DNA of 64,000 nt from NCBI RefSeq assembly GCF_006970445.1, contig NZ_CP033877.1:186001-250000 (forward strand), given 5' to 3'. This document shows, one piece after another, positions 1 through 64,000 of the stretch. The notes under the pieces are model-generated. The model was not told where the DNA came from. It saw nothing but the letters and a program-made list of their open reading frames with translations, and did no database searches. The position numbers and the translations under genes were made by a program. The DNA is from Stenotrophomonas maltophilia. Lineage in GTDB: Bacteria; Pseudomonadota; Gammaproteobacteria; Xanthomonadales; Xanthomonadaceae. Numbering within the stretch: the stretch's first letter is position 1; each line of letters starts with the position of its first letter.

Positions 1-1
1 G

Positions 2-2470
2 ACCCGGAACGACGGTGCGGCGCTGCTGGGACTGGCCGACCTGCAGGGCAAGCGGGTGCTGCTTTCCGATCCGGAGCGCCTGCGCCGCTACGTGCTGCAG
101 CAGGCACCGCAGGCCCGGATCATCGCCGCGCGCAGCGGCGAGCAGGCGTTGCAACGACTGATCGATGGCGAAGCCGATGCCTATGTCGGCAATCTTGCAC
201 TGGTCGATCACCTGCTGCGCAGCCGTTTCCCGGCGCGGCTGCAGGTGGCGGCTCCGGCCGGCTTCAACGACCAGCTGGCATTGGCGGTGGATCGACGACA
301 TGCAGCGTTGGCCACTACCTTCGACCGTCTGTTGTTGCAGATGACCCCACGCAAGCGCGAAGCGCTGCGCAGCGCCTGGCTGGCCGTGGAGTACCGCAAC
401 GGCGTCAATTGGAACAACGTGCTGCGGTGGGGCATACCGGTGCTGCTGGTGCTGCTGACCGCGATGCTGGTGCATGGTGTCGGCCATTGGCGGCTGCGCC
501 GTGAGGTGGCCGGACGCCGCCATCTGGAACAGCGCCTGGCCGAGGTGACCGACAACCTGCCTGCGGTGGTGTACCAGGCACGTCGCGATGCGGATGGCAC
601 GCTCAGCTTCCCGTTCATTGCCGGCGACCTGCCTGCCTTGTTCGGTATTACCCGGCAGCAGGCCGAACAGGACGCGAGGGTGTTGCTGGAACGCATCGAA
701 GAAGAGGACCGCGCGCACATCCTGCTCTCCATCGAGCAGGCCGCGCGCCAGTTCGCGCCGTTGATCCTGGAGTTCCGCCTGCGTAGCGATGAGGAAGGCG
801 TGCGCTGGGTGCGCAGCCAGGCTCACCCCTACGGCGCCGAAGAAGGCGCGGTGATCTGGAGTGGCTACTGGGTGGACGTGAGCGAAGCGCGGATGCAGGC
901 CGATGCACTGACGGCGGCGAAGGCGGAGGCGGAGCAGGCCGCCGAGGCCAAATCACGCTTCCTGGCCACGATGAGCCATGAGATCCGCACGCCGATGAGC
1001 GGCGTACTGGGCATGCTGGAAGTGCTGGCGCATTCCCCACTGGACAGCGAACAGCAGCGCATCCTCGGCGTGATCGAGGATTCGGCGCAGATGCTGCGGC
1101 AGATCCTCGACGACATCCTCGACTACTCGCGGCTGGAAGCGGGTGCAATGCGCCTGGAGCCGGTGCCGCAGCCGCTCCGGCCCCTGCTGGAAAGCGTGTG
1201 CCGCCTGTTGTCCGCACAGGCCAGCGCGCGTGGCCTGGCGCTGCACGTGCAGATCGACCCACAGCTGGCGCCTGCCCACGAAGTGGATGGCGTGCGACTG
1301 CGCCAGATCGTGTTCAACCTGCTCAGCAATGCCATCAAGTTCACCACGCAGGGCGAAGTACGCCTGCAGCTGGAGGTGCTGGGCCCGACCAGCGAAGACG
1401 GTGTGCAACCGCTGTGCCTGAGCGTAACCGACACCGGCATGGGCATCGCGCCGGAACAACTGCAGCACCTGTTCGCGCCGTTCACCCAGGCTGGCGCCTA
1501 TATCCAGCGCGACCACGGTGGCACCGGCCTGGGCCTGAGCATCTGCCAGCGCCTGGTGCAGATGATGCAGGGCGAACTGACCCTGCACAGCACGCTGGGC
1601 GAAGGAACCCGTGCCGAAGTGCGGGTATCGCTGGTGGAGGCTGGCAGCGAGGACGCGGCGGCACTGCTGGCCGAGCAGGACCAGACCGCGCTGCTGCCCG
1701 CTGCGTTGCGCCAGGCGCGGGTGCTGGTGATCGAGGATCACCCGACCAACCAGGCGATGATGGCGTGGCGGCTGCAGCAGCTGGGCGTGCCCCATGTACT
1801 GCTGGGCGATGGCCAGCAGGCGCTGGACCGCTTGTCGACGGAGTCCTTCGATCTGGTCATTACCGATTGCCGCATGCCGGTGCTCGACGGGTTCGGCTTC
1901 ACCCGCCTGCTGCGCGAGCGCGAGGGCCGTAGCGGCCAGCCGCGGCTGACGGTGCTGGCGCTGACCGCCAGCGTGCTGGACGACGATGCGCGCCGCTGCC
2001 GCGAGGCCGGCATGGACGAGGTGCTGGCCAAGCCGCTGTCGCTGGCCACGCTGCGCACCGCGTTGCTGCGCTGGCTGCCGCAGGCACAGGGCCAGTCGTT
2101 CGAGGTGCCGGTGCAGGAGGCCGTCGCCGACGACGGTGAAGTGCTGCCTGATCTGGCCACCCTGCAGCAGCGCTATGGTTCACGCGCAGTAGCCGAGCAG
2201 CTGCGTGACAGCCTGCTGCAGGCCAGCGAAGGCGATCTGGCGGCCGTGCAGCGCGCCGTGCAGGCTGGTGACCGCGAGACCGCGGCGCTGCACCTGCATC
2301 GCCAGGCGGGCGGCCTGGGGGCCATCGGGGCACGGGCACTGGCTGGGCAGGCCAATGCGCTGGTCGAGCGGCTGCAGGATGCGGCCGAGACCGACCCGGC
2401 GCCGCTGTTCGCGGCGGTAACGGCGTTCGTGGCACGGCTGCAGCACCAGCTGCAGCGCCTGGCTCACTGA
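2..2470 (+). CDS. BvgS-type hybrid sensor histidine kinase (5' end outside window)
   Basis: The reading frame is open to the left edge of the window, so the true start lies upstream. Numbering from the GTG at 56, the visible protein has the end of a periplasmic solute-binding (SBP_bac_3-like) sensor domain (to about 115), one membrane segment (about 124-143), a PAS-like region (165-275), a HisKA domain with SHEIRTP and phospho-acceptor His308, an ATPase domain with N box NLLSNAIKFT and G boxes DTGMGI and GGTGLGLS, a receiver domain with VITDCRMP (Asp604), and a C-terminal Hpt domain with His748 in HLHRQAGG. This is the full His-Asp-His phosphorelay of unorthodox kinases of the BvgS/EvgS type, in the inner membrane. 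The ligand and the cognate response regulator cannot be told from the window. The 3' end overlaps the convergent cytochrome gene by 7 bp. Confidence 0.93.
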   Translation, partial: TRNDGAALLGLADLQGKRVLLSDPERLRRYVLQQAPQARIIAARSGEQALQRLIDGEADAYVGNLALVDHLLRSRFPARLQVAAPAGFNDQLALAVDRRHAALATTFDRLLLQMTPRKREALRSAWLAVEYRNGVNWNNVLRWGIPVLLVLLTAMLVHGVGHWRLRREVAGRRHLEQRLAEVTDNLPAVVYQARRDADGTLSFPFIAGDLPALFGITRQQAEQDARVLLERIEEEDRAHILLSIEQAARQFAPLILEFRLRSDEEGVRWVRSQAHPYGAEEGAVIWSGYWVDVSEARMQADALTAAKAEAEQAAEAKSRFLATMSHEIRTPMSGVLGMLEVLAHSPLDSEQQRILGVIEDSAQMLRQILDDILDYSRLEAGAMRLEPVPQPLRPLLESVCRLLSAQASARGLALHVQIDPQLAPAHEVDGVRLRQIVFNLLSNAIKFTTQGEVRLQLEVLGPTSEDGVQPLCLSVTDTGMGIAPEQLQHLFAPFTQAGAYIQRDHGGTGLGLSICQRLVQMMQGELTLHSTLGEGTRAEVRVSLVEAGSEDAAALLAEQDQTALLPAALRQARVLVIEDHPTNQAMMAWRLQQLGVPHVLLGDGQQALDRLSTESFDLVITDCRMPVLDGFGFTRLLREREGRSGQPRLTVLALTASVLDDDARRCREAGMDEVLAKPLSLATLRTALLRWLPQAQGQSFEVPVQEAVADDGEVLPDLATLQQRYGSRAVAEQLRDSLLQASEGDLAAVQRAVQAGDRETAALHLHRQAGGLGAIGARALAGQANALVERLQDAAETDPAPLFAAVTAFVARLQHQLQRLAH

Positions 2471-2865
2471 GCCGACTGCTGCTGCAGGTAGGCGATCACC
2501 AGGGCGCGGCGTTCGGCGCTGGGGAAGGCGTTGTACATGCGCGTGCCGGGCACCACATGGGTGGGCGACTGCAGGAACGCATCCAGGGTCTGCGCGGTCC
2601 AGGTGATGTCGGCGCGGCGCATGCCGTCGGAATAGCCGTAGTCGGGCAGGCTGCCGGCGCGACGGCCGATCACGCCGTGCAGGTTCGGCCCGAAGCGGTG
2701 GATGCCGCCGGGCTGCACGGTGTGGCAGCCGGCGCACAGCTCGAACGCGCGCTGCATGGCCTGCTGCTGCGCCTGTTCGGGCGTGGCCGGCACCGCAGGC
2801 GGGCGCTGGCAGGCCGTGGCAAGCAGGGCCACGGCAACGGCGGTGAGCAGGCGGGAGGCACGCAT
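2464..2865 (-). CDS. Class I cytochrome c family lipoprotein
   Basis: This 133-residue protein begins with a lipoprotein signal (MRASRLL... with lipobox ATAC) and should be anchored on the periplasmic face of a membrane. A single c-type haem site is seen as CAGCH, and the distal Met ligand is probably in GTRMYN, followed by the C-terminal helix (RRALVIAYL) typical of class I cytochromes. A longer frame extends upstream, but the ATG at 2865 starts exactly at the signal peptide, so it is preferred. It likely carries electrons in the periplasm; the partner is unknown. It is convergent with the sensor kinase and overlaps its last 7 bp, which leaves no room for a terminator. Confidence 0.85.
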   Translation of the reverse strand: MRASRLLTAVAVALLATACQRPPAVPATPEQAQQQAMQRAFELCAGCHTVQPGGIHRFGPNLHGVIGRRAGSLPDYGYSDGMRRADITWTAQTLDAFLQSPTHVVPGTRMYNAFPSAERRALVIAYLQQQSAQ

Positions 2866-2930
2866 GGGCGGGCAGGATAGCGGTGCGGCAGAGCAGCCGG
2901 GCTGCGACACGCGGTCGCAGCCCGGGGCGA

Positions 2931-4607
2931 TCACATGCCCGAGTAGTTCGGGCCGCCGCCGCCCTGCGGGGTCACCCAGACGATGTTCTGGGTCGGGTCC
3001 TTGATGTCGCAGGTCTTGCAGTGCACGCAGTTCTGCGCGTTGATCTGCAGGCGCGCGTTGTCGGCTTCGCCGACGAATTCGTAGACGCCGGCCGGGCAGT
3101 AGCGTGCTTCAGGACCGGCGTACTCGGCCAGGTTCACCTTCACCGGAATGCTCGGGTCCTTCAGCGTCAGGTGGCTGGGCTGGTTCTCGTCGTGGTTGGT
3201 GCTGCTGAGGAACACCGAGCTGAGACGGTCGAAGGTCAGCACACCATCCGGCTTCGGGTAGGTGATGCGGGTGTGCTTGGCCGCCGGTTCCAGGCAGGCA
3301 TGGTCCGGCAGCGTGCGGTGCAGGTTCCACGGTGGGTTGCGCACGCCCAGCTTCGGCAGCAGCCACTGCTCCACGCCGGTCATCAGCGTGGCCACGGTCT
3401 GGCCCTTCTTGAACCACTGCTTGAAGTTCTTGGCCTGCTGCAGCTCGGTGAACAGCCAGCTGGCTTCGAAGGCCTTCGGGTAGGCGCTCAGTTCATCGTG
3501 CTGGCGGTCGGCAGCCAGTGCATCGAACGCGGCATCGGCGCACAGCATGCCGGTCTTGATCGCGGCATGGCTGCCCTTGATGCGGCTGGCGTTGAGGTAG
3601 CCGGCCTCGCAGCCGACCAGCGCGCCACCGGGGAACACGGTCTTGGGCAGCGACAGCAGGCCGCCGGCGGTGATCGCACGCGCGCCGTAGCCGATGCGGG
3701 TGCCGCCTTCCAGGTGCTTGCGGATGTCCGGATGGGTCTTGAAGCGCTGGAACTCCTCGAACGGGCTCAGCCACGGGTTCCTGTAGTCCAGGCCGACCAC
3801 GTAGCCGATGGCAACCTTGCCGCCGTCAGCGTGGTACAGGAACGCGCCGCCATAGGTGTCGCTGTCCAGCGGCCAGCCGGCGGCGTGCACCACCAGGCCC
3901 GGCTCATGCTTGGCCGGGTCGATCTGCCACAGTTCCTTGATGCCGATGCCGTAGGCCTGCGGATCCTTGCCTTCATCCAGCTTGAAACGGCTGATCAGCT
4001 GGCGACCGAGATGCCCACGCGCGCCTTCGGCGAAGATCGTGTACTTGGCCTGCAAGGCCATGCCGCGCTCGAAGGCCGGGCCGATGCTGCCGTCCTTTTC
4101 GATGCCCATGTCGCCGGTGGCCACGCCGATCACTTCACCGTTGTCGCCGTACAGCACCTCGGCGGCGGCGAAGCCCGGGAAGATCGCCACTTCCAGCGCC
4201 TCGGCCTGCTGCGCCAGCCAGCGGGTCACTTCGCCCAGGCTGATGATGTAGTTGCCTTCGTTGTGGAAGCACTCCGGCAGCAGCGCGTGGGGGGTGCTGC
4301 GCGAACCGGTCTCGCTGAGGAACAGGAATTCGTCGCGGGTGACCTTCTGCTTCAGCGGCGCGCCGCGCTCGGCCCAGTCCGGGAACAATTCGGTCAGTGC
4401 GCGCGGGTCCATCACCGCGCCGGACAGCACGTGCGCGCCCGGTTCGGAGCCCTTTTCCAGCACGCAGACCGACAGTTCACGGCCGGCCTCGATCGCGCGC
4501 TGGCGCAGGCGGATCGCAGTGGCCAGGCCGGCGGGGCCGGCGCCGACGATCACCACGTCGAACTCCATTACTTCACGCGGGGGCAGGGCGTTGGCTTCAG
4601 CGCTCAT
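2931..4607 (-). CDS. Electron transfer flavoprotein-ubiquinone oxidoreductase
   Basis: This protein of about 558 residues passes electrons from reduced ETF to ubiquinone in the inner membrane. It has an N-terminal FAD-binding dinucleotide motif (VIVGAGPAGLATAIRL) and a C-terminal 4Fe-4S ferredoxin-like motif (CVHCKTCDIKDP with an upstream Cys in RYCPAG), both diagnostic of the family, and the length is normal. Starts at 4607 (MSAEAN) and 4616 (MQSMSAE) are both possible; 4607 is chosen because it places the conserved N terminus closest to the FAD motif. The divergent neighbour is glutaryl-CoA dehydrogenase, one of the acyl-CoA dehydrogenases that feed ETF, so the pairing is functionally sensible. 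Confidence 0.95.
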   Translation of the reverse strand: MSAEANALPPREVMEFDVVIVGAGPAGLATAIRLRQRAIEAGRELSVCVLEKGSEPGAHVLSGAVMDPRALTELFPDWAERGAPLKQKVTRDEFLFLSETGSRSTPHALLPECFHNEGNYIISLGEVTRWLAQQAEALEVAIFPGFAAAEVLYGDNGEVIGVATGDMGIEKDGSIGPAFERGMALQAKYTIFAEGARGHLGRQLISRFKLDEGKDPQAYGIGIKELWQIDPAKHEPGLVVHAAGWPLDSDTYGGAFLYHADGGKVAIGYVVGLDYRNPWLSPFEEFQRFKTHPDIRKHLEGGTRIGYGARAITAGGLLSLPKTVFPGGALVGCEAGYLNASRIKGSHAAIKTGMLCADAAFDALAADRQHDELSAYPKAFEASWLFTELQQAKNFKQWFKKGQTVATLMTGVEQWLLPKLGVRNPPWNLHRTLPDHACLEPAAKHTRITYPKPDGVLTFDRLSSVFLSSTNHDENQPSHLTLKDPSIPVKVNLAEYAGPEARYCPAGVYEFVGEADNARLQINAQNCVHCKTCDIKDPTQNIVWVTPQGGGGPNYSGM

Positions 4608-4789
4608 CGATTGCATGACTCGTGGGTAGGGCCGGCATCGGGGCCACCGGCGGTGCCTGGGAATCGCGCGTGCGGCCACGGGCGAAACGGTTGTTTGAAT
4701 GTGTCAGGGTACCGGGCTGCGCCGGATCCAGCTAGATCGGCGATGTTCACGCCCGTATTGCTGCAATGCAGCGTAATGCTCGTGCCCGG

Positions 4790-4864
4790 GTAGGTGCCAA
4801 CCTGGGTTGGCACAGTGTTTCACCGCCCGGACCCGCTTCCGTGTGGACCAAGGTCCACCTCTAC
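4790..4864. repeat. SMAG-type palindromes, inverted pair
   Basis: GTAG followed by GTGCCAACC/GGTTGGCAC lies at 4790-4813, and an inverted copy with stem GTGGACC/GGTCCAC ends in CTAC at 4864. The GTAG head and the short GC-rich stem match the S. maltophilia SMAG (REP) family. The pair fills much of the ETF-QO/gcdH divergent spacer. Confidence 0.8.
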
Positions 4865-4922
4865 CAGACGCGATGCTTGCGGATGACCGACAATGGCCGG
4901 GTCCTGACTGCGTGTGAGTGCC

Positions 4923-6086
4923 ATGGCTTTGCATCCGTACGATCTGTTCGATGTCGGTTCCCTGCTCAACGAGGAAGAGCGCGCGGTGCAGGAGAGCGTC
5001 GCCCGCTTCACCAATGAACGCGTCCTGCCGATCATTGGCGATGCCTTCGACCAGGCCCGTTTCCCCGCCGAACTGGTGCCGGAGATCGCGTCTCTGGGCC
5101 TGCTCGGTGCGACCCTGCCGGCCGAGTACGGCGGCGGCGACCTGGGTGCGGTCAGCTATGGCCTTATCTGCCAGGAGCTGGAGCGCGGCGATTCAGGCCT
5201 GCGCAGCTTCGTCTCGGTGCAGAGCTCGCTGTGCATGTACCCGATCTACGCTTACGGCAGTGAGGAGCAGCGGCAGCAGTGGCTGCCGGCGATGGCACGC
5301 GGCGAGCTGATCGGCTGTTTCGGCCTGACCGAGGCGCATGGCGGTTCCGATCCGGCCAGCATGAAGACCCGCGCGGTGCGGGACGGCAGCGACTGGCGCA
5401 TCAGCGGCAGCAAGATGTGGATCACCAGCGGCCCGGTGGCCGACCTGGCCATCGTCTGGGCGCAGACCGAGGACGGCATCCAGGGCTTCGTGCTGGAGAA
5501 GGGCATGGCCGGCTTCACCACGCAGGAAATCAAGCACAAGATGAGCCTGCGCGCGTCGCTGACCGGAGCGCTGTTCTTTGACGACGTGCGTGTGCCCGAC
5601 AGCCACCGCCTGCCGAACGTGAAGGGCCTGAAGGGGCCACTGGGCTGCCTGACCCAGGCCCGCTATGGCATCAGCTGGGGGCCGATCGGTGCGGCGATTG
5701 CCTGCCTGGATGAAGCACTGGGTTATGCCAAGGAGCGCGTGCTGTTCGGTCGCCCGCTGGCGGCCACGCAGAGCGCGCAGATCAAGCTGGCCGAGATGGC
5801 CCGCCGCATCACCACCGCGCAGCTGCTGGCACTGCAGCTGGGCCGCCTGAAGGAAGCCGGCCAGTTGCAGCCGCAGCAGGTCAGCCTGGCCAAGTGGAAC
5901 AACTGCCGCATGGCCATCGACATCGCCCGCGAGTGTCGCGATCTGCTGGGCGGCGCCGGCATCACCACCGAACACGTGGCGATCCGGCATGCACTGAACC
6001 TGGAATCGGTGATCACCTATGAAGGCACCGAGACCGTGCACCAGCTGGTGATCGGCCGCGAACTGACCGGCATCAACGCGTTCTAA
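4923..6086 (+). CDS. gcdH: Glutaryl-CoA dehydrogenase
   Basis: This FAD-dependent acyl-CoA dehydrogenase oxidises and decarboxylates glutaryl-CoA to crotonyl-CoA in lysine, tryptophan and glutarate catabolism. It is about 387 residues, normal for GcdH. Family motifs include ECxGLTEAHGGSDP-like flavin contacts (GCFGLTEAHGGSDP), KMWITSGP, and the C-terminal ESVITYEGTETVHQLVIGR block that carries the catalytic glutamate; the tail GINAF is typical of GcdH rather than short-chain dehydrogenases. A GTG at 4914 in frame (VSAMALH) is an alternative start. Its electrons go to ETF and then to the ETF-QO encoded divergently. Confidence 0.95.
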   Translation: MALHPYDLFDVGSLLNEEERAVQESVARFTNERVLPIIGDAFDQARFPAELVPEIASLGLLGATLPAEYGGGDLGAVSYGLICQELERGDSGLRSFVSVQSSLCMYPIYAYGSEEQRQQWLPAMARGELIGCFGLTEAHGGSDPASMKTRAVRDGSDWRISGSKMWITSGPVADLAIVWAQTEDGIQGFVLEKGMAGFTTQEIKHKMSLRASLTGALFFDDVRVPDSHRLPNVKGLKGPLGCLTQARYGISWGPIGAAIACLDEALGYAKERVLFGRPLAATQSAQIKLAEMARRITTAQLLALQLGRLKEAGQLQPQQVSLAKWNNCRMAIDIARECRDLLGGAGITTEHVAIRHALNLESVITYEGTETVHQLVIGRELTGINAF

Positions 6087-6103
6087 GCGGTGCGGGGATC
6101 GCC

Positions 6104-6126
6104 ATCCACGCATGGCGTGGATCTAC
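6104..6126 (-). repeat. SMAG-type palindrome
   Basis: On the minus strand it reads GTAGATCCACGCCATGCGTGG, a GTAG head plus a stem of ATCCACGC/GCGTGGAT type. It sits just downstream of gcdH and could form an mRNA 3' hairpin. Confidence 0.75.
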
Positions 6127-6165
6127 TGCACATGGCACCTGCTACGGCCACCTGGATGTGCTTTG

Positions 6166-6240
6166 GTAGGTGCCAACCTTGGTTGGCACATTCCTTCAGC
6201 GCCCGACCAGGCATTTGTGCGGACCAAGGTCCGCACCCAC
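6166..6240. repeat. SMAG-type palindromes, inverted pair
   Basis: GTAGGTGCCAACCTTGG begins the first copy at 6166-6189. The second, inverted copy at 6217-6240 has stem GTGCGGACC/GGTCCGCAC and a GTGG rather than GTAG head on the minus strand. The pair lies between convergent gcdH and trmL. Confidence 0.75.
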
Positions 6241-6269
6241 CAGGAGCGGTTCACACCCACCTGAGGCGG

Positions 6270-6749
6270 CTACGCGCCGCCAGCAAACCCGTGCTGCCGC
6301 CACGCTTCGTACATCACCACGGCAACGGTGTTGGAAAGGTTGAGGCTGCGGTTGTCCGGCCGCATCGGCAGGCGCAGGCGACGGCCATCGGGCAATGCAT
6401 CGAGCACGTCCTGCGGCAGGCCGCGGCTTTCCGGGCCGAACAGGAACGCATCACCGTCTTCAAAGGCCACGCTGTCATAGCGGACGCTGGCGCGCGTACT
6501 CAGGGCGAACAACCGCTTCGCTGCGATCCGCGCCAACGCGGTGTCCAGGTCGGGGTGCACCTGCAGGCGCGAGTACTCGTGGTAATCCAGGCCGGCGCGC
6601 TTGAGCTGCTTGTCTTCCAGTGCGAAGCCGAGCGGCTCGACCAGGTGCAGCTGCGCGCCGGTGTTGGCGCAGAGCCGGATCACATTGCCCGTGTTGGGCG
6701 GGATTTCCGGTTGGAACAGGATCACGTGGAACTGGGGCGCGGCATTCAT
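6270..6749 (-). CDS. trmL: tRNA (cytidine/uridine-34 2'-O)-methyltransferase TrmL
   Basis: This SPOUT-superfamily enzyme methylates the ribose of the wobble base (position 34) of certain tRNA-Leu species using SAM. The 159-residue length is normal for TrmL. The N terminus (HVILFQPEIPPNTGNVIRLCA), the middle FGPESRGLP and the C-terminal knot motif MRPDNRSLNLSNTVAVV are all diagnostic. The start at 6749 is supported by TACACT six bases upstream on the minus strand, which suggests a leaderless transcript. Confidence 0.95.
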   Translation of the reverse strand: MNAAPQFHVILFQPEIPPNTGNVIRLCANTGAQLHLVEPLGFALEDKQLKRAGLDYHEYSRLQVHPDLDTALARIAAKRLFALSTRASVRYDSVAFEDGDAFLFGPESRGLPQDVLDALPDGRRLRLPMRPDNRSLNLSNTVAVVMYEAWRQHGFAGGA

Positions 6750-6755
6750 CGGCGC

Positions 6756-6761
6756 AGTGTA
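6756..6761 (-). promoter_or_regulatory. -10 box of trmL, leaderless geometry
   Basis: The minus strand reads TACACT, then six bases, then the trmL ATG. Transcription starting about seven bases after the -10 would begin at the start codon. No Shine-Dalgarno sequence is visible. Confidence 0.55.
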
Positions 6762-6818
6762 CCTGCGACGGCGGCCGCCTTTACGGCGCACGCCCTGCAC
6801 GGGGCAGGGCGGCACCGC

Positions 6819-7295
6819 TTACGGGCGCAGCAGGACCTGGGCGGTTTCGGTGGCCAGGGCCTGCAGGTCGGCGGCGCTCGGACGCACCTGCAGGGCCGGC
6901 AGGTTGACGATGACCGAGTGGGCGACGTTGGTAGCGGCGACAGCCAGGGTGGCGGCGTAGCGCTGGGCTTCCAGTTCGGCGGCCAGGGCGACGCGCTGTT
7001 CCAGGCTCGGGCGCACTTCCACCGAGGCCAGGGTGGTGATCGGCATCGCGGCGGCGACCGGGGCGGCGACGTAGCCGCTGCGCTCGGCCAGCTGGTCGGC
7101 GCTCGGGCGCACTTCCACGGTGGCCAGGGTCGGGATGCCGCTGGCCTGTTCCCAGGCCTGCTGGGCCAGCTGGTCGGCGGCCGGGCGGACCTGCACGGTG
7201 GACAGGGTCTTGATGGATTCGGAGGCCTGCACCGACGAAACAACCGCGGTGCCGGCGATCAGGGCGATGGCGATGGCAATGGTCTTGGCGTTCAT
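6819..7295 (-). CDS. Small secreted protein with four VRP-type repeats
   Basis: I do not recognise a named family. The 158-residue product starts with a signal peptide (MNAKTIAIAIALIAG..., cleavage probably after VQA). The mature part has four copies of a short motif close to L-x-T/S-V-x-V-R-P-x-x-x-Q-L: TLSTVQVRPAADQL (30-43), TLATVEVRPSADQL (56-69), TLASVEVRPSLEQR (88-101) and LPALQVRPSAADL (132-144), spaced 26, 32 and 43 residues apart. It is Ala-rich, has no Cys in the mature part and no membrane segment, so a periplasmic or surface role is likely. A GGTG-N16-CACC palindrome lies just upstream of the start, and the gene appears monocistronic. Confidence 0.75.
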   Translation of the reverse strand: MNAKTIAIAIALIAGTAVVSSVQASESIKTLSTVQVRPAADQLAQQAWEQASGIPTLATVEVRPSADQLAERSGYVAAPVAAAMPITTLASVEVRPSLEQRVALAAELEAQRYAATLAVAATNVAHSVIVNLPALQVRPSAADLQALATETAQVLLRP

Positions 7296-7325
7296 GACGG
7301 GGCCTGTTTAGTGTTGGTGATCAGT

Positions 7326-7349
7326 GGTGTGGTAGTAAGGTAGTACACC
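7326..7349. promoter_or_regulatory. GGTG-N16-CACC palindrome, candidate YtrA-type GntR operator
   Basis: GGTG at 7326-7329 and CACC at 7346-7349 are separated by exactly 16 bases, and the symmetry extends to GGTGT/ACACC. As I recall it, this matches the half-site spacing reported for the YtrA-like GntR regulator of Xanthomonas citri. It is 31 bp upstream of the VRP-repeat gene, where a repressor would act. The regulator gene itself is not in the window. Confidence 0.5.
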
Positions 7350-7503
7350 AATTCTGGGGATGCAAGGAGAATTTTCGATTTCCTGCATTTGTTCAGCCTT
7401 CAGTCATCTTTCGTCTGAAGCCCTTCCTGGCGCAGGAAATACCAAGCAATCCCCGTGCCAACTTTTAGTTATTGATTTGCAAGGCTTTTATGTGGTTCCG
7501 AAA

Positions 7504-7557
7504 GTGTCCGGTGGGCGGACACCTGTCCATTCGATACGCCGCGGACACTGTCCGGAC
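7504..7557. promoter_or_regulatory. Cluster of TGTCC/GGACA inverted half-sites
   Basis: Five TGTCC or GGACA half-sites occur within 50 bp: GTGTCCG-N5-CGGACAC (7504-7522), a further TGTCC (7524-7528), and CGGACA-C-TGTCCG (7542-7554), followed by an overlapping GTCCGGAC. The rest of the 7296-7711 spacer is AT-richer than its surroundings and shows no gene. The cluster lies about 155 bp upstream of the M16 peptidase start and looks like a multimeric operator; I cannot name the regulator. Confidence 0.45.
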
Positions 7558-7711
7558 GCCTTGAGCCGGCGCATGTGACGTTTCAGAAGTGCCCGTGGGC
7601 GCCGGGCTGGATGGCCATCGGGGCAAACACCCCCAGTGACTGGCGACCGATTCCTGCCGCTGCCTGCGCAGGCTAGGATCGGGGTTCACCTATGTGACCA
7701 AGGATCCGGAT

Positions 7712-10561
7712 ATGTCTCTCGCCCTTCGCCCGCGCGCTGCACTGCTGGCCGTCGCCCTCAGCACCGCCCTGGGTACGCTTGCGCCCACCTCTGCGCTTGC
7801 CGCCAAGCCGGCGGCACCGGCCAAGGTCGATATCCCGTACGAGCAGTTCACCCTGCCCAACGGCCTGCGCGTGATCGTGCATACCGATCGCAAGGCGCCG
7901 ATCGTCGCGGTCAATGTCTGGTACCACGTGGGCAGCAAGGACGAGCCGGCGGGCCGTACCGGCTTCGCGCACCTGTTTGAACACCTGATGTTCCAGGGCA
8001 GCGAAAACCACGACGGCGAATTCTTCGAACCGTTCAAGCAGGTCGGTGCCACCAACCAGAACGGCACCACCAACACCGATCGCACCAACTATTTCGAGAA
8101 CGTGCCGACCACTGCGCTGGACATGGCGCTGTGGATGGAATCGGACCGCATGGGCCATCTGGTCGGTGCGATTGACCAGGCCGCGCTGGACGAGCAGCGT
8201 GGGGTGGTGCAGAACGAGAAGCGCCAGGGCGAGAACCAGCCCTACGGCCAGGCCTGGGACCAGCTCAACAAGGCGATGTATCCGGCCGGACACCCGTACC
8301 ACCACGGCGTGATCGGTTCGATGAACGATCTCAACGCTGCTTCGCTGGATGACGTGAAGACCTGGTTCCGCACCTGGTACGGCCCGAACAATGCAGTGCT
8401 GGTGCTGGCCGGCGACATCGACCTGGCCACCGCCAAGGAAAAGGTCGGCAAGTACTTCGGCAGCATCCCGGCCGGCCCGACCATGGCGCAGCCGGCCGTG
8501 AACGTGGCCAAGCGCAGCGCCGACACCCGCGAGACGATGACCGACAAGGTGCCGCAGGCGCGCATCTACCGCGCCTGGAACGTGCCGCAGGTCGGCACCA
8601 CCGAGGTCGATCAGCTGCAGCTGTTCGCGCAGGTGCTGGGCGGTGCCAAGTCCTCGCGCCTGAGCCAGCGCCTGCAGCACCAGGACAAGCTGGTGGACAG
8701 CATCGCGTCGGGCCTGTCGACCTCGCAGCTGGGTTCGAACTTCGTGATCATGGCGACGGTCAAGCAGGGCCAGGACCCGGCCAAGGTCGAGAAGATCATC
8801 GACGAGGAACTGGACCGGCTGATCAAGCAGGGCCCGACCGCGGCCGAGCTGGAGCGCGCGAAGACCGGTGCCCGCGCCGGTTTCATCCGCGGCATCGAGC
8901 GCATCGGTGGCTTCGGCGGCAAGGCCGACGCACTGGCCGAGTGCGCGGTGTTCACCGGCGACCCGGGCTGCTTCCGCACCTCGCTGGCCAACATCGAAAA
9001 GGCCAGTGCCGCTGATCTGAGCCGGCTCGGCGCGCAGTGGCTGGACAAGGGCAGCCACACCCTGGTGATCGCACCGGGTGAACGCGTGGCACTGAAGGAA
9101 GATCCCAGCCAGGCACCGAAGCCGTTCAATGTGCCGGCAGTGGACCCGAAGTACAGCACCCTGCCGGAGCAGGTCGACCGCAAGGCCGGCGTGCCGCAGA
9201 CCCGCGAGTTCCCGCAGCTGAAGTTCCCGGCACTGCAGCGCGCCACGCTGAAGAACGGTACGCAGGTGATCCTGGCCGAGCGCCACGAGATCCCGGTGGT
9301 GCAGTTCAGCTACCAGTTCCCGGGCGGCTTCAGTGCCGACCAGGGCCGCAAGCCGGGCACTGCCAACTTCACCATGAGCCTGATGACCGAAGGCGCCGGC
9401 AAGCTGGGTTCGCTGGCCTTCGCCGATGCCGCTGACGCACTGGGCGCCAGCCTGGATGCCTCGGCCGGCCTGGATTCGATGAGCGTGGACCTGTCGGCGC
9501 TGAAGGAAAACCTGGCACCGTCGCTGGCGCTGTACCGCGACCTGCTGCGCGAACCGCGCTTCGAGCAGGGCGAGATCGACCGGGTCAAGGCGACCTGGAT
9601 CGCCGGCATCCAGCAGGAGAAGGTCAACCCGGGTGCGGTGGCGATGCGCGTGCTGCCGCCGCTGCTGTACGGCAAGGGCCACCCGTATGCCATTCCGTTC
9701 ACCGGTAGTGGTGACGAGGCGGCGATCAACGGCCTGACCCGCGAAGATCTGGTCGATTTCCACCACGACTGGCTGCGCCCGCAGAACGGCACCCTGATCG
9801 TGGTCGGTGACACCACCCTGGCCGAGATCGTGCCGCTGCTGGACAAGCAGCTGGCCGACTGGAAGGCCAGCGGCGATGCCCCGCAGGTGAAGGCGGCCAC
9901 CGATGTCGCGCTGCCGAAGGGACCGCGCGTGTTCCTGATCGACCAGCCAGGCGCGGTGCAGGCCAATCTGTTCGCTGGCCAGGTGGTCGCGCCCTCCAGC
10001 GCATCCAGCTCGACCCGCTTCGACATCGCCAATGGCGTGATCGGCGGTGACTTCACCTCGCGCCTGAACATGAACCTGCGTGAGGACAAGCACTGGTCGT
10101 ATGGTGCGCGCAGCAGCGCGATCAACTCGGTGGGCCAGCGCCCGTGGATGGCCAGTGCGCCGGTGCAGATCGACAAGACCGGCCCGGCGATGGCGGAAAT
10201 GCGCAAGGAAATCGCCGCGTTCGCTGATGGCAGCAAGCCGGCCACCGCCGCCGAGGTCAACCGCATCCGCAACATCCAGACCCTGAGCTTGCCCGGTGCC
10301 TACGAGACCGCCAGTGCGGTGGCCGCGACCATCGGCTCGATCGTGCAGTTCAAGCGCCCGGACGACTACGTGCTGCGCCGTAAGGCCGAGATCGAGGCGA
10401 TGACCCCGGCGCAGGTGCAGCAGGCCGCCACCGAGATCAAGCCGCAGGCCCTGACCTGGGTGGTGGTGGGTGACCTCAAGCAGACCGAAGCGGCCGTGCG
10501 TGCGCTGAACCTGGGCGAGGTGACGGTGATCGACGCCGAAGGCAACCCGGTCAAGAAGTAA
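7712..10561 (+). CDS. M16 family zinc metallopeptidase (two-domain, secreted)
   Basis: This is a protein of about 949 residues with an N-terminal signal peptide (ending near SALAAKPA), so it acts in the periplasm or outside. The first M16 module holds the inverted zinc motif HxxEH in FAHLFEHLMFQG; the second module, from about residue 500 (LKNGTQVILAERHEIPVV), lacks it and is structural, as in other pitrilysin-like pairs. Family members degrade peptides and transit or signal peptides. The ATG at 7712 is preferred over the in-frame GTG at 7694 because AAGGA lies seven bases upstream. No partner gene is adjacent; a GC-rich hairpin (10571-10592) follows it. Confidence 0.92.
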   Translation: MSLALRPRAALLAVALSTALGTLAPTSALAAKPAAPAKVDIPYEQFTLPNGLRVIVHTDRKAPIVAVNVWYHVGSKDEPAGRTGFAHLFEHLMFQGSENHDGEFFEPFKQVGATNQNGTTNTDRTNYFENVPTTALDMALWMESDRMGHLVGAIDQAALDEQRGVVQNEKRQGENQPYGQAWDQLNKAMYPAGHPYHHGVIGSMNDLNAASLDDVKTWFRTWYGPNNAVLVLAGDIDLATAKEKVGKYFGSIPAGPTMAQPAVNVAKRSADTRETMTDKVPQARIYRAWNVPQVGTTEVDQLQLFAQVLGGAKSSRLSQRLQHQDKLVDSIASGLSTSQLGSNFVIMATVKQGQDPAKVEKIIDEELDRLIKQGPTAAELERAKTGARAGFIRGIERIGGFGGKADALAECAVFTGDPGCFRTSLANIEKASAADLSRLGAQWLDKGSHTLVIAPGERVALKEDPSQAPKPFNVPAVDPKYSTLPEQVDRKAGVPQTREFPQLKFPALQRATLKNGTQVILAERHEIPVVQFSYQFPGGFSADQGRKPGTANFTMSLMTEGAGKLGSLAFADAADALGASLDASAGLDSMSVDLSALKENLAPSLALYRDLLREPRFEQGEIDRVKATWIAGIQQEKVNPGAVAMRVLPPLLYGKGHPYAIPFTGSGDEAAINGLTREDLVDFHHDWLRPQNGTLIVVGDTTLAEIVPLLDKQLADWKASGDAPQVKAATDVALPKGPRVFLIDQPGAVQANLFAGQVVAPSSASSSTRFDIANGVIGGDFTSRLNMNLREDKHWSYGARSSAINSVGQRPWMASAPVQIDKTGPAMAEMRKEIAAFADGSKPATAAEVNRIRNIQTLSLPGAYETASAVAATIGSIVQFKRPDDYVLRRKAEIEAMTPAQVQQAATEIKPQALTWVVVGDLKQTEAAVRALNLGEVTVIDAEGNPVKK

Positions 10562-10601
10562 GGCAATACCCGGCCCGCCATGTGGCGGGCCGGCTCCCCC
10601 G

Positions 10602-10624
10602 GTAGTGCCGGCCGCTGGCCGGCA
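10602..10624 (+). repeat. SMAG-type palindrome
   Basis: GTAGTGCCGGCCGCTGGCC followed by GGCA. This is the commonest SMAG variant in the window. It lies between the M16 peptidase and the DUF4156 gene, just after a 10-11 bp GC hairpin at 10571-10592 that lacks a T tract. Confidence 0.85.
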
Positions 10625-10739
10625 ACTCCGTGACCCGACGGCGGGGTCAGCGCCCCCTGCGGGGAATCCGACCCGCACCGGCTACCCCCGATTCAGGCTG
10701 TTCAGGCAGAATCCCCCCATACCCTTCCAGGATCTGCCC

Positions 10740-11057
10740 ATGCGCGTTCTGCTGCTTTCTTCCCTGCTGCTCACCGTCACCGCCTGTACCTGGGTGCCGA
10801 TCGAACCGGCCGGCAAGGCGACCCGCGTGCTGCCGGCAGGGCCGGTTCCGGCCGGCTGCATCGCCAAGGGCGAGGTGGTGGTGACCGTGAAGAGCAAGGT
10901 CGGCTTCTACAACCGCAACCCGCTGCGGGTGCAGGAAGAGCTGGAAACCCTGGCCCGCAACGAGGCCCCGAGCGCCGGCGCCAATGCCGTGCAGGCCGCC
11001 GCGGCCCCCGCAGATGGCAGCCAGCGTTTCGCCGCCTTCCAGTGCCCGCCGCGCTGA
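10740..11057 (+). CDS. DUF4156 domain lipoprotein
   Basis: This 105-residue protein starts with a short lipoprotein signal (MRVLLLSSLLLTVTAC) whose lipobox Cys is at residue 16. The mature part (VLPAGPVPAGCIAKGEVVVTVKSK...RVQEELETLARNEA...GANAV) fits the DUF4156 family of small envelope lipoproteins, whose function is not established. AGGA lies upstream of the ATG at a usable distance. A probable -10 (CAGAAT) is about 30 bp upstream. It sits between the M16 peptidase and the ole cluster and is probably transcribed alone. Confidence 0.85.
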   Translation: MRVLLLSSLLLTVTACTWVPIEPAGKATRVLPAGPVPAGCIAKGEVVVTVKSKVGFYNRNPLRVQEELETLARNEAPSAGANAVQAAAAPADGSQRFAAFQCPPR

Positions 11058-11116
11058 ACGCTTCACCATACGGCCAAGGCTGAATTCGTAAAGATGCGGT
11101 GAAAGCCCGGGGGTTA

Positions 11117-11122
11117 TAGAAT
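11117..11122 (+). promoter_or_regulatory. Candidate -10 box for oleA
   Basis: TAGAAT (within TATAGAAT, 11115-11122) is 37 bp upstream of the oleA ATG. No clear -35 is visible. It is the best promoter candidate for the olefin genes. Confidence 0.4.
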
Positions 11123-11159
11123 AGCGCCCCCTTTTGCCTGAGCCTTGGCGCTAACCTCG

Positions 11160-12176
11160 ATGCTCTTCAAGAATGTCTCGATCGCCGGCCTGGCACACGT
11201 CGACGCGCCGCATACGCTGACGACCAAGGAAATCAACGAACGCCTGCAGCCGACGTTGGATCGCCTGGGTATCCGCACCGATGTGCTCGGCGACATCGCC
11301 GGCATCCACGCCCGCCGCCTGTGGGACAACGGCGTGCTTGCGTCGGACGCTGCCACCATGGCCGGCCGCAAGGCACTGGAAGATGCGGGCATCACCGCGA
11401 CCCAGGTTGGCCTGCTGGTCAACACCTCGGTCAGCCGCGACTACCTGGAGCCGTCCACCGCCTCCATCGTGTCGGGCAACCTCGGCGTCAGCGACGAATG
11501 CATGACCTTCGACGTCGCCAATGCCTGCCTGGCCTTCATCAACGGCATGGATATCGCCGCGCGCATGATCGAGCGTGGTGATATCGACTACGCGCTGGTG
11601 GTGGACGGCGAGACCGCCAACCTGGTGTACGAAAAGACCCTGGAGCGCATGACCGCCCCGGACGTCACCGCCGACGACTTCCGCAACGAGCTGGCCGCCC
11701 TGACCACCGGTTCAGGCGCCGCCGCGATGGTGATGGCGCGCTCGGAGCTGGTGCCTGACGCCCCGCGCTACAAGGGCGGCGTGACCCGCTCGGCCACCGA
11801 GTGGAACCAGCTGTGCCTGGGCAACCTGGACCGCATGGTCACCGATACCCGCCTGCTGCTGATCGAAGGCATCAAGCTGGCGCAGAAGACCTTCAGCGCC
11901 GCCAAGATCGCACTCGGCTGGGCCGTGGAAGAGCTCGACCAGTTCGTCATCCACCAGGTCAGCCAGCCGCACACCGCCGCGTTCATCAAGAACTTCGGCA
12001 TCGACCCGAAGAAGGTCATGACCATCTTCGGCGAGCACGGCAACATCGGCCCCGCCTCGGTGCCGATCGTGCTGAGCAAGCTCAAGCAGCTGGGCAAGCT
12101 GAAGAAGGGCGATCGCATCGCGCTTCTGGGTATCGGCTCGGGCCTGAACTGCTCGATGGCAGAAGTGGTCTGGTAA
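11160..12176 (+). CDS. oleA: OleA, thiolase-fold acyl-CoA condensing enzyme
   Basis: OleA joins two long-chain acyl-CoAs head-to-head by a non-decarboxylative Claisen condensation to a beta-keto acid, the first step of long-chain olefin synthesis. The 338-residue product matches xanthomonad OleA throughout, with the active-site Cys in VANACLAFING, the His motif VIHQVSQPHTAAF and the Asn region FGEHGNIGPAS of KAS III-like enzymes. The ATG at 11160 gives the MLFKNVSIAGLAH start typical of the family; a TTG at 11145 is in frame but less likely. oleB, oleC and oleD follow, so the pathway is complete. A hairpin separates oleA from oleB. Confidence 0.96.
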   Translation: MLFKNVSIAGLAHVDAPHTLTTKEINERLQPTLDRLGIRTDVLGDIAGIHARRLWDNGVLASDAATMAGRKALEDAGITATQVGLLVNTSVSRDYLEPSTASIVSGNLGVSDECMTFDVANACLAFINGMDIAARMIERGDIDYALVVDGETANLVYEKTLERMTAPDVTADDFRNELAALTTGSGAAAMVMARSELVPDAPRYKGGVTRSATEWNQLCLGNLDRMVTDTRLLLIEGIKLAQKTFSAAKIALGWAVEELDQFVIHQVSQPHTAAFIKNFGIDPKKVMTIFGEHGNIGPASVPIVLSKLKQLGKLKKGDRIALLGIGSGLNCSMAEVVW

Positions 12177-12233
12177 AAAAGTCACCGCTGGCCTGCTGAG
12201 CGTTTGGCAGCGATGATTTTTCCAAGTGTCCAG

Positions 12234-12252
12234 GGGCCGGTTCTACCGGCCC
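12234..12252 (+). terminator. Hairpin between oleA and oleB
   Basis: GGGCCGG and CCGGCCC form a 7 bp stem with a TTCTA loop, followed by TTTCT. The T tract is short, so it may only reduce readthrough or stabilise the oleA message. Confidence 0.5.
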
Positions 12253-12271
12253 TTTCTACAGGTGCGATTCG

Positions 12272-13162
12272 ATGTCCCAGCTTCCCGGTTACCCCGCCCA
12301 CCCGCAGCGCTTCGAGGTACGCCCCGGCCTGTCGATGAACTATCTCGACGAGGGCCCGCGCGATGGCGAGGTGGTGGTGATGGTGCACGGCAACCCGTCG
12401 TGGAGCTATTACTGGCGCACGCTGGTGGCCGGCCTGTCGGACACGTACCGCTGCATCGTGCCGGACCACATCGGCATGGGCCTGTCGGACAAGCCGGACG
12501 ATAGCCGCTACGAGTACACCCTGCAGTCGCGCGTGGACGATCTCGACGCGCTGCTGAAGCACCTGGGCATCACCGGTCCGGTGACGCTGGCGGTGCACGA
12601 CTGGGGCGGCATGATCGGCTTCGGCTGGGCGCTGTCGCACCACGACCAGGTGAAGCGGCTGGTGGTGCTCAACACCGCCGCGTTCCCGATGCCGGCGGCG
12701 AAGACGATGCCGTGGCAGATCGCGCTGGGCCGCCACTGGAAGATCGGCGAGTGGATCATCCGCACCTTCAACGCGTTCTCGTCCGGTGCCTCGTGGCTGG
12801 GCGTGGAACGGAAGATGCCGGCTGATGTGCGCCGCGCCTACGTGTCGCCGTACAACAGCTGGGCCAATCGCATCAGCACCATCCGCTTCATGCAGGACAT
12901 CCCGCTGTCGCCGGCCGACAAGGCCTGGTCGCTGCTGGAACGCGCCGGCAAGGCACTGCCCTCGTTCGCCGACCGCCCGGCCTTCCTCGGCTGGGGCCTG
13001 CGCGACTTCGTGTTCGACCATCACTTCCTGAAGGGCTTCCAGGCCGCGCTGCCTCGGGCCCAGGTGCATGCCTTCGAGGACGCCGGCCACTACGTGCTGG
13101 AAGACAAGCAGGACGTGCTGGTGCCGGAGATCCGCGCGTTCCTGGACAAGAACCCGATCTGA
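12272..13162 (+). CDS. oleB: OleB, beta-lactone decarboxylase (alpha/beta hydrolase)
   Basis: OleB is a haloalkane-dehalogenase-like alpha/beta hydrolase that removes CO2 from the beta-lactone made by OleC to give the cis-olefin. The 296-residue protein shows the oxyanion motif VMVHGNPSWSYYWR, the nucleophile elbow VHDWGGMIG with catalytic Asp, and a C-terminal His in EDAGHYVLED, as expected. It is 95 bp downstream of oleA, after a hairpin, and is separated from oleC by an opposite-strand YkgJ-family gene and a SMAG pair. Confidence 0.95.
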   Translation: MSQLPGYPAHPQRFEVRPGLSMNYLDEGPRDGEVVVMVHGNPSWSYYWRTLVAGLSDTYRCIVPDHIGMGLSDKPDDSRYEYTLQSRVDDLDALLKHLGITGPVTLAVHDWGGMIGFGWALSHHDQVKRLVVLNTAAFPMPAAKTMPWQIALGRHWKIGEWIIRTFNAFSSGASWLGVERKMPADVRRAYVSPYNSWANRISTIRFMQDIPLSPADKAWSLLERAGKALPSFADRPAFLGWGLRDFVFDHHFLKGFQAALPRAQVHAFEDAGHYVLEDKQDVLVPEIRAFLDKNPI

Positions 13163-13184
13163 TCGGTTCCCGGGGCGGATCCCG

Positions 13185-13260
13185 GTAGTGCCGGCGGCTG
13201 GCCGGCAACCTCATGAACCCGGCGCGCATAGCGCGCTTGCCGGCCAGCGGCCGGCCCTAC
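13185..13260. repeat. SMAG-type palindromes, inverted pair
   Basis: A GTAGTGCCGGCGGCTGGCC copy at 13185-13207 and an inverted copy ending in CTAC at 13260 sit between the convergent ends of oleB and the YkgJ-family gene. Together they could form a long hairpin in either transcript. Confidence 0.8.
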
Positions 13261-13262
13261 CA

Positions 13263-13694
13263 CTACGCGGCGACCGGAGCCTGTGGTGGCGAGGACGGGC
13301 TGTTGCCGTTGTCGTCCGGATGGTCGTCGTCATTGTCGGCGTCATCGCGCCAGCGCCAGTCGGCCAGCGTCAGCGGGTCCAGGCCATAGGCGATGCGCGC
13401 CTTGTCGCACTGCGGGCTGGCCTTGCCGTACTCCCACGATGCATCCACCTCGCGGCACACGCTGGGCCGGTTGGGATGGATGGTGCAGCGTGAATACACG
13501 CCGATCTGCGCATCAAGCGCTACGCAGCGCACCGGCTTGGAATGGGTGCCGCGCATGCACAGGCGATGTGGGTCCAGCACTTCGGTGAGCTGGTGTGGCA
13601 CGCCGCCAGGGGTGACCTCGTCCGATTCCATCCAGTGGAAGGCCACGCGGTATTGAGTGCAGCAGGCGCCGCAGGTCATGCAGGGATGTTGCAT
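13263..13694 (-). CDS. YkgJ-family cysteine-cluster protein
   Basis: This 143-residue protein has the family's Cys cluster: CMTCGACC near the N terminus, then C in RLCMRGTH, RCVAL, YSRCTIHPNRPSVCREV and PQCDKAR. Such clusters are thought to bind zinc or an Fe-S centre, but no reaction is established. The C terminus is acidic and low-complexity (DDADNDDDHPDD). The start at 13694 (MQHPCMTCGACC) is chosen because upstream in-frame sequence runs into oleC. It lies on the opposite strand inside the ole cluster, between oleB and oleC, and is divergent from oleC. Confidence 0.88.
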   Translation of the reverse strand: MQHPCMTCGACCTQYRVAFHWMESDEVTPGGVPHQLTEVLDPHRLCMRGTHSKPVRCVALDAQIGVYSRCTIHPNRPSVCREVDASWEYGKASPQCDKARIAYGLDPLTLADWRWRDDADNDDDHPDDNGNSPSSPPQAPVAA

Positions 13695-13798
13695 GGGCAA
13701 GCCGCCTCGGGCGGCAGTCGGAATCAGGAACGAGGGTGCGGATTTTCCACGAAGTGGGCCGCCGCGCAAGAAATTCCGTAAGCGGCGACAATGAACGG

Positions 13799-15457
13799 AT
13801 GAACCGACCCTGCAACATTGCCGCGCGCCTGCCTGAACTGGCGCGTGAACGCCCCGACCAGATCGCCATCCGCTGCCCGGGCCGCCGCGGCGCTGGCAAC
13901 GGCATGGCGGCCTACGACGTCACCCTGGACTACCGCCAGCTGGACGCCCGCAGTGATGCCATGGCCGCCGGCCTGGCCGGCTATGGGATCGGTCGCGGGG
14001 TGCGCACGGTGGTGATGGTGCGGCCGTCGCCGGAGTTCTTCCTGCTGATGTTCGCCCTGTTCAAGCTGGGCGCAGTGCCGGTGCTGGTCGACCCGGGCAT
14101 CGACAAGCGCGCGCTGAAACAGTGCCTGGACGAGGCACAGCCGCAGGCCTTCATCGGCATTCCGCTGGCGCACGTGGCGCGGCTGGTGCTGCGCTGGGCG
14201 CCGTCGGCGACCCGCCTGGTGACGGTCGGCCGCCGCCTCGGCTGGGGCGGTACCAGCCTGGCCGCGCTGGAGCGCGCCGGCGCCAAGGGGGGGCCGATGC
14301 TGGCCGACACCGATGGCGAGGACATGGCCGCGATCCTGTTCACCAGCGGCTCCACCGGCGTGCCCAAGGGCGTGGTCTACCGCCACCGCCACTTCGTCGG
14401 CCAGATCCAGCTGCTGGGCAGCGCGTTCGGCATGGAGGCGGGCGGCGTGGACCTGCCGACCTTCCCGCCGTTCGCGCTGTTCGACCCGGCGCTGGGCCTG
14501 ACCTCGGTGATTCCGGACATGGACCCGACGCGGCCGGCGCAGGCCGACCCGGCTCGCCTGCACGATGCCATCCAGCGCTTCGGCGTGACCCAGCTGTTCG
14601 GCTCGCCGGCGCTGATGCGGGTGCTGGCCCGGCACGGGCGGCCACTGCCGACGGTAACCCGGGTGACCTCGGCCGGTGCGCCGGTGCCCCCGGATGTGGT
14701 GGCCACCATCCGCAGCCTGTTGCCGGCCGATGCGCAGTTCTGGACCCCGTACGGTGCCACCGAGTGCCTGCCGGTGGCGGTGGTGGAGGGACGCGAGTTG
14801 GAACGCACCCGCGCGGCGACCGAGGCCGGTGCCGGCACCTGCGTCGGCAACGTGGTGGCTCCCAACGAGGTACGCATCATCGCCATCGACGACGCCCCGC
14901 TGCCGGACTGGTCGCAGGTGCGTGTGCTGGCCACCGGCGAGGTGGGCGAGATCACCGTGGCGGGGCCGACCGCCACCGACAGTTACTTCAACCGCCCGCA
15001 GGCCACGGCCGCAGCGAAGATCAGTGAGACGCTGGCTGATGGCAGCACTCGCGTGGTGCATCGCATGGGCGATGTGGGTTACTTCGATGCGCAGGGCCGA
15101 CTGTGGTTCTGCGGACGCAAGACGCAGCGCGTGGAAACCGCGCGCGGGCCGCTGTACACCGAGCAGGTCGAGCCGATGTTCAACACCGTGGCCGGCGTGG
15201 CGCGCACTGCGCTGGTCGGCGTCGGCGCTGCCGGTGCGCAGGTGCCGGTGCTGTGCGTGGAGCTGCAGCGTGGCCAGGCCGACAGCCCGGCACTGCAGGA
15301 AGCGCTGCGTGCCAAGGCAGCGGCATGCCTGGCCGAGGCTGGCCTGCAGTACTTCCTGATACATCCTGCGTTCCCCGTCGATATCCGTCACAACGCCAAG
15401 ATCGGCCGCGAGAAGCTCGCCGTCTGGGCCAGCGCCGAACTGGAGAAGCGCGTATGA
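13799..15457 (+). CDS. oleC: OleC, beta-lactone synthetase (ANL superfamily)
   Basis: OleC uses ATP to convert the beta-hydroxy acid from OleD to a beta-lactone. The 552-residue product has the AMP-binding P-loop motif [17 protein letters not shown], the motif [10 protein letters not shown], the hinge region [17 protein letters not shown] and a C-terminal Lys in [11 protein letters not shown], all as in ANL enzymes. The ATG at 13799 ([11 protein letters not shown]) fits OleC; a GACAAT hexamer lies six bases upstream, a weak leaderless signal. Its stop overlaps the oleD start by 4 bp (ATGA), so the two are translationally coupled. Confidence 0.95.
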
Positions 15458-16446
15458 AGATCCTGGTCACCGGTGGTGGTGGTTTCCTTGGCCAGGCACT
15501 GTGCCGCGGCCTGGTCGAGCGTGGCCACCAGGTGCTGGCGTTCAACCGCAGTCATTACCCGGAACTGCAGGCGATGGGCGTCGGCCAGATCCGTGGCGAC
15601 CTGGCCGATGCGCAGGCGGTGCTGCATGCGGTGGCCGGTGTCGATGCGGTGTTCCACAACGGCGCCAAGGCCGGCGCTTGGGGCAGCTATGACAGCTACC
15701 ACCAGGCCAACGTGGTCGGCACCGACAACGTCCTCGCGGCCTGCCGCGCGCACGGCATCAACCGGCTGGTCTACACCTCCACGCCCAGCGTGACCCATCG
15801 TGCCACGCACCCGGTGGAAGGCCTGGGGGCTGACGAGGTGCCGTACGGCGAAGATTTCCAGGCGCCGTATGCGGCCACCAAGGCGATCGCCGAACAGCGC
15901 GTGCTTGCCGCCAACGATGCGTCACTGGCTACCGTGGCGCTGCGCCCGCGCCTGATCTGGGGCCCGGGTGACCAGCAGCTGGTGCCGAGGCTGGCCGAGC
16001 GTGCGCGGCAGGGCCGCCTGCGCCTGGTGGGTGATGGCAACAACAAGGTAGACACCACCTACATCGACAACGCCGCGCTCGCCCACTTCCTCGCCTTCGA
16101 GGCATTGGCACCGGGCGCTGCGTGCGCGGGCAAGGCCTACTTCATTTCCAACGGCGAACCGCTGCCGATGCGCGAGCTGGTCAACAAGCTGCTGTCCGCT
16201 GTGGGTGCACCAACGGTAGACAAGGCGATCAGCTTCAAGACCGCTTATCGCATCGGTGCGGTCTGCGAGCGGCTGTGGCCGCTGCTGCGCCTGCGTGGCG
16301 AGCCGCCGCTGACCCGCTTCCTGGCCGAGCAGCTGTGCACGCCGCACTGGTACAGCATGGAGCCGGCGCGCCGCGACTTCGGCTACGTGCCGCAGGTCAG
16401 CATCGAGGAAGGGCTGCGCAGGCTGAAGGCTTCATCTGCTGCATAG
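15454..16446 (+). CDS. oleD: OleD, NADPH-dependent 2-alkyl-3-ketoacid reductase
   Basis: OleD is an extended short-chain dehydrogenase that reduces the 2-alkyl-3-keto acid made by OleA to the beta-hydroxy acid used by OleC. The 330-residue product has the Rossmann motif [10 protein letters not shown], the catalytic YAATKAIAE (Tyr-x-x-x-Lys) and a Ser/Thr in YTSTPSV. The start overlaps the oleC stop (ATGA). It is the last gene of the ole group, and order A-B-C-D with C-D coupled is the usual xanthomonad arrangement. Confidence 0.95.
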
Positions 16447-16528
16447 GTCGCCATCACTGGTTGCACACCGCCAGATCGGGAGGATGGACCCACGCCATCC
16501 AACGGCCCGGACATCTGCGAGGAGCACC

Positions 16529-16684
16529 ATGCTGCATTACGCCGTTATTTTCTTCGTCATCGCCATCATTGCCGCCGTGCTCGGCTTCTCCGGCATCGCC
16601 GGTGCCGCCAGCAACATCGCCTGGATCCTGTTCGTTGTGTTCCTGGTACTGGCAGTGATCTCGATGTTCCGCAAACGCGGCTAG
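16529..16684 (+). CDS. DUF1328 (YtjA-like) small membrane protein
   Basis: This 51-residue protein is almost entirely two hydrophobic segments (about 3-25 and 28-46) and ends in [25 protein letters not shown] and the [19 protein letters not shown] block are typical of the DUF1328/YtjA family, whose function is unknown. GAGGAG lies just upstream of the ATG. It follows oleD by 82 bp and probably has its own promoter. Confidence 0.9.
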
Positions 16685-16695
16685 ACGAACGCAGG

Positions 16696-16755
16696 GTGGT
16701 GCCGGCCGCTGGCCGGCACGCCCCTTCTGTAGCGTCGAGCATGGCTCGACGCTAC
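16696..16755. repeat. Two SMAG-type palindromes
   Basis: A GTGG-headed copy (stem TGCCGGCC/GGCCGGCA) is at 16696-16718, and a fully symmetric copy, GTAGCGTCGAGC plus its complement ending CTAC, is at 16729-16755. They separate the convergent DUF1328 and ddl genes. Confidence 0.8.
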
Positions 16756-16766
16756 ACAGAGCACCG

Positions 16767-17861
16767 CTACACGGCGCTGTGCAATCCGCGATCGGCGGCA
16801 TGGCGCTCCTGCGCCAGCTCGATCAGGCGGGTGATCAGCGTGGTGTAGTCGACACCGCTGGCACCCCACAGCTTCGGGTACATGCTGATGCGGGTGAAGC
16901 CCGGCAGCGTGTTGACCTCGTTGATGACGATCTCGCCGGCTGCGGTGAGGAACACGTCCACGCGCGCCATGCCTGCACACTCCAGCGTTTGGTAGGCCTG
17001 CAATGCGACCTGCTGGATGCGTGCCTGGGTGTGGCCATCGATATCCGCCGGCACCACCACTTCGGCGCCATCTTCGTTGATGTACTTGGTGTCGTAGGCG
17101 TAGAACTCGTCGTGCACCACTACTTCACCGCACAGGCTGGCCTGCGGATGCGCGTTGCCCAGCACCGCACATTCGATCTCGCGGCCGACCACCGCCGATT
17201 CCACCAGCACCTTGTGGTCGTAGCGCAGTGCCAGCGCCAGCGCTTCGGCAAAGCCCGCTGCATCCTTGACCTTGCTCACGCCCACCGACGAACCCTGGTT
17301 GGCCGGCTTCACGAACAGCGGCAGGCCGAGCTGGGCGATCACCGCATCGACATCAACGTCCGCTGCCTGGTGGCGTCGGATGCACAACCACGGCGCTACC
17401 TGCAGGCCGGCGTCGCGCAACAGGCGCTTGGTCACGTCCTTGTCCATCGCCACTGCCGAGCCCAGTACCGGCGAGCCGACGAAGGGCAGGTTGGCCATGC
17501 GCAGCAGGCCCTGCAGCGCGCCGTCCTCGCCCAGCGGCCCGTGCACGATCGGCAGCACCACATCGATCTGGCCCAGCACGCTGGCCGCATCGGAGGGCTG
17601 CAGCTGTGCCTGTTCGGCACCGGGAAGGACCGCCAGCGACTGGCCGGAGCGATGCAGCGCGATGCGTGCCGGATCATCGGCATTGAGCAGGAAGGTCGCA
17701 GGCTCGCTCAGATGCCACTGGCCCTGCTTGTCGATGCCGACCAGAACCGGCTCGAAGCGCTCCCGATCGAGGGCGTCGAGGATGTTCTTCGCCGACTGCA
17801 GTGAAACTTCGTGCTCGGAGGACTTGCCCCCGAAGATGATGCCGACCCGGGTCCGTGCCAT
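16767..17861 (-). CDS. ddl: D-alanine-D-alanine ligase (DdlA type)
   Basis: This ATP-grasp enzyme makes the D-Ala-D-Ala dipeptide for peptidoglycan precursors in the cytoplasm. The 364-residue length and the opening [20 protein letters not shown] fit the longer DdlA type. ATP-grasp motifs are visible: [24 protein letters not shown] and the metal-binding EVNTLPGFT near the C terminus. The ATG at 17861 is chosen because it starts right at the conserved N terminus. It stands outside the division/cell-wall cluster, so a second ddl linked to fts genes is expected elsewhere in this genome. Confidence 0.95.
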
Positions 17862-17958
17862 GGTGCTGCGATGTCCTGTGCGTTGCGTGGCCGTACAGCA
17901 TGAACCTTCCATAGCCACCCAGGTGAGGCACAGATGAATCACCGGGCTGCCGGCTCGG

Positions 17959-18018
17959 GTAGCGGCCAACCTTGGTTGGCCCTCCTGACATCCAGCGCCG
18001 ACCAAGGTCGGCATCTAC
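17959..18018. repeat. SMAG-type palindromes, inverted pair
   Basis: GTAGCGGCCAACCTTGGTTGG starts the first copy (17959-17981). The inverted second copy (17997-18018) has stem GCCGACC/GGTCGGC and ends CTAC. Confidence 0.78.
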
Positions 18019-18041
18019 CAACGCGAGATCCCATCAGCATT

Positions 18042-18079
18042 GGGGTCAGAGCCCGTTGCGCAGCAACGGGACCCACCCC
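18042..18079. repeat. GGGGTCAGA-family imperfect palindrome
   Basis: GGGGTCAGAGCCCGTTGC is followed by an imperfect complementary arm (GCAACGGGACCCACCCC). Related copies are at 24443, 33542 and 49069. The same downstream order (GCCATCCCACGG, then a SMAG copy) recurs near 33710, so this looks like a compound repeat. Confidence 0.65.
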
Positions 18080-18114
18080 GCCATCCCACGGAATGCATGC
18101 TGTTGGTGTTGAGG

Positions 18115-18138
18115 TTGCCGGCCAGCGGCCGGCACTAC
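18115..18138 (-). repeat. SMAG-type palindrome
   Basis: The minus strand begins GTAGTGCCGGCCGCTGGCC. It lies about 50 bp upstream of the ubiJ -10 box. Confidence 0.8.
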
Positions 18139-18185
18139 CGCGGGTGCCGGGCGGCAGCCCGGCCCAAGCCCCCCACCCACGCGGG

Positions 18186-18191
18186 TAGAAT
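18186..18191 (+). promoter_or_regulatory. -10 box of ubiJ, leaderless geometry
   Basis: TAGAAT, then six bases, then the ubiJ ATG at 18198. No Shine-Dalgarno sequence is seen, so a leaderless ubiJ-ubiB mRNA is likely. Confidence 0.6.
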
Positions 18192-18197
18192 GCGCAC

Positions 18198-18833
18198 ATG
18201 GCTCTTTCCCTGCTCAAGTCCCTCAAGCCGGTCGCTGGCCGCGCCCTGCAGATCGCCCTGAACCGCGCACTGGCGCTGGATCCGGATACCCGCCATGCCC
18301 TGGCCAGCCTCGAGGGGCGGCACATCGACCTGACCCTGGAAGCGCCGTCGTTGGCGATGCGCATCAGCGTCGACGGCGACCAGCTGCGGGTCGGCCCGGT
18401 AGATGCGCAGGAAGCCGACCTGGCCGTGCGCAGCAGCCTGGCCGGCGTGTTGGCGCAGCTGCCACTGCTCGCCAATGCACGGCGCAGCGATACCAACAGC
18501 AAGGGCCGGGTGCGCGTGGCTGGTGACGCCGAACTGGCGCGCCGCCTGCAGCAGCTGGCCAAGGGCTTCGATCCGGACTGGCAGCAGCCATTCGTCAGCG
18601 TGTTCGGCGAGGTGCTGGGTGTGCAGGTGGCCAACACCCTGCGCAGCGCCCTGCAGCATGCGCGCCAGGGCGTGATCGACCTGGCCCACAGCGCCGCCGA
18701 ATTCATCACCGAGGAATCACGCGACGTGGTGCCACGCGCCGAACTGGATGCCTTCCATGATGATGTGGACGTGCTGCGCGACGACGTCGAGCGTCTTGGC
18801 GCGCGCGTGCTGCGCCTGCGGGGTGCCGCATGA
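18198..18833 (+). CDS. ubiJ: Ubiquinone biosynthesis accessory factor UbiJ
   Basis: UbiJ is an SCP2-domain lipid-binding protein that helps assemble the cytoplasmic Ubi complex and present lipophilic intermediates. The 211-residue protein has the SCP2-like N-terminal two-thirds ([28 protein letters not shown]...) and a C-terminal helical, likely coiled-coil tail ([33 protein letters not shown]...) as in E. coli UbiJ. It overlaps ubiB by 4 bp (ATGA), the usual ubiJ-ubiB order; ubiE is not in the window. Confidence 0.92.
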
Positions 18834-20485
18834 AGGCCGTGCTGCGGGCCAGCCGCATCGGCCGGGTGATCCTGCGCTACCGCCTTGACGACCTGCTGCA
18901 GGGCACGCCGGCCGAGCGCTGGCTGCGTCTGGCCAAGCCGTTCGTGCCGCGTGCCTCGGCCGACATTGCCGCACAGTCGCGCGGTGCGCGCCTGCGCCTG
19001 GCGCTGCAGGATCTCGGCCCGATCTTCGTCAAGTTCGGCCAGATCCTGTCCACCCGCCGCGACCTGGTGCCGCCGGACGTGGCCAACGAGCTGACCCTGC
19101 TGCAGGACCGGGTCAAGCCGTTCGACGGCGATACCGCGCGCCGCATCGTCGAGGAAGCACTTGGTCTGCCGGTCAGCGAGGCGTTCGCCAGCTTCGATAC
19201 CGAACCGCTGGCCTCGGCCTCGATCGCGCAGGTGCATGCGGCCACGCTGGCCGATGGCCGCCAGGTGGTGGTCAAGGTGCTGCGCCCGGGCATCGAGAAG
19301 CAGATCGACGCCGACATCGCGTTGCTCAACTCGCTGGCCGCCCTGGTCGAGCGCACCCACCCGCGTGCCGACAAGATCCGCCCGCGCGAAGTGGTGGCCG
19401 AAGTCGAGAACACCTTGGCCGCCGAGCTGGACCTGCAGCGCGAAGGCGCCAATGCCAGCGTGCTGCGCCGCTTCTGGGAAAACAGCGACGACCTGTACGT
19501 GCCGGAAGTGATCTGGAGCCATACCGCCGAGCGTGCGCTGACCCTGGAGCGCGTGTGGGGCATTCCGTCCGACGACATCGCCGCGCTGGACAAGGCGGGC
19601 ATCGACCGCAAGGCGCTGGCCGCCAAGGGTGTGCGGGTGTTCTACACCCAGGTGTTCCGCGACAACTTCTTCCACGCCGATGCGCACGCCGGCAACATCT
19701 GGGTCGACACCGATCCGTCACGCCGCGCCAATCCGCGCTTCATCGCGCTGGACTTCGGCATCATGGGCCAGCTCTCGCAGGAAGATCAGTACTACCTGGC
19801 CGAGAATTTCATGGCCATCTTCAATCGCGATTACCGCCGCATCGCCGAACTGCATGTGCAGGCGCGCTGGATGCCCGACAACGTGCGCATCGATGATCTG
19901 GAAGCGGCCGTGCGTTCGGTGTGCGAGCCGTACTTCACCCGTCCGCTGTCGCAGATCTCGTTGGCCGAAGTGTTGATGAAGCTGTTCCGCGTGGCGCAGC
20001 GCTACCAGCTGACATTGCAGCCGCAGCTGATCCTGCTGCAGAAGACCCTGCTGAACATCGAAGGTGTCGGCCGCCAGCTGGATCCGCAGATCGATATCTG
20101 GGCGGTGGCCAAGCCGGTGCTGGCGAAGATCCTGCGCGAGCGCTACAGCCCGCGCAGGGTGGTACGCGAGATCGGCAAGCGCCTGCCGGAGATCATGACC
20201 CACGCGCCGGACATGCCGCGCCTGGTACACGCCTGGCTGACCCAGCAGGTGGAGGGCCGCCATGAGCTGGCGATGCGCTCGCGCGATCTGGTCGCGCTGG
20301 ATGCCAGCGTGCAGCGCCTGCAGAAGCGCGCGGTCGGCGCGATCACCGGCGTCGGCCTGCTGGCCATCGCCGCGCTGGTGTACGTGCTGCAGCCGCCAGG
20401 CTGGTACTGGGGCGACCTGCCGATGTGGAGCTGGGTGTCCGGTGCCGTCGGCGCGCTGGCGCTGGCGCGCGCGTGGTGGCGTTGA
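18830..20485 (+). CDS. ubiB: UbiB, atypical kinase/ATPase for ubiquinone synthesis
   Basis: UbiB is an ABC1/ADCK-family protein-kinase-like ATPase at the inner membrane needed for ubiquinone synthesis. The 551-residue protein shows the family KxGQ motif in [11 protein letters not shown], the Ala-rich loop region ASASIAQVH, the Lys in [10 protein letters not shown], and DAHAGNIW / LDFGIMG in the catalytic region. Two C-terminal hydrophobic segments (about 505-525 and 530-548) form the membrane anchor. Its start overlaps the ubiJ stop, so translation is coupled. Confidence 0.95.
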
Positions 20486-20502
20486 TCCCTGTTTATCCAG
20501 AG

Positions 20503-20525
20503 TCGGCGGCGTCACACGCCGCCGA
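20503..20525. terminator. GC-rich hairpin between convergent ubiB and YaiO-like gene
   Basis: TCGGCGGCGT and ACGCCGCCGA form a perfect 10 bp stem with a 3-base loop. There is no T tract on either side, so it may be a 3' mRNA stabiliser or a weak bidirectional terminator. Confidence 0.45.
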
Positions 20526-20537
20526 CCGGCCACGCCT

Positions 20538-21323
20538 CTACCAGTGATAGCCCAGGCCCAGGTGCGACTGCACGCTCTGGAAGCTGTCCAGGCGCGTCTT
20601 GTGCCAGGTCTTGCCGATGCCCATGTCCAGCACCAGATGCTCACCCAGCGGCTGGCTGCGGCGCAGGAAGGCACGACGTGCATCGTGTTCGCGCAGCAGC
20701 AGCGGATCGGAATCGGCGGTGTAGCCGGAGGTACCGCTTCCCAGCCACAACTGGGTCGAACCACGGCCCTGCGCATCCTTCAGGCGCAGTGACAGCGTGG
20801 TGCCATGGCCATCGGGGCCATTGGACTGGCGATGCCGCTCGTGGCGCAGTGAGGCGGTCACGCGTGGGAAGTAGTGCGAGGCACCGACAGACCAGCCGCT
20901 CACGTATGCACCGGCATGGTACTGGGCGTACTTGCCGCCCACGCTCAGCACGGTCTGCGGTGCCACCTTCCACTGGATGTCCTGGTTGACCTGGCGGTTG
21001 ACGAATACCGGATCATCGTTGGACGCAGTGAAGGCGGTGCGGGTCGAAAAGCGTGGACTCCAGCGCTGCTGCAGCGAACCCTGCACCCGGTTGCCGCCGA
21101 AGCGTTTGCTGCCGTAGTCGCGTTCGCCATGGGCCAGGCCCAGATGCCAGCGGCTGTCACCGCTGCGACCGGCCACATCCACGGTCTGTACGTCGCGCTT
21201 GCCGAAGCCATCGGTGTAGTCGGCATGATCCAGCTGCACCGAGACCCGGTCGATGCCGGCATGGGCGCTGGACACGGCCAGCAGCAGGGCGCACGGCAGT
21301 GCGCCACGGATGATCAATCGCAT
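20538..21323 (-). CDS. YaiO-like outer-membrane beta-barrel protein
   Basis: This 261-residue protein has a signal peptide (MRLIIRGALPCALLLAVSSAHA) and a mature part of alternating short beta-strands ending in an aromatic C terminus (SHLGLGYHW), the signature of outer-membrane barrels. The pattern (HADYTDGFGKRDVQTVDVAG..., RHERHRQSNGPDGHGTTLSLRL) resembles the YaiO family. It is the last gene of an operon with a PIG-L deacetylase, a GT2 and a hexapeptide-repeat protein, in line with E. coli yaiO-yaiP-yaiS. The natural guess is export or surface attachment of a glycan, but no substrate is known. Confidence 0.8.
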   Translation of the reverse strand: MRLIIRGALPCALLLAVSSAHAGIDRVSVQLDHADYTDGFGKRDVQTVDVAGRSGDSRWHLGLAHGERDYGSKRFGGNRVQGSLQQRWSPRFSTRTAFTASNDDPVFVNRQVNQDIQWKVAPQTVLSVGGKYAQYHAGAYVSGWSVGASHYFPRVTASLRHERHRQSNGPDGHGTTLSLRLKDAQGRGSTQLWLGSGTSGYTADSDPLLLREHDARRAFLRRSQPLGEHLVLDMGIGKTWHKTRLDSFQSVQSHLGLGYHW

Positions 21324-21327
21324 GGGG

Positions 21328-21933
21328 TTACTCCAGGGGTTGGGAATGCAGCGACTGCAGCAGCCGGTAGCGACCGGGCGGCAGGTTTCGTTCCACGGTG
21401 ATGCGCGGTCCGAACTGGCTGCCCGGCGCGACGATGCGACCGGGCAGGATGATCACGCCGACACCCAGCGCGGCGCCTTCGCCGATCCAGGCGCCGAGCT
21501 TGTCGCGCTGGCTGTCGATGACGGTATCGCCGATGTGGACGGCGACCGTTGCACCATCCAGGCGATGGTTGCTGGTGCGCACCAGCGCACCCAGGTAGGC
21601 ACGGGCGTCGACGCGGCTGTCGGCGATGAAGCACTGCGGGCCGATGCAGGCGCCGTCGCCGATCAGCGCGTTCTTCAGTTCACTGGCAAAGCCGACGCGG
21701 ACACCATCGCCAATGTGCAGCGGGCCGCGCAGCAGCGCGTTGTTGCCGATGAGGCAGTCGCGGCCGATCGATACCGGTCCCTGCAGCTGGGCGCCGTCGC
21801 AGATGCGGCTGCCGGCGCCGATCTGCACGTGGCCCCGCACTGCCGCGCGTGGCGAAACCTGTGCACTGGGATCGACGTGGGGTGGCAGCGTCGAAAGCGC
21901 GTCGGCCATGGCGGCGAGATCATTCCACCACAT
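21328..21933 (-). CDS. Left-handed beta-helix (hexapeptide-repeat) protein
   Basis: This 201-residue protein is built of hexapeptide repeats (for example VRGHVQIGAGSRICDGAQL, GPVSIGRDCLIGNNALL, GPLHIGDGVRVGFASEL), the left-handed beta-helix seen in GlmU C-terminal domains and many acetyltransferases. No separate nucleotidyltransferase domain is present. The start overlaps the end of the upstream GT2 gene by 14 bp, and the next gene follows after 4 bp, so all are coupled. It may acetylate a sugar made by this operon, but the acceptor cannot be told. Confidence 0.82.
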   Translation of the reverse strand: MWWNDLAAMADALSTLPPHVDPSAQVSPRAAVRGHVQIGAGSRICDGAQLQGPVSIGRDCLIGNNALLRGPLHIGDGVRVGFASELKNALIGDGACIGPQCFIADSRVDARAYLGALVRTSNHRLDGATVAVHIGDTVIDSQRDKLGAWIGEGAALGVGVIILPGRIVAPGSQFGPRITVERNLPPGRYRLLQSLHSQPLE

Positions 21934-23059
21934 GTGGATACCTGGTCGGTTTGTCGCGCACCGGTTCGCGGCCGGTGCACAGCCCGGCCACGCCGTGCAT
22001 CAGCCAGATCGCGTAGGCGAGGAGCACGTACAGCATCGAGAACGCGGCGGCGGGTACCAGCCACACGCGACGGTGATGGATCGCACTGATCACCGCCAGC
22101 AACATGACGATGCCAATCCAGAACAACGGCATCACCGACAGGGCGAGGCCACCAGGCCCGTGCAGCAGGGCCGCACCGAACCAGACCTGCAGCGACAGCG
22201 CGATGCCGGCAAGGGCGAGCAGCATCATCGGCAGGATGCTGAACAGGCCGAAACGGGTCAGCAACAGGCCGCGGTGCAGGCGCATGCATACCGCATAGCC
22301 GACGATCCAGCGCCGCCAGCGTCGCCATTCCTCCACCAGCGTGTTGCATTCCTGCGGGTAGACCACGCAGCGCACGCTCTGGCGGACACGGTAGCCCTGC
22401 GCGACCAGCGACCAGGACATGTCCAGGTCTTCCACGCGGGTGCGGTCGGAGAAACCGACCTTGCGCAGCACCGAGGTACGGAACAGGCCACACGAGCCGG
22501 AGACGATGAACGGCGCGCCGCCGAGCCACTGCTGGAAGCTGCGCTTGATGACGATCATCGGCAGCTTCAGACTGGCACGCACATGCGGCAGGAAGCCGGC
22601 ACCCTGCAGGCTGGACGAGGGCACGCCACCGACCGCATCGGCACCGCGTTCGATCTCGTCCAGCAGATGGCCCAGGCCATGGCCGTGCGGATCGATATGG
22701 GTGTCGGCGTCGGTCAGGAACACCTGCTCGGCGGTAGCGTGCTGCAGGCCATGCATCAGCGCACCGCCCTTGCCTGTGTTGGCCTGGTGCACCGCCACCA
22801 GCCGCCCGGGCCAGCGCGCCTGCAGCGCATCGAGTACCTGGGCCGTGTTGTCGGTGGAACCATCGTTCACGCAGATCACCCGCGCCACGTAGGGGTTCTG
22901 CAGCAGGCTGGTCAACGAGCGCTCCAGGCACGGCGCTTCGTTGTAGGCCGGCACGATCGCATCGATGCTGTACAGGCGCGTGCTCGGGCGGCGCGAGGCC
23001 TGCACGCAAACACGCACCAGGATGAAGGCACACATGGCCAGGAACAGCAGGGTTTTCAT
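21920..23059 (-). CDS. Membrane glycosyltransferase family 2 (YaiP/BcsA-like)
   Basis: This 379-residue protein has one N-terminal membrane helix (KTLLFLAMCAFILVRVCV), a GT-A domain with VPAYNEAPCLERSL, CVNDGSTDNT, the DxD-type FLTDADTHID, the acceptor motif VEDLDMSW and a QxxRW-like EEWRRWRRW, then several C-terminal membrane helices. This is the layout of processive or semi-processive GT2 enzymes that build and move glycans across the inner membrane. The ATG at 23059 overlaps the stop of the deacetylase gene (ATGA). The sugar is unknown. Confidence 0.88.
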   Translation of the reverse strand: MKTLLFLAMCAFILVRVCVQASRRPSTRLYSIDAIVPAYNEAPCLERSLTSLLQNPYVARVICVNDGSTDNTAQVLDALQARWPGRLVAVHQANTGKGGALMHGLQHATAEQVFLTDADTHIDPHGHGLGHLLDEIERGADAVGGVPSSSLQGAGFLPHVRASLKLPMIVIKRSFQQWLGGAPFIVSGSCGLFRTSVLRKVGFSDRTRVEDLDMSWSLVAQGYRVRQSVRCVVYPQECNTLVEEWRRWRRWIVGYAVCMRLHRGLLLTRFGLFSILPMMLLALAGIALSLQVWFGAALLHGPGGLALSVMPLFWIGIVMLLAVISAIHHRRVWLVPAAAFSMLYVLLAYAIWLMHGVAGLCTGREPVRDKPTRYPHVVE

Positions 23060-23670
23060 CACAGCACCAGCCGGTAGGGCACGAAGCCCTCGCTGGGGCC
23101 GATGCCGATCTGCTGGCCGCGGAACTGCGCGTGGCAGCGCAGGTGGTCCTCCTGCATGTAGTGGCGATCGCCCTGGCTGGCATGCTCGCGCAATGCGTGG
23201 ATCTTCAGGTCCAGCTGTGCGCTGATGTCCTCGAACACCTGCGGTGCGAACTGCGGCAGGGTGCTGGGGCTCTCGTAGCAGAGGATCTGCGGGATGCTGC
23301 GGCAGGCGATGATCGACGCTTCGTGGACGGTGCGATGGTCCTGGTGGTGGTCTTCGCCGCACATCGTGTAGACGCGATGCGGTGCGATCTGCGCGCAGGC
23401 CTGCTCGATCACCGCGACGATGTCGTTGCGGCAGGCGGGAAAGCGCGTATCCGGAAAGTCCTGCTGGATCACCCCGGTCACGCCCAGGCGGCGCAGCGCA
23501 CGATGCGATTCATCGCTGCGATCGATGCCGGCGTGGCAGCCACGGCCACCACGGCTGAGCACCAGCGCACGGATGCGTGCACCGTCGCGGGCCAGTTTGG
23601 CCAGGCTGCCGCCGCAACCGAGTTCGATGTCGTCGGGGTGGGCGCCGATTGCCAGAATGTCGAGAACCAT
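23059..23670 (-). CDS. PIG-L family N-acetyl-sugar deacetylase (YaiS-like)
   Basis: This 203-residue zinc hydrolase carries the LmbE/PIG-L motifs LAIGAHPDDIELGCGGSL (zinc-binding HPDD) and GEDHHQDHRTVHEA (second zinc motif). Members remove N-acetyl groups from GlcNAc-like sugars. It is the first gene of the four-gene minus-strand operon, and its stop overlaps the GT2 start. The start MVLDILAIGAHPDD at 23670 is well placed; longer upstream frames have no family resemblance. Confidence 0.9.
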   Translation of the reverse strand: MVLDILAIGAHPDDIELGCGGSLAKLARDGARIRALVLSRGGRGCHAGIDRSDESHRALRRLGVTGVIQQDFPDTRFPACRNDIVAVIEQACAQIAPHRVYTMCGEDHHQDHRTVHEASIIACRSIPQILCYESPSTLPQFAPQVFEDISAQLDLKIHALREHASQGDRHYMQEDHLRCHAQFRGQQIGIGPSEGFVPYRLVL

Positions 23671-23835
23671 GGCCGTGTCCTTGCGGAAACCAAGAGGGCA
23701 GCGGGCAGGTGGAGCGTCCCGCGTGAAGAAGGCGGGAACTATCGCAACGTGAACGCAGCGCCGGGCTAGGAGGAATACGAAATGTGGCCGGACAAGCCAC
23801 AATGCCCACCCTTGCTGCGGCAAATGAAAGAAGCG

Positions 23836-24423
23836 ATGACGATGCAGCTTTCGGAATTGAAGAACGAACTGGCGCGCTTCGGTGCTGAAAACGACGCGCA
23901 TGAAACCGAGCGCGGTCGGCGCATGCTCAACATCACGCCGGACACCGGTGAATTCCTGTCGGTGCTGGTGCGCTTCGGCACTGCGCGCCGGGTGCTGGAG
24001 ATCGGCACCTCCAACGGCTATTCCACGCTATGGCTGGCCGAAGCCGCCGCCGCCATCGATGGCCACGTGACCACGCTGGAATACGCCGAGGACAAGGTGG
24101 CGATGGCGCATGCCACGTTCGCGCGCAGCGGGCTGGCCGGGTACATCACGCTGGTGCAGGGCGATGCCGGGCAGTGGTTGACGCAGGCCGCCGATGCCAG
24201 CATCGATCTGCTGTTCCTCGATTCGGACCGCGAACAATACGCCGGCTGGTGGCCGCAGCTGCGCCGCGTGCTGCGTCCGGGTGGCCTGCTGGTGGTGGAC
24301 AACGCCACCTCGCACGCCACGCAGATGGAGCCGTTGCGGATGCTGCTGGACGCTGATCCGGACTTCAGCACCAGCCTGGTCCCGGTGGGCAATGGCGAGC
24401 TGCTGGCCGTGCGCAACGCCTGA
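23836..24423 (+). CDS. SAM-dependent O-methyltransferase (type 3)
   Basis: A protein of about 195 residues with the SAM-binding motif VLEIGTSNGYSTLWLA, an acidic second-strand contact (VTTLEYAEDK), the metal/SAM loop LLFLDSDREQY and VLRPGGLLVVDNATSH, as in the catechol/caffeoyl-CoA O-methyltransferase family. Start choice is uncertain: ATGs at 23782, 23824, 23836 and 23842 are in frame; 23836 has AAAGAAG just upstream. The methyl acceptor is not known. It is divergent from the deacetylase operon. Confidence 0.82.
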   Translation: MTMQLSELKNELARFGAENDAHETERGRRMLNITPDTGEFLSVLVRFGTARRVLEIGTSNGYSTLWLAEAAAAIDGHVTTLEYAEDKVAMAHATFARSGLAGYITLVQGDAGQWLTQAADASIDLLFLDSDREQYAGWWPQLRRVLRPGGLLVVDNATSHATQMEPLRMLLDADPDFSTSLVPVGNGELLAVRNA

Positions 24424-24442
24424 CCGGCGCACCTGCCTATCT

Positions 24443-24483
24443 GGGGTCAGATCCCTTTTCCTGTGGAAAAGGGATCTGACCCC
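24443..24483. repeat. GGGGTCAGA-family perfect 19 bp palindrome
   Basis: Left arm GGGGTCAGATCCCTTTTCC, 3-base loop, exact complementary right arm. The inner arm bases differ from the copy at 49069 (TTTTGC) with matching compensation on the other arm. The right end carries CTGACC, which serves as a plausible -35 for truC. Confidence 0.75.
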
Positions 24484-24497
24484 GATCAGGGCACCCG

Positions 24498-24503
24498 TAT
24501 AAT
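24498..24503 (+). promoter_or_regulatory. Perfect -10 (TATAAT) of truC, leaderless geometry
   Basis: TATAAT is six bases before the GTG start at 24510. A -35-like CTGACC (24476-24481) lies 16 bp upstream, inside the preceding palindrome. A leaderless GTG-start mRNA is predicted. Confidence 0.7.
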
Positions 24504-24509
24504 CCCGCG

Positions 24510-25247
24510 GTGAGTACCGAACCTGACACCCTCGCTGCGGTCGAGACTGAAACCGCGCCCCTGCAGCTGCTGCACCTGGATGAGCGCCTGGCCGTGGTCA
24601 ACAAGCCCGCCGGGCTGATGGTCCACGACAGCAAGCTGGCCCGTGGCGAAGATGATTTCCTGGCCGACCGCCTGCGTGAGCAGCTGGGGCGGCCGATCTT
24701 CCTCGTGCACCGCCTGGACCGGGCCACCAGTGGCTGCCTGCTGCTGGCCTTCGACCGCGAGACCGCCAGTGCGCTGGGCAAGGCGCTGATGGGCGGTGAA
24801 GTGGCCAAGGACTACCTGACGGTCTGCCGTGGCTGGCCGGCCGAGCTGTCCTGGCGGGTGGACCATGATCTGGACGGTGGGCCGGGCAAGCCGGTGAAGA
24901 AGCCGGCGATCACCGATTTCCAGCGGCTGGCCACCGGCGAGCTGTCGGTGCCGGTGGGTGAATTCACCAGCTCACGCTACGCGCTGCTGCGCTGCCAGCC
25001 GCAGACCGGGCGCTTCCGGCAGATCCGCCGGCACCTCAAGCATCTCTCGCACCACATGATCGGCGACACCAGCCACGGTGATGGCCGGCACAACCGGATC
25101 TTCCGCATGCAGGGCGTGCACCGCATGCTGCTGCACGCCGAGCGCCTGCGTTTTCCGCATCCGGACGGTGGCAGCGTGGATGTCAGTGCGCCGCTGGATC
25201 GCGAATTCCAGAAGGCGCTGGACCTGTTCGGCTGGCAGGTGGACTGA
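24510..25247 (+). CDS. truC: RluA-family tRNA pseudouridine synthase (TruC-like)
   Basis: This 245-residue enzyme isomerises uridine to pseudouridine; the TruC subfamily acts on U65 of certain tRNAs. The catalytic Asp is in VHRLDRATSGCLLLA, and the family also shows VVNKPAGLMVHDSK and CQPQTGRFRQIRRHLKHL. No S4 domain is present, as expected for TruC, and HHMIGDTSHGDGRHN is typical of it. The start is GTG, placed six bases after TATAAT. Confidence 0.9.
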   Translation: MSTEPDTLAAVETETAPLQLLHLDERLAVVNKPAGLMVHDSKLARGEDDFLADRLREQLGRPIFLVHRLDRATSGCLLLAFDRETASALGKALMGGEVAKDYLTVCRGWPAELSWRVDHDLDGGPGKPVKKPAITDFQRLATGELSVPVGEFTSSRYALLRCQPQTGRFRQIRRHLKHLSHHMIGDTSHGDGRHNRIFRMQGVHRMLLHAERLRFPHPDGGSVDVSAPLDREFQKALDLFGWQVD

Positions 25248-25322
25248 AGGTGGCGCCGGGCTGTGCCCGGCGGCGGCCTGATTCCCGTTGCGCTGGCATT
25301 GCCGGCCAGCGGCCGGCACTAC
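25248..25322. repeat. SMAG-type palindromes, inverted pair
   Basis: A GTGGCGCCGGGC/GCCCGGCG copy begins directly after the truC stop, and an inverted copy ending in CTAC at 25322 abuts the stop of the DUF2059 gene. They fill the convergent spacer. Confidence 0.75.
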
Positions 25323-25323
25323 C

Positions 25324-25851
25324 TCATTTCTTTTCCGGCTCGTTGACGATCGCTTCCAGGTCCTTCTGCAGGTCCGCGAACAGCGGCTGCATGCGGGCCT
25401 GGATCGCCACCATCACGTTCTGCATCAGGGCCGGGGTCTTGTCCAGCAGGCTCTGGCCGGCGGCGCTCTCGTAGAACTCGGCCATCGCCAGCACGTCTTC
25501 CTTGCTGAAGGTCTTCTTGTACAGGTCCACGTACATCGGCCGCAGCTGCTGCCAGGACATGGCCTGGCGCAGGGTCTGGCTGGTCCGTGCCTGGATCCGC
25601 TTCAGCTGTTCCTGCTGCTGGGCAGTGAGCTGGCGCTGCGCAGCCACCTGCTGGAACTGCTGCTGCTGCATGGCTTCGATCTGCGGCACCATGGTGTCGA
25701 TCATGCTCTGCGCGCGCGAGGCCGACAGCAGGCGGTTGATGTCGCCGTCGGTCGGCGGGGCGGCCAGGGCCGGGACGCTGGCTACGGCCAGTGCCAGCAG
25801 CAGGGCGGCGCGGCGCAGCAGGGACGGCAGGGCGGGTGCGAAGCGGGTCAT
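25324..25851 (-). CDS. DUF2059 domain periplasmic protein
   Basis: This 175-residue protein has a signal peptide (ending near PALAAPPT) and a helical domain (RAQSMIDTMVPQIEAMQQQQF...KTFSKEDVLAMAEFYESAAGQSLLDKTPALM), the hallmark of DUF2059, whose function is not established. A Gln-rich stretch lies around residues 62-90. AGGAAG upstream of the ATG at 25851 supports this start over an ATG at 25872. Confidence 0.9.
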   Translation of the reverse strand: MTRFAPALPSLLRRAALLLALAVASVPALAAPPTDGDINRLLSASRAQSMIDTMVPQIEAMQQQQFQQVAAQRQLTAQQQEQLKRIQARTSQTLRQAMSWQQLRPMYVDLYKKTFSKEDVLAMAEFYESAAGQSLLDKTPALMQNVMVAIQARMQPLFADLQKDLEAIVNEPEKK

Positions 25852-25973
25852 GCGGGGCTTCCTGCGGTACATGGGACGGCCAGCATACCCGCAGCCAAGG
25901 CGAAGGCGGCGTGTTCGGTGCCTGATCGGCGGCATACGGGGCGCGATGCCGCACTCTGTCGCGTGCCTGCCGC

Positions 25974-25979
25974 TACAAT
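25974..25979 (+). promoter_or_regulatory. -10 box of arfB, leaderless geometry
   Basis: TACAAT, six bases, then the arfB ATG. No Shine-Dalgarno sequence is present in the gap. Confidence 0.6.
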
Positions 25980-25985
25980 GCGCGG

Positions 25986-26417
25986 ATGGGCAGTGGACCG
26001 GTCACCATCAGCGCGCAGCTTGAAATCCCCGACGGCGAGATCGTCGAGCGGTTCGTGCGTGCCAGTGGCGCCGGTGGCCAGAACGTCAACAAGGTTTCCA
26101 CCGCGGTGGAACTGCGTTTCGACGTGGCCAACTCGCCCTCGTTGCCCGAACCGTTGCGCACGCGCCTGCTGGCGCGGCGTGACCGGCGCATGACCGGCGA
26201 AGGCGTGCTGGTCATCGACGCGCAACGATTCCGCACCCAGGATCGCAATCGCGAGGATGCGCGCGAGCGGCTGGCGGCCTTCATCCAGGCCGGGCTGAGC
26301 GTGCCCAAACCGCGCAAGGCCACCAAGCCGACCCTCGGGTCGAAACTGCGTCGTCTGGACGCCAAACGCGGGCGCGCGCAGATCAAGCGCGGGCGCTCAT
26401 CACGTGACTGGGAGTGA
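25986..26417 (+). CDS. arfB: ArfB, alternative ribosome-rescue peptidyl-tRNA hydrolase
   Basis: ArfB (YaeJ) frees peptides from ribosomes stalled at mRNA ends. The 143-residue protein has the release-factor GGQ loop in RASGAGGQNVNKVST and a long basic C-terminal tail (KPRKATKPTLGSKLRRLDAKRGRAQIKRG) that enters the empty mRNA channel. The length and layout match the E. coli protein. The acyltransferase gene starts 4 bp after its stop, so the two are co-transcribed. Confidence 0.95.
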   Translation: MGSGPVTISAQLEIPDGEIVERFVRASGAGGQNVNKVSTAVELRFDVANSPSLPEPLRTRLLARRDRRMTGEGVLVIDAQRFRTQDRNREDARERLAAFIQAGLSVPKPRKATKPTLGSKLRRLDAKRGRAQIKRGRSSRDWE

Positions 26418-26421
26418 TTGC

Positions 26422-27024
26422 TTGAACAACCCGACTTCGTTGCTGCCGGCCGTGCCGCCGCAGATGCCACAGGTCAAACCCAATGCCTTCCTGCGCTGGC
26501 TGGCGCGCTGCACCCTGCGCATGGGTGGCTGGAAGGTGACCGGCACACTGCCTGACATCCCCAGGCTGGTCTTCATCATCGCCCCGCATTCGTCCAACTG
26601 GGACGGCCTGTGGGGCATGGCGGCGAAGATCGCGCTGGGCATGAAGGTGAAGGTGCTGGGCAAGGCATCGCTGTTCTGGTGGCCGCTGGGCCCGCTGCTG
26701 CACAAGCTGGGCGTGATCCCGCTCGATCGCAGCTCGCCGCAGGGCACGGTGGGCCAGGCGGTGGACCTGCTGCGCAACAACGAGAAGATGTGGTTCGCCA
26801 TCACGCCCGAGGGCACCCGCAAGGCGGTGAAGGACTGGAAGGCCGGCTTCCTGAAGATCGCCCGGATGGCCGACGTGCCGATCCTGGCCGCGTATTTCCA
26901 CTACCCCGAAAAGACCATCGGCATCGGCCCGGTGTTCACGCCGACCGGTGATGACGCTGCCGACATGGCCGCCATCCGCGAGTTCTACCGGCCGTGGATC
27001 GGCAAGACCCGCGGCACGGTCTGA
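26422..27024 (+). CDS. PlsC-like lysophospholipid acyltransferase
   Basis: This 200-residue protein has the acyltransferase HX4D motif in APHSSNWDGLWG and the glycerophosphate-binding TPEGTRKAVKDWK, as in 1-acylglycerol-3-phosphate acyltransferases. The start is taken as TTG at 26422 because GGGAG lies seven bases upstream; the in-frame GTG at 26404 would overlap arfB by 14 bp. The acyl donor and the acceptor cannot be told; it could act on phosphatidate precursors or on another lipid. It is in an operon with arfB. Confidence 0.85.
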   Translation: MNNPTSLLPAVPPQMPQVKPNAFLRWLARCTLRMGGWKVTGTLPDIPRLVFIIAPHSSNWDGLWGMAAKIALGMKVKVLGKASLFWWPLGPLLHKLGVIPLDRSSPQGTVGQAVDLLRNNEKMWFAITPEGTRKAVKDWKAGFLKIARMADVPILAAYFHYPEKTIGIGPVFTPTGDDAADMAAIREFYRPWIGKTRGTV

Positions 27025-27136
27025 GCCGGCCGCAAGGCCGCCGAATAGACGCCACGTCCGGCACATGCCGGGCGAGCGCGACAGGAGTAGGGTGGAGGGC
27101 TGGTATCCCGTACCGTCTGCCCAAGGAGCGTTTCAC

Positions 27137-29293
27137 ATGTCGCGTACCGTAGTCCTGGCCGCCGCCATCAGCCTGGCGCTGGCGGCCTGTTCCGGCAAGG
27201 AGTCCACCCCCGTGTCCGAAGCCCAGAAGACCCCGGCCCAGCAGCCGGCGGAAGCCTCCACCAATCCGCTGCTGAGCGCGAGCACGCTGCCGTTCCAGGC
27301 ACCGCAGTTCGACAAGATCAAGGACAGCGATTACCTGCCGGCCTTCGAAGAAGGCATGCGCCAGCACCTGGCCGACGTGCGCAAGATCGCCGACAGCAGC
27401 GAGCCGGCCACCTTCGACAACACCATCGTGGCGATGGAGCGCAGCGGCGAGACCCTGACCCGCGTGTCGCGCATCTTCTTCGGCTTGGTCCAGGCCGACA
27501 CCAATGATGCGCGCCAGAAGATCCAGGAAGAAGTGGCGCCGAAGCTGGCCGCGCACCAGGACGAGATCAATCTCGATCCGAAGCTGTTCGCGCGCGTGAA
27601 GTCGCTGTACGATCAGCGTGACACGCTGGAGCTGGACCCGGTGCAGAAGCGCCTGGTCGAGCACTACTACGACGGCCTGGTGCGCGCCGGTGCGCAGCTG
27701 TCCGACGCCGACAAGGCCAGCCTGCGCAAGCTCAACGTGGAAGAGACCACCCTTTCCACCCAGTTCCATACCCGCCTGGTGGCCGCCACCGCCGCTGCGG
27801 CCGTCGTTGTCGACGACAAGGCCAAGCTGGCCGGCCTGGACGAGGACGCGATCAACAACGCCGCCAACGCCGCCAAGGACCGCAAGCTGGATGGCAAGTT
27901 CCTGCTGCCGCTGCAGAACACCACCCAGCAGCCGGTGCTCGGCTCGCTGAGCGACCGCGACCAGCGCGCCGCCGTGCTGAAGGCTTCGGAAACCCGCGCC
28001 GAGCGTGGCGATGCCAACGACACCCGGCAGACCGTGCAGCGCCTGGCCCAGCTGCGTGCGCAGAAGGCCAAGCTGCTCGGCTTTGACACCTTCGCCGACT
28101 ACCAGCTGGGCGACCAGATGGCCAAGACCCCGGCCGCCGCGCTCAAGCTGCTGACCGACACCGTGCCGGCCGCCACCGCCAAGGCGCGTGCCGAAGCCGG
28201 CGAGATCCAGAAGGTGATCGACGCGCAGAAGGGTGGGTTCCAGGTAGCCGCTTCGGACTGGGACTTCTACGCCGAGCAGGTGCGCAAGGCCAAATACGAT
28301 CTGGATGAGTCGCAGATCAAGCCGTACTTCGAACTGGACAACGTGCTGCAGAACGGCGTCTTCTACGCTGCCACCCAGCTGTACGGCATCACCTTCAAGC
28401 CGCGCACCGACATTCCGACCTACAACCCGGACATGAAGGTGTACGAAGTGTTCGACAAGGACGGCACCTCGCTGGCGCTGTTCTACACCGACTACTTCAA
28501 GCGTGACAGCAAGTCCGGTGGCGCCTGGATGGACGTGTTCGTCGAACAGGATGGCCTGACCGGTGCCAAGCCGGTGGTCTACAACGTCTGCAACTTCACC
28601 AAGCCGGCCGCCGGCCAGCCTGCGCTGATCAGCTTCGACGACGTCACCACCATGTTCCATGAGTTCGGCCATGCGCTGCACGGCATGTTCTCGAACGTGA
28701 AGTACCCGTCGATCGCGGGCACCGCCACCTCGCGCGACTTCGTCGAGTTCCCGTCGCAGTTCAACGAGCACTGGGCACTGGATCCGAAGGTGTTCGCCAA
28801 CTACGCCAAGCACTACAAGACCGGCGAGGCGATGCCGCAGGAACTGGTCGACAAGATCCTCAAGGCACGCAGCTTCAACCAGGGTTATGCGACCACCGAG
28901 TACCTGTCGGCCGCGCTGCTGGACCTGGCCTGGCATACGCAGAAGGCCGATGCGCCGCTGCAGGATGTCGGCGCCTTTGAAGCCAGCGCGCTGAAGAAGT
29001 TCAAGGTCGACCTGCCGCAGGTGCCGCCGCGCTACCGCACCACCTACTTCGACCACATCTGGGGTGGCGGTTACTCGGCCGGTTACTACGCCTACTTCTG
29101 GGCCGAAGTGCTCGACCATGACGCCTACCAGTGGTTCACCGAACACGGTGGCCTGACCGCCGCCAACGGCCAGGAATTCCGTGACAAGATCCTCTCGCGC
29201 GGCAACAGCGTGGAGCTGTCGACCCTGTACCGCGACTTCCGCGGCAAGGACCCGTCGGTGGAACCGCTGCTGAAGTTCCGCGGCCTGAAGTAA
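27137..29293 (+). CDS. dcp: M3 family zinc metallopeptidase, Dcp-like lipoprotein
   Basis: This 718-residue peptidase cuts peptides, probably dipeptides from C termini as in Dcp. The zinc motif is in TMFHEFGHALHG (HExxH-type HEFGH), with the downstream Glu near FVEFPSQFNEHW. It starts with a lipoprotein signal (MSRTVVLAAAISLALAAC), so it is tethered in the envelope, unlike E. coli Dcp. AAGGAG at 27123 supports the ATG at 27137; longer upstream frames do not. A strong terminator follows. Confidence 0.93.
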   Translation: MSRTVVLAAAISLALAACSGKESTPVSEAQKTPAQQPAEASTNPLLSASTLPFQAPQFDKIKDSDYLPAFEEGMRQHLADVRKIADSSEPATFDNTIVAMERSGETLTRVSRIFFGLVQADTNDARQKIQEEVAPKLAAHQDEINLDPKLFARVKSLYDQRDTLELDPVQKRLVEHYYDGLVRAGAQLSDADKASLRKLNVEETTLSTQFHTRLVAATAAAAVVVDDKAKLAGLDEDAINNAANAAKDRKLDGKFLLPLQNTTQQPVLGSLSDRDQRAAVLKASETRAERGDANDTRQTVQRLAQLRAQKAKLLGFDTFADYQLGDQMAKTPAAALKLLTDTVPAATAKARAEAGEIQKVIDAQKGGFQVAASDWDFYAEQVRKAKYDLDESQIKPYFELDNVLQNGVFYAATQLYGITFKPRTDIPTYNPDMKVYEVFDKDGTSLALFYTDYFKRDSKSGGAWMDVFVEQDGLTGAKPVVYNVCNFTKPAAGQPALISFDDVTTMFHEFGHALHGMFSNVKYPSIAGTATSRDFVEFPSQFNEHWALDPKVFANYAKHYKTGEAMPQELVDKILKARSFNQGYATTEYLSAALLDLAWHTQKADAPLQDVGAFEASALKKFKVDLPQVPPRYRTTYFDHIWGGGYSAGYYAYFWAEVLDHDAYQWFTEHGGLTAANGQEFRDKILSRGNSVELSTLYRDFRGKDPSVEPLLKFRGLK

Positions 29294-29318
29294 GCGTGAC
29301 CTGAAGTACGAAAGAAAT

Positions 29319-29346
29319 AACGGCGGGGGCACCCCCGCCGTTTTTC
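29319..29346 (+). terminator. Intrinsic terminator after the M3 peptidase
   Basis: CGGCGGGGG and CCCCCGCCG pair with a tight loop, flanked by AA/TT and followed by TTTTTCTTT. It ends the peptidase transcript. Confidence 0.9.
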
Positions 29347-29351
29347 TTTCT

Positions 29352-29445
29352 GTAGCGTCGAGCCATGCTCGACGTTCTTCTGTAGAGCCGAGCCATGCTC
29401 GGCTGCCTTTCCACGAAAAGCCAGTCGAGCATGGCTCGACGCTAC
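29352..29445. repeat. Three SMAG-type palindromes
   Basis: GTAGCGTCGAGCC/GCTCGAC (29352-29373), GTAGAGCCGAGCC/GCTCGGCT (29382-29404) and an inverted copy ending CTAC (29424-29445). They lie between the terminator and the convergent dehydroquinase-like gene. Confidence 0.82.
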
Positions 29446-29454
29446 AGAAGCGCG

Positions 29455-29901
29455 TTATGTCCCCACGTGCACCCGGTTGGCCTGCTCGGCCAGGCCCAGG
29501 TGATCCAGCGCGATATCCAGCGCCAGCACATAGCTCTGCGCGCCATAGCCGGCAGCGATGCCCAGGCGCTGGCCTACACCGGCCGGCAGGCACGGCTCGG
29601 CTACCGCGCCGTCGTCATGCACTTCCACATAGGCGTTGTGCAGGTAGGGCAGCAGGCGCTGCAGGCGCAGGCTGTTGGCACACGCACCCGGGTCAAGCAG
29701 GGTCACCTCGCCGCGGCTGTGGTCGGCCACGCGCAGCGCATCGAGCAGTTCCTGTTCCGAGCCACAGGCACGGATCGCCACGCTGGTCCCGGCGTCGATC
29801 GCGCGATGCACCAGCGACTTCAGTACCGGCGCCGGCAGTGGCATCGCGGTGCGGATCAATGCGCCGGCGGCTTCCGGGCCGCGGATGATGAAGATCGACA
29901 T
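29455..29901 (-). CDS. Degenerate type II dehydroquinase (AroQ)-like protein
   Basis: This 148-residue protein aligns along its length with type II 3-dehydroquinate dehydratase: FIIRGPEAAG in place of the LNGPNLN start, EQELLDALRVADHSRGEVTLLDPGACANSLRL in place of the INPGAYTHTS region, YVEVHDDG in place of EVHLSN, and GIAAGYGAQSYVLALDIAL at the C terminus. The N-terminal catalytic loop with its Arg and Tyr is not recognisable and the INP Asn is Asp, while the EVH His is kept. It is probably not a normal dehydroquinase. A second, more diverged copy lies 3 bp upstream in the same operon. Confidence 0.7.
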   Translation of the reverse strand: MSIFIIRGPEAAGALIRTAMPLPAPVLKSLVHRAIDAGTSVAIRACGSEQELLDALRVADHSRGEVTLLDPGACANSLRLQRLLPYLHNAYVEVHDDGAVAEPCLPAGVGQRLGIAAGYGAQSYVLALDIALDHLGLAEQANRVHVGT

Positions 29902-29904
29902 GGC

Positions 29905-30306
29905 TCAGCCCTCCTGCGCCAGGCGGCGGCCAACGATGGCCAGCGACAACGGGTAGCCGGCCTGTTGGCTGCGCTGGTCGACCACCACGGCGGCGGGGCC
30001 GTGCTGCAGGCGCAGGCGAACATCCAGACCCGGCTCGCTGGGCGACTGCAGCTCAATGTACTGCGCCGGCAGCCGTTCCAGTGCTGCCTGCAGCGCGCCA
30101 CCTTCGGCCTGCCATTGCGCTTCGTCGGCGGCACCGACATCCAGCAGTACCCAGTCGGCCGAGCGCGCCTGCGGCTGGCACAGGCACTGGCGTACCTCGG
30201 ACAGGCTGGCGCAGTCGCTGCACAGCACGCGATGGCCGGCCAGCTGTGCCGGCAGCTGCGGGCGCGGCGCCGACGAAGATGCGTGGCGGATCACCAGGAG
30301 GGTCAT
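29905..30306 (-). CDS. Second, more diverged AroQ-fold-like protein
   Basis: This 133-residue protein has no motif strong enough to name alone, but it shares the layout of its downstream neighbour: an N-terminal strand (TLLVIRHAS), a central ADWVLLDVGA, then ERLPAQYIELQSPSE (compare LPYLHNAYVEVHDDG) and a C-terminal QQAGYPLSLAIVGRRLA (compare GAQSYVLALDIALDHLG). Catalytic residues of type II dehydroquinase are absent, including the EVH His (here IEL). Only 3 bp separate the two genes, so they are co-transcribed and may form a mixed oligomer. Confidence 0.6.
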   Translation of the reverse strand: MTLLVIRHASSSAPRPQLPAQLAGHRVLCSDCASLSEVRQCLCQPQARSADWVLLDVGAADEAQWQAEGGALQAALERLPAQYIELQSPSEPGLDVRLRLQHGPAAVVVDQRSQQAGYPLSLAIVGRRLAQEG

Positions 30307-30420
30307 ACAACACCTTGCGGAATGCGCCCTTTGGCGCGGTGGGCACACGATGCGCGTGCTGCCCGTAAAGGTGCGATGCCCGCTGCCGGGCCGGGGCGTA
30401 AAACCTGCGTAACCCCTTTT

Positions 30421-30443
30421 GTAGTGCCGAGCCCATGCTCGAA
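30421..30443 (+). repeat. Degenerate SMAG-type palindrome
   Basis: GTAGTGCCGAGCCCATGCTCG starts like SMAG, but the outer stem is mismatched. It lies in the divergent spacer upstream of lepB. Confidence 0.6.
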
Positions 30444-30510
30444 GGGCGGCGCGGGAACCTCTCCCGCCCGGATGTGGTCTGATGCAGCTACCACTCACCC
30501 GGAGCCTGTC

Positions 30511-31137
30511 ATGGATGCTGTTGCCCGTCCTCCCTTTTCCGAACGCGCGCTGGTCTGGCTGAAGAAGGAAGCATTGCCGCTGCTGGTGATGCTGGGCCTG
30601 CTCGCCGCCGCCCGCGATACCCTGGCCAACCACTACGTGGTGCCGAGTGGCTCGATGCAGCCGACCCTGCAGCCCGGCGACCGGGTGGTGGTGGACATGC
30701 GTGCCTATGGCCTGCGTCTGCCGTTCACCGGCAAGGAACTGATGCCCACCGGTGTTCCGCAGCGCGGTGAAGTGGCGGTGTTCGATTCACCGGCCGACGG
30801 CACCCGCCTGATCAAGCGCGTGGCGGCGGTGGCCGGTGACCATGTGCAGATGCGCGAGGGCCATCTGAGCATCAACGGCCAGCCGCTGCAGATCGCCGAC
30901 CTGCAGGACGTGGAAGCCTTCGGCGAGCGCCGTGCCCGCCTCGACCTGGACATGGGCGGTGGTCCGGACATCGCCGATCTGGTGGTGCCGGCCGGCAAGG
31001 TGCTGGTGCTGGGTGACCACCGCGGCAACAGCTTCGACGGCCGCTTCTTCGGCTTCGTCGACGCCGACAAGCTCTACGGTCGTGCAGTGGCGGTGTACTA
31101 CCGCTCCGGCGACGGCTTCGAGTGGCAGCAGCTGTAA
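30511..31137 (+). CDS. lepB: Signal peptidase I
   Basis: This inner-membrane serine protease cleaves Sec and Tat signal peptides. The 208-residue protein has one hydrophobic segment near residues 18-36, then the Ser motif VPSGSMQPTLQPGD, the Lys motif RLIKRVAAVAGD and the C-terminal LGDHRGNSFDGRFFG of family S26. It is shorter than E. coli LepB and has one visible membrane helix, so it may be an extra copy beside a main lepB elsewhere, for example one next to lepA. It is transcribed alone, upstream of the MFS gene. Confidence 0.9.
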   Translation: MDAVARPPFSERALVWLKKEALPLLVMLGLLAAARDTLANHYVVPSGSMQPTLQPGDRVVVDMRAYGLRLPFTGKELMPTGVPQRGEVAVFDSPADGTRLIKRVAAVAGDHVQMREGHLSINGQPLQIADLQDVEAFGERRARLDLDMGGGPDIADLVVPAGKVLVLGDHRGNSFDGRFFGFVDADKLYGRAVAVYYRSGDGFEWQQL

Positions 31138-31228
31138 GCTGAATTGATACTTTCTGCATATCAATCGTGACCTATCAGGTTATGGATCGACTGGATCGAC
31201 CGGCCTAGTCTGAGGCCCGTTCCCTCCC

Positions 31229-32518
31229 ATGCCCGGCCGTCCCCACCGGCCCATCGATCCCATGACTGGCGAAACCGTGGCGGCCGTCGAACGCCGCCCC
31301 CACACTGTCGATTCCAGTGCCGAGACCCGCATCCAGCAGGGTACGCCGGCCTTCCGCCGCACCGCGCTGGCGCTGTTCCTGGCCGGCTTCTCCACCTTCG
31401 GCCTGCTGTACACGGTGCAGCCGCTGCTGCCCGAGTTCAGCCGTCACTTCGGCGTTTCTGCTGCCGGCAGCGCGATGTCGTTGTCGCTGACCACCGGTAC
31501 CCTGGCTGTGGCGATGCTGCTGGCCGGCCTGCTGTCCGATGCGGTCGGCCGTCGCCCGTTGATGATCGTCGCGTTGCTGGCCTCGGCCATGCTGTCGCTG
31601 AGCACGGCGCTGGTGGACGACTGGACCACGCTGCTGGTGCTGCGGACCCTGCTCGGCCTGGCGCTGAGCGGCGTGCCGGCAGTGGCGATGACCTACCTGG
31701 TGGAGGAAATGGACAGCCGCGCGCTGGGCCTGGCGATGGGCCTGTACATCGGCGGCAACGCCATCGGTGGCATGAGCGGGCGCCTGCTGGCCGGCATCAT
31801 CGCCGACCACTGGGGCTGGCGCTGGGGCATCGGCGTGGTCTCGATCATCGCCGTGGCCAGCACCGTGCTGCTGTGGCTGCAGCTGCCGCCGTCGCGCCAC
31901 TTCCATCCGCGTCGTGACGGCCTGCGCCAGTTGCCGTCGCGCTGGCGCACGCTGTTCGCCGACCCGGGCCTGCCGTGGCTGTTCGCCACCTCGTTCGTGC
32001 TGATGGGCGTGTTCGTCACCCTCTACAACTACCTGGGCTACCACCTGCTGGCGCCGCCGTACCACCTCAGCCAGACCGTGGTCGGCCTGATCTTCAGCGT
32101 CTACCTGGTGGGCACCTTCAGTTCGGCGTGGATGGGCCAGCAGGCGACGCGTTACGGACGCGGCCGCATCCTGTCGATCTCGTTCGCGCTGATCGGCGCC
32201 GGCATCGCGTTGCTGGCGATGCCGTGGCTGAGCACGATGGCACTGGGCATCGCGCTGGTGACCTTCGGCTTCTTCGGCGGCCACTCGGTGGCCAGCAGCT
32301 GGGTCGGCAGCCGCGCCGGTACGATGCGCGCCGAAGCCTCGGCGCTGTACCTGTTCGCCTACTACCTCGGGTCCAGCGTGCTGGGCGGAGTCGGTGGCCT
32401 GGCCTATGCGGCCTGGGATTGGCTGGGTGTGTGCCTGTTCGCCGCCGTGCTGACCCTGATCGGTGGTGGCATCGTCTGGGCGCTGCAGCAGCGCGCGCCG
32501 CAGCCGGTCACGGCTTGA
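31229..32518 (+). CDS. MFS transporter (YnfM-like exporter)
   Basis: This 429-residue protein has twelve likely membrane helices. The A-motif region LLSDAVGRRPLM is clear, and FLAGFSTFGLLYTVQPLLPEFSRHFGVS is typical of the YnfM/arabinose-efflux group of drug:H+ antiporters. The substrate is unknown. The start at 31229 has GAGG upstream; ATG at 31262 is an alternative. The convergent LysR gene is like YnfL, which pairs with ynfM in E. coli, so it may control this gene. Confidence 0.88.
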   Translation: MPGRPHRPIDPMTGETVAAVERRPHTVDSSAETRIQQGTPAFRRTALALFLAGFSTFGLLYTVQPLLPEFSRHFGVSAAGSAMSLSLTTGTLAVAMLLAGLLSDAVGRRPLMIVALLASAMLSLSTALVDDWTTLLVLRTLLGLALSGVPAVAMTYLVEEMDSRALGLAMGLYIGGNAIGGMSGRLLAGIIADHWGWRWGIGVVSIIAVASTVLLWLQLPPSRHFHPRRDGLRQLPSRWRTLFADPGLPWLFATSFVLMGVFVTLYNYLGYHLLAPPYHLSQTVVGLIFSVYLVGTFSSAWMGQQATRYGRGRILSISFALIGAGIALLAMPWLSTMALGIALVTFGFFGGHSVASSWVGSRAGTMRAEASALYLFAYYLGSSVLGGVGGLAYAAWDWLGVCLFAAVLTLIGGGIVWALQQRAPQPVTA

Positions 32519-32528
32519 TCCTGCTCTG

Positions 32529-32585
32529 GTAGAGGCCGACCTTGGTCGGCGCTGTGGCCGTGGGCCAACCAAGGTTGGCCACTAC
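32529..32585. repeat. SMAG-type palindromes, inverted pair
   Basis: GTAGAGGCCGACC/GGTCGGC (32529-32551) and an inverted GGCCAACC/GGTTGGCC copy ending CTAC (32563-32585) sit between the convergent MFS and LysR genes. Confidence 0.8.
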
Positions 32586-32601
32586 CGGGTGGATTGCACG
32601 T

Positions 32602-33510
32602 TCACCCTTCGGCGAACGCTTCACGCAGCAGCCCGGCGAAGTTGCGGATCAGTGGCGTCACAGCCTCGCGATGCCACGCCAGCTGCACTTCCGAATGCGC
32701 GCCGGCATCGGCCAGCGCCACGAAGCGCGCGCCCTCCACCCGGATGTGATCGCAGGACGACGGCAGGATTGCCGCACCCAGACCGGCAGCCGCAAGACTG
32801 ATCAATGTCGATGCCTCACCGGCTTCCTGCACGATGCGCGGAGTGAATCCGGCGGCCGCGCACAACGCGATCATGTGGTCATGGATGCCCGCACCGGCGC
32901 TGCGGCGGAATGCCACGAACGGCTCCTGCGCGAAATCGCGCAGCGACAGCGTGCCCTGCTTCGACAGCCTGCGCAGGGCAGGGTGGTCGGCATGCACGAT
33001 CAGCGCCAACGGGTCGACGAACAGGCTGTGCGCCACCAGTTCTGGTGGCAGCGCGCGCTTGCGGATGATGCCCACGTCCAGGCTGCCGTCGAGCAGCGCA
33101 TCGATCTGCTGCAGCGTGTTCATCTCGCTCAGCTGCAGCCGCACCTGCGGGTACTGCTGGCGGTAGCGCAGGATCGAACGCGGAATCTGCGGTGACAGTG
33201 GCGTCGCCCGGGTCAGGCCGATACGCAGTTCGCCCTGCTCGCCGCGCTGCGCGCGCTGCACCTCGTCCACCGCAGTCTCCACCTGCTGCACGATGGCGCG
33301 TGCACGTTCCTGCAGCAGCTCGCCCGCAGGCGTCAGCTGCACACGGCGATGGCTGCGCACGAACAGGCGGGCCCCGATCAGGTCTTCCAGCTGGCGGATC
33401 TGCTGGCTGAGCGGTGGCTGCGACATGCCCAGCCGCTCCGCCGCCTGTCCGAAGTGCAGCGTGTCGGCGACGGCAAGGAAGTAACGCAGATGGCGGAGTT
33501 CGATGGACAT
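32602..33510 (-). CDS. LysR-family regulator (YnfL-like)
   Basis: This 302-residue regulator has an N-terminal winged HTH (LRHLRYFLAVADTLHFGQAAERLGMSQPPLSQQIRQLE) and a type 2 periplasmic-binding effector domain. The HFGQAAERLGMSQPPLS segment is typical of the BenM/CatM-like subgroup. The convergent neighbour is an MFS exporter that it may regulate. TAAACT six bases before its ATG suggests a leaderless transcript. The effector is unknown. Confidence 0.92.
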   Translation of the reverse strand: MSIELRHLRYFLAVADTLHFGQAAERLGMSQPPLSQQIRQLEDLIGARLFVRSHRRVQLTPAGELLQERARAIVQQVETAVDEVQRAQRGEQGELRIGLTRATPLSPQIPRSILRYRQQYPQVRLQLSEMNTLQQIDALLDGSLDVGIIRKRALPPELVAHSLFVDPLALIVHADHPALRRLSKQGTLSLRDFAQEPFVAFRRSAGAGIHDHMIALCAAAGFTPRIVQEAGEASTLISLAAAGLGAAILPSSCDHIRVEGARFVALADAGAHSEVQLAWHREAVTPLIRNFAGLLREAFAEG

Positions 33511-33516
33511 GGGGCC

Positions 33517-33522
33517 AGTTTA
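33517..33522 (-). promoter_or_regulatory. -10 box of LysR gene, leaderless geometry
   Basis: The minus strand reads TAAACT, six bases, ATG. It lies in a spacer otherwise filled with repeats. Confidence 0.5.
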
Positions 33523-33541
33523 TTCATCGTCAGCCGGAAAT

Positions 33542-33580
33542 GGGGTCAGAGCCCGTTGCGCAGCAACGGGATCCGACCCC
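33542..33580. repeat. GGGGTCAGA-family imperfect palindrome
   Basis: GGGGTCAGAGCCCGTTGC with a near-complementary right arm (two mismatches). It is almost the same as the copy at 18042. Confidence 0.7.
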
Positions 33581-33608
33581 GCCAGATCGCGGGAATCTGT
33601 CAGAGGCG

Positions 33609-33704
33609 GGGCGGTGTGGGTGGGCAGGACCGTTGGCACCATGGATGGCGCCATCGAGCCCCCAGGGATGGGTTCACGGCGTGTCCTGCCCACCCACACC
33701 GCCC
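33609..33704. repeat. Element with perfect 22 bp inverted repeats
   Basis: The arms at 33609-33630 and 33683-33704 are exact reverse complements (they start GGGCGGTGTGGGTGGG). The 52 bp between them includes another palindrome, GATGGCGCCATC. No open frame of interest is seen. It looks like a small non-coding repeat or MITE-like unit inserted between a GGGGTCAGA palindrome and a SMAG copy. Confidence 0.7.
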
Positions 33705-33734
33705 GGCCATCCCACGGATAGCCCGCTGTTGCTG

Positions 33735-33758
33735 TTGCCGGCCAGCGGCCGGCACTAC
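33735..33758 (-). repeat. SMAG-type palindrome
   Basis: The minus strand begins GTAGTGCCGGCCGCTGGCC. It is the last part of the compound repeat between the two LysR genes. Confidence 0.8.
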
Positions 33759-33792
33759 CGCAGGTGCAGGGCGCAGCCCTGCCGAACACCCC

Positions 33793-34761
33793 TCACCGCT
33801 CGGAATGCCCGCTCTGGTCGTAATCGCGCGGACTGAACAACTCCGGCTGGATCAGCTCGATGAACGCCCGCGCCTGCGCCGACAACGCCTTGCCCCGGCG
33901 CACGATCACCCCGTAACTGCGTTCCGGGAACCAGCGCTTCATCGACCGCGCCGCCAGCCGCTCGCGGTCGGCCTCGTTCAGGCACAGCGCCGGCACGATG
34001 GAAATGCCCATGCCCATCGCCACGTACTGTTTGATCACCTCCCAGCCCCCCACCTCCAGCGCCACGGTGTAGGCGATGCGGTGGCGCTGGAACACCTGGT
34101 CGACCAGCCGGTAGGTGATCTGTCGCTTCGGCGGCAGCACCAGTGGATAGCGCGCGATGTCGGCCAGTTCCAGCTCGCCACCGCTGGCCAGCGGATGGTC
34201 GTGCGGCGCGATCAGCACCTGCTCGAAGCGGTAGGCCGGGGCGTAGCTGAGGTCGGCCGGCACATCGGTCATCGAACCGATCGCCAGGTCGGCGGCATCC
34301 TCGCGCAGCAGGTCGGTGCCGTCGGCGCTGATCGCGTTGTGCAGGGTCAGGCGCACGTCCGGGTGGTGCAGGCGGAAGCGTTCGACGATCTTCGGCAGCA
34401 GGTACAGGATGGTCGAGCTGTTGGCGGCGATGTTCAGCTCGCCCGCGTCCAGGCCGCGCACCTTGTCGCGGAAGCGCGCCTCCAGACCGTCCAGGTTCTC
34501 CACCAGCGGCTGCGCCATCTCGTACAGCAGCTGGCCTTCGCGGCTGGGCACCAGGCGCCGCCCGCTGCGCTCGAACAATGGCACCCCCAGCTCGCGTTCC
34601 AGGGCCTGCAACTGCAGGCTGATCGCCGGCTGGCTGACGAAAAGCGCCTCAGCCGCCCGTGAGACCGAGCCCAGGCGCACGGTCTGGCAGAACGCGCGCA
34701 GCGGCTTCAGCCGGTCGGATTTGTAGGAAAAACGAGGGCTTGGCGGGGTGCGTGTGCTCAT
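33793..34761 (-). CDS. LysR-family regulator divergent from aceB
   Basis: This 322-residue regulator has an N-terminal HTH (LKPLRAFCQTVRLGSVSRAAEALFVSQPAISLQLQALE) and an effector-binding domain of CysB-like type (LNIAANSSTILYLLPKIVERFRLHHPDVRL). It is divergent from aceB-aceA, with two inverted repeats in the shared spacer, so it probably controls the glyoxylate shunt and itself. The ATG at 34761 (MSTRTPPSPR) is preferred; a longer frame would run into the aceB control region. The effector is unknown. Confidence 0.88.
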   Translation of the reverse strand: MSTRTPPSPRFSYKSDRLKPLRAFCQTVRLGSVSRAAEALFVSQPAISLQLQALERELGVPLFERSGRRLVPSREGQLLYEMAQPLVENLDGLEARFRDKVRGLDAGELNIAANSSTILYLLPKIVERFRLHHPDVRLTLHNAISADGTDLLREDAADLAIGSMTDVPADLSYAPAYRFEQVLIAPHDHPLASGGELELADIARYPLVLPPKRQITYRLVDQVFQRHRIAYTVALEVGGWEVIKQYVAMGMGISIVPALCLNEADRERLAARSMKRWFPERSYGVIVRRGKALSAQARAFIELIQPELFSPRDYDQSGHSER

Positions 34762-34769
34762 CGTGTCAC

Positions 34770-34786
34770 AAGTATTAGCACAACTT
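34770..34786. promoter_or_regulatory. Inverted repeat AAGT-N9-ACTT, candidate LysR operator
   Basis: The AAGT...ACTT symmetry lies 9 bp before the LysR start. LysR regulators often bind near their own promoter to act on the divergent gene. Confidence 0.4.
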
Positions 34787-34796
34787 ATGTAGAACA

Positions 34797-34817
34797 TTGC
34801 AAAAACTGTTTTGCCAA
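34797..34817. promoter_or_regulatory. Near-palindrome upstream of aceB
   Basis: TTGCAAAAAC, T, GTTTTGCCAA: eight of ten positions pair. It lies in the AT-rich part of the LysR/aceB spacer, about 55 bp before aceB, and may overlap its -35. It could be a second operator. Confidence 0.45.
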
Positions 34818-34871
34818 ATACTCAAATCCAGCGGCACCGTGGAGGCGTTCCCCCACCGCTGGAGTCGCCCC

Positions 34872-36509
<1,638 letters not shown>

Positions 36510-36573
36510 CTGCCGCCCGCGTCTACCGCCGTTTCCCTCCCCGCTGCACGCACGAACCGAACTGGAGAAAGAC

Positions 36574-37875
<1,302 letters not shown>

Positions 37876-38294
37876 TGCGGTAGTGCCGGCCGCTGGCCGG
37901 CAACCACGTGCTCCTTCGGGCACCGCAGGGAAGCCGGCCAGCGGCCGGCACTACCGGAGCCCCGAAATCCGATCAGGGTGGCCAGGGAAGGGCCAGACAA
38001 CGCCGGCCGGTCGGGGGACCTGCCGGCGTTGTTGTATCGATGCAAGGGTGCAGCGCGCGGGCAGCGTCAATCAGGCGCACCCCCGGCCCCGGCAACTTGG
38101 CCGAAACCCTGTGAAACCCGGCATCGGATTGATCCAGCAGGAGTTTTGCCCGGACACCCGTGACCAGAACGGGCCACCACCGATCTTCACATCAATCAAG
38201 ATCGGCAGAAGGGTCAAAATGAGATAGGGCGCACACTTTAAAGCGGTGCTATGCTCCGCGGCTCACCAGGGGACGCTGGCGGCGGGTGCAGGGA
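37876..38294. other. Intergenic region aceA/diguanylate cyclase
   Basis: This 419 bp region has no convincing gene. It holds a SMAG pair, then an inverted repeat CCGATCTT-N10-AAGATCGG (38180-38205), and a possible extended -10 (TGCTATGCT, 38247-38255) about 40 bp before the diguanylate cyclase gene. No riboswitch fold is recognisable by eye. Confidence 0.55.
37880..37954. repeat. SMAG-type palindromes, inverted pair
   Basis: GTAGTGCCGGCCGCTGGCC starts at 37880 and its inverted copy ends CTAC at 37954. It lies just after aceA and could act as a 3' hairpin. Confidence 0.82.
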
Positions 38295-39335
38295 ATGACC
38301 GGCAGGGGTGCGGCCGAGAACAGTGATGTGACGACAGGTATCGCCCGGGTGGCGATGGCCGAGATCGTGCACGCTCTGTTGTCAGATGCCGAGGTGGCAT
38401 TGTTTGCCAGATTCGCCCGCGCATGCAAGCTCCGTGCCGGACAGTGGCTGTTCCAGCGTGGCCACCGCGGCGAGCGCATGTATGTGATCCTCGAAGGCCA
38501 GATCGAACTGGACTTCGGCGAGGACCTGGTGATCAAGACGCTCGGGCAGCACGAGTTCTTCGGAGAACTGGGCCTGCTGGTCGGCGACCACCTGCGCAGC
38601 GCCAGTGCGCGCGCGCTGGTCGACTGCGATGTGCTGGAACTGGGGCCGGCTGATTTCCATCGGCTGGTCGAATCCGATCCCGGGCTGGTGGCCTACTTCC
38701 TGCGCCGCACGATCATGCGCGTGCTGACCAACGAGCAGGCACTGATCAGCCAGTTGCGCCGGCGCAACCACGATCTGGAAACCGCGCTGGACAACCTCTA
38801 CATCACCACCCACCAGCTGACCCACACCCGTGAGCTGGTGCGCACCGATGAACTGACCGGCCTGCACAACCGCCGTGGCCTCACCCTGTACCTGCAGGAG
38901 TGCCGTGAGCATGCCGAGGGGCCGCCGCAGGCGCTGCTGCTGATCGACTGCGACCGTTTCAAGCAGATCAACGACCGCCACGGCCACCAGGCCGGCGACC
39001 GCGTGCTGCAGAGCATGGGCAACATCCTGCGCTCGATGGCCGGCGAACAGGACCTGGCCTGCCGGCTCGGCGGCGATGAGTTCTGCCTGATGCTGCGCCG
39101 TGGCAACCACGAGATCGTGCAGCACGCCGCCGAGTTCATCCTCAGCGCGGTGCACGGCCTGCTAGAGCGCAGCCATGGCACGCCGCACGTAAGCCTGGTC
39201 AGCATCGGAGCCAGCCTGCTGGATGCCGACGCGGACTGGAGCGAGTGGTATGCCAGCGCCGATCGGGCGCTGTACCGGGCCAAGCGCGATGGCGGCAACT
39301 GCCTGCGCTGGGTGGATGATCCGGACGACCAATAG
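38295..39335 (+). CDS. Diguanylate cyclase with cyclic-nucleotide-binding domain
   Basis: This protein of about 346 residues has an N-terminal Crp-type cNMP-binding domain (about 25-150), including the phosphate-binding cassette FFGELGLLVGDHLRSASARA with the canonical Glu and Arg. A helical linker and a C-terminal GGDEF domain follow, with an intact CRLGGDEFCLML, so it should make c-di-GMP. The upstream I-site position reads GEQD, not RxxD, so product inhibition is not expected. A GTG at 38286 or ATG at 38355 are other starts. It is 13 bp upstream of a nucleotide-cyclase gene, so a cyclic nucleotide made next door might control c-di-GMP output; that is inference. Confidence 0.85.
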   Translation: MTGRGAAENSDVTTGIARVAMAEIVHALLSDAEVALFARFARACKLRAGQWLFQRGHRGERMYVILEGQIELDFGEDLVIKTLGQHEFFGELGLLVGDHLRSASARALVDCDVLELGPADFHRLVESDPGLVAYFLRRTIMRVLTNEQALISQLRRRNHDLETALDNLYITTHQLTHTRELVRTDELTGLHNRRGLTLYLQECREHAEGPPQALLLIDCDRFKQINDRHGHQAGDRVLQSMGNILRSMAGEQDLACRLGGDEFCLMLRRGNHEIVQHAAEFILSAVHGLLERSHGTPHVSLVSIGASLLDADADWSEWYASADRALYRAKRDGGNCLRWVDDPDDQ

Positions 39336-39348
39336 GGAGATGCAGGCG

Positions 39349-41841
39349 ATGAATGGCGACAACGGAACGTCAGCCCCGCATAGCCCACAGCTACGCGCCC
39401 TGCTGTTCACCGATCTGTGTGATTCGCTGCAACTGGTCGAGCGGATCGGCGATGTGGCGGCGGCGAGCCTGTTCCAGGAACACGACCGCCTGGTGCTGGT
39501 GCTGCAGCACCGCTGGAATGGCCAGCTGATCGATCGCTCCGACGGCCTGTTCATGCTGTTCGAGCGCGCCATCGATGCATTGGGCTTCGCCCTGGACTAC
39601 CAGCGCGAACTGCATGCGCTGGGCCAGCAGCGCGCGATTGAACTGCGCGCGCGTGCCGGCCTGCACGTGGGTGACGTGCTGACCTGGGAAAACAGTGCCG
39701 AGGCGGTCCGCGTCGGCGCCAAGTCGATGGAAGTGGAAGGCCTGGCCAAGCCGATGGCGGCGCGCCTGATGATGCTGGCCCGCCCCGGCCAGATCCTGTT
39801 GTCGGCGGTAGCCGAATCGCTGACCCGCCGTGCCACCGATGCACTGGGCGAGCGCGGTACGCGCCTGCTGTGGAAATCGCACGGGCGCTGGCGCTTCAAG
39901 GGCGTGCCGGTGGTGCAGGAAGTGATCGAAGTGGGCGAGATCGGTGCGGCGCCGTTGCGCATGCCGCGCGCCAATGCCAAGGCGCGCCGTGACCTGCCGT
40001 TGTGGCGGCAGCCGCTGGTGCTGGCCGCTGAAGGTCTGGTACTGACGGTGGTGGTGCTGGGCGGCTGGCTGCTGCTGCGGCCGGAACCGGCAATCGCGTT
40101 TGCCGAGCGCGACTGGGTGGTGCTCGGCGATGTCGACAACCTCACCGGCGACCCGATCTTCGACGACTCGATGCGGCACGCGATCCGGATTGCGCTGGAG
40201 CAGTCGCGTTACGTGAACGTGCTGTCGGAGGGCAAGATCCGCGAAAGCCTGGAAATGGCGCGGCTCTCGGGCGATACCCGGCTCAACCGCGATACCGCGG
40301 CCGACGTGGCGGTGCGTGAGGGTGCGCGCGCCGTGCTGTTGCCAACCGTGCGGCAGAAGATCGGTGGCTACGAGCTGGCCATCGATGTCGCTGCACCCGG
40401 CACCGGCCAGGTGATCCAGACGTTCACCGCCACCGTGGATCGATCCGATCAGATGGTGTTCGCGGTGGACGATGTGGTCGGGCGCCTGCGGCGCGGACTG
40501 GGCGAATCGGTGGCGAGCCTGGAACAGTCGTTGCCGCTGCCGCGGGCATCGACCCAGGACCTGCGCGCACTGCGTGCATTCGCGCTGGCGGAAAGTGCAC
40601 TGGGCCAGCGTCGCTTCGAGGAAGCACGCAACCTCTACCAGGCCGCGATCGATATCGATCCTGGTTTCGCCCTGGCCTACATGGGCGTGGCCAAACTGCA
40701 TGCGCGCGTCGAGGAAGGGCGGCGCGCACGCGAAGCCATGCAGCACGCGCTGGACCTGCAGGATCGGCTGCCGCCGCGCGAGCGGCTGTACCTGAAAGCC
40801 TGGATGGCCGAGCTGGAGCCGGGCGGCTGGGCGCTGGAGCAATGGCGCACCCTGGCCAAGGTCTATCCGGATTCGTTCGCGGGGCTGTCCAACACGTCCT
40901 GGTACCTGCTGCAGGCCAACCAGTTCAGCGAGGCCGAACCCTATGCGCGTGCGGCCGCAGTGCCGCAGGATCCGCTGCGGCTGTATCCGCTGGTCCATCT
41001 GGTGCGGATACAGATCGCCGCCAACCAACCGCAGCTTGCCGCCGAAACACTGGCCCAGGCGCAGGTCCTGCGCGGTCGTGATGATGCTGATGAGACCGGC
41101 GTGGATGTGCTGGTGGCGCAGGGGCAGTACGCGAAGGCCGCGAAGCTGTTGCCGCAGATCCATGCCAGCGATGCCCTGCAGCAGCGGATGAAGCTGCGTG
41201 CGCAGCTCCTGCTGGCTGCCGCGCAGCGCGATTGCGCGGCCATGCAGCAGGCGGTACGCGAAGATGCACCGGCGCCGACGCTGATCGACCTCCAGGTACA
41301 GCGGCGCCTGCAGCACGCCAGCGTGGCGGCATTGTGCCCGGGCGCTGACCGCGCCGAGCTGCAGGCCATTGCCGCGCTGCTGCAGCCGATGCTGCAGGAG
41401 CGCGATGATCCCATGCTGCATGCCCGTGGCCTGCAGTGGCTGGCGCTGGTCCACCTGGCGCAGCGGCAGGGCCAGTTCGAACTGGCCAGGCGCTGGCTGG
41501 ACGAGCAGCGGCCCCTGCTGCGCAGCCTGCGCAGTCCGGTCGCGGACCGCTGGCTGCGCATCGTCAGCGCCATGGATGAGCTGCAGTTGCAGCGGCCCGA
41601 GGCTGCCCGCACCCTGATCGAGCCGATGCTCGATGGCAACGAGCCGGTGCAGGCGCACGTCGTGCTGCTGCTCGCGCTGCGCGCACAGGGCGATGAAGCC
41701 GCCGTACGCCGCCAGCAGGCCTGGCTGGCCCAGCATCGCGGCCAGGCCATTGCCGAGGTCACTGCCCTGCAGGTGTGGCAACCGCTGAACGTATATGACG
41801 TCTCCACGTGGGCAACGCCGGCCACGGCCGGCGCACCCTGA
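39349..41841 (+). CDS. Class III nucleotide cyclase-TPR membrane protein of a peptide modification cassette
   Basis: This protein of about 830 residues has an N-terminal class III cyclase homology domain (about 15-175), one membrane helix (about 223-244), and a large C-terminal region with a CsgG/FlgO-like section (DWVVLGDVDNLTGDPIFDDS...) and TPR repeats. Both metal-binding Asp residues are present (FTDLCDS, Asp22; DRSDGLF, Asp65), but the transition-state Asn of the VNxAAR motif is Pro (KPMAARL), while the Arg is kept. It fits the family catalogued as a putative peptide modification system cyclase. GGGAG precedes ATG 39349; ATG 39340 is an alternative. It is convergent with the precursor peptide gene, with 7 bp between stops. 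Confidence 0.82.
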   Translation: MNGDNGTSAPHSPQLRALLFTDLCDSLQLVERIGDVAAASLFQEHDRLVLVLQHRWNGQLIDRSDGLFMLFERAIDALGFALDYQRELHALGQQRAIELRARAGLHVGDVLTWENSAEAVRVGAKSMEVEGLAKPMAARLMMLARPGQILLSAVAESLTRRATDALGERGTRLLWKSHGRWRFKGVPVVQEVIEVGEIGAAPLRMPRANAKARRDLPLWRQPLVLAAEGLVLTVVVLGGWLLLRPEPAIAFAERDWVVLGDVDNLTGDPIFDDSMRHAIRIALEQSRYVNVLSEGKIRESLEMARLSGDTRLNRDTAADVAVREGARAVLLPTVRQKIGGYELAIDVAAPGTGQVIQTFTATVDRSDQMVFAVDDVVGRLRRGLGESVASLEQSLPLPRASTQDLRALRAFALAESALGQRRFEEARNLYQAAIDIDPGFALAYMGVAKLHARVEEGRRAREAMQHALDLQDRLPPRERLYLKAWMAELEPGGWALEQWRTLAKVYPDSFAGLSNTSWYLLQANQFSEAEPYARAAAVPQDPLRLYPLVHLVRIQIAANQPQLAAETLAQAQVLRGRDDADETGVDVLVAQGQYAKAAKLLPQIHASDALQQRMKLRAQLLLAAAQRDCAAMQQAVREDAPAPTLIDLQVQRRLQHASVAALCPGADRAELQAIAALLQPMLQERDDPMLHARGLQWLALVHLAQRQGQFELARRWLDEQRPLLRSLRSPVADRWLRIVSAMDELQLQRPEAARTLIEPMLDGNEPVQAHVVLLLALRAQGDEAAVRRQQAWLAQHRGQAIAEVTALQVWQPLNVYDVSTWATPATAGAP

Positions 41842-41848
41842 TGGCGGG

Positions 41849-42145
41849 TCAGCCGTCGATGCGCTCGCCGACCTTGCCGGCTTCGAAGCAGAACACCACG
41901 GTCATGGCCGCCACCGACCCGGACAGGTGGGCCTGCAGCCCATCACGCACTCGGCTCAGCTCCTCGACCGAGGCCAGGGTGCCGATCTTCATGCAGTCGT
42001 TCTCGCCGACCGCACCGTCCAGGCCGATCGAGGCCAGGGCCTTGGCCGGCGAAGCGGTGAAGTGGCTGCGGAAGTCGTCGTTGCCGATCAGGTGGTCCAG
42101 CAGGGTGCTGGCGTCTGCGGCGGAAAGGCGGGGATGGGTGCTCAT
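41849..42145 (-). CDS. Putative modified (RiPP-like) precursor peptide with Nif11/NHLP-like leader
   Basis: This 98-residue protein has a leader-like N-terminal half, LLDHLIGNDDFRSHFTASP then AKALASIGL (15-42), which matches the FRxxFxxxPxxALxxiG pattern of Nif11/NHLP leaders. The C-terminal part has two Cys, Cys51 (ENDCMKIG) and Cys86 in MTVVFCFEAGKVGERIDG. No Gly-Gly leader cleavage site is obvious; GSVAAM (76-81) is one possible junction. It is encoded opposite to the cyclase and divergently from the SagB-like dehydrogenase. This setting, and its likeness to the family catalogued as a putative modified peptide, suggest it is the substrate. Its product is unknown. Confidence 0.75.
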   Translation of the reverse strand: MSTHPRLSAADASTLLDHLIGNDDFRSHFTASPAKALASIGLDGAVGENDCMKIGTLASVEELSRVRDGLQAHLSGSVAAMTVVFCFEAGKVGERIDG

Positions 42146-42283
42146 GGGGATCGTCCGTAGGTGGAGTTTCTCGTATCGGCCGCGACAGCCTGCCATTGAG
42201 GGCCGCGCTGTGCACGTCGCTAAAGTTGGCCGCGCTGCGGTCGTTGCTGCTATGCCGGTTGTGCGGCAGAAGGAAGGAAACCC

Positions 42284-43450
42284 ATGCGCCTGCGCCGCTG
42301 CGCCAGCCTGATGTTCGAGCCCCGCGAGGCGGTCACCCTTGACCTGCGCGCGATGCTGGCCGGCCAGGCCGAGATGGACAGCCAGATCAGCTGGGTAGCC
42401 CTGGCTGCCCATCTGGACCAGCCGCTGCCGGTGGACGCCGAGGAGCGCCAGCTGCTGGGCGAGCTCAGCGCGCACCGCTGGAGTGAACCGCCCGCCGATG
42501 CCTCCCCGGCCATGCTGGCCCGCCTGGTCGAGCAGGGCCTGCTGCTGACCGACCCGCCCAGCGAGGTGGGGCACCAGCTGCGCGACGAGGCGCTGCGGCG
42601 CAGCCAGTGGTGGCCACTGGCCGCGCTGGCCCATCGCCACGCGCGCTGGCAGGCCGTGGACAGCGTGGAGGACATGCGTCGGCAGGGGTTGGATACCGCT
42701 GCCGGCCTGCGCCAGCGCCTCGGGCCGCCGCCACCCGTGGTGCAGCCCATGCAGGGCGATTACCAGCCCCTGCCGCGCAGCGAAGAGGCCGCGTTCGACG
42801 CACTGCTGGCGCGCCGCACCACCTGCCGCAACTTCGACCCGCAGCGCGCGCTGCCGCTGCCGCTGCTGGCCCAGGTGCTGCAGCGCACGCTGATGGCCCA
42901 GGCGGTGCAGAAGGTCGAGCGCGATACCGAGTTCCTGAAGAAGAACGTGCCCTCCGGTGGTGGCCTGCACCCCACCGAAGGCTTCCTGCTGGTGCAGAAC
43001 GTGGAAGGACTGGTACCGGGCCTGTACCACTACCACCCGGTGCAGCACGCCGTGCTGCCGCTGCCCTCGCCACCGCCGCAGGCACTGCCGGCGCTGGCGC
43101 GGCGGATGCTGTCCGGGCAGGAGTGGTTCGCCGATGCGCCGGCGCTGCTGGTGCTGGCGCCGCGTTATGACCGCTGCTTCTGGAAGTACCGCAACCACGC
43201 CAAGGCGCACCGTGCGGTGACGCTGGATGTCGGCCACATCTCGCAGCTGCTGTATCTGTGCGCGACCGAGCGCGGGCTGGCGGCGTTCGTGACAGCGGCC
43301 ATCAACGACGCCGATGTCGATCGCGCCTTCGGCTTCGATGGCATCGGCCAGAGCGCGATGGCCATCTGTGGCCTGGGCTGGCGCAGTGCCACGCTGGACA
43401 CGGCCGAATTCGATCCCGCCGGGCGGGTGGCGACGGGCGACGACCGCTGA
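42284..43450 (+). CDS. SagB-related FMN dehydrogenase (putative peptide maturation dehydrogenase)
   Basis: This 388-residue protein has a C-terminal nitroreductase-fold domain (about 165-385) with the SagB-type signature VPSGGGLHPTEGFLLVQN, RRTTCRNFDPQRALPL and LDVGHISQLLYLCATERGLAAF. In azole RiPP systems SagB homologues use FMN to oxidise azolines to azoles. The N-terminal 150 residues are a less conserved helical extension that may bind the leader. A strong AGGAAGGAAA precedes the ATG. It is divergent from the precursor gene. No YcaO cyclodehydratase is in the window, so the substrate oxidation may be of another kind. Confidence 0.82.
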   Translation: MRLRRCASLMFEPREAVTLDLRAMLAGQAEMDSQISWVALAAHLDQPLPVDAEERQLLGELSAHRWSEPPADASPAMLARLVEQGLLLTDPPSEVGHQLRDEALRRSQWWPLAALAHRHARWQAVDSVEDMRRQGLDTAAGLRQRLGPPPPVVQPMQGDYQPLPRSEEAAFDALLARRTTCRNFDPQRALPLPLLAQVLQRTLMAQAVQKVERDTEFLKKNVPSGGGLHPTEGFLLVQNVEGLVPGLYHYHPVQHAVLPLPSPPPQALPALARRMLSGQEWFADAPALLVLAPRYDRCFWKYRNHAKAHRAVTLDVGHISQLLYLCATERGLAAFVTAAINDADVDRAFGFDGIGQSAMAICGLGWRSATLDTAEFDPAGRVATGDDR

Positions 43451-43469
43451 GCGGCCGCCGCCCCGGCGT

Positions 43470-45452
43470 TCACGCCGCCTCGAAATCGACCAGCACCGCA
43501 CCGTCGCCGACCTGGTCGCCGGCCTTGGCGCGGTAACCCTTGACCGTGCCATCGGCCGGCGCCTGCAAGGTGTGCTCCATCTTCATCGCTTCGAGCACCA
43601 CCAGCGGCGTGCCGCGCTTGACCTCGGTGCCGGCGGCGACCAGCGTGGCCACGATCCTGCCCGGCATCGGTGCCAACAGGCTGCCGGCGTCGGCGACGGC
43701 GTGGTCCGATTCGCCCACCGGATCGTGCAGGGTGAAGCGGTGCTGGCCGTCGGTGCCGAACAGGTACAGCTGGTCACCGTCGCGCAGCAGCTGCAGCGAC
43801 CAGCGACGTTCACCCAGCTGCACCGCCAGGCCCTGCACATCGGCCGTGCCGATCACCTGCACCGGTGCCGCGTCGTCGCACTGCACACGCCAACCGTCGG
43901 CCTGTACCCACACCTTCAGCGCGTGCCGGCGTTCGCCCTGCTGCAGCGGCAGCACGCGCGGCGCGGACGCGCCGAGGCGCCAGCCGTCCTGCGCCTGCCA
44001 CGGCGAATGCGGGTCGCGCGCATCGCTGCCGGCGCGCGCGGTCGTGGCCACGGCGGCAACCGCCGCCAGCAGCCACAGGGCATCATCGCTGTCGCCCACC
44101 GCACTCAGCGCGGCCTGCTCGCGTTCGATCAGCGCGGTATCCAGCTTGGCGTGCGTGAACGAATCGGTGTTCACCAGGCGGCGCAGGAAACCGGCATTGG
44201 TGGTCACGCCCACCACCTGGCAGTCGGCCAATGCCTGGCTCATGCGGCGCAGTGCGGCGTCGCGGTCCACGTCCCAGACAATCAGCTTGGCAATCATCGG
44301 GTCGTAGTACGGCGTGATGCTGTCGCCTTCCTCGACGCCGGTATCCACGCGCACATGGGCCGACGGCGTCGGCAGGCGCAGGCGGCGCAGGGTGCCGGTG
44401 GACGGCAGGAAGCCGCGGTCGGCATCCTCGGCATACAGCCGCGCTTCGATCGCGTGGCCGTGGATGGCCAGCTGGTCCTGGCGCAGCGGCAGCGGCAGGC
44501 CCGAGGCCACGCGCAGCTGCCACTCCACCAGGTCGGTGCCGGTGATGTACTCGGTCACCGGGTGCTCGACCTGCAGGCGGGTGTTCATTTCCATGAAGTA
44601 GAAATCGCCATCCGGGCCGGCGATGAATTCCACCGTGCCCGCACCCTCATAGCCCACCGCACGCGCGGCATCGACCGCGGCCTTGCCCATCGCAGCACGA
44701 CGCTCGGGACTCATGCCCGGCGCGGGTGCTTCTTCCAGTACCTTCTGATGGCGGCGCTGCACCGAGCAGTCGCGCTCGAACAGGTAGACCGCCTCACCGT
44801 GGCTGTCGCCGAACACCTGGATCTCGATATGGCGCGGGCGCTCGACATACTTCTCGACCAGCACGTGGTCGTTGCCGAACGCCGAGGCCGCCTCGCGCTG
44901 GCAGCTGGCCAGTGCATCGACGAAGTCTTCGCTGCGTTCGACCTTGCGCATGCCCTTGCCACCGCCACCGGCGCTGGCCTTGATCAGCACCGGGTAGCCG
45001 ATGCCGTCGGCCTGCGTGCGCAGGAAGTCCGGCGCCTGCTGGTCACCGTGGTAACCCGGCGTCAGCGGTACACCGGCCTTGGCCATCAGCGCCTTGGCCG
45101 CGCTCTTGTCGCCCATCGCGCGGATGGCGCTGGCCGGCGGCCCGATGAAGGTGATGCCGGCGGCGGCGCAGGCATCGGCGAAGTCGGCATTCTCGGACAG
45201 GAAGCCGTAACCGGGGTGGATCGCCTGCGCGCCGGTCAGGCGTGCGGCGTCGAGCAGGGCATCGCCGCGCAGGTAGCTCTCACGCGCGGCGGCCGGGCCG
45301 ATGTGGATGGCTTCGTCGGCCAGGCGCACGTGGCGTGCGTTGCGGTCGGCATCGGAATACACCGCCACGGTGGCGATGCCGAGGCGCCGGCAGGTGGCGA
45401 TGACGCGGCAGGCGATCTCGCCGCGGTTGGCGATCAGGACTTTGGTGAACAT
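43470..45452 (-). CDS. liuD: Methylcrotonyl-CoA carboxylase alpha subunit (biotin carboxylase/BCCP)
   Basis: This protein of about 660 residues carboxylates its own biotin with ATP and bicarbonate. It has the biotin carboxylase ATP-grasp domain (MFTKVLIANRGEIACRVI, KASAGGGGKGM, EMNTRLQVEHPVTE) and a C-terminal biotinyl domain with VLEAMKMEHTL (biotin-Lys). The operon with isovaleryl-CoA dehydrogenase and the carboxyltransferase marks it as the leucine-pathway enzyme rather than a propionyl- or acetyl-CoA carboxylase. An ATG at 45470 (MTEPVAM) is an alternative start. The order liuA-liuB-liuD lacks liuC here. Confidence 0.92.
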   Translation of the reverse strand: MFTKVLIANRGEIACRVIATCRRLGIATVAVYSDADRNARHVRLADEAIHIGPAAARESYLRGDALLDAARLTGAQAIHPGYGFLSENADFADACAAAGITFIGPPASAIRAMGDKSAAKALMAKAGVPLTPGYHGDQQAPDFLRTQADGIGYPVLIKASAGGGGKGMRKVERSEDFVDALASCQREAASAFGNDHVLVEKYVERPRHIEIQVFGDSHGEAVYLFERDCSVQRRHQKVLEEAPAPGMSPERRAAMGKAAVDAARAVGYEGAGTVEFIAGPDGDFYFMEMNTRLQVEHPVTEYITGTDLVEWQLRVASGLPLPLRQDQLAIHGHAIEARLYAEDADRGFLPSTGTLRRLRLPTPSAHVRVDTGVEEGDSITPYYDPMIAKLIVWDVDRDAALRRMSQALADCQVVGVTTNAGFLRRLVNTDSFTHAKLDTALIEREQAALSAVGDSDDALWLLAAVAAVATTARAGSDARDPHSPWQAQDGWRLGASAPRVLPLQQGERRHALKVWVQADGWRVQCDDAAPVQVIGTADVQGLAVQLGERRWSLQLLRDGDQLYLFGTDGQHRFTLHDPVGESDHAVADAGSLLAPMPGRIVATLVAAGTEVKRGTPLVVLEAMKMEHTLQAPADGTVKGYRAKAGDQVGDGAVLVDFEAA

Positions 45453-45478
45453 GGCAACAGGCTCGGTCATGGCACGGG

Positions 45479-47089
<1,611 letters not shown>

Positions 47090-47099
47090 CGCGTTGGCC

Positions 47100-48263
47100 T
47101 TACAGGGTGCGCTGGAACAGTTCGCGGCCGATCAGCATGCGGCGGATCTCCGAGGTGCCGGCGCCGATTTCATACAGCTTGGCGTCGCGCCACAAGCGGC
47201 CGGTCGGGTATTCGTTGATGTAGCCATTGCCACCGAGGATCTGGATCGCCTGGCCGGTCAGCCAGGTGGCCTTCTCGGCGGCGTACAGGATGGCACCGGC
47301 GGCGTCCTGGCGGGTGGTGCGGCCCTGGTCGCAGGCGCGCGCCACGGCATAGACATACGCACGGCAGGCACCCAGGCCCACGTACATGTCGGCGATCTTG
47401 GCCTGGATCAGCTGGAAGCTGCCGATCGCTTCACCGAACTGGTGGCGCTCGTGCACGTACGGCATCACTACGTCCATGGCCGCGGCCATCAGGCCCAGCG
47501 GACCACCGGACAGCACCACGCGTTCGTAGTCCAGGCCGGACATCAGCACCCGCACGCCACCGCCGACCTGGCCCAGCACGTTCTGTTCCGGTACTTCGCA
47601 GTCCTGGAACACCAGCTCGCAGGTGGGCGAGGAACGCATGCCCAGCTTGTCCAGCTTCTGCGCAGTGGAGAAGCCCTTCATGCCCTTCTCGACGAGGAAC
47701 GCGGTGATGCCCTTGGCACCGGCCTCCATGTCGGTCTTGGCGTAGACCACCAGCACGTCGGCGTCCGGGCCGTTGGTGATCCACATCTTGTTGCCGTTGA
47801 GCACGTAGCGGTCGCCGCGCTTGTCGGCGCGCAGCTTCATCGACACCACGTCCGAACCGGCACCCGGTTCGCTCATCGCCAGGGCGCCGACCAGGCTGCC
47901 ATTGCACAGGCCGGGCAGGAAGCGCTGCTTCTGTTCTTCGTTGCCGTTCTTGCGCAGCTGGTTCACGCACAGGTTGGAGTGCGCGCCATAGGACAGGCCG
48001 ATGCCGCCGGACGCGCGCGAGATTTCTTCCATCGCCACCACGTGGGCCAGGTAGCCCATGCCGGTACCACCGTATTCTTCTTCCACGGTGAGGCCGAGCA
48101 GGCCCTGTTCGCCCAGCTTCGGCCACAGGGCCAGCGGGAACTGGTTGCTGGCATCGGCCTCGGCGGCCAGCGGTGCGACCTCGGCGGCGGCAAAATGGGC
48201 CACGCTCTGGCGCAGCAGGTCGATGTCTTCGCCAAGGTCGAAGTTCAGGGATGGCACGTGCAT
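47100..48263 (-). CDS. liuA: Isovaleryl-CoA dehydrogenase
   Basis: This 387-residue FAD enzyme oxidises isovaleryl-CoA to 3-methylcrotonyl-CoA and passes electrons to ETF. The acyl-CoA dehydrogenase motifs [35 protein letters not shown] and [22 protein letters not shown] are clear, and the [17 protein letters not shown] end is typical of IVD. It is the first gene of the liuA-liuB-liuD operon, and the TetR gene is divergent. The ATG at 48263 fits the family N terminus ([13 protein letters not shown]). Confidence 0.95.
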
Positions 48264-48395
48264 TGTGGTGGCTCCACGGGGGATGGCAGGGAATGGACGC
48301 ACCCGGCGGGGGAGCGGGCGGCGGTGTACAGGACCGCCACCCGCACGGGCGATAGGCCCCAGCGTAGCGGGGTTCGGGTAAGAAGTGAATACGAA

Positions 48396-48408
48396 TTCAA
48401 AAATTGAA
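48396..48408. promoter_or_regulatory. Palindrome TTCAAAAATTGAA, candidate TetR operator
   Basis: A perfect TTCAA-AAA-TTGAA lies in the AT-rich liuA/tetR spacer, just upstream of the tetR -10 box. A nearby GAATTC overlaps it. A TetR dimer bound here could block both divergent promoters. Confidence 0.5.
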
Positions 48409-48410
48409 AC

Positions 48411-48416
48411 TAGAAT
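48411..48416 (+). promoter_or_regulatory. -10 box of tetR-family gene, leaderless geometry
   Basis: TAGAAT, six bases, ATG at 48423. It follows directly after the TTCAAAAATTGAA palindrome. Confidence 0.6.
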
Positions 48417-48422
48417 CAGAAC

Positions 48423-49040
48423 ATGGCCTATAAACGCTCTGCATTGATGGAAGAACGCCTGGCGGGCGCCCGTGAACGGATCCTGCTGGCCACCCGCGAG
48501 CTGGTCGCCACCGGCGGCTGGCGCAATGCCCCGGTGACCGCCGTGGCGACCCAGGCGGGGGTGTCCACCGGCCTGATCTATCGCCACTTCCCGTCCAAGG
48601 CCGAGTTGTTCGTGGAAGTCCTCAATGCCGCCGTGGCCCACGAGGTCGCGATCATGGAGCGCATCGCCAGTGGCCCGGAGGTGGCCAGCGAGCGCCTGCG
48701 GCTGGCGATCACCGCCTTCGTCCGCCGCGCCCTGGCCGGGCCGGGGCTGGCGCACGCCTTCATCGTCGAACCGGTCGATCCGGACGTGGAAGCCGAGCGC
48801 ATGCGCGGACGTCGCGCGTTCGGCGACGTGTTCCTGCGGCTGGTGGAGGAGGGCGTGGCGGCCGGTGAGCTGCCGGCGCAGGACGCGCATGTGGCCGCCG
48901 CCTGCCTGGTCGGTGCCTTCACCGAAGCCATGGTCGGCCCCACCGCGCCCAGCCGCGAAGCGCACCGCGACGAAGACGCGCTGGTGGATGCGATCTGCAG
49001 CTTCTGCCTGCGCGCGATCGGCGCCCCGGTAATCCGGTAG
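48423..49040 (+). CDS. TetR-family regulator, likely controls the liu operon
   Basis: This 205-residue repressor-type protein has an N-terminal HTH ([16 protein letters not shown]...[30 protein letters not shown]) and a helical ligand-binding domain. It is divergent from liuA and shares a palindromic spacer with it. TetR-type regulators named LiuQ control branched-chain amino-acid catabolism in other Proteobacteria, so an equivalent role responding to a pathway acyl-CoA is likely but inferred from position. Confidence 0.85.
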
Positions 49041-49058
49041 CGCCGGCCGCTGGCCGGC
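49037..49058 (+). repeat. SMAG-type palindrome overlapping a gene end
   Basis: GTAGCGCCGGCCGCTGGCC begins inside the tetR stop codon region (the TAG stop is the repeat's head). The repeat therefore supplies the gene's stop codon. Confidence 0.75.
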
Positions 49059-49068
49059 TTCTGTTGCT

Positions 49069-49109
49069 GGGGTCAGATCCCTTTTGCGGCGCAAAAGGGA
49101 TCTGACCCC
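49069..49109. repeat. GGGGTCAGA-family perfect 19 bp palindrome
   Basis: Left arm GGGGTCAGATCCCTTTTGC, 3-base loop, exact complement. It differs from the 24443 copy by a compensated pair in the inner stem. Confidence 0.75.
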
Positions 49110-49148
49110 ATCCCCCGGCATGTTGCGCCGCACCAGCAGTGACGCCTG

Positions 49149-49176
49149 TTGTCGCACGCAAAGCGCGTTCTATACT
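49149..49176 (+). promoter_or_regulatory. Candidate promoter of the cytochrome c5-like gene
   Basis: A -35 TTGTCG (49149-49154) and a -10 TATACT (49171-49176) are spaced by 16 bp. This leaves a 5' leader of about 55 bases before the GTG at 49237. Confidence 0.6.
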
Positions 49177-49236
49177 CGGTCCATCACGCAGTCGCTCAGC
49201 CGTGGTCCAACGACTATCAGCCAGGGGTAACGAAGA

Positions 49237-49755
49237 GTGCGGAATTACGATCTGGAGTTCCTGAAACGCTTCTCCATGGTGATCGCGCTGCTGGCGACCA
49301 TCACCCTCGGCCTCATCCTCCTTGCCGCCTACATCCACACCCGGATTCCGCCCGAGGTGTCGCCGACCGCGGCCAAACGCACCGAACAGCGCATCTCGCC
49401 CACCGGCGCGGTCTATGCCGGCAGCACCGGCGCTGCCGCACAGGCTGCTGCCAAGGCCGCCGCGCTGGCCAAGGCTGCTTCGCAGGTGGCCTACGGCGGC
49501 ACCAAGGATGGCAAGGTGATCTTCGACAACCTCTGCACTGCCTGCCATACCAACGGCGTGGGCATGGCGCCGACGCTGGACCATTCGCACTGGGACAAGC
49601 GCATCGCGCAGGGCAAGGACACCCTCTACAAGCACGCCATCGAGGGCTATACCGGCCCTGACGGCGGCATCATGCCGCCCAAGGGCGGCAACCCGGCCCT
49701 GACCGAGGAGCAGATCCACGCCACCGTGGACTGGATGCTGGGCAACCTGAAGTAA
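49237..49755 (+). CDS. Cytochrome c5-family membrane-anchored cytochrome
   Basis: This 172-residue protein has an N-terminal membrane anchor (about 12-34, RFSMVIALLATITLGLILLA), an Ala/Lys-rich linker (AAAQAAAKAAALAKAAS) and a C-terminal cytochrome domain. The haem motif is CTACH and the Met ligand is in GIMPPKGG, which is typical of cytochrome c5. It faces the periplasm and probably passes electrons to a terminal oxidase or reductase. The start is GTG. Confidence 0.9.
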   Translation: MRNYDLEFLKRFSMVIALLATITLGLILLAAYIHTRIPPEVSPTAAKRTEQRISPTGAVYAGSTGAAAQAAAKAAALAKAASQVAYGGTKDGKVIFDNLCTACHTNGVGMAPTLDHSHWDKRIAQGKDTLYKHAIEGYTGPDGGIMPPKGGNPALTEEQIHATVDWMLGNLK

Positions 49756-49758
49756 GTG

Positions 49759-49832
49759 GTAGTGCCGGCCGCTGGCCGGCAACCACGCGTCGCACGAAGG
49801 TCATGAGGTTGCCGGCCAGCGGCCGGCACTAC
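49759..49832. repeat. SMAG-type palindromes, inverted pair
   Basis: GTAGTGCCGGCCGCTGGCC at 49759-49781 and its inverted copy at 49809-49832, just after the cytochrome gene. Confidence 0.82.
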
Positions 49833-49940
49833 CCAGGCTTTGCCTACCGAGGCCTGATCGCTCATATGCCCCCGCTGCGCAGGCGGGGTTTCGCATTTCA
49901 GGGTTAGTCTGTGCGCCCTCTTCCAAGGAATCGCCCGTCG

Positions 49941-51386
49941 ATGCGCCGCCGCTCCCTCGCCCTTGCCCTGTCCCTGCTGCTGCCGGCCGGCGCCTTTGCC
50001 CAGGCCCAGCCCCAGGCCGCACCGGTCGCGACACCGGCCGCCGCGCGCAGCAGCGCCACCGTGGTGCTGACCGCCGCGCCGGCCGACTGGCGCGCGCTGG
50101 ATGGCCAACGCGTGCGCATCGCCGCACCGCTCACCCTGGCCGGTACCGATGGCCTGGAGCGCTTCGGCCAGCTCACCGTGGCCTTCGATGGCCGCCTCTG
50201 GCAGCCGACCGAAGTGGCCGCGCCGGGTACTGCCGGCTATGAGCAGGTGATGGCCGACAACCAGCGTCGTCGCCTGCTGCTGGACGATGGCAGCGATGCC
50301 CGCGATCCGGCCAGCGTCGCCTACCTGCCGGGCAACCCGGTGCTGCGCACCGGCATGCAGCTGCGCAATGTGGAAGGCATCGTGCGCGTGGATGCGCAGG
50401 GCCGTCCGCGCCTGCAGGTCGAGGGTGCGCTGAAACTGCCGGAACTCAAGCGCCCGGCGGTGCCGACGGTGCCGGGCAGCCTGCATGTGGCCGCTTTCAA
50501 CCTGGAGAACTTCTTCAACGGTGATGGCCAGGGCGGTGGCTTCCCGACCCTGCGTGGTGCGCGCACCCTGGACGAGCACAAGGCGCAGGTGGCCAAGCTG
50601 GTCACCACGGTCAACGCGCTGGGCGCCGATGTCGCCGCGCTGATGGAGCTGGAGAACGACGGCTACGGTCCGCAGTCCGCCATCGCCGAACTGGTCGATG
50701 CGCTCAACCGTGACCGCGGCGCGCAGGGTGACTGGCGCTTCGTCGACGCGGGCACCGGCCCCGGCGACAACCCGATCCGGGTCGGCATCATCTACCGCAG
50801 CACGCGCCTGCAGCCGGTCGGCAAGCCGGCCACGCTGACCGGCGGCCCGTTCGTCGAGCACAGCCGCGTACCGTTGGCGCAAGCCTTCCAGGGCAAGCAC
50901 GGCGCGCCGTTCGTGGTGGTTGCCAACCACTTCAAGTCGAAGGGCTGCCGAGACGCGGCCGGTGCCGACGCCGACCGCAACGACAACCAGGGCTGCTGGA
51001 ACGCCACCCGGGTGACTTCGGCGCAGCAGCTGCACGCCTGGCTGCAGACCGATCCGACCGGTACCGGCGCCAAGGACGCGGTGCTGCTGGGTGACTTCAA
51101 CGCCTACGCGATGGAAGACCCGATCCGCACCCTGCATGACCTGGGCTGGCAGGACGCGTTCAAGGTTGCAAAGGTCGAGCATCCCTACAGCTACGTCTAC
51201 AACGGCTACACCGGCCGCCTCGACCACGCGCTGCTGAACCCGGGCATGGCCAAGCGCCTGCGCGGTGCCGCCGAATGGCACAGCAATGCCGACGAGCAGG
51301 ACGCCAGCGGCTACCAGGGCCGCAACGTGCAGGGCCCGTGGCGCAGCTCTGACCACGACCCGCTGCTGCTGGGCTTCGATAAATAA
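49941..51386 (+). CDS. Secreted endonuclease/exonuclease/phosphatase-family nuclease (ExeM/NucH-like)
   Basis: This protein of about 481 residues has a signal peptide (MRRRSLALALSLLLPAGAFA) and an OB-fold-like N-terminal part (RVRIAAPLTLAGTDGLERFGQLTVAF). The C-terminal DNase I-like domain has AAFNLENFF, LMELENDGYG, VVVANHFKSKG, LLGDFNAYAMEDP and SDHDPLLLG. This matches extracellular nucleases of the ExeM/NucH type, which degrade DNA for nutrient use or biofilm matrix turnover. The ATG at 49941 is at the signal peptide start and has AAGGAA upstream. Confidence 0.9.
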   Translation: MRRRSLALALSLLLPAGAFAQAQPQAAPVATPAAARSSATVVLTAAPADWRALDGQRVRIAAPLTLAGTDGLERFGQLTVAFDGRLWQPTEVAAPGTAGYEQVMADNQRRRLLLDDGSDARDPASVAYLPGNPVLRTGMQLRNVEGIVRVDAQGRPRLQVEGALKLPELKRPAVPTVPGSLHVAAFNLENFFNGDGQGGGFPTLRGARTLDEHKAQVAKLVTTVNALGADVAALMELENDGYGPQSAIAELVDALNRDRGAQGDWRFVDAGTGPGDNPIRVGIIYRSTRLQPVGKPATLTGGPFVEHSRVPLAQAFQGKHGAPFVVVANHFKSKGCRDAAGADADRNDNQGCWNATRVTSAQQLHAWLQTDPTGTGAKDAVLLGDFNAYAMEDPIRTLHDLGWQDAFKVAKVEHPYSYVYNGYTGRLDHALLNPGMAKRLRGAAEWHSNADEQDASGYQGRNVQGPWRSSDHDPLLLGFDK

Positions 51387-51705
51387 CCCAGCAGTTGGGC
51401 ATCCGCTTGGGTGTGGGCGCGTACATGGGGCGGCACTGATCCTGCTGTTGCTTTTGACCTGTCAGTCCGCCTTCAAGCGAGCCGAGCATCGCAGGTGAAT
51501 CAGGGGCGAAGAGGCGCCGATGTCTGAGCGTAGCGAGTTCGGCGCCGTCCCCTGGTTCACCGAGAAGCGCAGGGTACCGGTGCACAGCACCGGCTCGCGG
51601 CTGGCGGAGCGTTTCTTTGGTTACTTTCTTTGCGCGCAAAGAAAGTGACACCTCTCCGGAGTTGCGGAAACGACTTGCCGGAAATGGTCCGTCGCAACCA
51701 AATGC
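51387..51705. other. Intergenic region with long palindrome
   Basis: This 319 bp convergent spacer has no gene I can support. It ends with a 24 bp perfect palindrome, listed separately. The preceding stretch (about 51500-51650) resembles a recurring xanthomonad/pseudomonad intergenic sequence with repeated TTTCTTTG and CAAAGAAA words. Confidence 0.5.
51623..51646. repeat. 24 bp perfect palindrome (ACTTTCTTTGCG + complement)
   Basis: ACTTTCTTTGCG is followed directly by CGCAAAGAAAGT with no loop. A TTTCTTTGG copy of the left word is just upstream (51612-51620). It sits between the convergent nuclease and DMT genes. Confidence 0.75.
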
Positions 51706-52563
51706 TCACCCCCAGGCGATCAACCCGATCGCCAGCACCGCCAGCGCCAGACCTGCGCGGTTCCACCTCGTGGTGGCTTCGCCGAAGGCGAACACGCCCA
51801 CCAGCGCCCCCAGCACCACCACGCCGATGTTCATCCCGGCGAACACGGTGGCCGGGCTGTCCGGCATGGACTGATGCGCGTGCACATAGAAAAGAATGTT
51901 GCCGCCGTTGAGCAGGCCCAGCAGCGCGCCCGCGCCCAGGTTGCGCCAGGCCAACCGGCTGCGGCCACTGGCGTGCCGCCACAGCTGCACTGCCAGCATC
52001 AGCACGAAGGCGACGCTGAAGCTGGCCAGCACCGCCGCCATCGACGGCGTGCCGGACAGCGCCACCTGCTTGAGCAGCACGTCGACCACCGCGAACCCGG
52101 CCCAGACGCCCAGCAGCCAGCCCCATCCACCCGGTGAGGACGCCACCGCCGGTCCGCGCGGGCGCAGGCTGATGGCCACCATCGCCAGCAGGCCCAGGCC
52201 GAGCCCGGCCAGCTTCCACGGCGTGGTGGTCTGGCCGAAGAACAGGAAGGCGGCGGCCAATGACAGCAGCAGCGACAAGCGTTGCGCCACGTCGCTGCGG
52301 ACGATGCCGGCCACCGCCACCGCGCGGCCCAGCACCAGGAAGATCGACGGCAGCACCACGGCCAGCGCCAGCAATGACAGCCACGGGGCATGCGGCGCGC
52401 GCAGTGCGTCCAACGGCGGTTGCAGTACCACGGCGGTGAGCGTTGCGGCCACCAGATAGTTCCAGGTGACCATCTGCGCAACATCCAGCTGGCGGCGTCC
52501 GGCCACCTTCAACAACACCGAAACCAGCACACTGCAGATCACGGCCAAAGACAGGTAGAGCAT
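51706..52563 (-). CDS. EamA/DMT-family transporter
   Basis: This 285-residue protein has about ten hydrophobic segments arranged as two EamA repeats (MLYLSLAVICSVLVSVLLK... and WGWLLGVWAGFAVVDVLLK...), the drug/metabolite transporter fold. Members export or import amino acids, drugs or metabolites; the substrate is unknown. It is divergent from the alpha/beta hydrolase, with 43 bp between starts. Confidence 0.87.
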   Translation of the reverse strand: MLYLSLAVICSVLVSVLLKVAGRRQLDVAQMVTWNYLVAATLTAVVLQPPLDALRAPHAPWLSLLALAVVLPSIFLVLGRAVAVAGIVRSDVAQRLSLLLSLAAAFLFFGQTTTPWKLAGLGLGLLAMVAISLRPRGPAVASSPGGWGWLLGVWAGFAVVDVLLKQVALSGTPSMAAVLASFSVAFVLMLAVQLWRHASGRSRLAWRNLGAGALLGLLNGGNILFYVHAHQSMPDSPATVFAGMNIGVVVLGALVGVFAFGEATTRWNRAGLALAVLAIGLIAWG

Positions 52564-52594
52564 GGGGCGGGCACAGGGCAGGGGCAGGGGACGG

Positions 52595-52600
52595 TATCAT
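52595..52600 (+). promoter_or_regulatory. -10 box of alpha/beta hydrolase gene, leaderless geometry
   Basis: TATCAT, six bases, ATG at 52607. It lies in the 43 bp divergent spacer. Confidence 0.5.
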
Positions 52601-52606
52601 GGTGCC

Positions 52607-53278
52607 ATGCACAAGCCTTCGTTCCCCGTCGCCCCCGGCGAAACCGCCTGCCTCGAACTGGACGGCCCGGCCGGCCCGCTGGAAGTGGTCGTCGACCTGC
52701 CCAAGGCCGATGTGCCGGTGCAGCCGATCGTGGCCATCGTCTGCCATCCGCTGTCCACCGAGGGCGGCACCCTGCACAACAAGGTGGTCACCATGACCGC
52801 CACCACCCTGCGCGAGCTGGGCATCACCACGGTGCGCTTCAACTTCCGCAGTGTTGGCGCGTCGGCCGGTGAGTTCGACCACGGCGTGGGCGAGCAGGAT
52901 GATCTGAAGGCCGTCGCCGCCTGGGTGCGCAGCCAGCACCCGGACGACCGCCTGTGGCTGGCCGGTTTCAGCTTCGGCTCGTTCGTGTCGCTGAAGGCCG
53001 CGGGCGAGTTGCAGCCCGAAGCGCTGATCTCGATCGCGCCGCCGGCCGGCCGCTGGGATTTCGATGGCATCGCGCCGCCGGCCCGCTGGCTGGTGATCCA
53101 GGGCGAGCAGGACGAGATCGTCGACCCGCAGGCCGTCTACCAGTGGCTGGACACGCTGGACGCCCCGCATGAGCTGGTGCGCATGCCCGAGACCAGCCAC
53201 TTCTTCCACCGCAAGCTGATCGACCTGCGCGGCGCGCTGACCCACGGCGTGAAGCATTGGCTGGGCGCAGCGGCATGA
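52607..53278 (+). CDS. Alpha/beta hydrolase (dienelactone hydrolase-like)
   Basis: This 223-residue enzyme has HPLSTEGGTLHNKVV near the N terminus (oxyanion region), the nucleophile elbow LAGFSFGSFVSLKA with Ser, an acidic residue in IQGEQDEIVD and a His in PETSHFFHRKL. This is the small YqiA/CocE-like serine hydrolase type found next to zapE in xanthomonads. The substrate is unknown. Its stop overlaps the zapE start (ATGA). Confidence 0.85.
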   Translation: MHKPSFPVAPGETACLELDGPAGPLEVVVDLPKADVPVQPIVAIVCHPLSTEGGTLHNKVVTMTATTLRELGITTVRFNFRSVGASAGEFDHGVGEQDDLKAVAAWVRSQHPDDRLWLAGFSFGSFVSLKAAGELQPEALISIAPPAGRWDFDGIAPPARWLVIQGEQDEIVDPQAVYQWLDTLDAPHELVRMPETSHFFHRKLIDLRGALTHGVKHWLGAAA

Positions 53279-54375
53279 GTGCAACCGAGTTGACCCCGTC
53301 GCAGCGGTACGCGGAAGGGGTCGCCCGTGGCGACTGGCAGAACGACCCGGCCCAGCACGCGGCGCTGGCCGAGCTGGACCGGATCCATCTGGGCCTGCTG
53401 GACAGCGCCGAGGACGGCTGGCTGGACCGCCTGTCCTCGTTCTGGAAGAAGCCCGAGCCGGTGAAGGGCCTGTACTTCTGGGGCGGCGTCGGCCGTGGCA
53501 AGACCTTCCTGGTCGACCTGTTCTACGACGGCCTGCCGATCAAGCAGAAGTACCGCACGCATTTCCACCGCTTCATGCGCAGCGTCCACGAGCGCCTGCG
53601 CGAGCACCAGGGGCAGAGCGACCCACTGGCAAAGATCGCCCAGGAGTGGCGCAGCAACCTGCGCGTGCTGGTGCTGGACGAATTCTTCGTCACCGACATC
53701 GGCGATGCGATGCTGCTGGCACGGCTGCTGGAGCGCCTGTTTGCCGAGGGCGTGACCCTGGTGACCACCTCCAACACCGCGGTGGAGAACCTGTACCTCA
53801 ACGGCCTGCAGCGCGAGAGCTTCCTGCCGGCCATCGGCCTGCTGCAGCGCTTCTGCGTGGAGCTGTACGCCGAAGGTACCGAGGACTACCGCATGCGCGC
53901 GCTGACCCGCTCGCCGGTGTACCGCGCACCGTTGGCCGCCGACAGTGATGAGTGGCTGGCCACGCGCTGGAACGAACTGAGCGGCGGCCAGCCGGCCAAG
54001 CCCGGCAACATCGAGATCGAAGGCCGCAAGATCCCGGTGCGCGGCCGTGGCAAGAGCATTGCCTGGTTCGATTTCGCCGCGTTGTGCGAAGGCCCGCGTG
54101 GCCCGTCGGATTACATTGAGATCGCGCACGAGTTCAACACCGTGCTGCTGGGCGGCATCCCCGCCTTCGACCGTTTGAACGAAGATGCCGCGCGCCGCTT
54201 CGTCAACCTGATCGACGAACTGTACGACCGCCACGTCAACCTGGTCTGCACCGCCAGTACCTCGCCGATCGAGCTGTACAGCGGCCAGCGCCTGCAGGGC
54301 GCGTTCGAGCGCACCGCCTCACGCCTGATCGAGATGCAGAGCGCCGAATACCTGGGTACCCCGCACCGGGCGTGA
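53275..54375 (+). CDS. zapE: Cell division protein ZapE (AFG1-like ATPase)
   Basis: ZapE is an AFG1-like ATPase that interacts with the Z ring under some growth conditions. The 366-residue protein has a Walker A GGVGRGKTFLVD, Walker B VLVLDEFFVTD and the family blocks FHRFMRSVHERL and TTSNTAVENLYLNGLQRESFLPAI. It is translationally coupled to the upstream hydrolase gene (ATGA). Confidence 0.93.
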   Translation: MSATELTPSQRYAEGVARGDWQNDPAQHAALAELDRIHLGLLDSAEDGWLDRLSSFWKKPEPVKGLYFWGGVGRGKTFLVDLFYDGLPIKQKYRTHFHRFMRSVHERLREHQGQSDPLAKIAQEWRSNLRVLVLDEFFVTDIGDAMLLARLLERLFAEGVTLVTTSNTAVENLYLNGLQRESFLPAIGLLQRFCVELYAEGTEDYRMRALTRSPVYRAPLAADSDEWLATRWNELSGGQPAKPGNIEIEGRKIPVRGRGKSIAWFDFAALCEGPRGPSDYIEIAHEFNTVLLGGIPAFDRLNEDAARRFVNLIDELYDRHVNLVCTASTSPIELYSGQRLQGAFERTASRLIEMQSAEYLGTPHRA

Positions 54376-54390
54376 GGGGTGCCGCGGGTT

Positions 54391-54484
54391 GTAGAGCCGA
54401 GCCCATGCTCGGCTGCTTCTGCTGGCCGGCATCTGCTCGATGCCTTCAAGAGCCATGATGTTGCCGGCCAGCGGCCGGCACTAC
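54391..54484. repeat. SMAG-type palindromes, inverted pair
   Basis: GTAGAGCCGAGCCCATGC/GCTCGGCT (54391-54414) and an inverted GCCGGCC-type copy ending CTAC (54461-54484), between zapE and the fimbrial operon. Confidence 0.8.
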
Positions 54485-54526
54485 CCGATGCAGGCGGGGG
54501 CGTCGGCTGGGCAAAAAGCGTCAACG

Positions 54527-54554
54527 ACTATCGCTTTAAGACTTGCCTGATAGT
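54527..54554. promoter_or_regulatory. Inverted repeat ACTATC-N16-GATAGT upstream of fimbrial operon
   Basis: The two 6 bp arms are exact complements and lie in an AT-richer segment about 90 bp before the chaperone gene. Possible regulator binding site; the regulator is unknown. Confidence 0.4.
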
Positions 54555-54642
54555 TCACCGGGTGGGGTCGGCCTAGCATGGCCGTCATCGCCTGACGTCG
54601 CGTGCCTGTGCCGCAACGGGGCCCCACCGAACGGGAACTGCC

Positions 54643-55362
54643 ATGAACGCTCTTCTTTCGAAGCGGCGCGGGAATCTGTTGGCCTGGAAATGGCTGGCTG
54701 CCGCCGCGCTGCTCGGCCCGGCTGTGCCGCTGCAGGCGTCCACCTTTGCCCTGCAGAGCAATACGGTGATCCTGGAGGAGCGCGAGGGACGTACCGCGTT
54801 CAACATCAGCAATCCCGGCAGCGAGCCGATCCTGCTGCTGAGCAGCGTGGACGACCTGGACGGCCAGCCGATGGCCGGCAACATCCTGGTGACCCCGGCG
54901 GTGACCCGCATCGACCCGGGCCAGAGCCAGATCGTCAACTTCACGCTGAAGAAGGGCACGGTGCTGGATCGCGAATACATGCTGCGGGCGTCGTTCGAAG
55001 GTGTCACCCAGAAGAGCGAGCGCGGCATGCGCATGCCGATCCGCCAGCAGATCGGCTTCATCCTGCAGCCGCGTGCGGTTGCCGTTGCAGCGCGTCCCTG
55101 GCAGGACCTGCGGTTCTCCATCGATGGCGATCAGTTGACCGTCCGCAACAGTGGACCCCATGTGGTCCGGATCGGCCCCGAGTTGCGCCTGCAGCCCTCC
55201 GCCGCGTTGGGCGTGCTGCCGCATCCCTACCTGATGCCGGGCGAAACGCGTGTGCTGACCCTGGCGGGTGAAGTGGGCGGCAGCAACCGGCACGTCGAAA
55301 TCGTGCCGCTGAGCCGCTATGGCTTCGCCAAGGACAAGGAACAACTGCCGCTGCAGCCGTGA
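54643..55362 (+). CDS. Periplasmic fimbrial chaperone (PapD-like)
   Basis: This 239-residue protein has a signal peptide (ending near LQAST) and an immunoglobulin-like PapD fold (FALQSNTVILEEREGRTAFNISNPGSEPILLLSSVDD...RMPIRQQIGFILQPRAV). It should fold subunits by donor-strand complementation and bring them to the usher encoded next. It is shorter in the G1 loop than FimC, which fits the DUF1120-type systems. It is the first gene of the operon. Confidence 0.85.
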   Translation: MNALLSKRRGNLLAWKWLAAAALLGPAVPLQASTFALQSNTVILEEREGRTAFNISNPGSEPILLLSSVDDLDGQPMAGNILVTPAVTRIDPGQSQIVNFTLKKGTVLDREYMLRASFEGVTQKSERGMRMPIRQQIGFILQPRAVAVAARPWQDLRFSIDGDQLTVRNSGPHVVRIGPELRLQPSAALGVLPHPYLMPGETRVLTLAGEVGGSNRHVEIVPLSRYGFAKDKEQLPLQP

Positions 55363-55403
55363 GCGCGCGGCGATGACTCCACCTGCATGCAAGGACCCCA
55401 CCC

Positions 55404-57815
55404 ATGAGGCAGCCGCCGTCATTGGCGCCGGTTGCCGCCCTGGTGATCGGCGCGGGAGGAATGAGTAGCGCCACCGGAGTTGCCGCACAGGAGGTGCAGT
55501 TCGACCTCAAGCAGCTGGAGCGCAATGGCGTCTCGGCCGACGTTGCACGCTTCTTTGCACGCCGGGCCGGCTTTCTGCCAGGCGTGCACCAGGTTGACGC
55601 CAGTGTGAACGGCATGCGTCGCGAGCCGCTGCAGGTGCGTTTCGATGCTCAGGGTGAGCCTTGTTTCTCCGCCGAAGTGCTGGCGCAGCTGGGCCTGAAA
55701 CAGGACGACCCGGAGCAGATCTGCGCGCCGCTGCAGCAGATCCATCCCGGTACCCGGGTCGAGCTTCGGCCAGGCAGTGCGCGGATGGATCTGGTCGTGC
55801 CGGCCACGGCCCTGCGCGACAGCAGCGCGGGCGGTGCCTTTCAGCGTGGCGGCAGTGCCCTGGTTCTCAACTACGACGTTTTCTCCCAACGCGTGCAGCG
55901 ACGCACGGGCAATGACCATTCTTTAAGTGCACGCATGGAACTGGGATTCAATACCGCCAACTGGGCCGTACGCAGCCGCGGCGATTATGCACGGCGTCGC
56001 TCGCAAAGCCGCTACGTGCAGCAGGAAACCTATGCCCAGCGTGCGCTGGAGCGTGCCTCGGCGTTGTTCCAGGCGGGCCAGCTGAGCCTGGCCTCGGAAG
56101 GCTTCGGTGGCACTCCGGTGGTGGGGGCACAGCTGTTTTCCGATGACATGCAGCGCCAGGCCAGCCGCCTCAGCGTGCCGATCGAGGGCATCGCCGACAG
56201 CCATGCGGTGGTGGAAGTGCGCCAGCGCGGCAGCGTCGTGCATCGCAGCGTGGTGGCGCCAGGTGTCTATTCGATCAGCGACATCGCCGTGACCAGCCGT
56301 GGTACGGACCTCGATGTGGAAGTCCGGGAAGAGGACGGGCGCACGACCCGCTATCGGGTACCGGCACCGATGGATGTGCCGGAGGCCGATGCCGCGCCAG
56401 CCTTCCAGCTTGGGGTGGGGCGCTACCGTGCCCGCGATGGCGTGCACCTGCAGGGCAATGCTCCCTGGCTGGTCCACGCCGGGGGCGCCATGCAGCTGCA
56501 CGCTGATACCCGTGTCAGCACGTCGCTGTTGCTTGCCCGTGGCTACCAGGGATTGGCGGCACAGTCCGGCTTCAGCCTTGGGTCGCGCAGCATCTGGGGC
56601 GTGGGGGCGCGTTTCTCGCATGCCGCGCAATGGGGCTTCGGCCACGAGCTGCAGCTGCAGGGCAATGCCAGCTTCGACAACGGACTCAGCCTCGGAGCGT
56701 CCTGGCAGCGCCGCAGCGCTGCGTTCGCAACGCTGGAAGACACGTTGTCGCTGCGCGATACCCGGCCGTGGCCGTGCGAACCCTGGACCTTGCCGGAAGC
56801 CTGCGCTTCGCGCAGCGAGCGGCTGCAGCAATCGCTGTCGGCCTCGGTGGGCTGGTCCAGCGCTACCTGGGGCGCGTTCTCCTACACGTTCTGGCAGAGC
56901 CACTATGGCGGCGATGTTGGCCGCGGGCAGACGCTGTCGGCGTCACGCCGGTTCGGCCGGGTCAACGTCAACCTGACCCTGCAGCATGCGCAGGGGCGGG
57001 GCAGCGCCGCGTTCGTCAATCTGCAGGTTCCGTTGGGACGCGGCAGTGTCAGTGCCCGTGCCTACCGCTATGAAGATGCGTCGCGCAACCTGGGGGCCAG
57101 TTTCCAGAGCCGCACCGCGGGTGGCCTGGCCTACAACGTGGATGCGTCGCACAGCGGTTCGCAGCAGCGGTTGGCGGTCGCGGCCAGCCAGCGCACCGCG
57201 TATGGCGCATTCAATGCGGGGGCCTCGCATATCCAGGGCCAGGCCCAGACCCAATATCTGGCCGCCAGCGGCGGTGTAGCGCTGGCCTCGGGGCGCACGT
57301 TGGCGTTTTCCAGCTCGCGCATTGGTGACACCTTTGCCGTGGTCCGGATTCCACGTGTGGCCGGGATCGGCCTGAGCGGCGCCGGCAGTGCCACCACCTC
57401 CGTGCTGGGTACGGCGGTGTTGCCGTCGATCACCCCGTACCGGCGAACCCGGTTGCAGCTGGAGGGGCGCACGCTGCCGCTGAACCAGCGCTTTGCCAGT
57501 ACCACGCTTGATCTGGCGCTGGCGCGCGGCGCCGTCGCCACCCACACCATCAGTGCGCACCCGGTGCGCCAGCTGCTGCTGACCGTGCGCACCCGCGGCG
57601 GCGAACTGGCGCGGGTGGGTACCGCGCTGTACTCCGCCGAAGGCGACTTCATTGGCACCGTGATCGGCCAGGGCAACGCGATCCTGGACAACGAACAGAT
57701 CGGCAAGCCGGTGCTGCTGGACGATGCCAGCGGTCGCTGTGAAGTGCACTACAGCGTGCCGGCCCGGTTCGATCCCGCGCGTCCCTACGAGGCGTCCGAA
57801 GGACGTTGCCTGTGA
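55404..57815 (+). CDS. Fimbrial outer-membrane usher
   Basis: This 803-residue usher assembles and exports fimbrial subunits. It has a signal peptide (cleavage near GVAAQEV), an N-terminal chaperone-binding region (about 28-140), a long barrel rich in Gly/Ser/aromatic strands with a plug (VPIEGIADSHAVVEVRQRGSVVHRSVVAPG...DLDVEVREEDGRTTRYRVP), and C-terminal domains that include the Cys pair in SGRCEVHYS and EGRCL. The length is normal. It lies between the chaperone and two DUF1120 genes. Confidence 0.9.
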   Translation: MRQPPSLAPVAALVIGAGGMSSATGVAAQEVQFDLKQLERNGVSADVARFFARRAGFLPGVHQVDASVNGMRREPLQVRFDAQGEPCFSAEVLAQLGLKQDDPEQICAPLQQIHPGTRVELRPGSARMDLVVPATALRDSSAGGAFQRGGSALVLNYDVFSQRVQRRTGNDHSLSARMELGFNTANWAVRSRGDYARRRSQSRYVQQETYAQRALERASALFQAGQLSLASEGFGGTPVVGAQLFSDDMQRQASRLSVPIEGIADSHAVVEVRQRGSVVHRSVVAPGVYSISDIAVTSRGTDLDVEVREEDGRTTRYRVPAPMDVPEADAAPAFQLGVGRYRARDGVHLQGNAPWLVHAGGAMQLHADTRVSTSLLLARGYQGLAAQSGFSLGSRSIWGVGARFSHAAQWGFGHELQLQGNASFDNGLSLGASWQRRSAAFATLEDTLSLRDTRPWPCEPWTLPEACASRSERLQQSLSASVGWSSATWGAFSYTFWQSHYGGDVGRGQTLSASRRFGRVNVNLTLQHAQGRGSAAFVNLQVPLGRGSVSARAYRYEDASRNLGASFQSRTAGGLAYNVDASHSGSQQRLAVAASQRTAYGAFNAGASHIQGQAQTQYLAASGGVALASGRTLAFSSSRIGDTFAVVRIPRVAGIGLSGAGSATTSVLGTAVLPSITPYRRTRLQLEGRTLPLNQRFASTTLDLALARGAVATHTISAHPVRQLLLTVRTRGGELARVGTALYSAEGDFIGTVIGQGNAILDNEQIGKPVLLDDASGRCEVHYSVPARFDPARPYEASEGRCL

Positions 57816-57941
57816 CGGCCTCATTCCAGCGCCGCGAACGCGCGGTGTCCGTATTGCCGGTGGCGACCTTGGTCGCTCCGCCAATGGGTCGTCGCCGCAG
57901 ACGATCCCCCCATCCCCCTCCAACCTGGGAGTTTCCACACC

Positions 57942-58589
57942 ATGAGTAAAGTCCAGCTTTCCCTTGCCGCAACCGCGCTGGCACTGCTGTCGGCCGGTGC
58001 CGTGCACGCAGAACCCATCGCGCCCTCGACCCTGAAGGTCACCGGCAGCCTGGATGTACCGGCCTGCCTGGTCACCGCTGGCGATGACGGCGTCTACGAC
58101 TACGGCAGCCTGGGCCCGGGCGATATCCGCACCGGCACCACCTACAACGTGCTCCCTGCCATCAGCAAGGCCTGGAAGATCGAGTGCGAAGGCGACACCT
58201 ACCTGACCTTCAAGGTGACCGACAACGCCGCCGCGTCGGCCAGTGCGGTGGACTCGTCCTACTTCGGCATGGGTAACGTCAACGGCACCGGCAAGCTGGG
58301 CTACTACACGGTGACCATGCGCAACCCGAAGGTGAATGGCACCGCATCCAACGTGTTCACCACCAACACCACCGCCATTACCCGTGCGGCCACGGCGCCG
58401 TTGCGGCATAGCAGCTACACCATGGGCTGGGCGCAGACGGCGGCCAACCTGCAGCAGATCGGCCGCGTGTTCGAGACCGATCTGGATGTGGTCGCCAACC
58501 TTGCCGGCAGCCAGACCATGGGCGGCCCCATCACCGAGGACGCGAAGCTGGAAGGCTCGCTGACCCTGAACTTCGCCTACGGCCTGTAA
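57942..58589 (+). CDS. DUF1120 family fimbrial subunit-like protein (copy 1)
   Basis: This 215-residue protein has a signal peptide (MSKVQLSLAATALALLSAGAVHAEP) and the mature start IAPSTLKVTGSLDVPACLVTAGDDGVYDYG, a DUF1120 pattern with Cys residues near the N terminus and at KIECEG. It ends in LEGSLTLNFAYGL, with the alternating hydrophobic C-terminal strand of pilins. It is paralogous to the next gene. Placed after the usher, it is likely a fimbrial subunit or tip protein. Confidence 0.82.
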   Translation: MSKVQLSLAATALALLSAGAVHAEPIAPSTLKVTGSLDVPACLVTAGDDGVYDYGSLGPGDIRTGTTYNVLPAISKAWKIECEGDTYLTFKVTDNAAASASAVDSSYFGMGNVNGTGKLGYYTVTMRNPKVNGTASNVFTTNTTAITRAATAPLRHSSYTMGWAQTAANLQQIGRVFETDLDVVANLAGSQTMGGPITEDAKLEGSLTLNFAYGL

Positions 58590-58599
58590 GGAGGCTCCC

Positions 58600-59259
58600 A
58601 TGCGTACCCCTATGATCCGCTCCTCGCTCGCGCTGGTCCTGCTGTCGGCCTGCGGCATGGCCTCTGCTGCCATTGCGCCCAAGGACCTGGAGGTGACCGG
58701 CACGGTGAAGACGCCGACCTGCGTGGTCAGTTCCGACAAGGATGGCGTCTACGACTATGGCAAGGTCAACGCCAGCCTCATCCCGACCACGGGCTATCTC
58801 ACGCTGTCCACCATCGACCAGGTGTGGACGGTGGATTGCGGCAGTGGCAAGACCTTCATGTCCTTCCAGGTGGTCGACAACCGCGAGGCCTCCAGCTCCA
58901 GCGTCAGCTCGCAGAACTTCGGGCTGGGCGCGGTGGCGGGCTTCCCCACCAGCAAGCTGGGCTACTTCACGGTGACCCTGAACGGGGCCAAGGTCGACCA
59001 GGCCAACGTCAATGTGCTGCGCGGGACCAAGGGCGCGGCCTCTGGCACCGGTGCCGCCAGCACCTTCCTGGACAAGACCCTGTCGCACAGCTGGACCACC
59101 TCGGGCACCACCGGTGCCCTGCCGCTCAGCGGCAGCGTGTTCTCGATGGGCTTGCGGGTCAGCGCCTTCGTCGCCAGTGAAACGGTGCGCGGTGCGCCGA
59201 TCACCGAAGGAACGCCGCTGGATGGCAACCTGACACTGAACTACGCCTTCGGTCTTTGA
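58600..59259 (+). CDS. DUF1120 family fimbrial subunit-like protein (copy 2)
   Basis: This 219-residue protein is a paralogue of its neighbour: IAPKDLEVTGTVKTPTCVVSSDKDGVYDYG at the mature N terminus, VWTVDCGSGKTF in the middle, and LDGNLTLNYAFGL at the end. It has a signal peptide (MRTPMIRSSLALVLLSACGMASAA). It lies 10 bp after copy 1, with GGAGG upstream. It is the last gene of the operon; no separate FimA-type pilin or adhesin with an extra domain is present here. Confidence 0.82.
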   Translation: MRTPMIRSSLALVLLSACGMASAAIAPKDLEVTGTVKTPTCVVSSDKDGVYDYGKVNASLIPTTGYLTLSTIDQVWTVDCGSGKTFMSFQVVDNREASSSSVSSQNFGLGAVAGFPTSKLGYFTVTLNGAKVDQANVNVLRGTKGAASGTGAASTFLDKTLSHSWTTSGTTGALPLSGSVFSMGLRVSAFVASETVRGAPITEGTPLDGNLTLNYAFGL

Positions 59260-59794
59260 CGGCAATGCCGGGGCAGGTGCAACGCCTGCCCTGGCTGCTG
59301 TCGGCCACCCCGCCGTCCTCTGGCAGGCCGGAAGTCACCCGTCCACCGGATTCCCACCGGCTGCCCACCACCTATCCACAGGGTTGTCCCTAGCCAGCTT
59401 CATCACTGTCATGTGAAGCTGTCATTGTTCCGTTTCCGCGGTGCGTTGTACCACCGCAATGACGCCTTTCGGGCTTGACTGCGCAGCCCGTTCCGGCAGG
59501 TCTGAAGCGTCTGATCCGGGCGCCGATGGCACGATCCTTGCGGCGCAAGGGATTGCCGAATTTCACTACATTTGGCGTTGACGGACCCCATTACCCCCAC
59601 TATCTTGTGGCCGTCGGTCGCAGCAACCCCAATTCCAGGGGTTGCCCGGGGTACCCATCCGCGATCGTCAACGGCAGTGGCAGGCGCAGGGTCTCATCCC
59701 CTGCGACGCCGTCCTGCCATCCTGGGCTGTCATGTCCCGGGCTGCGTCACCCGATGCATCGAGCACCCCCAATCACGCCAAGAGGACACACGCC
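59260..59794. other. Intergenic region upstream of nrdA
   Basis: This 535 bp region has no convincing gene. It contains a DnaA-box-like CTATCCACA (59372-59380), a near-consensus promoter with an overlapping NrdR-like box (listed separately), and a long leader of about 185 bases before the nrdA start. Confidence 0.6.
59578..59610 (+). promoter_or_regulatory. nrdA promoter with overlapping NrdR-like box
   Basis: A -35 TTGACG (59578-59583), 17 bp spacer and -10 TATCTT (59601-59606). CCACTATCTTGTGG (59597-59610), an inverted CCAC/GTGG that resembles NrdR boxes, covers the -10. A weaker, similar word (TTCACTACATTTGG, 59562-59575) precedes the -35. Repression by NrdR when dNTPs are high is expected. 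Confidence 0.6.
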
Positions 59795-62197
59795 GTGAGC
59801 ACCGAATCCAGCGCCACCATCGAGAAGGAAAGCGAATTCCTGTTGACGTCGCCGCCGACGGCCAACGCGATGAGTGTGACCAAGCGCAATGGGACCACCG
59901 AACTGGTGGACCTGAACAAGATCGTGCGCGCGGTGCAGCGTTCCTCCGAAGGCCTGCACGCCGTCGATCCGATGCGCGTGGCCACCCGTACCATTTCCGG
60001 CCTGTACAACGGTGCCACCACCCGCGAGCTGGACGAACTGTCCATCCGCACCGCCGCCCTGCTGATCGGTGAAGAGCCCGAGTACGGCCGCCTGGCTGCG
60101 CGCCTGCTGGCCAACTACATCGCCAAGGAAGTCTCGGGCCAGGAAATCTACGCCTTCTCGCAGTCGGTCAGCCGTGGCCATGAAGTCGGCCTGATCAACG
60201 ACCGCCTGCTGAACTTCGTGCAGACCAACGCGCGCAAGCTCAACGATGCCATCGACATCTCGCTGGACCTGAACTTCGATTACTTCGGCCTGCGCACCCT
60301 GTACGACCGTTACTTGCTGCGCCACCCGCACACCCGCAAGGTGATCGAGACCCCGCAGCAGTTCTTCCTGCGCATCGCCAGCGCGCTGAGCGAGGACGTG
60401 TCCGAGACCCTGGCGCTGTACAAGCGCATGGGCAACCTGGACTACCTGCCGTCCAGCCCGACCCTGTTCAATTCCGGCACCACCCACGAGCAGCTGTCCT
60501 CGTGCTTCCTGCTGGATTCGCCGCAGGACTCGCTGGAGTCGATCTATTCCAAGTACGGCGACATCGCCCAGCTGTCGAAGTTCTCCGGCGGCATCGGCGT
60601 CAGCTACACCCGCGTGCGTTCGCGTGGTTCGCTGATCAAGTCGACCAACGGCCACTCCAACGGCATCGTGCCGTGGCTGAAGACCATGGATTCGTCGGTG
60701 GCCGCGGTGAACCAGGGCGGCAAGCGCAAGGGCGCGGCCTGTGTGTACCTGGAGACCTGGCACGCCGACGTCGAGGACTTCCTCGAACTGCGTGACAACA
60801 CCGGTGACGAAGCCCGCCGTGCGCACAACCTGAACCTGGCCAACTGGGTGCCGGACCTGTTCATGAAGCGCGTCGAAGCCGACCAGGAATGGTCGCTGTT
60901 CGATCCGCGCGTCGTGCCGGAGTTCACCGACCTGTTCGGCGAAGCCTTCGAGCAGGCCTACCTGCAGGCCGAAGCCCAGGGCAAGGCCAACCGCACCATC
61001 TCCGCCCGCAAGCTGTACGCCCGCATGATGCGTACGCTGGCCGAGACCGGCAACGGCTGGATGACCTTCAAGGACAAGTGCAACCGCGCCAGCAACCAGA
61101 CCCTGCGCGCCGGCAACGTGATCCACCTGTCGAACCTGTGCACGGAAATCCTGGAAGTCACGTCCAACGATGAAACCGCGGTGTGCAACCTGGGTTCGAT
61201 CAACCTGGGCAACCACTTCGACGAGCACAACGAGTTCGACTTCGAGAAGCTGGCCGAGACCGTGCGCCTGGCCGTGCGCCAGCTCGATCGCGTCATCGAC
61301 CTGAACTTCTACCCGATCGAAACCGCCCGCCGCGCCAACCTGCGCTGGCGTCCGGTCGGCCTGGGCTGCATGGGTCTGCAGGACGTGTTCTTCCGCAAGC
61401 GCCTGCCGTTCGACAGCGCCGAAGCCCGTGCCCTGTCGAAGAAGATCGCCGAAGCGATCTACTTCCACGCGCTGGAAACCTCCTGCGAGCTGGCCCAGGA
61501 ACGTGGCAAGCACCCGTCGTTCAACGACACCCGCGCCGCCGGTGGCGAACTGCAGTTCGACGCCTGGAACGTGGTGCCGGAAGACACCGCACGCTGGGAT
61601 GCCCTGCGCGCCCGCATCAAGGAACACGGCCTGCGCAACTCGCTGATGATCGCGATCGCCCCGACCGCGACCATCGCCTCGATCGCCGGCTGCTACGAGT
61701 GCGTCGAGCCGCAGGTGTCCAACCTGTTCAAGCGCGAGACCCTGTCCGGTGACTTCCTGCAGGTCAACCGTTACCTGGTCAACGAGCTGAAGAAGCTGGG
61801 CCTGTGGACCGCCGACATGCGCGATGCCATCAAGCTGGCCGAAGGCTCCATCGCGGGTGTGGCACAGATTCCGGAAACGCTGCGCGAGGTCTACCGCACT
61901 GCGTGGGAACTGCCGATGCGTTCGCTGATCGACATGGCCGCCGAGCGTGGCGCCTTCATCGACCAGTCGGCCTCGCTCAACCTGTTCATGGAAAGCCCGA
62001 ACATCGGTGCGATGTCCTCCATGTACATGTACGCCTGGAAGCAGGGCATCAAGACCACCTACTACCTGCGTTCGCGCCCGGCCACCAAGATCGCCAAGAC
62101 CACGGTGAGCGCCGCCGCACCGGCCAAGGTGTTCAGCCCGGACGAAGCCATCGCCTGCTCGCTGGAAAACCCGGAAGCCTGCGAGGCCTGCCAGTAA
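59795..62197 (+). CDS. nrdA: Ribonucleoside-diphosphate reductase alpha subunit (class Ia)
   Basis: This 800-residue catalytic subunit reduces ribonucleoside diphosphates to deoxy forms. It has an N-terminal ATP-cone (SVTKRNGTTELVDLNKIVRAV), the redox Cys in SSCFLLDSP, the radical site NLCTEILE (Asn, Cys, Glu), the Cys in ETAVCNLGS and the C-terminal redox tail PEACEACQ. The start is GTG at 59795 with AGAGGA upstream; an ATG at 59870 would shorten the N terminus. nrdB follows after 118 bp that hold two SMAG copies. Confidence 0.96.
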   Translation: MSTESSATIEKESEFLLTSPPTANAMSVTKRNGTTELVDLNKIVRAVQRSSEGLHAVDPMRVATRTISGLYNGATTRELDELSIRTAALLIGEEPEYGRLAARLLANYIAKEVSGQEIYAFSQSVSRGHEVGLINDRLLNFVQTNARKLNDAIDISLDLNFDYFGLRTLYDRYLLRHPHTRKVIETPQQFFLRIASALSEDVSETLALYKRMGNLDYLPSSPTLFNSGTTHEQLSSCFLLDSPQDSLESIYSKYGDIAQLSKFSGGIGVSYTRVRSRGSLIKSTNGHSNGIVPWLKTMDSSVAAVNQGGKRKGAACVYLETWHADVEDFLELRDNTGDEARRAHNLNLANWVPDLFMKRVEADQEWSLFDPRVVPEFTDLFGEAFEQAYLQAEAQGKANRTISARKLYARMMRTLAETGNGWMTFKDKCNRASNQTLRAGNVIHLSNLCTEILEVTSNDETAVCNLGSINLGNHFDEHNEFDFEKLAETVRLAVRQLDRVIDLNFYPIETARRANLRWRPVGLGCMGLQDVFFRKRLPFDSAEARALSKKIAEAIYFHALETSCELAQERGKHPSFNDTRAAGGELQFDAWNVVPEDTARWDALRARIKEHGLRNSLMIAIAPTATIASIAGCYECVEPQVSNLFKRETLSGDFLQVNRYLVNELKKLGLWTADMRDAIKLAEGSIAGVAQIPETLREVYRTAWELPMRSLIDMAAERGAFIDQSASLNLFMESPNIGAMSSMYMYAWKQGIKTTYYLRSRPATKIAKTTVSAAAPAKVFSPDEAIACSLENPEACEACQ

Positions 62198-62215
62198 GAG
62201 CGGCACCGCCGCGCG

Positions 62216-62287
62216 GTAGTGCCGGCCGCTGGCCGGCAACCCCGGCCAACGATCATCACCCACGGTAGCGCCGGGCCATGCCCGGCG
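62216..62287. repeat. Two SMAG-type palindromes between nrdA and nrdB
   Basis: GTAGTGCCGGCCGCTGGCC (62216-62238) and GTAGCGCCGGGCC/GCCCGGCG (62265-62287). They lie inside the presumed nrdAB transcript and may change mRNA processing or expression ratio. Confidence 0.82.
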
Positions 62288-62315
62288 GCTCACCCAGGAT
62301 TTCAAGGAAACACCC

Positions 62316-63335
62316 ATGGCCGACAAGCCCAAGCAGATGCTGCTCGATCCCGGTTTTGAACTGACCCTGCGCCCGATGCGCTACCCGCAGTTCTATGACA
62401 TGTACCGGAATGCGATCAAGAACACCTGGACGGTGGAAGAGATCAACTTCCAGATCGACATCACCGACCTGCACAGCAAGATGTCGCCGGGCGAGCGTCA
62501 CCTGATCCACCGCCTGGTCGCGTTCTTCGCCACCGGCGACTCGATCGTGTCCAACAACCTGGTGCTGAACCTGTACCAGCACTTGAACGCGCCGGAAGCG
62601 CGCATGTACCTGTCGCGCCAGCTGTATGAAGAAGCGCTGCACGTGCAGTTCTACCTGACTTTGCTCGACAACTACCTGCCGGATCCGGAAGAGCGCGTCA
62701 AAGCGTTCGCCGCGGTGGAGAACATCGACTCGATCAAGAAGAAGGCCGATTTCTGCTTCAAGTGGATCGACTCGATCCAGGACCTGAAGCGCATCGAGAC
62801 CCGCGCCGAGCGTCGCCAGTTCCTGCTCAACCAGATCTGCTTCGCTGCATGCATCGAAGGCCTGTTCTTCTTCGCCGCCTTCGCCTACGTGTACTACTTC
62901 CGTTCGCGCGGCCTGCTGCCGGGCCTGGCCTCGGGCACCAACTGGGTGTTCCGCGACGAGAGCGCGCACATGGAGTTCGCGTTCGAGTCGGTGCGCGTGG
63001 TGCGTGAGGAAGAGCCGGACCTGTTCGATGACGAGATGAAGCAGCAGGTCTACGACATGCTGGCCGAAGCCATCGAATGCGAAGTGCAGTTCGCCGAGGA
63101 CGTGCTGTCCGGCGGCGTGGCCGGCATCTCGACCCGTGACATGCGCCAGTACCTGCAGCATTGTGCCGACCAGCACTTCGCCAAGCTGGGCATGGAAAAG
63201 AAGTACAACGTGCGCAACCCGCTGCCGTTCATGGAACTGCAGGACGTGCAGGAACTGACCAACTTCTTCGAACGCCGCGTCTCGGCCTACCAGGTCGGCG
63301 TGCAGGGCGAAGTCGCCTTCGACATGAACTTCTGA
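62316..63335 (+). CDS. nrdB: Ribonucleoside-diphosphate reductase beta subunit (class Ia)
   Basis: This 339-residue subunit holds the di-iron centre and the tyrosyl radical. Metal ligands are visible: Asp in FFATGDSIV, Glu and His in YEEALHVQFY, Glu in ACIEGLFFF, and Glu and His in FRDESAHMEFA. The Tyr in HVQFY is at the radical position, so this is a Tyr-type rather than the Phe-bearing class Ic enzyme. AAGGAA lies upstream of the ATG. A strong terminator ends the operon. Confidence 0.96.
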   Translation: MADKPKQMLLDPGFELTLRPMRYPQFYDMYRNAIKNTWTVEEINFQIDITDLHSKMSPGERHLIHRLVAFFATGDSIVSNNLVLNLYQHLNAPEARMYLSRQLYEEALHVQFYLTLLDNYLPDPEERVKAFAAVENIDSIKKKADFCFKWIDSIQDLKRIETRAERRQFLLNQICFAACIEGLFFFAAFAYVYYFRSRGLLPGLASGTNWVFRDESAHMEFAFESVRVVREEEPDLFDDEMKQQVYDMLAEAIECEVQFAEDVLSGGVAGISTRDMRQYLQHCADQHFAKLGMEKKYNVRNPLPFMELQDVQELTNFFERRVSAYQVGVQGEVAFDMNF

Positions 63336-63364
63336 TCGAAGAGGTCAGGCCTGTCGCAACGAAG

Positions 63365-63390
63365 AACCCCGGCCAATGCCGGGGTTTTTT
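63365..63390 (+). terminator. Intrinsic terminator of nrdAB
   Basis: CCCCGGC (63367-63373), CAAT loop, GCCGGGG (63378-63384), flanked by AA/TT and followed by TTTTTT. Confidence 0.93.
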
Positions 63391-63396
63391 GTTTCT

Positions 63397-63456
63397 GTAG
63401 CGTCGAGCCATGCTCGACTGCTGTTCGCAAGAAAGTCGAGCATGGCTCCACTCTAC
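63397..63456. repeat. SMAG-type palindromes, inverted pair
   Basis: GTAGCGTCGAGCC/GCTCGAC (63397-63418) and an inverted, slightly mismatched copy ending CTAC (63435-63456). Confidence 0.78.
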
Positions 63457-63721
63457 AATCAGCGCCGCCCTTCCACCGCCATGCGCACCGCCAACCCGGC
63501 CAGCACCTTGCGTGGATGTCGGTTATCCATTCCCGAGCCGTTGCCAGCGGGCTTATGGTTGATGGATTCACATACCACTTTTGCCAGCGGCGAAGACTGT
63601 GGATCCGTTTTACCGAGCCTACTTGCCGCATCGGCGGCTGAGTGCCCGAGGCCAGTGACCTGCTTGATTCCGGACGCTGTGCTAGATTCGCGAAAGCGGG
63701 GCTGCTGCGAGAGGTACTTTC

Positions 63722-64000
63722 ATGGATGCATGGGTCGAGAAATCCGCTTCTTCATCAAAAGGTGAACCTCGGGGCAGCCCCTGGATAGCAGGGTGTGGCT
63801 ACCTCACGACAGTTATTGCGGCGTTGGTACTGCCAGCATGTTCGAGCGGTGCGCCCCCAACCCCCTCATATCATTTGGATCAAAGGCAGTCCGTCAAATC
63901 AGGGAGTGACATTGGTATGGAGCGATTCAAGAACGACATCGAGCGTTTGATCAGCGTGCGTTTTGATGATGTCGATGCATTGAATGAACAGCTTCACACG
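63722..64000 (+). CDS. Lipoprotein of unknown function (3' end outside window)
   Basis: An open frame of 93 codons runs off the right edge. It begins MDAWVEKSASSSKGEPRG, then a hydrophobic stretch with a lipobox (TTVIAALVLPACSS), so it should be a lipoprotein with a long N-region. The visible mature part (PTPSYHLDQRQ...DIGMERFKNDIERLISVRF) does not match a family I know. AGAGG lies about eight bases before the ATG. Codon use is less GC-rich than the neighbours (many TCA, ATT, TTG, GAT), which may mean recent transfer, as for toxin-immunity or secretion-linked lipoproteins, but that is speculation. Confidence 0.7.
   Translation, partial: MDAWVEKSASSSKGEPRGSPWIAGCGYLTTVIAALVLPACSSGAPPTPSYHLDQRQSVKSGSDIGMERFKNDIERLISVRFDDVDALNEQLHT

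What the first reader, a model, noticed from the sequence alone, without database searches (positions are those of the whole stretch)
39349..43450. Uncharacterised RiPP-like cassette: cyclase-TPR, Nif11/NHLP-like peptide, SagB-related dehydrogenase
A 98-residue peptide gene (41849-42145, minus strand) with a Nif11/NHLP-like leader sits between a class III cyclase-TPR membrane protein and an FMN dehydrogenase with the SagB signature PSGGGLHPTEGF. As I recall, the three proteins fit families catalogued only as putative (peptide modification cyclase, modified peptide, peptide maturation dehydrogenase); I know of no characterised product. The absence of a YcaO cyclodehydratase, the normal partner of SagB, suggests a different oxidation chemistry.
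Basis: partly seen in the sequence, partly recalled or inferred. Interest (0 to 1): 0.9.

Follow-up and report, generated by a model that had tools for sequence, protein, structure and literature searches.

The report
Hypervariable peptide and cGMP-sensor locus
A small peptide gene, the enzyme likely to modify it and a membrane cyclic-GMP sensor form one hypervariable unit in Stenotrophomonas and Xanthomonas, as if closely related strains spoke different private chemical languages.

Summary
The three genes are real and match TIGR04510, TIGR04509 and TIGR04511. (1) The 'cyclase' belongs to the family of XC_0250, a guanylate cyclase tested in Xanthomonas (PMC3770947), and the gene 13 nt upstream (38286-39335) matches its cGMP receptor XC_0249. 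So the RiPP genes sit inside a known cGMP/c-di-GMP circuit whose input signal is unknown. (2) The cassette is hypervariable. Among 346 Stenotrophomonas genome pairs with flanks >=97% identical, median identity is 95% for the GGDEF protein, 32% for the cyclase's sensor part, 32% for the peptide and 47% for the dehydrogenase. Sensor and peptide groups coincide (adjusted Rand index 0.95 and 0.99 at 55 and 65% cut-offs, 0.69-0.91 at 50, 60, 70%). In 82 pairs with similar dehydrogenases, TPR domain and peptide core change together (r=0.95) while leader, dehydrogenase and cyclase domain do not. One ~1.3-kb tract carries both, because the genes lie tail to tail. YcaO is absent from 31 of 32 cassette genomes sampled. 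Best reading: a dehydrogenase-modified peptide pheromone sensed by a periplasmic TPR domain that gates cGMP synthesis. The comparative pattern is firm; ligand binding, chemistry and export are inferred.

The parts
   Evidence: Pfam cNMP_binding 68 bits, GGDEF 132.4 bits; best PDB match 5h5o_A, 149.5 bits; XC_0249 contacts F73,E90,H98,N145,E146 are F77,E94,H102,N149,E150, constant offset 4; colinear with cyclase and dehydrogenase in 86 of 90 genomes, the other 4 failing the test only by 1-14 nt overlap
39349..41841 (+). membrane guanylate cyclase with periplasmic TPR sensor (830 aa), XC_0250 family, TIGR04510
   Evidence: 1084.7 bits; AlphaFold2 model pLDDT 88.5; 6 of 6 XC_0250 residues named in PMC3770947 at constant offset 6: D35,D65,L67,A144,L151,A155
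39388..39939 (+). cytosolic class III cyclase domain, residues 14-197
   Evidence: model; Foldseek 1ybu, 5d0e, 2w01 and others
40000..40074 (+). single transmembrane helix, residues 218-242, N-in/C-out by charge
   Evidence: Kyte-Doolittle 2.16; more K/R before than after in 82 of 83 genomes; helix H218-242
40561..41811 (+). periplasmic TPR superhelix, residues 405-821; hypervariable, proposed ligand-binding part
   Evidence: model; identity down to 10% at residues 641-680 in 138 close-flank pairs
40686..42035 (.). allele-exchange tract carrying TPR 3' part and peptide core (150-nt bins)
   Evidence: 61-85% nt identity here against 77-100% outside, window vs L048, L092, L094, L098
41849..42145 (-). 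NHLP-related precursor peptide (98 aa), TIGR04509, convergent with the cyclase gene
   Evidence: 92.1 bits; opposite strand to dehydrogenase in 90 of 90; dN/dS
41966..42145 (-). leader part of peptide, residues 1-60 (boundary from subtype comparison, not from a known cleavage)
   Evidence: 93-100% identical between subtypes window/L048
41852..41965 (-). variable core part of peptide, residues 61-98
   Evidence: 67-73% between subtypes over residues 61-90, last 8 not scored; r=0.95 with TPR identity
42284..43450 (+). FMN nitroreductase-fold, SagB/ThcOx-like peptide dehydrogenase (388 aa), TIGR04511

Best explanation
The locus is a self-contained peptide-signalling (pheromone-like) system wired into the XC_0249/XC_0250 cyclic-GMP circuit. 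(a) The 98-aa precursor has an NHLP-type leader and a short variable core. (b) The SagB/ThcOx-like FMN dehydrogenase binds the leader through its N-terminal domain and oxidises the core without a cyclodehydratase; the least bad chemical guess is C-alpha/C-beta desaturation. (c) The modified core reaches the periplasm or medium by an unidentified route and binds the periplasmic TPR superhelix of the guanylate cyclase. (d) Binding sets cytosolic cGMP output. (e) cGMP drives the adjacent cNMP-GGDEF protein to make c-di-GMP, and so biofilm-type behaviour. Core and TPR domain form matched specificity groups exchanged together by recombination; the conserved tail-to-tail gene order puts both specificity regions on one short tract. 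Shown here: gene content, topology signals, orthology to XC_0249/XC_0250, hypervariability, matched groups, exchange tract. Shown by others in X. campestris: cGMP synthesis and cGMP-stimulated diguanylate cyclase. Inferred: (b) to (d).
For: Orthology: 6 of 6 XC_0250 residues at offset 6 and 5 of 5 XC_0249 cGMP contacts at offset 4; the paper itself reports adjacent homologues in S. maltophilia; in 9 of 9 sampled genomes of the genus whose cNMP domain is 88-96% identical to 5h5o, peptide and cyclase lie beside it. Co-occurrence: same 32 of 151. Hypervariability between near-identical flanks; 138 of 193 pairs with flanks >=97.5% are in different sensor groups. Matching: partial correlation sensor-peptide 0.87 against 0.13 for GGDEF-peptide; 0 of 48 pairs with TPR >=85% have core <60%, and 0 of 58 with core >=85% have TPR <60%. 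Separate history: 28 sensor groups need 47 changes on the flank tree (27 would do) against 27 changes for 27 GGDEF groups; on the sensor tree 30 peptide groups need 30, GGDEF groups 42. Same pattern in a second genus: against L060, GGDEF 91-99% in 17 of 17 other genomes, but cyclase 51-61% and dehydrogenase 34-58% in 15 of 17. Presence in 90 of 91 Stenotrophomonas genomes suits a core signalling role more than an accessory antibiotic cluster.
Against: No binding, activation or modification has been measured. TPR-coding and core-coding ends are physically adjacent, so their correlation could arise from single exchange tracts without binding. No exporter or leader protease was seen to be conserved beside the cassette (rough ORF calling; an ABC-transporter-like cluster in 4 of 35 neighbourhoods) and a C39 peptidase is found in only 17 of 32 cassette genomes. 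G091 keeps five peptides and the dehydrogenase but has a degenerate cyclase domain and no XC_0249-type match, so cGMP is not always the output. The isolated cyclase domain of XC_0250 restores biofilm, so the sensor is not needed for activity. XC_0249 has another known input, interaction with RpfG under DSF signalling (passages of PMC3749722). Three Stenotrophomonas loci have the dehydrogenase region exchanged on its own (L158, L160, L161).
Confidence: 0.55

Rival explanations
1. Interbacterial weapon: the peptide is an antibacterial RiPP; the hypervariable sensor is an immunity or producer-sensing protein, so sensor and peptide diversify like bacteriocin-immunity pairs, and cGMP is a response to one's own or foreign toxin.
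For: Bacteriocin loci also show matched hypervariable pairs between conserved flanks (recalled). Some genomes hold extra peptides (9 of 90) and one a sensor-like protein without cyclase (L054).
Against: Present in 90 of 91 Stenotrophomonas genomes, one peptide in 81 of 90, no exporter seen conserved nearby, sensor fused to a signalling enzyme and linked to its cGMP receptor.
Confidence: 0.15
2. In-cis cofactor or sensor module: the oxidised peptide stays bound to the TPR domain of the same cell as a redox or ligand-sensing group, not as a message between cells; co-diversification is structural co-adaptation.
For: No exporter or protease found with it; the dehydrogenase is of a flavoenzyme family.
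Against: Co-adaptation alone hardly explains 25-35 sensor groups (cut-offs 55-65%) between near-identical flanks and repeated exchange.
Confidence: 0.15
3. Ordinary RiPP cluster whose expression is controlled by the neighbouring cGMP system; hypervariability reflects chemical diversification of the product, and the TPR domain hitch-hikes because it is adjacent.
For: Adjacency confound: the tract includes both ends.
Against: In the same pairs the leader and the front half of the cyclase do not follow (TPR-leader r=0.35, TPR-front 0.29, core-front 0.17); TPR dN is raised between subtypes as well (0.27-0.31 against 0.01-0.04 for the front half).
Confidence: 0.1
4. Anti-phage system of the Pycsar kind (cyclase + cNMP effector) under phage-driven diversification.
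For: The cNMP domain of the GGDEF protein weakly matches PADLOC models of TIR effectors, PycTIR and PycC (21-33 bits).
Against: The cyclase, peptide and dehydrogenase match no PADLOC model; the effector is a GGDEF enzyme; the variable part is periplasmic by prediction.
Confidence: 0.03

Closest known systems
XC_0249/XC_0250 cGMP - c-di-GMP pathway of Xanthomonas campestris (PMC3770947)
   Same: Same two proteins side by side, listed catalytic and cGMP-contact residues kept
   Different: The paper describes neither peptide nor dehydrogenase beside them (0 occurrences of 'peptide', 'dehydrogenase', 'XC_0251' in the main text) and leaves the TPR domain's function open; a 2019 review still does (passage of PMC8042644)
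comQXPA and agr pherotype systems (ComQXPA: abstracts in the listing; agr recalled)
   Same: Signal precursor, modifying enzyme and receptor adjacent; distinct groups; sensing part more variable than output part
   Different: Receptor is a membrane guanylate cyclase with TPR domain, not a histidine kinase; enzyme is a SagB/ThcOx-like dehydrogenase; Gram-negative host; no communication test yet
LAP/TOMM RiPPs (microcin B17, streptolysin S; recalled)
   Same: SagB/McbC-type dehydrogenase
   Different: No YcaO; no Cys position kept across cores
ThcOx and cyclodipeptide oxidase AlbAB
   Different: Substrate here is a leader-bearing peptide of unknown product
NHLP/Nif11 RiPP precursors (TIGR04509)
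   Same: Leader family, 92.1 bits
   Different: No dedicated C39/ABC exporter tracks it
RRNPP receptors of Gram-positive bacteria; animal natriuretic-peptide receptor guanylyl cyclases (both recalled)
   Same: TPR domains that bind short peptides; peptide-gated membrane guanylyl cyclase, respectively
   Different: Functional analogies only; no homology tested

Membership tests
XC_0249/XC_0250 cGMP system | class III cyclase fused to TPR with the six residues D41,D71,L73,A150,L157,A161 | tested here: met
   6 of 6 at offset 6 in the window; 5 of 6 at the same numbering in L193, I for L157
XC_0249/XC_0250 cGMP system | adjacent cNMP-binding GGDEF gene with cGMP contacts F73,E90,H98,N145,E146 | tested here: met
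   5 of 5 at offset 4; 13 nt gap in the window
XC_0249/XC_0250 cGMP system | makes cGMP; cGMP stimulates c-di-GMP synthesis | not testable with these tools
   shown for the Xcc proteins only
LAP/TOMM azole RiPP | YcaO cyclodehydratase | tested here: not met
   none in own genome; 1 of 32 cassette genomes, on another contig
LAP/TOMM azole RiPP | SagB-type FMN dehydrogenase | tested here: met
   TIGR03605 99.8 bits over cut-off 78.4; folds
LAP/TOMM azole RiPP | core with Cys/Ser/Thr to be cyclised | tested here: inconclusive
   77 of 155 distinct peptides have no Cys in the last 20 residues and the Cys before FE is A, T, F, L or M in relatives, but only 5 of 155 lack C, S and T altogether in the last 20; the true core border is unknown
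NHLP-related RiPP, TIGR04509/10/11 triad | all three families over curated cut-off, together | tested here: met
NHLP RiPP with C39-ABC exporter | leader-peptidase exporter | tested here: not met
   C39 match in 17 of 32 cassette genomes; own match lies in a 267-aa frame; none seen conserved beside the cassette
Pherotype-type peptide quorum sensing | precursor, modifying enzyme and receptor linked | tested here: met
Pherotype-type peptide quorum sensing | matched receptor/peptide polymorphism between conserved flanks | tested here: met
Pherotype-type peptide quorum sensing | group-specific activation by the mature peptide | not testable with these tools
   needs bench work
Pycsar | PycC-type cyclase | tested here: not met
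   cyclase matches no PADLOC model

The most novel reading that the evidence does not exclude
The first bacterial peptide-gated guanylate cyclase: an oxidised ribosomal peptide acts as a pheromone on a membrane guanylyl cyclase, and Stenotrophomonas is divided into many private communication groups (16 to 38 sensor groups among 83 genomes, by cut-off), with the same arrangement in Xanthomonas. A single 1.3-kb tail-to-tail tract lets a strain change ligand and receptor in one recombination step.
Probability: 0.5. Interest if true: 0.95.

Novelty: new variant of a known kind. Interest (0 to 1): 0.86.

Why it matters
What controls the XC_0250 guanylate cyclase has been open since 2013: the paper and a 2019 review call its TPR part a domain of uncharacterised function. 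The locus names a concrete candidate ligand, its maturation enzyme and the domain that should bind it, and predicts which strains should and should not respond to each other. If true it would add a peptide-pheromone system to Gram-negative bacteria, a peptide-gated nucleotide cyclase to bacteria, and a cyclodehydratase-free role for SagB-type dehydrogenases, in two genera that matter in clinics and on crops.

Tried and rejected
Azole RiPP (LAP/TOMM): held unlikely, mainly because YcaO is missing. The core composition speaks less clearly than I first thought: only 5 of 155 peptides lack C, S and T in the last 20 residues; the odds of the main reading do not hang on it and were not changed. Dedicated C39/ABC exporter: not supported, but one search used rough ORF calling, printed 30 clusters only, and did show an ABC-transporter-like cluster in 4 of 35 neighbourhoods. 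Pycsar-type defence: not supported. Exchange between genera: not supported as a common recent event; the nearest TPR neighbour lies in another genus for 17 of 135 genomes against 13 of 135 for the front half of the cyclase, and the best trans-genus TPR identity is 50%. Plasmid carriage: only distant relatives, 36 records, all under 60% identity. Foldseek on the cyclase model listed only cyclase-domain matches among the 50 rows shown, so the TPR part was not compared with RRNPP receptors. The first peptide choice (lowest E-value) picked other peptides in some multi-copy loci; one search used the peptide nearest the cyclase, which changed 5 of 90, and removed 3 apparent exceptions. Permutation p-values reached their floor (0.003) for every pair tested, controls included, so only effect sizes are used. 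One search printed no counts; one search repeated it. In one search, 83 of 90 genomes had all segments; 7 were dropped before the pair counts. Pair counts are not independent observations. Ryu et al. 2015 on bacterial guanylate cyclases, cited by the review, is not held, so I could not check what it says on XC_0250.
Full report
What is there. No YcaO is found in the 4.55-Mb genome. Named close relatives are Stenotrophomonas maltophilia and neighbours. The flanks are malate synthase, isocitrate lyase and two carboxylase-type subunits.

The cyclase is not an anonymous 'peptide modification' enzyme. An et al. 2013 (PMC3770947; I read parts 1-3 of 4: plus a term search) showed that XC_0250 of X. 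campestris, a class III cyclase with TPR repeats, makes cGMP and not cAMP. The adjacent XC_0249, cNMP-binding plus GGDEF, binds cGMP and then makes more c-di-GMP, and loss of either reduces biofilm and virulence. The six residues they discuss for XC_0250 (D41, D71, L73, A150, L157, A161) are D35, D65, L67, A144, L151 and A155 of the window protein, a constant offset of 6; the five cGMP contacts of XC_0249 (F73, E90, H98, N145, E146) are F77, E94, H102, N149 and E150, a constant offset of 4. The best PDB match of that protein is 5h5o, which I take to be an XC_0249-type domain by sequence; the paper cites 4KG1. The authors state that adjacent homologues occur in S. maltophilia. The main text has no occurrence of 'peptide', 'dehydrogenase' or 'XC_0251' and calls the TPR part uncharacterised, as does a 2019 review (one passage of PMC8042644 seen). 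In 9 of 9 sampled genomes of the genus whose cNMP domain is 88-96% identical to 5h5o (probably Xanthomonas proper; genomes unnamed), peptide and cyclase lie beside it; in one of them (L197) the dehydrogenase is interrupted by an insertion element.

Co-occurrence. In 151 genomes of the order, TIGR04509, TIGR04510 and TIGR04511 exceed their cut-offs in 32, 32 and 32 genomes, the same 32 (lists compared). Below the cut-off, TIGR04511 matches 9 more genomes and TIGR04510 (mostly its TPR part) 109 more. In 369 genomes of the class, peptide and dehydrogenase are over the cut-off in the same 5, all from the window's order; another 71 genomes have sub-cut-off matches to TIGR04511. In Stenotrophomonas 90 of 91 genomes have the dehydrogenase, and all 90 also have GGDEF, cyclase and peptide. 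The order GGDEF-cyclase-dehydrogenase is colinear in 86 of 90, the other 4 failing the test only by overlaps of 1-14 nt; the peptide is on the strand opposite to the dehydrogenase in 90 of 90. Across genera the peptide is strictly tail-to-tail with the cyclase in 131 of 136 loci; four more (L184-L187) overlap it tail to tail, and one (G091, L059) differs. The reverse link is looser: G106, G111, G232 and G242 keep the GGDEF gene without the cassette (4 of 4 examined), and several cassette loci of more distant genera show no GGDEF match in the stretch fetched (for example L059, L068, L069, L077).

The key result: the cassette is hypervariable between near-identical flanks. For 83 Stenotrophomonas genomes with all segments (of 90), 346 of 3403 pairs have flanks at least 97% identical. 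Their median identities are GGDEF 95%, cyclase domain 74%, sensor part 32%, peptide 32%, dehydrogenase 47%. Of 193 pairs with flanks of at least 97.5%, 138 belong to different sensor groups (60% cut-off). In these 138, identity falls along the cyclase protein from 81-89% (residues 1-80) to 10% (641-680); the upstream GGDEF protein stays at 93-100% except its last 29 residues (82%), and the downstream carboxylase is at 96-100% in 13 of 16 bins. The extreme pair L053/L148 has flanks 99.1%, GGDEF 97%, sensor 39%, peptide 37% and dehydrogenase 45%. A second genus shows the same: against L060, GGDEF is 91-99% in 17 of 17 other genomes, while cyclase is 51-61% and dehydrogenase 34-58% in 15 of 17, and both are high (92-95%) in two.

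Sensor and peptide are matched. Controlling for flanks, partial correlations of identity are 0.87 (sensor-peptide), 0.81 (sensor-dehydrogenase) and 0.76 (peptide-dehydrogenase), against 0.13 (GGDEF-peptide) and 0.09 (malate synthase-peptide); the cyclase domain is intermediate (0.43 with the peptide). Independent clusterings agree: adjusted Rand index 0.95 at 55% (25 sensor, 21 peptide groups) and 0.99 at 65% (35 and 34); at 50, 60 and 70% it is 0.69, 0.91 and 0.85. On a flank tree 28 sensor groups need 47 changes where 27 would do, whereas 27 GGDEF groups need 27. On the sensor tree 30 peptide groups need 30 and 27 dehydrogenase groups 27, but GGDEF groups 42. So sensor, peptide and largely the dehydrogenase share a history that differs from the chromosome around them.

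The finest resolution comes from the window's own group. Against L048 (S. geniculata, by the contig length it shares with L086), L092, L094 and L098, nucleotide identity is 77-100% up to 40685, 61-85% from 40686 to 41885, 79-83% to 42035, and 79-99% after that; six other close relatives stay at 85-98% inside the tract. In protein terms (window against L048), the cyclase is 90-100% identical up to residue 450 and 43-83% after it; peptide residues 1-60 are 93-100%, residues 61-90 67-73%; the dehydrogenase is 92-100%. Over all 82 pairs whose dehydrogenases are at least 85% identical, TPR identity correlates with core identity at 0.95, but with the leader at 0.35, the front half of the same protein at 0.29 and the dehydrogenase at 0.21. 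No pair combines TPR >=85% with core <60% (0 of 48) or core >=85% with TPR <60% (0 of 58). Within subtypes core and TPR part are under purifying selection (dN/dS 0.08-0.32 and 0.07-0.17 in 8 pairs). Between subtypes TPR dN is 0.27-0.31 with dS 0.77-0.84 (front half: dS 0.25-0.41), so the tract is an old diverged allele, not recent drift (4 pairs). Because the genes converge, TPR-coding and core-coding ends are neighbours on one tract. That would explain why the antisense arrangement is kept, but it is also the main confound, since one exchange event moves both.

Fossils of allele change: dehydrogenase remnants beside intact copies (G183, G217; G233 and G248, G233 again), extra dehydrogenase copies (G166, G212, G218), extra peptides (9 of 90), and a sensor-like protein without cyclase domain after the dehydrogenase in G096.

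Mechanism and confidence. The evidence fits a peptide-pheromone system: precursor, modifying enzyme, receptor with a hypervariable sensing domain and a more conserved output, in matched groups, like ComQXPA pherotypes (abstracts in the listing). Output would be cGMP, then c-di-GMP. Firm: gene content, orthology, hypervariability, matching. Moderate: sensor topology, ligand-receptor reading. Weak: chemistry, export. Among the papers listed by searches (the longest list, showed 20 of 274) I saw none on the triad or on a peptide input to XC_0250. I opened only PMC3770947 and passages of PMC6637768, PMC8939145, PMC8042644, PMC10333796 and PMC3749722, and most subscription papers are outside the library.

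Noticed in passing
P0092, P0093, P0095, P0096, P0097, P0105, P0110: Dehydrogenase homologues of 51-55% identity in Streptomyces, Kribbella and Kitasatospora, one on an 8.2-Mb contig: apparent transfer of this enzyme into actinobacteria; context not readable here.
   Followed up: no
L078:2354-5239 (-), G073:C175: A Ser/Thr-kinase-like domain (recognised by eye) fused to the same TM + TPR sensor part, with no peptide or dehydrogenase in the 8-kb contig: the sensor module seems swappable between output domains.
   Followed up: partly
L059 (G091): Five near-identical peptides, dehydrogenase and TPR protein, but a degenerate cyclase domain and no XC_0249-type match: the peptide-sensor core can outlive its cGMP output.
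   Followed up: partly
L054:10435-12360 (+): Second sensor-like ORF (TM + TPR, no cyclase) directly after the dehydrogenase; decoy, immunity or remnant.
   Followed up: partly
L197 about 5200-6550: Dehydrogenase gene interrupted after about residue 90 by what reads as an IS1595-like transposase gene (name recalled), while peptide and cyclase matches are full length.
   Followed up: partly
G183:C1:238963-239067, G217:C295:11831-12626, G233:C55:123806-123973, G248:C1:366424-366516: Remnants of a second dehydrogenase beside the intact one, as if an allele had been replaced.
   Followed up: partly
L110, L118, L128, L130, L131, L159, L161: Extra precursor-like peptides on the far side of the dehydrogenase, without a sensor gene seen next to them.
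   Followed up: no
window 39349-41841: The metal-binding Asp named D41 in PMC3770947 corresponds to window D35, while the Asp aligned to the FTD site of Ma1120 is D22; both are invariant in alignment A2, so the published assignment may deserve a second look.
   Followed up: no
L158, L160, L161, about 42186-43535 in window coordinates: Only the dehydrogenase region is exchanged (47-71% nt) while cyclase and peptide stay more similar, so the enzyme can move on its own.
   Followed up: partly
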